From the IMG/VR virus record IMGVR_UViG_3300020463_000091, positions 1 to 29,267 of that record: a DNA stretch of 29,267 bases, one strand, 5' to 3'. Numbering within the stretch: the stretch's first letter is position 1; the number at the start of each line of letters is the position of its first letter. The notes under the pieces are model-generated. The model was not told the DNA's origin, did no database searches, and was given only the letters and a program-made list of their open reading frames with translations. Of the stretch, positions 1 to 29,267 are shown in pieces. The DNA is from a virus. The translations under genes and the position numbers were made by a program.

Positions 1-273
1 TGTGTGGATTTGTCCTACAGGACCAGTCATTGGTTGTACACCTACGATCTCGTTAGCGATCACAGTTGGCATAACCCTTCTGATTACTGGAAGAATAACC
101 CTGTTTAACGTAGCAACGTTACCGGCGCTAGTTGCACCACTTGTTGCCGCCTCAGACAAATACCTTTTTGTATTTTCTAAGACAACATCCATAGTTTTTT
201 TCTTGTTGCCTGTTAAACCTTCGGTTAGGGCCTGTTTAGTTTCGCCCCATTTTGATTCAAATAGTTCTGACAT
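1..273 (-). CDS. gp23: Major capsid protein gp23, N-terminal fragment
   Basis: This is the first 91 codons of the major capsid protein; the gene continues past the left edge of the window. The fragment contains the segment RRVMPTVIANEIVGVQPMTG (residues 65-84) followed by PVGQ, which is the hallmark N-terminal region of T4-type gp23 just after the protease-removed propeptide. The start ATG at 273 has a purine-rich AGGGGAAAG Shine-Dalgarno stretch about 6 bases upstream and follows the gp22 stop by 23 bases, the standard T4 order 20-21-22-23. In T4, gp21 removes the N-terminal 65 residues during head maturation; the equivalent cut here would fall near residues 45-55 (inference). No TATAAATA late promoter is visible directly upstream, unlike T4 gene 23, so transcription probably comes from promoters further up the head operon. 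Confidence 0.95.
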   Translation of the reverse strand, partial: MSELFESKWGETKQALTEGLTGNKKKTMDVVLENTKRYLSEAATSGATSAGNVATLNRVILPVIRRVMPTVIANEIVGVQPMTGPVGQIHT

Positions 274-296
274 TTGATCTTTCCCCTTTTAGTTTA

Positions 297-1370
297 TTAA
301 TTAATACCCGCCAATTGACGAATACTTGTTAGTTCAGCATCTTCTCTTTGTGATCTGTCGCCAGCCGCTTCAGTGATTACTTTCGTAGCACCTTTGTTAG
401 CAATTGGCTCCTCTTTCATCACGTGAGGTAGATACTTGTCAAACGAAGTTTGGAGTTTATTTGTTGAAACTGATTCCAACAATTGACTCATAACGTCCGC
501 TTTGTTTTTGCTGAGAGGTTTCAGCAACTCTGCCATCGTTTCCTTTCGTTCCATCAAGTCCTTATTAGTTTGCATTTCTGCTTCCTTAGACTCAATCACC
601 GCTTTTTTCTCTTCGATGGATTTCTCGGCTTCTTTTATTTTCAGCGTCTGTTCGTCTACAACCTTCATTAGACGTGCAGTCTCACTCTTCTCATTAAGAT
701 AAGAAGACTGATATTCTGAAGCAAAAGCCTCGAAAATTCTTTTACCAAAGTCGATTTCTCTTGCTCTACTAATATCTTCTTTTAGGCTACCAATTTCAGT
801 GCCTAATTTTTTAGTAACAGCATCTTCTACAACTTTAGCAGATCTTTTTATGAAAGTTTCTTTTAGTTTAGCCATTTGTTTCTTCGCTTCGGCTACTAAT
901 TTAACTTTCGTTTCTACAACACCTTTTTTGTCTTCGTTGAACTCTTTAATTTCTTTAGCAAGTGCGTTTACTACGAACTCTTCTAGTTTTTTAAAGTTTT
1001 CATGAACACCTTTTCTGTCAGCGTGTAGTTCATTCAGTTCACTGTTAAGTTTGCTTAATACAAACTCTTCTAGTTTTGCAGAATGTTTGCCTACGTTTTC
1101 TTTGTAAGCGATTTTTTCTTGTGCAAGTCCTTTTCTATCTTCAACGAATTTAGAGATTTCTTCAGATAATTTTTCAGTCATCATCTTGTCGATTGCCTCA
1201 ACCATGTTTGCTTTGTCGTGGTCGTATCTTTTAGCAAACTCTTCTCTCAATTCCGCCGCTACTTGCTCTCTGTTTTCTTTTATCTTGTTGTCCCAGGCCT
1301 CTTGGATGTTTTTTTGAACATCTTCTGATATTGCTCCTGATTCAACTAGTTTTGAAATAGCGTCAAACAT
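297..1370 (-). CDS. gp22: Prohead core scaffold protein gp22
   Basis: This 357-residue, Lys/Glu-rich protein is almost entirely predicted coiled coil, with long heptad-like stretches through residues 60-290 and few aromatic residues. It sits between the prohead protease and the major capsid protein, which is the invariant place of the T4 scaffold gp22. In T4 gp22 forms the core around which gp23 assembles, and gp21 then digests it to small peptides after (I/L)-x-Glu sites; many LxE and IxE triplets are present here. It is longer than T4 gp22 (269 residues). The start at 1370 is supported by AGGAGAG about 5 bases upstream, and only 9 bases separate it from the gp21 stop. The function rests on composition plus gene order, since the family is poorly conserved. 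Confidence 0.88.
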   Translation of the reverse strand: MFDAISKLVESGAISEDVQKNIQEAWDNKIKENREQVAAELREEFAKRYDHDKANMVEAIDKMMTEKLSEEISKFVEDRKGLAQEKIAYKENVGKHSAKLEEFVLSKLNSELNELHADRKGVHENFKKLEEFVVNALAKEIKEFNEDKKGVVETKVKLVAEAKKQMAKLKETFIKRSAKVVEDAVTKKLGTEIGSLKEDISRAREIDFGKRIFEAFASEYQSSYLNEKSETARLMKVVDEQTLKIKEAEKSIEEKKAVIESKEAEMQTNKDLMERKETMAELLKPLSKNKADVMSQLLESVSTNKLQTSFDKYLPHVMKEEPIANKGATKVITEAAGDRSQREDAELTSIRQLAGIN

Positions 1371-1379
1371 ATTTCTCTC

Positions 1380-2009
1380 CTATTTTAGTTTCCCTATTAT
1401 ATTAATTAAAGCATCGTTTAGATACCTTTGTGCTTTTTTGTCATTTCTCACTTCGTCTGCCAGACCCTTTGCTTTCATACCGCCTTTTGTGTTTAGCAAA
1501 TGCTCGTATATTGGCGTTGGGTAAGCACCTGGTGCCGAAGGTTGGGCCACAACATCAACAGTGATGATCTCAAAGTCTGAAACTTCGCCGCCGCCATACT
1601 CGGAAATATTTCCGCTTCCTCTGGAACTAACGCCTAGTTTCACACCTGATTCCAACATTGTTTTGACAAGTTGACCCATTGGTGTTGGCAAAATTTTCAT
1701 TTTGCCGTATCCATTTGGACCGTCCATCCACATCTCAGTAATCATGTGAGACACTCGGTCCAAATTAATTTTTAAATCATCCGGATGATCTACTTCTCCA
1801 AGAACACTATAACCTGAACTTATTTGGTCATTAAGAGTTTTTACTGCTTTTCCAATTTCGTTTACTGGATAAACTCTTTGATTAGCATTTTTAATACCAC
1901 CTTGAATACAGATCCCTTTCATATACAAATCTTTGCCGTTGTCGCCTTCGTGCAAGATCTGTACTCTAGCCTGATCGTAGGTTAAATGCTCTCTTAGATA
2001 TAGTGACAT
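1380..2009 (-). CDS. gp21: Prohead maturation protease gp21
   Basis: This 209-residue protein has the conserved elements of the T4 gp21 (herpes-assemblin-like serine) prohead protease: GEVDHP, with the probable catalytic His at residue 75, and GVSSRGSG, with the probable nucleophile Ser at 128/129, followed by DVVAQPSAPGA (residues 152-162). T4 gp21 is about the same length (212). It acts inside the prohead, degrading the core (gp22, gp67, gp68) and trimming gp23 before DNA packaging. The start at 2009 has GAGGGA a few bases upstream. It lies between the acidic core protein and the scaffold, as expected for a head-morphogenesis operon. Confidence 0.95.
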   Translation of the reverse strand: MSLYLREHLTYDQARVQILHEGDNGKDLYMKGICIQGGIKNANQRVYPVNEIGKAVKTLNDQISSGYSVLGEVDHPDDLKINLDRVSHMITEMWMDGPNGYGKMKILPTPMGQLVKTMLESGVKLGVSSRGSGNISEYGGGEVSDFEIITVDVVAQPSAPGAYPTPIYEHLLNTKGGMKAKGLADEVRNDKKAQRYLNDALINIIGKLK

Positions 2010-2035
2010 CCGAATCCCTCTGTGTTAATCAACAA

Positions 2036-2983
2036 TTACTTTGTAGCAACTGGTGATTTATTATTGTCTGCACCGTCTTTGTGATCTGCCTTCATCTCTT
2101 TTTTGAAAGATGTTGACTTATCTTTTCCGCCAGTGTTTTCAAAATCGCTCATTTTTTGAGCAGTTGGGGCTGGACGACCTTTTTCTTCAGCACTGCCTTT
2201 AGCGATGTTATCACCACCTTTTGGCATTTTGCTTCCTGCATCAGTCACTGGAGATTTTTTGTTGTCACTGCCATCTTTGTTGTCAGCAGACTTCTGGATT
2301 TTGTACTCCTTCATAGTTTCCTTATCCTTCATGTCTTTTTTACCTTCAACTGGCATTTCAACTGCTTCAGTGTCATTTGCTATCGGCTCTAAAGATTCTT
2401 CTTCTTTTTCTTCTTCACCGTCTTTGTCACCCATCATTTTTTCGAATTCTGCTTTTAATTCATCTAAAGCATCTTCTAAGTCGTCGATTCTCTCTTCAGT
2501 ATCGCCTTCTTCACCGTCTTTTTCCATGTCCATGTCTTTAGCCATGTCATCAGCGGCACCTTCTGCGTCACCTTCTTGGTCTGCGGCTACGTCTTTGATT
2601 AATTCATCAGTTGCGTCTCCACCTACTTCTTCGATTGATTCTTCTTCTTTAGTTTCTTCTTTAGACTCTTCAGTAGCCTCGTCTTCGATTTCTACTTCTT
2701 CGTCAACAGATTCGTCTTCTTTTGAAGCAGATTCAGTTTCTTTAACTTCATCTTTTGCTTCTGACTCGTCGGACTCTTCTTTCATTTTGTCTTTCTTGTC
2801 ATGCATTGCTTCTGTAGTAGTTTCTTCTGTCGCTTCTGTTGTAGTCTCGTCAGCAAGACCTTCGTAGATGTCTCTTGATTTCTCTACAACAATTTCATGA
2901 AATAATTGTTCTGCTTTATCATTTTCTTCGTTGATAAGCAATTCTAACAAACTTTCAAACTTGTTTCCTTTAATATTTGACAT
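2036..2983 (-). CDS. Acidic prohead core protein, enlarged gp67-like
   Basis: The first 45 residues form a short helical head (GNKFESLLELLINEENDKAE then QLFHEIVVEKSRDIYEGLADE) that matches the pattern of T4 gp67 (PIP), a prohead core protein with an N-terminal helix pair followed by an acidic tail. T4 gp67 is only 80 residues; here the tail is 270 residues, dominated by Glu, Asp, Lys and Thr (residues 46-230), and ends in a repeat-bearing polar segment (residues 233-315) with two copies of a KDGxDNxKSPV unit. The position just upstream of gp21 fits gp67/gp68. The start at 2983 has a strong AAAGGAG about 10 bases upstream, and a TATAAGTA late-promoter variant lies 34 bases upstream. The role is inferred: core assembly and internal peptides after gp21 cleavage. 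It could equally be described as a fusion of gp67- and gp68-type functions. Confidence 0.75.
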   Translation of the reverse strand: MSNIKGNKFESLLELLINEENDKAEQLFHEIVVEKSRDIYEGLADETTTEATEETTTEAMHDKKDKMKEESDESEAKDEVKETESASKEDESVDEEVEIEDEATEESKEETKEEESIEEVGGDATDELIKDVAADQEGDAEGAADDMAKDMDMEKDGEEGDTEERIDDLEDALDELKAEFEKMMGDKDGEEEKEEESLEPIANDTEAVEMPVEGKKDMKDKETMKEYKIQKSADNKDGSDNKKSPVTDAGSKMPKGGDNIAKGSAEEKGRPAPTAQKMSDFENTGGKDKSTSFKKEMKADHKDGADNNKSPVATK

Positions 2984-3016
2984 ATTGCACGTGCTCCTTT
3001 ATTATCGGCTTGTTTG

Positions 3017-3024
3017 TACTTATA
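3017..3024 (-). promoter_or_regulatory. Probable late promoter (TATAAGTA)
   Basis: On the minus strand the octamer TATAAGTA differs at one base from the T4 late consensus TATAAATA. It lies about 34 bases upstream of the acidic core protein start, in the only gap over 100 bases (2984-3096) of the head operon, so it could give extra transcription of the gp67-like, 21, 22 and 23 genes. The rest of the 113-base gap shows no gene; a short CCAC/GTGG inverted pair near 3057-3071 is too weak to call a terminator. Confidence 0.45.
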
Positions 3025-3096
3025 AGCAATGTATTTACGACAAATATGTGAAATACCACAGAAATGGTGGCTAAAAAGGCTGTTTTTTTGACTGAT

Positions 3097-3708
3097 TTAT
3101 TTATTCAGGGCAAATTTCTGTTTAAATGCGTCTATTTCCATATGTTTGCAATTGCCTTGCCATTCTAAATCTCTGGGTGCAAACCAGCCTGGTGGTATTA
3201 CCCTATGAAACTGAGTATTTGGTGAATCTTTAAGTACACGTTTTGTTTGATTCATCCAATTACCAAAAAATGTGGCCTCTTCAGTGCCTCTTTTATAGTT
3301 CTCAGTGTCTTTGAAAATATTGTTGAACACTTTCCTTTGTCTGTCTGAGTGCCCATGGTAGTCAAAACCAAGTATATAAATTTCTGTAGGATTAAAACTG
3401 GCGGCATATTTAAGTGCTGTAGGTCCAGAACTCCACCCTAAACTAGGTTGAAAGAACTGTGCGTGGTTCATTATCATTTCTACTTTTTTATATTGATTAT
3501 TGAAATTGCTCCAGACTGTATTCTTTGCCATGTAATCGGATTTTGCTATTTCAAGCATCATCTTGGGATCAACAGCAACCAAAACATCAGGATTTTCGGT
3601 TCGGTATACAGCATTACAGGCATAGGTTTTGCCGTGCTTTTTTAAATCTTCTATTTTTATTCCTTTTCGGGATTCACCGTTCCCTAGTACAAAGGCTATC
3701 TCAGACAT
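3097..3708 (-). CDS. GNGESR-motif protein, sialyltransferase/MptE-like fold
   Basis: This 203-residue protein opens with a beta strand and a glycine-rich turn, AFVLGNGESRKGI (residues 5-17), followed by a CNAVYR segment (31-36), VAVDP (44-48), a SSGPTALKYA helix start, and a second strand YILGFDYHG (111-119). The order LGNGxS...CN...D...GP.AL...LGFD resembles the nucleotide-sugar binding fold shared by family GT42 sialyltransferases and DUF115/MptE-like pyrophosphokinases. No substrate can be assigned. Its start overlaps the stop of the upstream small gene by one base (TAATG), so it is translated as part of the head operon. Whether it modifies a virion protein, a nucleotide or the host surface is open. 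The fold assignment is by motif only. Confidence 0.5.
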   Translation of the reverse strand: MSEIAFVLGNGESRKGIKIEDLKKHGKTYACNAVYRTENPDVLVAVDPKMMLEIAKSDYMAKNTVWSNFNNQYKKVEMIMNHAQFFQPSLGWSSGPTALKYAASFNPTEIYILGFDYHGHSDRQRKVFNNIFKDTENYKRGTEEATFFGNWMNQTKRVLKDSPNTQFHRVIPPGWFAPRDLEWQGNCKHMEIDAFKQKFALNK

Positions 3709-3950
3709 TACAACTCTAGGTTATCTGATTCGGAGGGAGTTCCATACATTTTCTGAACAAATTTTGCTTCTTGTTTTTGCAAATCATCATGATGTTCAGA
3801 TGCTAAACGCATAGAATTTATATCTTTCAGTGAAAGTCTTGTTTTTCTGGTGTCGTCTTTGTCTAATATAGAAATATCATTCTCAGGTTCATAACTTTTA
3901 TCTTGTTCAAACCCTTCGTGTCCGTATTTCATAAATTCCATTAGTTTCAT
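3708..3950 (-). CDS. Small conserved-type protein downstream of portal, unknown
   Basis: This 80-residue charged protein begins MKLMEFMKYGHEG and contains DKDDTRKTRLSLKDINSMRL followed by a helical, acidic C-terminus. The chosen ATG at 3950 lies 14 bases after the portal stop. A longer reading back to 4058 is possible but lies antiparallel in frame with the portal tail, is unusually rich in His and Gln, and looks like overlap noise. Its stop overlaps the next start (TAATG). The D-T-R-K-x-x-L-S-L-x-x-x-N pattern reminds me of small proteins between genes 20 and 21 in marine T4-like phages, but I cannot give a function; a head-assembly role is only inferred from position. Confidence 0.65.
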   Translation of the reverse strand: MKLMEFMKYGHEGFEQDKSYEPENDISILDKDDTRKTRLSLKDINSMRLASEHHDDLQKQEAKFVQKMYGTPSESDNLEL

Positions 3951-3963
3951 AAACGTATTTAAC

Positions 3964-5661
3964 CTATGTCTGTGGTGTTTGGCCAGGTGTGCCACCTTGT
4001 GGTGTATTGCCGGCTCCGCCTGGTTCTGGTGCATCAGGCTCTGCTGTTGGCTCTTCAAATTGATCTAGATCAGTCTGTACTCCGCCTGCTGTCACTCCAC
4101 CTGCTCTTAATTGTTGTCCTTTAGTTTGTTTGTTTTGTGGTATCGCATTTTCTTCGGCCCAAAGATCAGCATTTCTAGCCATTTCTTCTTCGGTCAAACC
4201 TAAGAATCTTTTCAACGCAAAACGTTTACTCATGTATGGCAGTTCAGCAACCTGTGTAAACGTAGATACTCTTGCCTGGTCCATTTCAGTCTGTCTGTAT
4301 TGTGCAAAGTTTTGCGGTGGATTCATTTTAATTTCAAACATAGAAAAGTCTATGTTGTATCCTTTATTCTTTAACCATAATTTAAATTCTGAATCAAACG
4401 CAGTTTGCAATAATGATTGTAATCTTTGACAATATTTGTTGAATCTTAATTCTTGAATGTATGCAGTACCCACTCTGCCGTCATTGTACTGTTGTTGCCC
4501 ATCTTCAGCACCTGTTGGCAAGTAAGATGCTGGTATTCTTAAACCTCTAAACAGTTTGTTTGTGAAAAATCTTAGATCATCTATCTCACCTAGGTTAGTT
4601 CCACCTGGCAATGTGTCAACTTTAGACCCTCTTCCTTCTGCTGTCTGTGGGAAGAAGTAGTCTTCGTTGATAGACATAGGATTATACGTGGCATCAATGT
4701 AGTTAACACCACCCGATGTGCTTGGAATCCTTCTTTGATTTATTTCATTCTTGACTCTTTCAACAAATTGCATAGCCAAGTGTGTAGGCATATTTCCTAC
4801 ATCAATATAGAACACACGTCTTTCTGGTGCTCTCTGTACTCTGTAGATTATAATTGCATCTTCTAGTAATTCTTTTTGTTTGTAAACTTTGAAAACCTGT
4901 TCAAGTACCGACTGTCCAAAAGGGAATAGGTTGTCTAAACCATCTGACATACTTAAATGTATCACGTGTTCTGCATTAATGGCATATTGATTCATTGTTC
5001 TATAGAATCTACCACCCGGTCCGGCAGTTCCAGCATTACTCATATTAACACCTTGTCCTGCACCAGCATAGTTTGAACTATAAGTTCCGCCAGTAGTACC
5101 GCCACCACCATAAACTTGATTCGGAGTCACAGCAGTTGCACTTAATCTTTGTAGATTTGGATTGATATCTCGAATAATGTATTGTTCTGGTTTCTTGCCA
5201 TCGGACTCGTTTACAATAATTCTATCAACTTTTGCTGAGTCAACAAAAAGCCATTTGTTTGTTTCTGGATCTCTTACGAAAAAACAGTCTCCATATTTGA
5301 AAGCATTCCTAAAAATTCTAAAAACTCTTCTACCGAACTGATTTGCTTTTGTCCATTGTTGTAAAGATCTTTTTAAAATTTTTACTTCCTGGTCTGTGAC
5401 ATCGTCTTTGAATACTAAATCGAATGGAGTTTCGTTCTCTGTATTTTTTTGTGTACAAAATTCTGCAAGTATGTCCAGTGCCGCATTAATTTCAGAGTCA
5501 CTGTCCATTTGATCATACTGAAAATATCTTTGTATCCTGTTTGGATGTCCTGTGTATACATCAGGTAGATATGATGAGTAATTTCTCTTTGCAAAATTGG
5601 GTCTACTTTCTCCAGAAATAGGAGATGTGTTTGCGTCTTTAAAATATTTTTTCCAAGCCAT
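3964..5661 (-). CDS. gp20: Portal vertex protein gp20
   Basis: This 565-residue protein matches the T4-type portal: the N-terminal segment with YLPDVYTGHPNRIQRYFQYD and MDSDSEINAALDILAEFCTQ, then VFRIFRNAFKYGDCFFVRDP, the central VQRAPERRVFYIDVGNMPTH, and PASYLPTGAEDGQQQYNDGR. The portal forms the dodecameric DNA channel at one vertex, nucleates the prohead core and binds the terminase. T4 gp20 is 524 residues; the C-terminal extension here is Gly/Pro/Gln-rich and ends in a TPGQTPQT tail. There is no clear Shine-Dalgarno; the start is only 6 bases after the upstream stop at 5668, which suggests coupled translation. Confidence 0.96.
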   Translation of the reverse strand: MAWKKYFKDANTSPISGESRPNFAKRNYSSYLPDVYTGHPNRIQRYFQYDQMDSDSEINAALDILAEFCTQKNTENETPFDLVFKDDVTDQEVKILKRSLQQWTKANQFGRRVFRIFRNAFKYGDCFFVRDPETNKWLFVDSAKVDRIIVNESDGKKPEQYIIRDINPNLQRLSATAVTPNQVYGGGGTTGGTYSSNYAGAGQGVNMSNAGTAGPGGRFYRTMNQYAINAEHVIHLSMSDGLDNLFPFGQSVLEQVFKVYKQKELLEDAIIIYRVQRAPERRVFYIDVGNMPTHLAMQFVERVKNEINQRRIPSTSGGVNYIDATYNPMSINEDYFFPQTAEGRGSKVDTLPGGTNLGEIDDLRFFTNKLFRGLRIPASYLPTGAEDGQQQYNDGRVGTAYIQELRFNKYCQRLQSLLQTAFDSEFKLWLKNKGYNIDFSMFEIKMNPPQNFAQYRQTEMDQARVSTFTQVAELPYMSKRFALKRFLGLTEEEMARNADLWAEENAIPQNKQTKGQQLRAGGVTAGGVQTDLDQFEEPTAEPDAPEPGGAGNTPQGGTPGQTPQT

Positions 5662-5667
5662 ACTATA

Positions 5668-7908
5668 TTATACTAAACTTTCTGTCTTATTTGCAAGTAA
5701 ATTCTTTGTTCTATCCGTATTATTTCTGGTAGCATCACCGATACTTACAAGCATATTTAAGTTTTTGTTAGCCGTTTTAAGTTCGTTTAGAACGTTCGTA
5801 AAGTCTGAGGATGTTACATTACCAGTTTGATTGGTAATAGTATTGGTTGCCATGCCTTTCTGTATTTCTGCATAATTTTTTGCTTCTGCTGGTGATAACA
5901 CACGTTCACCGGCGTGTATCGCCGCTAGTGTATTCCTTGGTTCAACAAATCCTCCTGTAGATTGTAGAGTTCCGATTGCTCTCCCATCTCCTCCACCAAA
6001 AAGATTACTGAAAAAGCCTTTGATTTCCTCGCCATAACCTTCGTAGGCCGCCAGTCCGCCACCTACAGCAGTTCCTAAAGCGGCGCCAAGGGCAGTACCG
6101 ATAATAGGAACCATTGATCCAATGGCCGCTCCTGTTAAAGCACCACTTGCCGCTCCTGTGGCAATTCCTAATCCTTTTTGTACATCATTGTCTGATTCTG
6201 CTCCTGCTTCGGCCATGTTCATTCCAGCATTGACTCCAAATGCACCTGCTCCGATCATTCCTAGTCTGCCTAAAAATCTCATTCCTTTTTGGAAGATCCC
6301 TGCTTTTCCTTTGCCTCCACCGCCCATGAAGCCACCACCCATTCCTCCGGCGGCTTTAATTCCTGCTGTTGTTCCTGTTTTGACAGCGAGGAATAATGGC
6401 ACTGTGTCTTTTAAAATACCAAAGCCTGTTTGTATTCCTTCCTTCATGACAAAGAGTAAACCTGCCATCTCTGGGGTTAATTTTTTGACATCTTCGGAAA
6501 GTTTTCCTAACATATCATTCAGAGATCCTGTGCCTGTGCCTACAAAATCGTCTACCAGTTTTAAAAATCCGGTTTTTGTGCTGTCAACTGCACTTGTTAA
6601 GTTTTTTAGATTAGTTTCAAACTCTGTGAACTCTTGTGTCAGTTTGTCTGCTTCTTTTTGTTGCTCTCCGATTGCGTCTGCTGTGTTCAAACTTGCTGTT
6701 GCCAGTTTGTTTACTTCACCTTGTAGTCTTAAAAACTCAACTGTACCAGTCGCTGTTGTTTCATTGAATCTTTTGTTTGATCTCTGTGCCGCATCTCTCA
6801 TTCTAGTCATGGCTTCTTCGACTGTGATGTTTCCTGCGATTAGATCTTTTACAATTTGTTGTGACTCCGGTATGTTTTGTGCAAACTCGATTGCCGCATC
6901 TGTTACAGGATTACCTGCTGTTGCAATTAAATCTTGTAAACCTGTTGACAAACCAGGGGCAAGTTTTGTAATACCTGCTTCAAACTGTTGTAAGTTCTGT
7001 GCAACTATTGGAGTTTGTGTATTGAGCATTGCAAGGAATCTTTCGTTGGCAAGCGACGCCTCCATTTGTCTTGCAAGATCTTCTCTTTGTTGGCCTGTCA
7101 GCCTTGCCAGTCTATCAAGTTGTTCTATGTAATCTCTAGCAGTCTTTAACTGTTGTGCCTCTGACTGTTGCGTTAGTAAACCTGTTCTTCTTTGTAGTGT
7201 TAGGTTGCTTATCAAGAATTCATTTATTTCTTCAACCGTAAGTCCAAGTGGTGCCAAGAAACTAATGTTGGCATCTCTAAATTGTTTTGATAAACCTGCA
7301 AATTGTTTTGCACCTTCTGTGGTAGTACCAAATAACAATGCCAATGCCTCAGAATTTTTACCAATCATATCGACAAAATCAGTGATTGGTATTCCTGCGT
7401 TCGCTGATGCTTCTCGTAATTGTATTAGGTTCTGTCCAAATGTTGCACCAACAGATGACAATGTTCTAAATGCATCGGTTGATTCACCAAATAAATTTCC
7501 AATCCTTGCAAGTGACTCACCAACTCGACCAAACTCGGCAAGAGACGCTGTGTAATCTTGTATTCTGCCGGTTCCTTCACTGACTGCTTTTGAAAATTTC
7601 CCAACAAAACTTGTTGTTTTGACCGTGCCTTTTGCAAACCCGGTTGCCGCTTTTTCAGATAAACCAATTGATTCGCCTACGTTTTTAAAATTTTGCTCTA
7701 ATTTGGAAGATACACTAAACAGCCTTTTTCTCTGCTCAATTGCTCTCTTGATTTCTTTTTGTTCGTCTTGAGATAATTTGCTGTTCTTTTCTAATGCTCC
7801 GCCGGCCTTGATCAGGCTTTTACGGTAATTCTCCAACTGCTGTGAATTGGTAATTTTTGATAATTCTTCTAATATTTTCTGTACTTCAGGATCCATTTTT
7901 TCTACCAT
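5668..7908 (-). CDS. Tape-measure-like tail protein (gp29 analogue)
   Basis: This 746-residue protein has the usual architecture of a tail tape measure: an N-terminal coiled coil (residues 5-80), a long mostly helical body (80-480), a Gly-rich linker (520-535), a Gly/Ala hydrophobic segment able to span or insert in membrane (578-622), and a C-terminal GGFVEPRNTLAAIHAGERVL motif (652-671), which is typical of tape-measure C-termini. A tape measure sets tail length and is ejected with the DNA. T4 gp29 is 590 residues. The first ATG (7908) has no Shine-Dalgarno; ATG 7895 (MDPEVQ) with GGTAG upstream is an alternative start. It is the first gene after the minus-strand TATAAATA at 7952-7959 and lies beside, but divergent from, the gp26-like tail-assembly genes. 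Confidence 0.75.
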   Translation of the reverse strand: MVEKMDPEVQKILEELSKITNSQQLENYRKSLIKAGGALEKNSKLSQDEQKEIKRAIEQRKRLFSVSSKLEQNFKNVGESIGLSEKAATGFAKGTVKTTSFVGKFSKAVSEGTGRIQDYTASLAEFGRVGESLARIGNLFGESTDAFRTLSSVGATFGQNLIQLREASANAGIPITDFVDMIGKNSEALALLFGTTTEGAKQFAGLSKQFRDANISFLAPLGLTVEEINEFLISNLTLQRRTGLLTQQSEAQQLKTARDYIEQLDRLARLTGQQREDLARQMEASLANERFLAMLNTQTPIVAQNLQQFEAGITKLAPGLSTGLQDLIATAGNPVTDAAIEFAQNIPESQQIVKDLIAGNITVEEAMTRMRDAAQRSNKRFNETTATGTVEFLRLQGEVNKLATASLNTADAIGEQQKEADKLTQEFTEFETNLKNLTSAVDSTKTGFLKLVDDFVGTGTGSLNDMLGKLSEDVKKLTPEMAGLLFVMKEGIQTGFGILKDTVPLFLAVKTGTTAGIKAAGGMGGGFMGGGGKGKAGIFQKGMRFLGRLGMIGAGAFGVNAGMNMAEAGAESDNDVQKGLGIATGAASGALTGAAIGSMVPIIGTALGAALGTAVGGGLAAYEGYGEEIKGFFSNLFGGGDGRAIGTLQSTGGFVEPRNTLAAIHAGERVLSPAEAKNYAEIQKGMATNTITNQTGNVTSSDFTNVLNELKTANKNLNMLVSIGDATRNNTDRTKNLLANKTESLV

Positions 7909-7918
7909 TTTGTACGCA

Positions 7919-7926
7919 TATAAATA
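7919..7926 (+). promoter_or_regulatory. Late promoter TATAAATA for the gp26-like operon
   Basis: This is a perfect match to the T4 late promoter octamer recognised by gp55-RNA polymerase. Transcription would start near 7932, giving a leader of about 43 bases to the gp26-like ATG at 7975. It faces the minus-strand promoter at 7952-7959. Confidence 0.8.
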
Positions 7927-7951
7927 TAGACATACATACGTTAATATGTTA

Positions 7952-7959
7952 TATTTATA
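7952..7959 (-). promoter_or_regulatory. Late promoter TATAAATA for the head operon
   Basis: This is a perfect late-promoter octamer on the minus strand. Transcription would begin near 7946, about 38 bases upstream of the tape-measure-like start at 7908. Its transcript start overlaps that of the plus-strand promoter at 7919, so the 5' ends of the two leaders would be complementary for roughly 12-15 bases. Confidence 0.8.
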
Positions 7960-7974
7960 GACGGAAAAAACACA

Positions 7975-8832
7975 ATGACAAATGAAACAAAACCTTTAAG
8001 CAAATACTATAGACAACCACAGATCTATATCAGATTCCCAAGTGGTGGACAATTTTATCCTCCACAGGTGGTCAAGCCAACTGCAAATGGTGAATACCCA
8101 GTGATGCCCATGACAGCAGTTGACGAACTTGCATTCAAAACACCGGACGCCATGATGAATGGCCAGGCGACAGTGGACGTGATTAAATCCTGCATACCTG
8201 ATATCTTAGATCCATGGCAGATAGTGAACTATGACTTGGACACAATACTTGTCGCAATCAGAATTGCCACGTACGGTGAAAAAATGGATCTAGAAGTCAC
8301 AACTCCGGTAACCAACGAGAAATACACACAATCATTGGATCTAAACACAGTGCTTGAATCACTAGTTGGCAAGCCAATTGAAAATGTCGCCGTGATGAAT
8401 GACGGCATGAAAATAACAAGCAGGCCATTGACTTACAGACAAATCACTACTTCTCAATTGACACAATTTGAACAGCAAAAAATGTATGCTCAGGTCAATA
8501 CAAGTCAACTGTCAGATGTAGAAAAAACAGCAAAGTTCCAGGAAGCATTTAAAAAACTTACGCAGTTGAATTCTAGTCTTTTATTAGGAAACATAAACAG
8601 CATTGAATTGCCTACAGGTGAAACTGTTACTGATCCTGCACAGATAAAAGAGTTTGTTGACAACGCTCCGACCAAACTTATTAAGGAACTAGAAGACAAA
8701 ATGAGTGTTTTGAGACAACAAGGTTCAGTGAAACCTATACAGATCAAAGCAACAGAAGAACAGATCAAAGCAGGAGTGCCAAGCACTTTCACAGTGCCTA
8801 TAGCATTTGATAACTCAAATTTTTTCGTATAA
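7975..8832 (+). CDS. gp26: gp26-like baseplate hub / tail-assembly protein
   Basis: This 285-residue protein starts with KYYRQPQIYIRFPSGGQFYP, then MPMTAVDELAFKTPDAMMNG and SCIPDILDPWQIVNYDLDTI. These are typical of the T4 baseplate protein family that includes gp26 and gp51 (the Pfam T4_baseplate group). T4 gp26 is 208 residues and is needed for hub assembly. Residues 1-175 carry the family core; 175-270 is more helical and variable. It is transcribed from the late promoter at 7919. The last sense codons are AAT TTT TTC GTA before TAA; they contain a TTTTTTC slippery heptamer placed to shift ribosomes into the next reading frame. That, with the tape-measure neighbour, suggests a tail-assembly chaperone role (inference). 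Confidence 0.75.
   Translation: MTNETKPLSKYYRQPQIYIRFPSGGQFYPPQVVKPTANGEYPVMPMTAVDELAFKTPDAMMNGQATVDVIKSCIPDILDPWQIVNYDLDTILVAIRIATYGEKMDLEVTTPVTNEKYTQSLDLNTVLESLVGKPIENVAVMNDGMKITSRPLTYRQITTSQLTQFEQQKMYAQVNTSQLSDVEKTAKFQEAFKKLTQLNSSLLLGNINSIELPTGETVTDPAQIKEFVDNAPTKLIKELEDKMSVLRQQGSVKPIQIKATEEQIKAGVPSTFTVPIAFDNSNFFV
8820..8826 (+). promoter_or_regulatory. Candidate programmed -1 ribosomal frameshift site TTTTTTC
   Basis: The heptamer T TTT TTC lies in the correct frame (X XXY YYZ) two codons before the stop of the gp26-like gene. After a -1 slip the next codons read CGT ATA AAA TTA GTG ACA ATG and continue without a stop through the downstream small gene to 9056. The -1 frame is closed by a TAA at 8811-8813, just upstream, so the window between that stop and the zero-frame stop at 8830-8832 is tiny and the slippery site sits inside it. 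The fused product would be 360 residues. A weak hairpin (8848-8854 with 8861-8867) lies farther downstream than usual for a stimulator. Confidence 0.6.
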
Positions 8833-8843
8833 AATTAGTGACA

Positions 8844-9056
8844 ATGGGGGAATCTGACATGATTTCCTTTTTTAAGGACCTAGAAAATGAATGTAAGAAT
8901 CTCAAGAATGAATTGTTTAAAATTTGTTGGTATATGCGTGGAGGCGTAACATACCAAGAATCCCTAGCACTATCCTTTGATGACAGACAGATCATCGGTG
9001 CACTCATAAAAGAAAACTTAGAAACAACCAAAAAAACAGGACAGCCATTTTTTTAA
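8844..9056 (+). CDS. Small CWYMRG protein, probably also made as frameshift fusion
   Basis: This protein of about 70 residues has the conserved-looking core LFKICWYMRGGVTYQESLAL, then SFDDRQIIGALIKENLETTK and a KKTGQPFF end; I recall similar proteins next to gp26 in marine T4-like phages. Possible independent starts are GTG 8838, ATG 8844 and ATG 8859; the last has GGGGGA 7 bases upstream. It is in the -1 frame relative to the gp26-like gene and open back to the TTTTTTC site at 8820, so it may instead (or also) be the C-terminal part of a 360-residue fusion. By analogy with lambda G/GT this would be the tape-measure-binding T domain (inference). No catalytic motif is seen. Confidence 0.75.
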   Translation: MGESDMISFFKDLENECKNLKNELFKICWYMRGGVTYQESLALSFDDRQIIGALIKENLETTKKTGQPFF

Positions 9057-9066
9057 TTTGAATTAT

Positions 9067-9082
9067 ATGATATTATTATCAT
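9067..9082. repeat. Short perfect inverted repeat ATGATA-TTAT-TATCAT
   Basis: This 16-base dyad lies in the 53-base gap between the small CWYMRG gene and the ATP-grasp-like gene. It is too A+T-rich to be a convincing terminator; it could be an operator or a processing hairpin. Nothing else in the gap resembles a late promoter. Confidence 0.3.
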
Positions 9083-9109
9083 GCTAATGAAAGGTTTTAA
9101 ATAAACACA

Positions 9110-10069
9110 ATGTTCAAGGGAGCATACACACCGCAGGACTCTGCACTATTTGGATCTTTTGAATGTCCAGAAGAGGTCGACATACCGTTGACCGACATAG
9201 AGGCCTATAAACTATGGCCAAATCTCAATTGGATCTACGACAAACCAAAACTGTGTGAAAGCCTCAAAGTCAAACACAACTTCTCTGGCATAATGCCTGA
9301 AGAGTTTCCTGTGTTTCAGAAACCCATTCAAAATTTACACGGACGTGGACAGAACACAAAACTTATTTCAAACCCAAAAGAATTTGAGAAGAGTTATATG
9401 CCGGGAACCTTTTGGATGCCTGCATACACAGGAAATCATTGGAGCGTGGACGTGATCATGCTTAACGGTAAGGTTGCCGATTATTTCTGTGTGCTGGGAC
9501 ATCCATCTTTTGACGGAATGTTTGACTATTGGGAATACAAGGGAAGAGTGGACGAGAACATCGGCAAGTACGATGAACATATGTTACAGGCATCTATCAA
9601 AGCAACTGACTTCTGTGAGAAACATCTTCAAGATTATGGTTGGAGCGGAGTGATTAACTTTGAACTGATAGGTGAGAACATAATCGAGGCACACTTGAGA
9701 ATGAGTCCACAATTTGCAGTGATGTACGGCGAGGCAGTCTTGAAACAGTTGCCTGACGTTTACGCAGGAAACAAGTACAAGAAAGATCCCATGAAGCAGA
9801 CACCACCCGGGGGATATGTTTTACCTATGTTTGTAGAAGAGGCTCCTAAACACGGTTTCGAGGTCAACGATAAGAAAATAAAAGAAGTTCTCGACGACGA
9901 GAACGTGCGCCACGTCAGTTTTGAGTATACTGGAGAGAACAATCTGGAAGATATCGCACACCCACCCGGCGGATTTTATCTGGGAAGTATCACAGTCACA
10001 AATCTAGACAAAGGCAAAGAACAGCGTAAAGAACTTTTCAAAGCATTTGTATCAAGAGATATTCACTAA
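9110..10069 (+). CDS. ATP-grasp-like protein of unknown substrate
   Basis: This 319-residue protein shows the order of an ATP-grasp ligase. FPVFQKP (residues 66-72, Lys 71 as candidate ATP-binding lysine) is followed by the glycine loop LHGRGQN (76-82), SNPKEFEKSY, then the YTGNHWSVDVIMLNGKVADY strand pair (106-125; compare ExxxGxEysVDvl..G), a helix, and WSGVINFELIGENIIEAHLR (178-197), which corresponds to the metal-binding vdFel....iEvNpR segment. The usual Asn of E-x-N is His 195 here. The pre-ATP-grasp N-terminal domain is short. The C-terminus has GGFYLGSITVTN. If active it would join a carboxylate to an amine or thiol using ATP; the substrate is unknown. AAAGG lies 16 bases before the ATG, so ribosome binding is weak. 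The assignment is by pattern only. Confidence 0.5.
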   Translation: MFKGAYTPQDSALFGSFECPEEVDIPLTDIEAYKLWPNLNWIYDKPKLCESLKVKHNFSGIMPEEFPVFQKPIQNLHGRGQNTKLISNPKEFEKSYMPGTFWMPAYTGNHWSVDVIMLNGKVADYFCVLGHPSFDGMFDYWEYKGRVDENIGKYDEHMLQASIKATDFCEKHLQDYGWSGVINFELIGENIIEAHLRMSPQFAVMYGEAVLKQLPDVYAGNKYKKDPMKQTPPGGYVLPMFVEEAPKHGFEVNDKKIKEVLDDENVRHVSFEYTGENNLEDIAHPPGGFYLGSITVTNLDKGKEQRKELFKAFVSRDIH

Positions 10070-10071
10070 AG

Positions 10072-10118
10072 AGATGTCTAAAGACATCTAAACTTCGCTT
10101 ACGCTCGTTTGTTTTTTT
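10072..10118 (+). terminator. Possible terminator after the ATP-grasp-like gene
   Basis: A perfect 7-bp stem AGATGTC/GACATCT with a TAAA loop starts 2 bases after the stop codon. A second weak AAAC/GTTT stem (10090-10110) runs into a seven-T tract at 10112-10118. Either part alone is modest; together they could end the late transcript from 7919. Confidence 0.4.
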
Positions 10119-10145
10119 AAAAACGCAACTGTAAGAACAAAATGC

Positions 10146-10247
10146 TTAACGCATTGCGTTTACTGTGGCAGATTTTGAAGTCACAATTCTGCTGTTTCCA
10201 GCAGAACTGACTTTGTCTCTGTGGCGAGTGTCGAAGTCACCATACAT
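10146..10247 (-). CDS. Putative 33-residue microprotein
   Basis: ATG 10247 to TAA 10146 encodes MYGDFDTRHRDKVSSAGNSR followed by IVTSKSATVNAMR. The composition is protein-like (basic, Ser/Thr-rich), and the ATG is only 2 bases after the stop of the preceding mini-frame. There is no good Shine-Dalgarno, and strong hairpins run through the same bases, so an RNA origin is equally possible. Confidence 0.3.
   Translation of the reverse strand: MYGDFDTRHRDKVSSAGNSRIVTSKSATVNAMR
10185..10208 (-). other. Strong hairpin with GAAA tetraloop
   Basis: On the minus strand AGTTCTGCTG and CAGCAGAATT pair over 10 bp (one G-U) around a GAAA loop, a GNRA tetraloop typical of structured RNAs. GTC/GAC at 10180-10182 and 10209-10211 extend it past a 2-base bulge. 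On the plus strand the loop would be TTTC, so the minus-strand RNA is the likelier structured form. Confidence 0.5.
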
Positions 10248-10249
10248 CG

Positions 10250-10396
10250 CTACCAAATTTGGCCGGGCGGTTGTGCGGTACCCGTTTGCTCATTCCTAAC
10301 AACGCGAGCCTGTAAAGTCTTTGTATGATAATCCATTACAGACTTGAGGGTGCTTCTTTTTCCTTGCAGTGCCTCATCTTTTTTTGCCGTGTGCAT
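10250..10396 (-). CDS. Putative small protein, 28-48 residues
   Basis: From ATG 10396 the frame runs 48 codons to TAG 10250-10252; an internal ATG at 10336 gives 28 codons beginning MDYHTKTLQARVVRNEQTGT and ending AQPPGQIW. The 10336 start overlaps the stop of a 13-codon frame (10377-10336, TAATG), which itself overlaps a 20-codon GTG-started frame (10436-10374, ATGA) preceded by AGG. Coupling of consecutive frames hints at real translation, but each frame is short enough to occur by chance. Confidence 0.3.
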   Translation of the reverse strand: MHTAKKDEALQGKRSTLKSVMDYHTKTLQARVVRNEQTGTAQPPGQIW

Positions 10397-10545
10397 CTTG
10401 TGATTCACCACCTACTGTCAGTTCGGCGCACTTCACGTTTTACCTGGATGCTATTTTTGCCTGTGATTTTAATTTGAGAAAGTTTGTGCCTATCACTAGT
10501 ATATAACACACACAAATTTTGAGGTCAATCTTTTTGAGTTTAAAT

Positions 10546-10986
10546 ATGGATATGAGTTGGATTTATCAAGAAAAACCCATTAATGAATTACCAAATGATT
10601 GTGTTGGCTTTGTGTATCAGATTACAAATACAACCAACGGTAAGATGTACATCGGCAAAAAATTAGCAAAATTTAGTCGATCGAGGAAACCTCTCAAGGG
10701 CAGAGTCAACAAAAGAAGATATAAAATTGAATCAGATTGGCAGGATTATTATGGATCGAGTGATGCATTAAATGAAGATATACAAAAAATTGGTAAAAGT
10801 AAATTTAAAAGAGAAATATTATTTTATTGTAAATCAAAAGCAGAATTATCTTACATAGAGGCTAGAGAACAGTTTGCACGGAAAGTGCTTGAAACAGACG
10901 ATTACTATAACGGCCATATCCGTGTGAGAATACATGGTTCGGGGATCATGAGAGAAAAATCAACCAAAGGAATACTCCAATCATAA
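10546..10986 (+). CDS. GIY-YIG-like endonuclease
   Basis: The protein (146 residues from ATG 10546; ATG 10552 is an alternative) has GFVYQITNTTNGKMYIGKKL at residues 21-40, a GIY-YIG N-terminal signature with FVY in place of GIY, followed by a basic stretch SRSRKPLKGRVNKRRYK, ESDWQDYYGSS, KREILFYCKSKAELSYIEAR and EQFARKVLETDDYYNGHIRV. The Glu in YIEARE would be the metal-binding residue of the family. T4-type phages carry free-standing GIY-YIG nucleases (Seg/homing type) and repair-type ones; no DNA-binding tail is visible, so homing activity is uncertain. GAG lies 8 bases before the ATG. It follows the structured island and ends just before a bidirectional terminator. There is no late promoter nearby, so it is probably not a late gene. 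Confidence 0.7.
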   Translation: MDMSWIYQEKPINELPNDCVGFVYQITNTTNGKMYIGKKLAKFSRSRKPLKGRVNKRRYKIESDWQDYYGSSDALNEDIQKIGKSKFKREILFYCKSKAELSYIEAREQFARKVLETDDYYNGHIRVRIHGSGIMREKSTKGILQS

Positions 10987-11024
10987 AAAAAGCCTGTACA
11001 AATAATAATGCACAGGCTTATTTT
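10984..11024. terminator. Bidirectional rho-independent terminator
   Basis: AAGCCTGT (10990-10997) and ACAGGCTT (11012-11019) form a perfect 8-bp stem with a 14-base loop, flanked by seven A on the left and TTATTTT on the right. It can therefore stop both the plus-strand nuclease transcript and the minus-strand transcript of the small basic protein, which converge here. Confidence 0.85.
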
Positions 11025-11044
11025 AACGTTAAATTAAAATCCAA

Positions 11045-11236
11045 TTACGAAGCGGCCTTCTCGGCGTTTTTCGCTTCCTGAATTTCTTTTCTTCTTGCTT
11101 TGATCAATTTTGACAAAGATGCTAATGCCTTTCTTGCTCTAGTGGCACTTGCTTTTACGCCTTTCTCTGTGAACTTTTGGTTCTCTTCAGAGTATGACTG
11201 AATCTCTGTCATGATCTGTTCATGTGTTTGTGACAT
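11045..11236 (-). CDS. Small basic Hc1-like (histone H1-like) protein
   Basis: This 63-residue helical protein contains FTEKGVKASATRARKALASL then SKLIKARRKEIQEAKN. The pattern F.EKG.KAsa.RaRKaL..L.kl.K..RkEiqe.Kn is that of the Chlamydia-type Hc1 histone H1-like family, which is also found as small proteins in bacteria and phages. It would bind DNA, perhaps organising phage or host DNA (inference). AAGGATG lies about 8 bases before the ATG. Upstream is a candidate sigma-70-type promoter: TTGACA at 11302-11307, 18 bases, TTTAAT at 11278-11283. The gene is followed by the bidirectional terminator. Confidence 0.6.
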   Translation of the reverse strand: MSQTHEQIMTEIQSYSEENQKFTEKGVKASATRARKALASLSKLIKARRKEIQEAKNAEKAAS

Positions 11237-11262
11237 AATATTACATCCTTTTTTGTTATATT

Positions 11263-11283
11263 AGTTATAACTCTTTAATTAAA
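11263..11283 (-). promoter_or_regulatory. Shared leader element, copy 1 (small basic protein)
   Basis: On the minus strand this 21-base element reads TTTAATTAAAGAGTTATAAC plus T and is identical at 19 of 21 positions to the copy in front of gp55 (15039-15059). It contains a -10-like TTTAAT, with TTGACA 18 bases further upstream (11302-11307), so it is probably part of an early or middle promoter. Confidence 0.5.
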
Positions 11284-11314
11284 GCAGAAAAGAACTGGTT
11301 TTGTCAAGTAAAAT

Positions 11315-13090
11315 CTAAATTATTATTTCAACATCGTTGGAATAATTGGTAAAACCGTTTTCTTTTACAACTTTTAATACAGAATTTACTCTGCTTACCA
11401 ATTCATCTTTGTGTGAAATCAAGAAAATATTTTTATTTTGTGTTCTCGACATATCTTTTAGGACCGCCATTGATGATTCAACTCCTGATGTGTCCATTCC
11501 AGCATCAACTAGTTCATCGATAAACAACAAATTAATTTGTTGGTAAAGAGATTCCCAAACATCTCTAAATGCCCAACTTAAACTTAATATCAATCTATTT
11601 CTTTCACCTCTACTTAAATTGTCAAAATCTAATTCTCTACCAAGTTCTTCGATCTGCACTGTGAGGTCCGAAAGGAAAGTAACTGTGTGCGGCAGTTTTA
11701 CCTGACCGAGATAGTACGCCAATCTTTGATTCAAATATGTCAAGTTCTGCTCAATTATCCTAGTTCTAACAAAAGAGTCTTTAGCAGTCAAAAGTTTATA
11801 TAAGAAATCTTGGTGTCTTCCTAAATCTTCTAATTCATTTATTTTAGTGAAGTCAACCTTTTGGATCGCTTTTTTACTTAATTCATCAATTTGTTCTTGA
11901 TAAGGGTCGGCTTCTTTTTCTAATCTTTGCAATTGATTTTTGAGATCTGCCAACGATCCTTTATGATTATATGCTTCATCTATAGAGTCATAATAAGTTT
12001 CTGGCAATGTGCCGATATCGCCAATAGAATCAATTCCTTCTGTTACAATTTTAAGGTCTCCTTCGAGTTTATTTGAATAAGTTTGAGACTCGTTGAGAGT
12101 TTGATTTAATTTGCTTACCAATTGTGTGTGTTTGTCAGTGTGTAATTCTTGTTCGCAAGTTGGACATTTTTGTTGTTCGGCATATTTTAAATCTTTTTTA
12201 GTCTTCTCCACTTGTAGGTTTGCTTTGGTAAGAGAATCTTCGTGGTACGCTTTTTCTTTTTGCAAACTTCTCAATGCTGTTTGGTTCTCATTGTGTTTTA
12301 CAACTTGTTTGTGTGCAGTTAGTTCTTTTTCAATATCAACTTTTTCTAAATCTTCTATTGCTGTTTTTAATTTTGTTACGTTTTCATGGTTTTGAGATTT
12401 CCATGCATTGCTTCTAATCTGTAAGGAATCTATGCTTTGTTCAATCTTTTCATTTGATGATGTAATAGCGTCTATTCTAAATTTTTCTTCTTGCACCTCA
12501 GTTTTGTTAGACTTCATCTGTTCTTTTAAAAGATCTGCTTTCTCACTTAAAAGTGTAATACCTAATAGTTGTTCAATTATTTCTCTTTGTTCTGCTTGTT
12601 TTGTGGCCAAGAACGGTTGTGTGTAAGTATTCAATGCTATGATGTTTTTAAACATTGCATGAGTCATACCCAATAGTTTATTAATTTCTTTTTGTGTTTC
12701 TCTGTTTTCGCCTTGTGCCTCATTGGCATCGGCATTTTGTTCAATATTGTTTGCAAAGAATTTAAAGAGTTGTGGTTTCCTACCTCTTTGTATTGTGTAA
12801 GATACATTATTTTTTTCAAAATTAACAGACACCATCATGTCTTTACTATTTGTTTTGTTTACTAAATTGTCTCGTCTTATTTGTGTCAACGCTTCACCAA
12901 AAAATACATAACTGATGGCATTGATTATAGTAGTTTTGCCTGTACCATTTCTAGCACCGGCATCGTCACCACCCAGATCCATATTTTCACCAAGTACAAG
13001 TACGAGATTTTTATTAGCAAAATCTATGCTTTGTGTAGCATTACCTACACTCATAAAGTTTTTTACAGTTAAGGTTTTAATTGTTAACAT
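11315..13090 (-). CDS. gp46: Recombination endonuclease subunit gp46 (Rad50/SbcC-like)
   Basis: This 591-residue SMC-type ATPase has an N-terminal Walker A (GARNGTGKTT, residues 45-54), two coiled-coil arms (about 180-290 and 320-410) joined by a zinc-hook CPTC, the ABC signature LSRGERNRLI near 500, and Walker B LLFIDEL followed by a D-loop. The C-terminus includes FLISHKDEL. With gp47 it forms the T4 MR complex, which resects DNA ends for recombination-dependent replication and degrades host DNA. T4 gp46 is 560 residues. It overlaps the gp47 gene by 14 bases, indicating coupled translation. Confidence 0.96.
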   Translation of the reverse strand: MLTIKTLTVKNFMSVGNATQSIDFANKNLVLVLGENMDLGGDDAGARNGTGKTTIINAISYVFFGEALTQIRRDNLVNKTNSKDMMVSVNFEKNNVSYTIQRGRKPQLFKFFANNIEQNADANEAQGENRETQKEINKLLGMTHAMFKNIIALNTYTQPFLATKQAEQREIIEQLLGITLLSEKADLLKEQMKSNKTEVQEEKFRIDAITSSNEKIEQSIDSLQIRSNAWKSQNHENVTKLKTAIEDLEKVDIEKELTAHKQVVKHNENQTALRSLQKEKAYHEDSLTKANLQVEKTKKDLKYAEQQKCPTCEQELHTDKHTQLVSKLNQTLNESQTYSNKLEGDLKIVTEGIDSIGDIGTLPETYYDSIDEAYNHKGSLADLKNQLQRLEKEADPYQEQIDELSKKAIQKVDFTKINELEDLGRHQDFLYKLLTAKDSFVRTRIIEQNLTYLNQRLAYYLGQVKLPHTVTFLSDLTVQIEELGRELDFDNLSRGERNRLILSLSWAFRDVWESLYQQINLLFIDELVDAGMDTSGVESSMAVLKDMSRTQNKNIFLISHKDELVSRVNSVLKVVKENGFTNYSNDVEIII

Positions 13091-14099
13091 CTAAATTATT
13101 ATAAATCGCCATTAAAATTTTTTTGTCATAGGTCTCAGAATCAACGCCGTCTAATTGCTTTAACACAATTTGATCAACAGAGTCGAATTTTTCAACTTTT
13201 ACCAGTGGTTGCTGTGCTTGGTCAATTTGTTCTGGAATTAGTTGTAATTCTCTTAATTTGTATTTTTCCATGAACGTTTCTCTTATAAAATTTGCCTCTT
13301 CGTAAGATATCTTTATGTCTAATGAAACTCTCACATACATATTTGGTTGCAACATATCGTCAGCATCGTTCAATAGTTTACTAATTTTGAAATTTCTATA
13401 TCTTGGCATATCGGGCCAATTGATATACTTTGGTTTGCCATCCCATTCTAATATCATCATACCACGTTCGTCATCTCCGGCGTCTGCGTAATTGTGTGGA
13501 AATGCATTTCCCATATAATGAATATTATTGCTAATCTGCCTTTTATGGAAGTGTCCTGTGAACATATATTCTTGATTCTTAAAATGTTCTGCTTTGATAG
13601 TACCTGTGTCAGGCATATCTACCATTGCGTTCATTTTAAAATATGGTAATTCAAAATGTCCAAACATATACCTTGCTTTTATTTCTTTTATTTTTTTCCA
13701 TTCGTCTTGCACCACCCATGGAATAATTGCCACATCGTTCTCAATAATCCATTCATTTACAATATGGACGTTTGGAATATATCTTACAAACTCCATGCTA
13801 TTAATTTCTCTTTTGTCTCTGTAAAACAAATCGTGATTGCCCATTATGACATAAACTTTTTCAAAGGCCTTCCCTAACCTTTCCATGTTTGAAACTGTGT
13901 AGTTCATAGTGGATACGTTTGTGGACGATCTGTGGTGATGCCAATCGCCTAAAAATATGCAAGTTTCACACCCGTGTGCTTTTGCTTGTTCTATAAACCA
14001 GTTAACAAACGATTCACAATCATCATTGTGTATTCTGCTGTTACCCTTCATACCGAAGTGTATGTCAGTAAAGCAGGCGACTTTATTAAAAAAGTTCAT
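13077..14099 (-). CDS. gp47: Recombination endonuclease subunit gp47 (Mre11/SbcD-like)
   Basis: This 340-residue calcineurin-type phosphoesterase has all metal-binding motifs in order: FTDIHFG (Asp 12, His 14), FLGDWHHHR (Asp 52, His 54), VIMGNHDLF (Asn 88, His 89, Asp 90), MFGHFE, and FTGHFHKRQ. T4 gp47 is 339 residues. It is the nuclease partner of gp46. Its ATG overlaps the gp55 stop (TAATG), and it in turn overlaps gp46, so 55-47-46 form one minus-strand operon, similar to the gene neighbourhood in T4. Confidence 0.97.
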   Translation of the reverse strand: MNFFNKVACFTDIHFGMKGNSRIHNDDCESFVNWFIEQAKAHGCETCIFLGDWHHHRSSTNVSTMNYTVSNMERLGKAFEKVYVIMGNHDLFYRDKREINSMEFVRYIPNVHIVNEWIIENDVAIIPWVVQDEWKKIKEIKARYMFGHFELPYFKMNAMVDMPDTGTIKAEHFKNQEYMFTGHFHKRQISNNIHYMGNAFPHNYADAGDDERGMMILEWDGKPKYINWPDMPRYRNFKISKLLNDADDMLQPNMYVRVSLDIKISYEEANFIRETFMEKYKLRELQLIPEQIDQAQQPLVKVEKFDSVDQIVLKQLDGVDSETYDKKILMAIYNNLDVNN

Positions 14100-15037
14100 T
14101 ATTTTTTACTTTCCTTATATTTCAAAAGTGAAAAATCTCTTTTACCTGTTTTTTTAAAATGCCTATTAAACAATGCCATTGATGTTTTGGTTGCCACTCG
14201 CACAGGACTATTTCCTTGTTTTTCTTTTTGTTTGTAGGCTGTTGTTCCCATTTCATTCGCACTCTGTCTTGTGAACGAAGGATTCATTCCAGCGTCTTCT
14301 AGTATGTCGTCTCTGATGTTTTGATTTCTTTTTTCAATGTTTAATATTCTAGTAAAACTATTAGTTATCGCCGCTGTGTAGTAGGCAAATGGATTTTCGG
14401 ATTTGGATTCATCAAACTGTAAACCTATTTGACTCAATTGCATTAGTGCTTGAGATCTCATCTCATCATTGTACGTATAACCTCTCCAGTTTGATCTTGT
14501 GCCATATCTTTCACAGAGTTTCATAAACATCATTGCTAGATCTTTTGTAATTGTACCGTGGTCGACACTAAAATAGCCGTTACTCATTCCTCCAATCCAA
14601 TGAGATTTTCCAACGCATTTTGGTTTTGCTTTCTTGCCTAACCTATAATGTTGGAAAGGTGGAAAATTACATTTTGCATGATAATCTGATGTTTGTTTAG
14701 GATTCCTTTTTCTTGTGCTGTCCAGAGGCACGTGATCAAAAGTCATTACACGAAAAACTAAATCTGTTTTGTCTATTGTTCTAGGCGATACAGTAAAATC
14801 TGCTAATTTTATCTTTTTTTGTCCTTGTGCTTTTGCTTCTTCCCAAGCAGTCACAGTCAATTTTTTCGCTTTATTTTTTCTTGCTTGAGCGATTGTAGTG
14901 GCATTTATTTTGGAAAGTGTAGGCAGTATTATATCATAGTCAGCATCTTTGTCGGCCACGTATGAACTATACGTACCCTTACTTTTGTGTATTTCTTTCA
15001 GCAGATCGCGGTTGTTTAAGTATTTTACTCGTTTCAT
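14099..15037 (-). CDS. gp55: Late-transcription sigma factor gp55, long form
   Basis: The C-terminal half (residues about 155-260) carries the gp55 sigma region-2-like core: LCERYGTRSNWRGYTYNDEM, QLSQIGLQFDESKSENPFAY, YTAAITNSFTRILNIEKRNQ, then NIRDDILEDAG. T4 gp55 has 185 residues; this one has 312 because of an N-terminal domain (1-150) with YLNNRDLLKEIHKSKGTYSS, RVMTFDHVPLD and HAKCNFPPFQHY, plus Cys 123/141 and His 120/130/146. gp55 recruits RNA polymerase to TATAAATA promoters with the clamp gp45. The start is just after AAAAGG and a shared leader element. The N-terminal part may be a fused or lineage-specific domain. Confidence 0.85.
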   Translation of the reverse strand: MKRVKYLNNRDLLKEIHKSKGTYSSYVADKDADYDIILPTLSKINATTIAQARKNKAKKLTVTAWEEAKAQGQKKIKLADFTVSPRTIDKTDLVFRVMTFDHVPLDSTRKRNPKQTSDYHAKCNFPPFQHYRLGKKAKPKCVGKSHWIGGMSNGYFSVDHGTITKDLAMMFMKLCERYGTRSNWRGYTYNDEMRSQALMQLSQIGLQFDESKSENPFAYYTAAITNSFTRILNIEKRNQNIRDDILEDAGMNPSFTRQSANEMGTTAYKQKEKQGNSPVRVATKTSMALFNRHFKKTGKRDFSLLKYKESKK

Positions 15038-15038
15038 A

Positions 15039-15059
15039 AGTTATAACCTTTTAATTAAA
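15039..15059 (-). promoter_or_regulatory. Shared leader element, copy 2 (gp55)
   Basis: On the minus strand TTTAATTAAAAGGTTATAAC plus T sits immediately upstream of the gp55 ATG and matches the 11263-11283 element at 19 of 21 bases. TTTAAT at 15054-15059 could act as a -10 giving a very short leader, and AAGG within it can serve as ribosome binding site. No good -35 hexamer is seen (TTAATT at best). Confidence 0.45.
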
Positions 15060-15102
15060 ATGTATTGCCGTACGGGGAATTAAATGCGCCTATAATTGTG
15101 CC

Positions 15103-15110
15103 TATAAATA
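15103..15110 (+). promoter_or_regulatory. Late promoter TATAAATA for the baseplate operon
   Basis: This is a perfect late-promoter octamer 58 bases upstream of the gp48 start. It lies in the divergent gap (15038-15168) opposite the gp55 leader. Confidence 0.85.
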
Positions 15111-15168
15111 TGTTTAAAGTATACGAAATTTAATTTGAAAATGCAACCTTTTATAAAGAATTAAAAAT

Positions 15169-16077
15169 ATGGCAGACACTTGGAACACTGTAGACGTTGA
15201 TAATGAACCTAATAACCCAGGCTTTAATGCGGACAAAAAGTCTGTAGCAAAAACGATAGCGGGTGCGGGCGGTAATATTTTTAACAGGACACTAGGTAGG
15301 CTGTTTGGTGCTAAATTACCACCAGGAGCCGAAGGTCCGATGGCGACCAATACCCAAGCGGCTTGGTCAAAAAGAACTAATCAAACTGACTGGCGTGTCA
15401 AACTAACGTTAAGAAAAAACGAAGATATGTATAATTTCTTTTTTGGCAACGCGAAAACAGGTGATACAAGTCAAACAAAATTGTTAGGTCCTTTGGCAAA
15501 TGACGGCGGAATTGTTTTTCCTTTAACACCATCGATTATTATACAACATCAAGCCAATTATAATGCTTTAGCACAAACACATTCAAATTATCCATTTTAC
15601 GCATATGAAAATTCTGAACCTACAAACTTAACTATTGTAGGAGAATTTCCTGTGCAAAATCAAAGTGATGCACAATACTGGGTTGGTACATTACATTTTT
15701 TAAGATCAGCAAGTAAAATGTTTTTTGGTGGAGATGATACTGCTAACAGAGGAAACCCACCTCCGATACTTACTTTGAATGGATATGGAAATCATGTCTT
15801 CAAAAATGTTCCTGTAATTATTACAAGTTTCACAGTTGAACTTACTCAAGGAGTTGATTATATTTCAACTTCACAGAATAATAAAATAGCAACACCAAAT
15901 CAAACTTCACAAACTTACACACCAAATGATAGTTTGCCAGAAACATGGGCGCCTACACAAAGTATCTTTACAGTTCAGATACAACCAGTATACTCAAGAG
16001 ATACAATTAAAAAATTTAGTATGCGACAATTTGTTGATGGAAATTTAAGTAATAAAGACGGAGTAGGATTCATTTAA
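15169..16077 (+). CDS. gp48: Tail-tube-associated baseplate protein, gp48-like
   Basis: This 302-residue protein has a variable Gly/Asn-rich N-terminus (1-60) and then a beta-rich body with WRVKLTLRKNEDMYNFFFGN, VFPLTPSIIIQHQANYNALA, YWVGTLHFLRSASKMFFGGD, PPPILTLNGYGNHVFKNVPV and FTVELTQGVDYI. This is the pattern of the T4 gp48/gp54 tube-cap family as seen in marine T4-like phages. These proteins sit on the hub and start tail-tube polymerisation; T4 gp48 is 364 and gp54 320 residues, so which one this represents is not certain. TAAAGAA precedes the ATG. Its stop overlaps the gp53 start (TAATG). Confidence 0.7.
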   Translation: MADTWNTVDVDNEPNNPGFNADKKSVAKTIAGAGGNIFNRTLGRLFGAKLPPGAEGPMATNTQAAWSKRTNQTDWRVKLTLRKNEDMYNFFFGNAKTGDTSQTKLLGPLANDGGIVFPLTPSIIIQHQANYNALAQTHSNYPFYAYENSEPTNLTIVGEFPVQNQSDAQYWVGTLHFLRSASKMFFGGDDTANRGNPPPILTLNGYGNHVFKNVPVIITSFTVELTQGVDYISTSQNNKIATPNQTSQTYTPNDSLPETWAPTQSIFTVQIQPVYSRDTIKKFSMRQFVDGNLSNKDGVGFI

Positions 16078-16376
16078 TGGCAAAATATTCAAACACTTCT
16101 CCATACTTTGCTACAGAAGAAAATAATATTAGTTTAGACTTTTTTGTGCCAAGAACAATTACGGCCGAGGACGACGATATATCTTATACTATCGATAGAA
16201 TATATGCTTACAGACCCGACCTACTTGCATTTGATTTATATGGCAATCCAAGACTTTGGTGGGTGTTTGCACAAAGAAATCCAGACTCAATAGAAGATCC
16301 AATTTATGATTTCGCTCCGGGGGTTGTAATACAGTTGCCAAAATTAAGCAATCTGCAAAAAGATTTAGGAGTTTAA
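16077..16376 (+). CDS. gp53: Baseplate wedge protein gp53
   Basis: This 99-residue protein contains IDRIYAYRPDLLAFDLYGNP, then RLWWVFAQRNPDSIEDPIYD and FAPGVVIQLP, a LysM-like fold ending typical of gp53. T4 gp53 is 196 residues; the short form is usual in marine T4-like phages, from memory. It is part of the wedge and is added after gp6/gp25 to join wedges to the hub. The start overlaps the gp48 stop by one base; the next start follows after one base. Confidence 0.88.
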   Translation: MAKYSNTSPYFATEENNISLDFFVPRTITAEDDDISYTIDRIYAYRPDLLAFDLYGNPRLWWVFAQRNPDSIEDPIYDFAPGVVIQLPKLSNLQKDLGV

Positions 16377-16377
16377 T

Positions 16378-18495
16378 ATGCCCGGCGAATATTACTCATC
16401 TCCGAGTGAAGGTAGCACACTTTCAAAATCTAAAGACGAAAAAGGCAAAAATAACGATGTAATAAAATCCAAAGCCATTGTTCCAAATGCTTTACATCAA
16501 TATGCATCTTATAATTACATCTGGACTTTATCTGGATTATCAGAAGAAGAGATAAGAGATCCAAAGTTATACAAAACGAATCCTCCGCACGATATTATTG
16601 CACGTTCCGGCGGCATAGGTCCATCAACTTCTTTCAACAATGCTAGTCCTTTTGATACACCAAAAGATGTTTCAGGGGACGGAATGGGAATGGAGGCGGT
16701 ATATGCTAAAGAAAGAAATAAAAGTAGAATCGAAACAGCAGAGGCCTCTAATTTGATATTAAAAAGAAATCACGATATTTTTTTTAAAAGAGTAGTGATG
16801 ACTGGTTCTTATGTGCCTAATCCCGATAGGAAACTTATGAATTTTAACAAACTTGAAATGGATTTAGAAGAACCTCTAGGTATAACTTTATTTGAAAAAC
16901 TTAGAGCCGCGGCCTATAACAACGGTTATTTAGATCATACTGATGCACCATATCTTCTAACTTTAGAATTCGTAGGCATGGACTCAACTGGTAAAGTAAT
17001 TAGGAATCCAGTGCCAAAAAAATATTATCCAATCAAAATTTCAAATTTTATAATGAATTTAAATGCCGGCGGCACAACATATTCAGGCATAGCAGTACCA
17101 TGGACTGAGTTTGGAATGTCTAACAGGTTTTTGTATACGAGGGGGCAATTCAAAGTTGAAGGAAATTCTTTACGTGAAAAATTTGATTCTATCACAGAAG
17201 GATTAAAATCAAATCAAGAAAAAGAAATTTCTAAAAATATTAAGCAACACATAGATGAATACGTAATACAAATACATCCAGATTTCAATACCGAAAAATA
17301 TACTGGTGATGTAGCAGACGTCAAGCAAATGCAATCAAGTGATTTTGAAACCGAAGGTAAACAAACAACAAAATCAGAGATGCAAGTAAATCCTGGCACA
17401 GCAGTTAGTAAACTTATCGAATCAATCATGCTGTCTACTCCATATTACAATGATCTAGTTAAAAATGTTGTTGAAAAATATTTTGGCAAAGACGGAAAAC
17501 CTTCAAGTGGTGTAGGAGGCGTTTTAGATGGTGAAATGGTTCCTTGGTTTAAAATTTTAACATCTGTGCAAACTGAAAAACCATTTGATGATATTACAAA
17601 AATGCACAAAAAGAAAATTATATATTCAGTACAACCTTATCAAATTCATATTTTAAATTTTGCCGTACCAGGTTTAAGTGGTGCGGATATGATGGGCAAA
17701 TATGTAAAAAAAGATTATCAGTACATCTTCACTGGACAAAATTTAGATATTTTAGATTTAGATATAAACTACAAGGCGGCTTTCTTTCAAAGTTCTTTGA
17801 CTTCGGGATCGAGAGCGGATACAGGAAACGATGCAAAGGATACTTCGGGAGATGAAAATGCTAATTTATATTATGGTCAATCTAGATATCCAGAACCAGA
17901 ACTACCTTTAAGAAGTTATCCTGGCATTAGTAGTACAGAAGATGCAGTTCAACGTGCAGATAAAAGTAGTAAGACGCAAGAATTTTTTGATTATCTTATA
18001 AATGGCACTGGCTTTATGGTCAGAGTAGAAATGAAGATAATGGGAGACCCTTCATTTATAGGTGATCATTATGCCGAACCTATCAAAGTAATGGGTGATG
18101 GAAAAATACAAAAAGTTGAAAGGGTTGGGTCATATGGTGGTAATGTTTGGGACGAACAACAAGGTGCGTTTGACCTTGACCAAGGAGAACCGTTAGTAAC
18201 ATTGCACTTCAGATATCCTACAGACTTCGACGAGGTATCTGGAAATTATAAATTTAAATCTCAGGAAGAAATTCAGTTCTCTGGTTTATATAAGGTCTCG
18301 AGAGTAGAAAGCACTTTCGATAATGGTCAGTTTACTCAAATACTTACGATGGTGAGAATGAATAATCAAAAAGGCGACAAGAAATCGGCCAAACCATTAA
18401 TTAACAAAGAGAAGATTAACTACCAAGATGCCAAACCAAAAGCATACAACGTAACTGATATTGATGCGGCAGGCAGAATAAGAGGCGGATTATAA
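16378..18495 (+). CDS. Large baseplate hub-type protein (gp27 position)
   Basis: This 705-residue protein lies between gp53 and gp5. It has a polar N-terminus (1-40), a segment with YLLTLEFVGMDSTGKVIRNP followed by YYPIKISNFIMNLNAGGTTY and a phage-hub-like beta domain, a charged helical insert (265-345), and a C-terminal part with MVRVEMKIMGDPSFIGDHYA, VTLHFRYPTDFDE and GLYKVSRVESTFDNGQFTQI before LTMVRMNN. Sequences ending with a GxYkVxxVxxxFxxGxFxQxLxxxR pattern are typical of hub proteins of contractile tails. The immediate gp5 neighbour suggests it is the gp27 counterpart holding the gp5 spike, although it is far longer than T4 gp27 (391). It is joined to gp5 by TAATG. Function is by context and pattern, not clear homology. 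Confidence 0.6.
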   Translation: MPGEYYSSPSEGSTLSKSKDEKGKNNDVIKSKAIVPNALHQYASYNYIWTLSGLSEEEIRDPKLYKTNPPHDIIARSGGIGPSTSFNNASPFDTPKDVSGDGMGMEAVYAKERNKSRIETAEASNLILKRNHDIFFKRVVMTGSYVPNPDRKLMNFNKLEMDLEEPLGITLFEKLRAAAYNNGYLDHTDAPYLLTLEFVGMDSTGKVIRNPVPKKYYPIKISNFIMNLNAGGTTYSGIAVPWTEFGMSNRFLYTRGQFKVEGNSLREKFDSITEGLKSNQEKEISKNIKQHIDEYVIQIHPDFNTEKYTGDVADVKQMQSSDFETEGKQTTKSEMQVNPGTAVSKLIESIMLSTPYYNDLVKNVVEKYFGKDGKPSSGVGGVLDGEMVPWFKILTSVQTEKPFDDITKMHKKKIIYSVQPYQIHILNFAVPGLSGADMMGKYVKKDYQYIFTGQNLDILDLDINYKAAFFQSSLTSGSRADTGNDAKDTSGDENANLYYGQSRYPEPELPLRSYPGISSTEDAVQRADKSSKTQEFFDYLINGTGFMVRVEMKIMGDPSFIGDHYAEPIKVMGDGKIQKVERVGSYGGNVWDEQQGAFDLDQGEPLVTLHFRYPTDFDEVSGNYKFKSQEEIQFSGLYKVSRVESTFDNGQFTQILTMVRMNNQKGDKKSAKPLINKEKINYQDAKPKAYNVTDIDAAGRIRGGL

Positions 18496-20009
18496 TGGCA
18501 GAAAATATACATTTAACAGGTGACGTTTTCACAACCAAAGCACCGGGTAAAGATCAATCCTACGGCACCGTTGGATCCGGTCCTTACATAGGAATAGTCA
18601 AGCAAAATAAAGACCCTGAAAAAATGGGAAGATTGGGTGTGGTGATTCCAAACCTAGCAAAAGCACCAAACACAAAATCAAATGAATTAATAATCTGTGA
18701 GTATCTAACACCATTCTATGGAGCAAAAAGTCTTCAGGTTACAGGAAAAGATAAACCATACAGTTATGATGAAAGTCAGCATTCATATGGTATGTGGGCA
18801 GTGCCACCCGATATCGATACACGAGTCCTTGTAATTTTTGCTGAAGGCAAAATATCAAATGCATTTTGGATAGGTTGCGTACAGGATTCCTACACAAATC
18901 ACATGGTTCCTGGTCTAGGTGCATCAACGCAGACAAGTGTAGATACATCAGACGAGAGTCAAGCAGAGACTAAAAAAGAACAAACTTATGGAACTGATTA
19001 TGTGCCTGCAGGCGAGGCAAATAGGAATTTTTGGTCGCAACAAGGAGGCAAGTACGAAAATATTAAAAAGCCTATACATCCATTTGCAGAGACTTTAAGG
19101 GAACAAGGCCTAATCCAAGACACAGTAAGGGGAACAACATCATCATCTGCAAGGAGAGAATCTCCTAGTAATGTTTTTGGTATCAGCACCCCGGGTCCTG
19201 TAGATAAAACAAAACCAACAAAACAACTTGGCCCAACTGACGCACTAGAAGATGTACATACTTCAAGACGTCCAGGACACACTTTTGTTATGGATGATGG
19301 TGATAATAATGGAGACAATCATCTTGTACGTTTGAGAACAAGTTCTGGTCATCAAATATTATTACACGACACAGAAGGTTGTGTTTACATAGCAAACGGA
19401 TCAGGTGAAGCATGGATGGAGTTTTCAAACAATGGAACTATAGATATCTATTCTGGCAACAGTATTAATGTAAGGTCAAGCACGAATATGAATTTTCATA
19501 GCGACGCTAATATTAGTTTTTATGCAGACGGCGAAATAAAAATGAAAGCAGGCGGAAAACTTGTAATGGATGGTAGTAGAATACAAGCCATGTCTGACAA
19601 CGATATTATGATTCATGCAGAAAATGGATCTATAACAACCAAAGCAGTCAACAGTAATATTTTAAGTTACAGTGCATCTGGTCAACAACATCATTCAGGT
19701 GGTGATATACACATGGCAGGGACCGAAGTACATATGAATTCAATTGCGGCGGACAGTGAAATAGTTACTACTATGATTAGAACAGATATGCAGTCCACTG
19801 ACCCATCAGGTACTAACACACTTGTTGTGCCAATTGCAGATGTCAATACCTCACTCAAAGGTTTAGCACAACCATTAAAATCAAGTCCATTAGCAAATGA
19901 TTCGATGGACGGAATGCGTGTACCAACACACGAACCATATGCAGAACACTTTGGAAAAAAAGTTGGACTTAAAATGTTTACAGGAGCAGGCAAACAGCCT
20001 TGGAAATAG
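18495..20009 (+). CDS. gp5: Baseplate central spike gp5, without lysozyme domain
   Basis: This 504-residue protein has an N-terminal OB-fold (GPYIGIVKQNKDPEKMGRLG, residues 29-48, to about 135), a polar linker (140-255) that includes RRESPSNVFGISTPGP, then the needle: GHTFVMDDGD (261-270), LRTSSGHQILLHDTEG and a long run of short beta repeats (NGTIDIYSGNSINVRS, ISFYADGEIKMKAGGKLVMD) to about 430. The C-terminus carries RVPTHEPYAEHFG. T4 gp5 (575 residues) has a T4-lysozyme-like domain between the OB-fold and needle; no such catalytic region is visible in the linker. It forms the trimeric spike that pierces the outer membrane. The next gene starts directly after its TAG. Confidence 0.92.
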   Translation: MAENIHLTGDVFTTKAPGKDQSYGTVGSGPYIGIVKQNKDPEKMGRLGVVIPNLAKAPNTKSNELIICEYLTPFYGAKSLQVTGKDKPYSYDESQHSYGMWAVPPDIDTRVLVIFAEGKISNAFWIGCVQDSYTNHMVPGLGASTQTSVDTSDESQAETKKEQTYGTDYVPAGEANRNFWSQQGGKYENIKKPIHPFAETLREQGLIQDTVRGTTSSSARRESPSNVFGISTPGPVDKTKPTKQLGPTDALEDVHTSRRPGHTFVMDDGDNNGDNHLVRLRTSSGHQILLHDTEGCVYIANGSGEAWMEFSNNGTIDIYSGNSINVRSSTNMNFHSDANISFYADGEIKMKAGGKLVMDGSRIQAMSDNDIMIHAENGSITTKAVNSNILSYSASGQQHHSGGDIHMAGTEVHMNSIAADSEIVTTMIRTDMQSTDPSGTNTLVVPIADVNTSLKGLAQPLKSSPLANDSMDGMRVPTHEPYAEHFGKKVGLKMFTGAGKQPWK

Positions 20010-21002
20010 ATGTCAGGAAGAACTAACATAAAAGGTACAAAGGGTTACGATCCGGATTACGCAAAAGAAATTCATAAAAAGAATATTGAATCAGCGGGTG
20101 CATCTGGGCAAGGATTTTACAATGCCGAAATGGGACAAGAGTTTGCAAAAGATTTGAAAAATATTTTAGAGCCACACGTCACTGCTTTAAAAAATGAAAT
20201 TGATCCTATTTGGAAAAATAATTCAGCAAGTCCCGGCAGTTCAGAATTTGTATCACAATTGAATAGGACAAGTAGTATTTTTGCAGTAAGGTCAGGACAA
20301 ATAAAAGCAGATTTAGATGCCTATTTAGAAGAAAAAGGACTTAAAGATTCTACCGATTTGGAGTCAGTTCAAAAAGCAAAAAATGAATTTTTAACAAAGT
20401 ATGCTTCTACGTATGGTGTACCAACAGAAACATTTGACAAAAAATCTAAAACATCAAATGTCAAAGCATCAACTGGATCGGTTGATATACAAAGTATTTC
20501 AAAATCGGCTCCAATAGACGCATCGGCTCTTAAAGATCAAGTATTTGTAAATACCGACGCTGTAATGAGCAAGTCGGGAGATTTTTCAAAATTAGTTAAT
20601 ACAAACATCAAGAAAGCAACAGGCAATTTAAGTTTTGATGATATTGGTAATAAAATAGGTAATTTTGCTGAGGCCGGAACTGCATCAATTAGTAACTTAC
20701 TGGGAGACATCAAGAATCCAGATTCACAGATCGGCGGAATGATTACTAAAACTTTAGGAAAGGTTGAAAGTTTATCAACAAATTTTGACGCAAATATGTT
20801 TAATAAGAATATTCCTAATATGCCAGATCTTAAATCGCTTGTACCTAAGGGTGCATCTAATGTAAATATATCAAATGCTGTTTATAAAACAACAGTTGGT
20901 AACAACGTTGTTAGTGTCACTGAAGTAAAATCAGTGATAGCAGATACAGGTAAAACTTTAGGATCAGTATCTAAAAGCAGTGGAAAGGTTTTTGACATTT
21001 AA
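20010..21002 (+). CDS. Unknown protein between gp5 and gp25
   Basis: I do not recognise this 330-residue protein. The N-terminal third is charged and helical (EFAKDLKNILEPHVTALKNE, then IDPIWKNN); the rest is Ser/Lys/Asn/Gly-rich with helical patches (DFSKLVNTNIKKATGNLSFD, MITKTLGKVESLSTN) and a beta-like C-terminus. There is no signal peptide, membrane segment or known motif. Its ATG directly follows the gp5 stop and its own stop overlaps the gp25 start, so it is co-translated with wedge and spike proteins and is probably virion-associated (inference). Confidence 0.7.
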   Translation: MSGRTNIKGTKGYDPDYAKEIHKKNIESAGASGQGFYNAEMGQEFAKDLKNILEPHVTALKNEIDPIWKNNSASPGSSEFVSQLNRTSSIFAVRSGQIKADLDAYLEEKGLKDSTDLESVQKAKNEFLTKYASTYGVPTETFDKKSKTSNVKASTGSVDIQSISKSAPIDASALKDQVFVNTDAVMSKSGDFSKLVNTNIKKATGNLSFDDIGNKIGNFAEAGTASISNLLGDIKNPDSQIGGMITKTLGKVESLSTNFDANMFNKNIPNMPDLKSLVPKGASNVNISNAVYKTTVGNNVVSVTEVKSVIADTGKTLGSVSKSSGKVFDI

Positions 21003-21385
21003 TGGCAACGAATAAAGTAATATACAGAGGATTCAGTTCCAAATCAGATCAAACAAATTACAAATTATATGACTTTGAACTAATCAAGCAGGATTTAATT
21101 AACAGACTATCTGTTAGAAAGGGTGAAAGAGTAGAAAATCCTGAATTTGGTACAATTATATACGATGCTATATTTGAACCATTAACTGAAGCATTAAGAC
21201 AGGCTATTGCGGATGATATCACAGCAAATTTGAATGCAGATCCTAGGCTTTCTACAAAAGAAATCAATATCAGTGAATATGAACACGGTATTGCTGTAGA
21301 ATGTTCTCTAACATATCTGCCATATGATATTACCGAAAAACTTATATTCAAGTTTGATGAAAATTCATCAGTAAGTCTATCTTAA
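21002..21385 (+). CDS. gp25: Baseplate wedge protein gp25
   Basis: This 127-residue protein of the gpW/gp25 family has DFELIKQDLINRLSVRKGER (residues 25-44), then VENPEFGTIIYDAIFEPLTE and ALRQAIADDI, followed by two beta strands. T4 gp25 is 132 residues. gp25 clamps the gp6-gp7 core bundle and templates sheath assembly. The start is coupled to the preceding gene by TAATG; a 43-base gap with a late promoter follows. Confidence 0.96.
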   Translation: MATNKVIYRGFSSKSDQTNYKLYDFELIKQDLINRLSVRKGERVENPEFGTIIYDAIFEPLTEALRQAIADDITANLNADPRLSTKEINISEYEHGIAVECSLTYLPYDITEKLIFKFDENSSVSLS

Positions 21386-21405
21386 TATACGTACATAATT
21401 AATAC

Positions 21406-21413
21406 TATAAATA
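21406..21413 (+). promoter_or_regulatory. Late promoter TATAAATA upstream of gp6
   Basis: This is a perfect octamer. Transcription would start near 21419, leaving only about 10 bases before the gp6 ATG at 21429 and no Shine-Dalgarno, so gp6 from this promoter would be nearly leaderless. The operon promoter at 15103 can also read through. Confidence 0.75.
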
Positions 21414-21428
21414 TTCGTATTACACGTT

Positions 21429-24400
21429 ATGGCCACAACAGAGAGACAAAATAGACTATTAGTAGCAGAGGATTGGAGAAAGATCTATACTGCATTCCAG
21501 CAGGCAGATTTTAAGTCCTACGATTTTGAAACCATCAGAAGAACAATGGTATCATATCTACGAGAAAATTATCCAGACGATTTCAACGATTTTACAGAAT
21601 CTTCTGAGTATGTTGCACTTCTTGATCTTATTGCCTACATTGCTCAGTCATTGTCCTTCAGAGTAGATTTGAACGCCAGAGAAAATTTTTTAGAGACAGC
21701 AGAAAGAAGAAATTCAATATTAAGATTAGCAAGATTAATTAACTATAATGCTAAAAGAAACAAGAGTGCCAATGGTTTACTAAAGATCAATTCTTTACAA
21801 ACAACACAAGATGTCAAAGATAGTTCAGGAACAAATTTAGCAGGATTGAATGTTAATTGGAATGATGCTTCAAACCCAAATTACAGAGAACATTTTACAA
21901 CAATTCTTAATGCTGTAAATTTATCAGGTCAAACATTTGGCACACCATTGGAATCAGGCACCGTTGGTGGAATCAAAACAGAAGTTTATACAACAACATC
22001 AACAAATACTGATATTCCTGTTTTTACATTTAACAGATCTGTAAGTGGAATTAACAGACAATTTGAAATTGTACCATCAACAATAGCAACAGGATCTAGT
22101 ATTACTGAAAGCACTCCTATTCCTGGTTCCGGATTTAGTTACATTTATAGATCCGACGGAGCAGGTGATTCATCAAACAACACAGGATTTTTTGTCTCCT
22201 TCAAACAAGGGAGTCTAGATTATGAAGAATTTACAGTTAACCAAGCAGTTACAAATCTAACAAAACAAATTAATATTAACAACATTAATAACGACGATGT
22301 ATGGCTATGGCAATTAAATGATTTCGGTCAACCGAGTGCATTATGGTCTCAAGTGCCAACCACTTCTGGAAACAATGTAATATATAATTCTTTGAGTAAA
22401 ACAGAGAGAAATATTTACAGTGTGCTTACAAGATTAAATGATCAAGTACAACTGGTATTTGGCGATGGCAATTTTGCAAATATTCCAACAGGTACATTTA
22501 GGTTGTACTATAGAACAAGTGACAATGCGAGATACAGCATTCAACCAAACGATCTAAAAAATATTAAGTTTGAATTAAATTACAAAGATGCCGACGGTGG
22601 CAATCAAACTCTTACTGTCACAGCAGGTCTTAACAGATCAATTTACAATGCTAGTGAGTCTGAAGATAATGACTCAATCAGAGAAAAAGCACCACAAGTT
22701 TATTATTCTCAAAACAGAATGATCACTGGAGAAGACTACAATGTTGTGCCTTTAAGTGCATCACAAGATATTATTAAAGTAAGAGCGTTAAACAGAAGTG
22801 CTTCTGGTATATCAAGAGCGAAAGAAATTATTGATCCAACAGGAGCCTACTCAAACATATCTGTTTTTGCAGATGACGGTATTTTATACACAGAAGAATC
22901 GTTACAAAGTTTTACATTTACTTTTGCAAATAAAAGTGAAATTTTAAACACGTTAGATACAAAAGTAGAAAGTAAATTAAAGGAAGCATATTCAAGACAA
23001 TTTTATTATAAAAAATACGGAACTAAAGATCTTTCAACGATAACTGCCACGTGGGTCAGTACTACAACAGGCACAAACACAAACACAGGATACTTTACAA
23101 CCGGATCTGGAGCATTAGTGATTGGAAGTTTTGCAGTCAGCAATCTAAAATACGCTAAACCAGGTTCATTGATTAAGTTTACATCACCTGATACAGACAA
23201 ATTTTTAAATGGTAAGTTTGTTGCATCTACAACAGCAGAGGCACAAGATAGAGCATGGGCCAAAATTGCTAGTGTGGTAACAGATGGAGCAAACGGTGGT
23301 TCTGGAAATTTAGAATCAGGACTTGGTCCTATAACACTTGCAGATGTTATTCCAAACGGTGCTAAACTAGATTCAATTTTTCCACCATTGACGACAAACT
23401 TTACTGCAACAATTAAAGAGGATATCCAAGCAAGAGTTCAAGCATATGAAGATTTTGGATTAAGATATGACATCGATTCAGCAGAGTGGAAAGTAATAAC
23501 TGGTACAAATTTAAGTACATCTAATGTATTTTCTACAACATTCCAAGGAGACACAACAGGCACAAACAAAGATGCAAGTTGGTGGTTTAAATTTACTAAC
23601 GATGGTGTAACTTATACCGTTAATTACAGAAAATTAGAATACCTTTTTGAATCAGAAGGACAAAATAAATTCCATTTTGATATAAATGAAAAAATTTATG
23701 ATTACAAAACAGGACAAAGTGTAAAAGACAATATTAAATTGCTTAAAAGTAACATTATAACTTCTACAAGCAATGCGGTTGGCTATCCAATTACATGGCA
23801 AGTAGTTGACACAGTACAAGAATCTGATGGTTATCAGGACAACAGAAAAGTTAAAGTTGGATTTTTTGATAGGGACGACGACGGTGTTGTTGACAATCCA
23901 GAATTATTTGATATTATTATAGAACCAAGCAACACACCTGCAAGTAAATTTGTTTTCTTTGAAAAATATATCTCAGATAACAACATTGAAAGATATAGAC
24001 CTTATGCGGCGTCTAATTTTACGGTTGTGCAGAATGAATCAAGTATTACTCTTCCAGGTTCATATACTGACGGACAATTATTTTATTTTTATGATTCCAG
24101 CGAAGATGTGATTAAAAAGTTTAATTCAACAACAGGTCTATTAGAAACTACATCAGACTACATTGCACGTGCAGGTAGATCAACATTAGAATTCCAGTAC
24201 AAGCATTACGCAGGTCAAAATACAAGAATTGATCCTTCCATGACTAATATTATAGATCTTTATATTTTAGAAAGAGGTTATGATCAAAACTTTAGGACAT
24301 GGTTAAAAAATGGTGGCACAAAACCTATACCTAGCACTTCTGATCAGTTGAGAATATCGTACAGCACGACTTTAGATAGTCAAAAAGCATTATCAGATCA

Positions 24401-24908
24401 AATTATCTATCACCCTGTTGCTTATAAAATTTTATTCGGTACTAATTCTGAAGAAGAATATCAAGCAACATTTAAAGTTGTCAAAAACCCAAGCACAAAT
24501 TTATCTAACTCGGTAATAAAAACAAATGTTATATCTGCAATCAACGAATTCTTTGCACTAGATAACTTTGATTTTGGTGATACATTTTATTTTACTGAAC
24601 TTGCTACCTATATACACAATAAGATGGCACCTGATCTATTGACAGTTGTCATTGTACCAAATCAAGCAACACAATCATTTGGATCTTTGTTTCAGGTAAC
24701 AGGATCATCAGACGAAATTTTTATCAGTGGGGCCACCGTTAATGATGTAGAAATCATCGACGCCATTGGAGCAAATCAATTACAAGCATCAGGTACAGTT
24801 GTAACATCAACTACTACAACAACAAATGTATCGCGATCGACTTCAGCAGTATCCGGCACCACTACATCTTCATCATCATCATCTGGTAGTAGTGGGTCAG
24901 GTTACTAA
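21429..24908 (+). CDS. gp6: Baseplate wedge protein gp6, enlarged
   Basis: This 1159-residue protein starts with the gp6/baseplate J-like N-terminus: YDFETIRRTMVSYLRENYPD (residues 30-49), VALLDLIAYIAQSLSFRVDL and ENFLETAERRNSILRLARLI, then DAIRE-type sequence DNDSIREKAPQVYYSQNRMI and TGEDYNVVPL. It is much longer than T4 gp6 (660). Insertions include a region around 540-760 and a perfect EF-hand-type loop DRDDDGVVDNPE (814-825). The C-terminus (about 1120-1159) is a Ser/Thr/Gly low-complexity tail with TCA repeats at DNA level. gp6 forms the inner ring that links wedges and triggers sheath contraction. Its stop overlaps the next start (TAATG). Confidence 0.94.
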   Translation: MATTERQNRLLVAEDWRKIYTAFQQADFKSYDFETIRRTMVSYLRENYPDDFNDFTESSEYVALLDLIAYIAQSLSFRVDLNARENFLETAERRNSILRLARLINYNAKRNKSANGLLKINSLQTTQDVKDSSGTNLAGLNVNWNDASNPNYREHFTTILNAVNLSGQTFGTPLESGTVGGIKTEVYTTTSTNTDIPVFTFNRSVSGINRQFEIVPSTIATGSSITESTPIPGSGFSYIYRSDGAGDSSNNTGFFVSFKQGSLDYEEFTVNQAVTNLTKQININNINNDDVWLWQLNDFGQPSALWSQVPTTSGNNVIYNSLSKTERNIYSVLTRLNDQVQLVFGDGNFANIPTGTFRLYYRTSDNARYSIQPNDLKNIKFELNYKDADGGNQTLTVTAGLNRSIYNASESEDNDSIREKAPQVYYSQNRMITGEDYNVVPLSASQDIIKVRALNRSASGISRAKEIIDPTGAYSNISVFADDGILYTEESLQSFTFTFANKSEILNTLDTKVESKLKEAYSRQFYYKKYGTKDLSTITATWVSTTTGTNTNTGYFTTGSGALVIGSFAVSNLKYAKPGSLIKFTSPDTDKFLNGKFVASTTAEAQDRAWAKIASVVTDGANGGSGNLESGLGPITLADVIPNGAKLDSIFPPLTTNFTATIKEDIQARVQAYEDFGLRYDIDSAEWKVITGTNLSTSNVFSTTFQGDTTGTNKDASWWFKFTNDGVTYTVNYRKLEYLFESEGQNKFHFDINEKIYDYKTGQSVKDNIKLLKSNIITSTSNAVGYPITWQVVDTVQESDGYQDNRKVKVGFFDRDDDGVVDNPELFDIIIEPSNTPASKFVFFEKYISDNNIERYRPYAASNFTVVQNESSITLPGSYTDGQLFYFYDSSEDVIKKFNSTTGLLETTSDYIARAGRSTLEFQYKHYAGQNTRIDPSMTNIIDLYILERGYDQNFRTWLKNGGTKPIPSTSDQLRISYSTTLDSQKALSDQIIYHPVAYKILFGTNSEEEYQATFKVVKNPSTNLSNSVIKTNVISAINEFFALDNFDFGDTFYFTELATYIHNKMAPDLLTVVIVPNQATQSFGSLFQVTGSSDEIFISGATVNDVEIIDAIGANQLQASGTVVTSTTTTTNVSRSTSAVSGTTTSSSSSSGSSGSGY
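23868..23903 (+). other. EF-hand-like calcium-binding loop in gp6
   Basis: Residues 814-825, DRDDDGVVDNPE, fit the canonical 12-residue loop D-x-D-x-D-G-x-hydrophobic-D-x-x-E with all ligand positions filled. There is no clear paired second loop. Calcium binding is an inference. Confidence 0.55.
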
Positions 24909-27900
24909 TGGCTGATTATAGCAATCCTAATTCTACACAAAATTTTGAAGTAGTAACTGAAGGAGATAATTTTACTCTCAGACGTTCTATTGCACATCTT
25001 CCTGCTTTTTACAGAACGCCGGCAAATGAAAAATTTTTAACAAGCACGATAGATCCTTTAATACAAAAAGGTCAACTAAAAAGACTTGATGGTTACACAG
25101 GTAGATTAGATGCGTACACAAGGACAAAAAACGACACGTATTTAGATGCTACCACAACTGATAGAACTGCATATCAATTAGAGCAGACAGTAACCTACAT
25201 TGATAAAGATACAACAAGTATCAACCCAGAAGACCAAATTAAGTTTACAGGAACGTACGACGATTTTTTAAATCAATTGAAGTATTTTAACGTCCCATTA
25301 AACAATCATGATAGAATTACAAAAGAAAAGACATATGGATGGAATCCAGCAGTAGACTTAGACAAACTTATTAATTACAGAGAATATTACTGGTTGCCTA
25401 CTGGTCCAAATTTAGTCAATATATCAACTGTTGGAAAAAACACAGAGGTTGAATACGATGTTTCAATAATCACAGAGGATGGAAGTTCAGTCAGAGGATA
25501 TGTTTTTGGGCATAAAAAGAACGAACAAAATCCTACAATCACTTTGTATAGAGGAAACACTTACAAATTTAATATAGATGCACCCGGACATCCGTTTAAC
25601 TTGATGACTGAACCAGTCAATACTGGTGTTGCAGAGGACGGAAGTACTTCTATAATCTATTCTGATGGCGTGACTAACAATGGGACGGATAAAGGCACTG
25701 TTACTTTCACCGTGCCAACATCGGCACCGAATTCATTATTTTATCAATGCGGAAATCATGCTAATATGCATGGTATCTTTTTAATTAAAACCGTCGATGA
25801 CAATACATTGATGGATCCAACGAATGATATTGTTGGAGTAAAAAACTATAAAACATCAAAAATTAAATTTACAAACGGTTTAAAAATTAAATTTGGTACT
25901 GCTGTTGTAAATGATCAAAAAGAAAATTACGCAGACAAAGAATTCTACGTTGAAGGTGTTGGAAGCAATATCACACTGACACCGACCGAAGACTTATTGG
26001 TTCCGGAATCATATTCAAAATTGACAACAATACCTTTTGACAATTATGGTTACGATCAAAGACCTTATGCCAAAGCATTTTATTTGCCTGAAACTCCTGA
26101 TTACATAACAATTAAAAGAGACTCACTTGACCAAAATGCATGGTCCAGATATAACCGATGGTTTCATAAGTCTGTTATTGAGGACATAGCAAAGGCCAAT
26201 GATGCCACCGCAGAGATAGATGAAACTGCAAGGGCACAAAGACCTATTATTGAATTTGACTCTAATTTAAAATTATTTAATTTTGGCACAGTGGCAAAAA
26301 AATCAGTAACACTTGTTGATAGTGTCACAACAGATGCGTTCTCAACTATTGTAAACCAAGGAGGATACTACATCGACGGAATTCAAGTAAGTGATGGTAT
26401 GAGAGTATTGTTTACTGCTGATGAAGATTCATTAGTAAAAAATAAAATCTTTAGAATTAAAGTTCTTACAATTCAAGGAGAGGCGCGACTATCTCTACAA
26501 TTAGAAGAAACTTCTGACACGTCGCCTCTAGAAGGCGAGAGTGTGTATGTTGAGTTTGGTGCAAAACATCAAGGTAAAACTTATTACTATACAGAAAAAG
26601 CAGGACCTAACAAAAATGAGAAAAAATGGGAATTAAGTCAAGAAAAAACAAAACTTAACCAACAACCTAAATTTGATTTGTTTGACGCAGATGGTATTAG
26701 TTTTAGTGATGACACAGTATACTTGTCTAATAACTTTGTAGGATCTGAAATCTTTAATTATGCAACTTCAACAGCGGCAGTGTCCGATACAGTGCTTGGT
26801 TTTAAAGTAAAATATAACACAGTGAACAATACAGGAGATATTGTTTTTGAATCTGATTATAATAAAGGCTCTTTCACATATAAACCAGGAGACGAATTTT
26901 TAACTAAAAAATATTCTACAGGATTTTTACACGTAACAAAAAATGTTTCGCAGTATGATAATCGAGTAAATTGGATTGAAACTGAAACGGAATCTAAACA
27001 AAGGGTAAAAAGAACATTTTTTGCTACTGAAAAAGAAAAGAAAATATTTCCAATTGATTTTTATAAAGGATCTGCATCTCTTACAGACATAGAGGTTAGT
27101 GTAAAAGTAAACGGAATATTTAAAACTTTAGATACAGATTATACACTTGTTAATGGAACGTCGACAAAATTTGTTAAGTTTACTGAAGATTTACTTGTAA
27201 ATGATATAGTTACAATTTATGGTTATTCTGCAACTGATAAGGTATCTAAAAAAGGAATTTACGAAATACCTGATAGTTTATCAAACAATCCTTTGAATAG
27301 CACACTTGAAAGTTTTACGTATGGACAAATTGCAAATCATTTATCAAATGTAATTTCTAAAAATACCGATGTAACAGGAACAGTACCTGGCGTATCTAAT
27401 ATTAGAGATTTTCCTGATGCATATAGAAAAGGCGGAATGATACAACAGCACTCCGGGTCTATGCCAACTGCTGTATTCAACTTAATAGATAAAGAAGCAA
27501 ACTTTATTTCTGCATTAGATTACACTAGAAGAGAATATGAAAAATTTAAAGAAAAATTTTTATCATTCAGCACTTCAGAAACTTACGAAGGTGATCCAGT
27601 AACACACGTTGACAATATTCTTACAGAAATTGCTAAAAAGCAAACATCAGCATTTCCTTTCTATTATGAAGATATGTTAGGATGGGGAGAAACGTACAGT
27701 AAGAGAGAATACACTGTGATGGACAGTCTGGAAACAAGTTACGCCTTGGATTCTCAACACAGCATCACAAGTTTAAGCAATAGAGCAGTATACGTTTATC
27801 TAAACAAAGTTCTACTATGCCATGGCGAAGATTATACATTCAGCACAACAGATGATAGTGTAACCATACTTAAAACTTTGGCCGAAGGCGACACTTTAGA

Positions 27901-29267
27901 AATTAGAGATTACGGCGACACCACTGGCAGTTTTGTTCCGGTCACTCCTGCAAAACTAGGTTTACGTCCAAAATATAAGCCAGAGTCTGTAAGTGATAAT
28001 TCATATCTTACAACACAAACAATGATTATTGGACACGACGGTAGCAGGACAAAAGCATACGGCGACTTCAGAGATGATATATTACTTGAACTAGAAAAAA
28101 GAATTTACAACAATATAAAAGTGGCATACAACAAAGAAGATGCCGAAGCAAATGATATCATTCCATCTGCCTTTGCTGAAACTGATTACTCATTGGCAGA
28201 ATCTAATGGCATAATTGCAAAAGATTTTTACAAGTGGTCTGGAAATAATAATATTGATTACAGGATTAATGACGTATTTCTAGATGCCGGACAATTTACT
28301 TGGAACTATTCGTTCAGTAAAGATATAAATGGTGAGAATGCTCCCGGTCATTGGAGAGGCATATATCAATACTATTTTGACACACAAAGACCACATCAAA
28401 CCCCATGGGAGATGTTAGGCTACTCAGAAAAGCCAACCGGGTGGGACGCAAGATATGGAGTCGCTCCATATACATCAGGAAACGAAGTTTTATGGGATGA
28501 CCTTGAACGTGGTTATGATTATGTTCAAAACAAAGTGATTGATAGATATGCTAGACCAAATCTTAAGCAATATTTGCCGGTAAATGAAAATGGAACACTA
28601 GTTTCGCCTATACAAAGTCAAACTGTAAATGGTTTTACTAGACAAAATATAAATGGTTTTTGGAAGTTTGGTGATCACGGCCCGGCGGAGACTGCGTGGA
28701 GAAACAGTTCTTCTTATCAATTCAGTTTAGTAAAATTACAAGCACTTGCAAATCCAGTTAAATTTTTTGGAATAAAATTTGATCCGAGCAGACTCACAAA
28801 AAATGTTGCTGATAACTTTGTATCAACAGAAACTAATTTAAGGCAGAGACTTGTAGATTCTAGATATCACCTAGAAACTATTACAAATGATGTGACTGGA
28901 GCAGTCACAAGATATCAGACAGCAGGATTCCAACCTATTACAGTAAATTATTTGATTGGAAAAAATCAAGATCCTGCTATCTATTTCTATGATAAGATGA
29001 AAAATTTGAACGTGCAACTATCTTACAAGTTAGGCGGGTTCACGGCAAAAGATAATTTACGTATTTTAACTGATTCTTTATCACCAGGATCAACTTCCGG
29101 AAGTCAATTTGTTCCAAGTGAAAACTATCATGTGGCTTTCAGAGCAAGTAACCCTGTAAAGAGTTATTATTACAGCGGATTACTGATTGAGAAAAATTCA
29201 GCAATCACATCAGATGGATCTACTGTTGCGCCTGGATATAGAGTTTTAGGATATGATTCAGAAAATC
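24908..29267 (+). CDS. gp7: gp7-like giant baseplate wedge protein, partial
   Basis: This frame is open from ATG 24908 (overlapping the gp6 stop) to the right edge, at least 1453 codons. It begins MADYSNPNSTQNFEVVTEGD and contains IAHLPAFYRTPANEKFLTST, LINYREYYWLPTGPNLVNIS, ITIKRDSLDQNAWSRYNRWF followed by RPIIEFDSNLKLFNFG, FDLFDADGISFSDDTVYLSN, and near the edge GLLIEKNSAITSDG then PGYRVLGYD. These resemble the very large wedge/structural proteins downstream of gp6 in marine T4-like phages. T4 gp7 has 1032 residues. Residues about 205-295 form a cupredoxin-like insert. The gp7 role is from position and remembered family similarity. Confidence 0.75.
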   Translation, partial: MADYSNPNSTQNFEVVTEGDNFTLRRSIAHLPAFYRTPANEKFLTSTIDPLIQKGQLKRLDGYTGRLDAYTRTKNDTYLDATTTDRTAYQLEQTVTYIDKDTTSINPEDQIKFTGTYDDFLNQLKYFNVPLNNHDRITKEKTYGWNPAVDLDKLINYREYYWLPTGPNLVNISTVGKNTEVEYDVSIITEDGSSVRGYVFGHKKNEQNPTITLYRGNTYKFNIDAPGHPFNLMTEPVNTGVAEDGSTSIIYSDGVTNNGTDKGTVTFTVPTSAPNSLFYQCGNHANMHGIFLIKTVDDNTLMDPTNDIVGVKNYKTSKIKFTNGLKIKFGTAVVNDQKENYADKEFYVEGVGSNITLTPTEDLLVPESYSKLTTIPFDNYGYDQRPYAKAFYLPETPDYITIKRDSLDQNAWSRYNRWFHKSVIEDIAKANDATAEIDETARAQRPIIEFDSNLKLFNFGTVAKKSVTLVDSVTTDAFSTIVNQGGYYIDGIQVSDGMRVLFTADEDSLVKNKIFRIKVLTIQGEARLSLQLEETSDTSPLEGESVYVEFGAKHQGKTYYYTEKAGPNKNEKKWELSQEKTKLNQQPKFDLFDADGISFSDDTVYLSNNFVGSEIFNYATSTAAVSDTVLGFKVKYNTVNNTGDIVFESDYNKGSFTYKPGDEFLTKKYSTGFLHVTKNVSQYDNRVNWIETETESKQRVKRTFFATEKEKKIFPIDFYKGSASLTDIEVSVKVNGIFKTLDTDYTLVNGTSTKFVKFTEDLLVNDIVTIYGYSATDKVSKKGIYEIPDSLSNNPLNSTLESFTYGQIANHLSNVISKNTDVTGTVPGVSNIRDFPDAYRKGGMIQQHSGSMPTAVFNLIDKEANFISALDYTRREYEKFKEKFLSFSTSETYEGDPVTHVDNILTEIAKKQTSAFPFYYEDMLGWGETYSKREYTVMDSLETSYALDSQHSITSLSNRAVYVYLNKVLLCHGEDYTFSTTDDSVTILKTLAEGDTLEIRDYGDTTGSFVPVTPAKLGLRPKYKPESVSDNSYLTTQTMIIGHDGSRTKAYGDFRDDILLELEKRIYNNIKVAYNKEDAEANDIIPSAFAETDYSLAESNGIIAKDFYKWSGNNNIDYRINDVFLDAGQFTWNYSFSKDINGENAPGHWRGIYQYYFDTQRPHQTPWEMLGYSEKPTGWDARYGVAPYTSGNEVLWDDLERGYDYVQNKVIDRYARPNLKQYLPVNENGTLVSPIQSQTVNGFTRQNINGFWKFGDHGPAETAWRNSSSYQFSLVKLQALANPVKFFGIKFDPSRLTKNVADNFVSTETNLRQRLVDSRYHLETITNDVTGAVTRYQTAGFQPITVNYLIGKNQDPAIYFYDKMKNLNVQLSYKLGGFTAKDNLRILTDSLSPGSTSGSQFVPSENYHVAFRASNPVKSYYYSGLLIEKNSAITSDGSTVAPGYRVLGYDSEN
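25519..25794 (+). other. Cupredoxin-like domain inside the gp7-like protein
   Basis: Residues about 204-295 read like a blue-copper domain: a strand pair NPTITLYRGNTYKFNID, the first ligand loop APGHPFNL (His 228), a mid strand GTVTFTVPTSAPNSLF, then YQCGNHANMHG with Cys 281, His 284 and Met 287. The spacing Cys-x2-His-x2-Met equals that of amicyanin-type type-1 copper sites. All four ligands are present. The domain lies between the YYWLPTGPN segment and the rest of the wedge protein. Confidence 0.65.

Follow-up and report, generated by a model that had tools for sequence, protein, structure and literature searches.

The window analysed here is a stretch of viral DNA of 29,267 nucleotides (IMG/VR record IMGVR_UViG_3300020463_000091), in which the reading frame of a gp26-like protein overlaps by 22 nt with a small open reading frame in the -1 frame, the 'CWYMRG protein'. 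The heptamer TTTTTTC lies inside this overlap, where the zero-frame codons AAT TTT TTC GTA TAA place it in the exact X XXY YYZ register (Table 1). The -1 frame is closed by a TAA just upstream, is then open through position 9053 and closes at the TAA at 9054-9056. Because of the upstream stop, with no start codon in between, the -1 codons at the site are unreadable in the window unless the frame is shifted. A -1 shift is predicted to yield a single product of 284 + 76 = 360 residues with the junction ...Asn-Phe-Phe-Arg-Ile-Lys.... A previous sequence-only reading of the window had described the same anatomy: the position and register of the heptamer as well as the blocked and then open -1 frame were reproduced, the fusion and its junction were recomputed with the same result, and the GGGGGA that it reported ahead of the ATG at 8859 is present.

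Table 1. Positions of the genes and sequence elements at the chaperone locus of the window.
Feature	Position	Strand	Evidence or remark
Tape-measure-like protein, 746 aa, divergent neighbour	5668..7908	-	phrog_167 tail length tape measure protein, E 2.6e-8
T4 late-promoter-like TATAAATA, for chaperone gene	7919..7926	+	ahead of gp26 in 45/60 relatives
T4 late-promoter-like TATAAATA, for tape-measure gene	7952..7959	-	40/60 relatives
Predicted TAC-N, gp26-like tail assembly chaperone, zero-frame product, 285 aa	7975..8832	+	PF12322, phrog_150, AlphaFold2
TAA closing the -1 frame upstream (5' limit of shift window)	8811..8813	+
Second in-register heptamer A AAT TTT, overlapping TTTTTTC	8817..8823	+	a shift there would give the identical protein
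Slippery heptamer T TTT TTC	8820..8826	+	in-register; kept in 179 loci
Predicted TAC-C, -1 extension ('CWYMRG protein'), 76 codons plus stop	8826..9056	+	pN/pS, AlphaFold2, cyanophage counterpart vs T4 gp51
Zero-frame stop TAA	8830..8832	+	one codon past heptamer

The gp26-like frame matches the families PF12322 (T4_baseplate; E 5e-11, 43.1 bits against a curated cut-off of 24.5) and phrog_150 (baseplate hub; E 6.5e-13). The AlphaFold2 model of the short form (pLDDT 87) matches predicted baseplate hub assembly proteins of T4-like phages (E 2.8e-24) and, in one weak case, a protein named tail assembly chaperone (E 6.7e-3). A fold search of the PDB with the short form gave no significant match, and a PDB sequence search returned nothing other than designed or unrelated helical proteins. 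The -1 domain is modelled as helical (pLDDT 90); it matched no protein family of its own, and a fold search with it found nothing below E 0.001. By tblastn, the -1 reading frame leads to jumbo phages (Atu_ph07, Phosso and the PA5oct group), and these matches begin at the heptamer and follow the -1 frame. The cyanophage counterpart of this domain aligns with the C-terminus of T4 gp51 (probability 95%, E 2.7e-8), and the domain of the window falls on the same region of gp51 in a weak alignment (E 0.016; against the cyanophage domain, E 0.11).

The tape-measure-like nature of the adjacent 746-residue protein, proposed in the sequence-only reading, is borne out by its phrog_167 match and by an adjacency that is kept in relatives: 56 of the 74 relatives with enough flanking sequence carry a tape-measure homologue upstream, encoded on the opposite strand. 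The motif TATAAATA occurs on both strands between the tape-measure and chaperone genes in 34 of 60 relatives, as it does in the gap of the window (7909-7974), which is likely a shared late control point for both genes. Directly after the chaperone gene follows a reading frame of 319 residues and unknown function (9110-10069). It is present in 4 of 73 relatives with enough flank and is apparently an accessory gene. Further downstream, at 10519-10986, the window encodes a SegE-type GIY-YIG homing endonuclease (PF19835, E 4e-38).

Taken without comparative data, the motif is weak evidence for a frameshift, because the window contains 25 copies of TTTTTTC where 22.7 are expected by chance. Its genes include 71 in-register heptamers of the form X XXY YYZ, two of which are TTTTTTC. 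Once relatives are compared, the heptamer stands far above chance. IMG/VR holds at least 586 relatives, of which the best 80 were compared; together with three jumbo phages and a copy of the window they form a first-round set of 84 loci, found with search patterns that are all located 3' of the heptamer. In all 84 loci, the -1 relation is kept and the stops of the two frames flank an in-register TTTTTTC. The same arrangement is found in the cyanophages S-H9-1 and S-CAM1, in 121Q, GAP32, XaC1, RaK2 and Vibrio phage 2.275, and also in KVP40, P-SSM2 and further cyanophages, so that the total comes to 179 loci. In each of them the T-run is exactly six, and in 164 the distance from heptamer to stop is one codon. 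These 179 loci include near-duplicates; the number of dereplicated relatives (60) and the number of -1 domain clusters at <60% identity (27) are fairer counts. In 54 of the 60 relatives, the heptamer is part of A AAT TTT TTC, which comprises two overlapping in-register heptamers. Distant relatives were collected by scans with single distant members, many loci coming from the cyanophage scan only; an alignment-guided scan for distant relatives offered no stretch conserved enough.

The homologous loci found without TTTTTTC are few. At the same place, phiN3 and Atu_ph04 possess seven T and Melnitz eight, and the subgroup of T4, phiAS4 and L9-6 has no heptamer and carries the C part in frame within a full-length gene 51. 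In addition, one uncultured phage (L093) gave a partial match with no detectable -1 domain. Relatives with the two genes in other frames, with separated genes or with no slippery motif had been named in advance as the case that would speak against a frameshift; apart from these exceptions, the comparison of the junction came out in its favour, with heptamer, register, -1 relation and adjacency all kept. One might suspect that the two frames overlap by chance, or that a single gene was split by an indel arising in sequencing or assembly, given that TTTTTTC is common in this AT-rich window and that homopolymers attract indel errors. However, the 179 loci include the finished isolate genomes of KVP40, P-SSM2, 121Q and GAP32, and the site is synonymously invariant; chance or assembly error is refuted by these comparative data, and we assign it practically no probability.

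The invariance of the site is seen at the level of codons. Among 15 conserved degenerate zero-frame columns in the 60 dereplicated relatives, synonymous change is absent solely in NNT TTT TTC; the other conserved Phe column is TTT in 38 relatives and TTC in 22. From codon usage, the chance of obtaining the site codons is about 0.13 per independent lineage, the lineages being related to each other. Past the heptamer, codons 3-37 of the -1 frame (up to the conserved core) contain no stop in 58 relatives, compared with 220 stops in the zero frame, and their pN/pS is 0.23. Judged by this comparison, the -1 frame right after the heptamer is protein-coding and under purifying selection. Dual coding alone could hold some bases of the slip site, but in the window, as noted above, the -1 codons there depend on a shift to be read. 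For the cyanophages, the last C of the heptamer is invariant and the -1 codon opened by this C varies (CGN, CAG, CTC, CTA, CAA, CAC). Because this codon varies and both TTT and TTC encode Phe, the final C is required by the amino acid of neither frame. The comparative sequences strongly support the interpretation that the 'CWYMRG protein' serves as C-terminal domain in a predicted 360-residue fusion, the two products (TAC-N and TAC-NC) being chaperones of the gp26/gp51 type.

What has to be weighed against a fusion is independent translation of the small reading frame, which the sequence-only reading had also considered. Its sequence basis stands: the GGGGGA (8846-8851), a plausible ribosome-binding site, lies 7 nt ahead of ATG 8859 in the window. 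The start, however, is not conserved, since 30 of 58 relatives have no ATG ahead of the conserved core (before codon 37), 13 of the 58 lack any ATG, GTG or TTG there, and a start with an SD-like 4-mer is found in only eight; the 75-codon -1 reading frame of PA5oct contains none of the three start codons at all. Two ordinary overlapping genes, with the small protein initiated independently at ATG 8859 or GTG 8838 or else translated through coupling to the stop of gp26, would find a further argument in the cyanophages, where codon 5 of the -1 frame is ATG in 79 of 86 loci and public records list a separate gp51. Such an arrangement leaves both the invariant heptamer and the conserved -1 codons upstream of any start unexplained, and we regard it as very improbable; for the relatives, separate genes are largely ruled out by the comparative start-codon data. 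Some separate translation from ATG 8859 in the window and low-level separate translation in cyanophages are possible.

We therefore consider it highly probable that the locus represents one recoded tail assembly chaperone gene of a T4-like phage, from which a ribosomal -1 slip leads to the predicted TAC-N and TAC-NC. According to this model, the majority of ribosomes would read the gp26-like frame to the stop at 8830 and release the 285-residue short form, TAC-N. A minority, with tRNA-Phe positioned on the TTT and TTC codons, would move back by a single base on T TTT TTC and read the -1 frame as far as 9056, so that TAC-NC, the long form of 360 residues, would result. If the two forms act as lambda G and G-T do, TAC-N would coat the tape-measure protein of the adjacent gene on the other strand, and the C-terminal domain added in the few TAC-NC copies would bring in the tail tube subunit. 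We infer the ribosomal nature of the slip, its efficiency and the chaperone role. A G/T-type role is suggested here by family membership, synteny and the published work on chaperones of T4-like phages, which support the earlier proposal that the gp26-like and CWYMRG proteins are the G and T parts.

The identical fusion protein could be made by normal ribosomes if RNA polymerase inserted one extra U while copying the T6 run. Such transcriptional slippage would fit the conservation of a homopolymer, and also the T7 and T8 runs of phiN3, Atu_ph04 and Melnitz. However, the run never exceeds six within the main families, and six T is short for transcriptional slippage in bacteria. Furthermore, the C after the run is invariant, the codon register is exact, and the SD-like element of the cyanophages lies at a spacing that stimulates ribosomal -1 shifts, a rule derived from dnaX. 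Slippage by the ribosome is much preferred over slippage by the polymerase, to which we attach a slight probability.

A further question is how a ribosomal shift would be stimulated. Cyanophage loci possess a near-invariant SD-like GGAGGG at -15 to -10 from TTTTTTC (L095, L105-L111 and others). An SD-like 4-mer upstream of the heptamer is found in 84 of 86 cyanophage loci, compared with one of 60 in the family of the window. For the latter family, the RNAalifold consensus downstream of the site is empty, i.e. no conserved RNA structure is predicted, and z-scores of RNA structure in sliding windows beside the site reach only about -0.5. The sequence of the window alone can fold into a hairpin about 19 nt downstream, which is not conserved. 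In this family the usual frameshift stimulators, an upstream SD element and a conserved downstream RNA structure, are thus missing, which counts against frameshifting. One explanation, which we put forward tentatively and with some doubt, could be that the window's family shifts by means of A AAT TTT TTC itself, perhaps together with the stop one codon downstream or with the nascent peptide, and the cyanophages by means of the SD-like GGAGGG, so that the slippery site would have persisted while the stimulator was exchanged.

Relatives also differ in the length of the first gene. In L062-L066, the gp26 zero frame comprises about 544 codons compared with the usual 285 or so, which suggests an N-terminal extension or a fused gene.

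The model has consequences for annotation. A recurrent 'hypothetical protein' of many marine and jumbo T4-like phages would be the C-terminal part of a recoded chaperone, whose gene is overlooked or split by gene callers. The -1 reading frame is unannotated in the public records of S-H9-1, S-CAM1, S-CAM8, RaK2 and PA5oct; where the counterpart is named in public records, it is called gp51, baseplate hub assembly catalyst. One slippery heptamer is kept at one position across very divergent T4-like phages, and the loci with SD element, those lacking it and the absence of a slip in T4 form a natural series for testing the evolution of tail-chaperone recoding.

In lambda, ribosomes slip by -1 shortly before the first reading frame ends, which yields a short and a long chaperone that act on the tape-measure protein; G/GT frameshifting of this type occurs widely, with T4 listed as an exception in a 2016 review (PMC5009743). 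The window's locus would follow the same short/long -1 logic as lambda G and G-T, and it differs in protein family and heptamer. The lambda pair precedes the tape-measure gene and shares its strand, whereas the tape-measure gene of the window is divergent. T4 itself has both chaperone parts, N and C, joined within a single polypeptide, gp51, as in the long form proposed here, but gene 51 is a separate in-frame gene without a slippery site, and T4 gene 26 lies on the opposite strand. This agrees with the remark of the sequence-only reading that T4 is not a textbook case of frameshifting. The study by Vladimirov and colleagues reportedly found frameshifting conserved in several T4-like groups, whereas in T4 genes 26 and 51 are separate.

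The chaperones of T4-like phages were identified by Vladimirov, Gautam and Davidson (2022, Virology 566:9-15; cited in PMC10885494 and PMC12846349), and poly-T -1 slippery sites are known in their TAC-N genes (PMC12846349). These chaperones share with our locus a TAC-N of the gp26 family, a small -1 TAC-C, a poly-T slippery site and the tape-measure partner; the window differs in its divergent tape-measure gene and in the absence of the SD-like element of the cyanophages. The tail assembly chaperones of Vandenendeviridae and Andersonviridae, with a GTTTTT frameshift, likewise have a T-rich invariant site and a -1 TAC-C that is routinely misannotated as separate or intergenic (PMC12846349), although the motif and the phage families are not those of the window. 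The assignment of the locus to the recoded chaperones of the G/GT type, a kind already known from lambda G/GT and from Vladimirov et al. (2022), is well supported by comparative sequence data. What appears to be new is the extent of the conservation, the annotation of the marine family and the difference in context, i.e. an SD-like GGAGGG in cyanophages as opposed to neither an SD element nor a conserved RNA structure in the family of the window.
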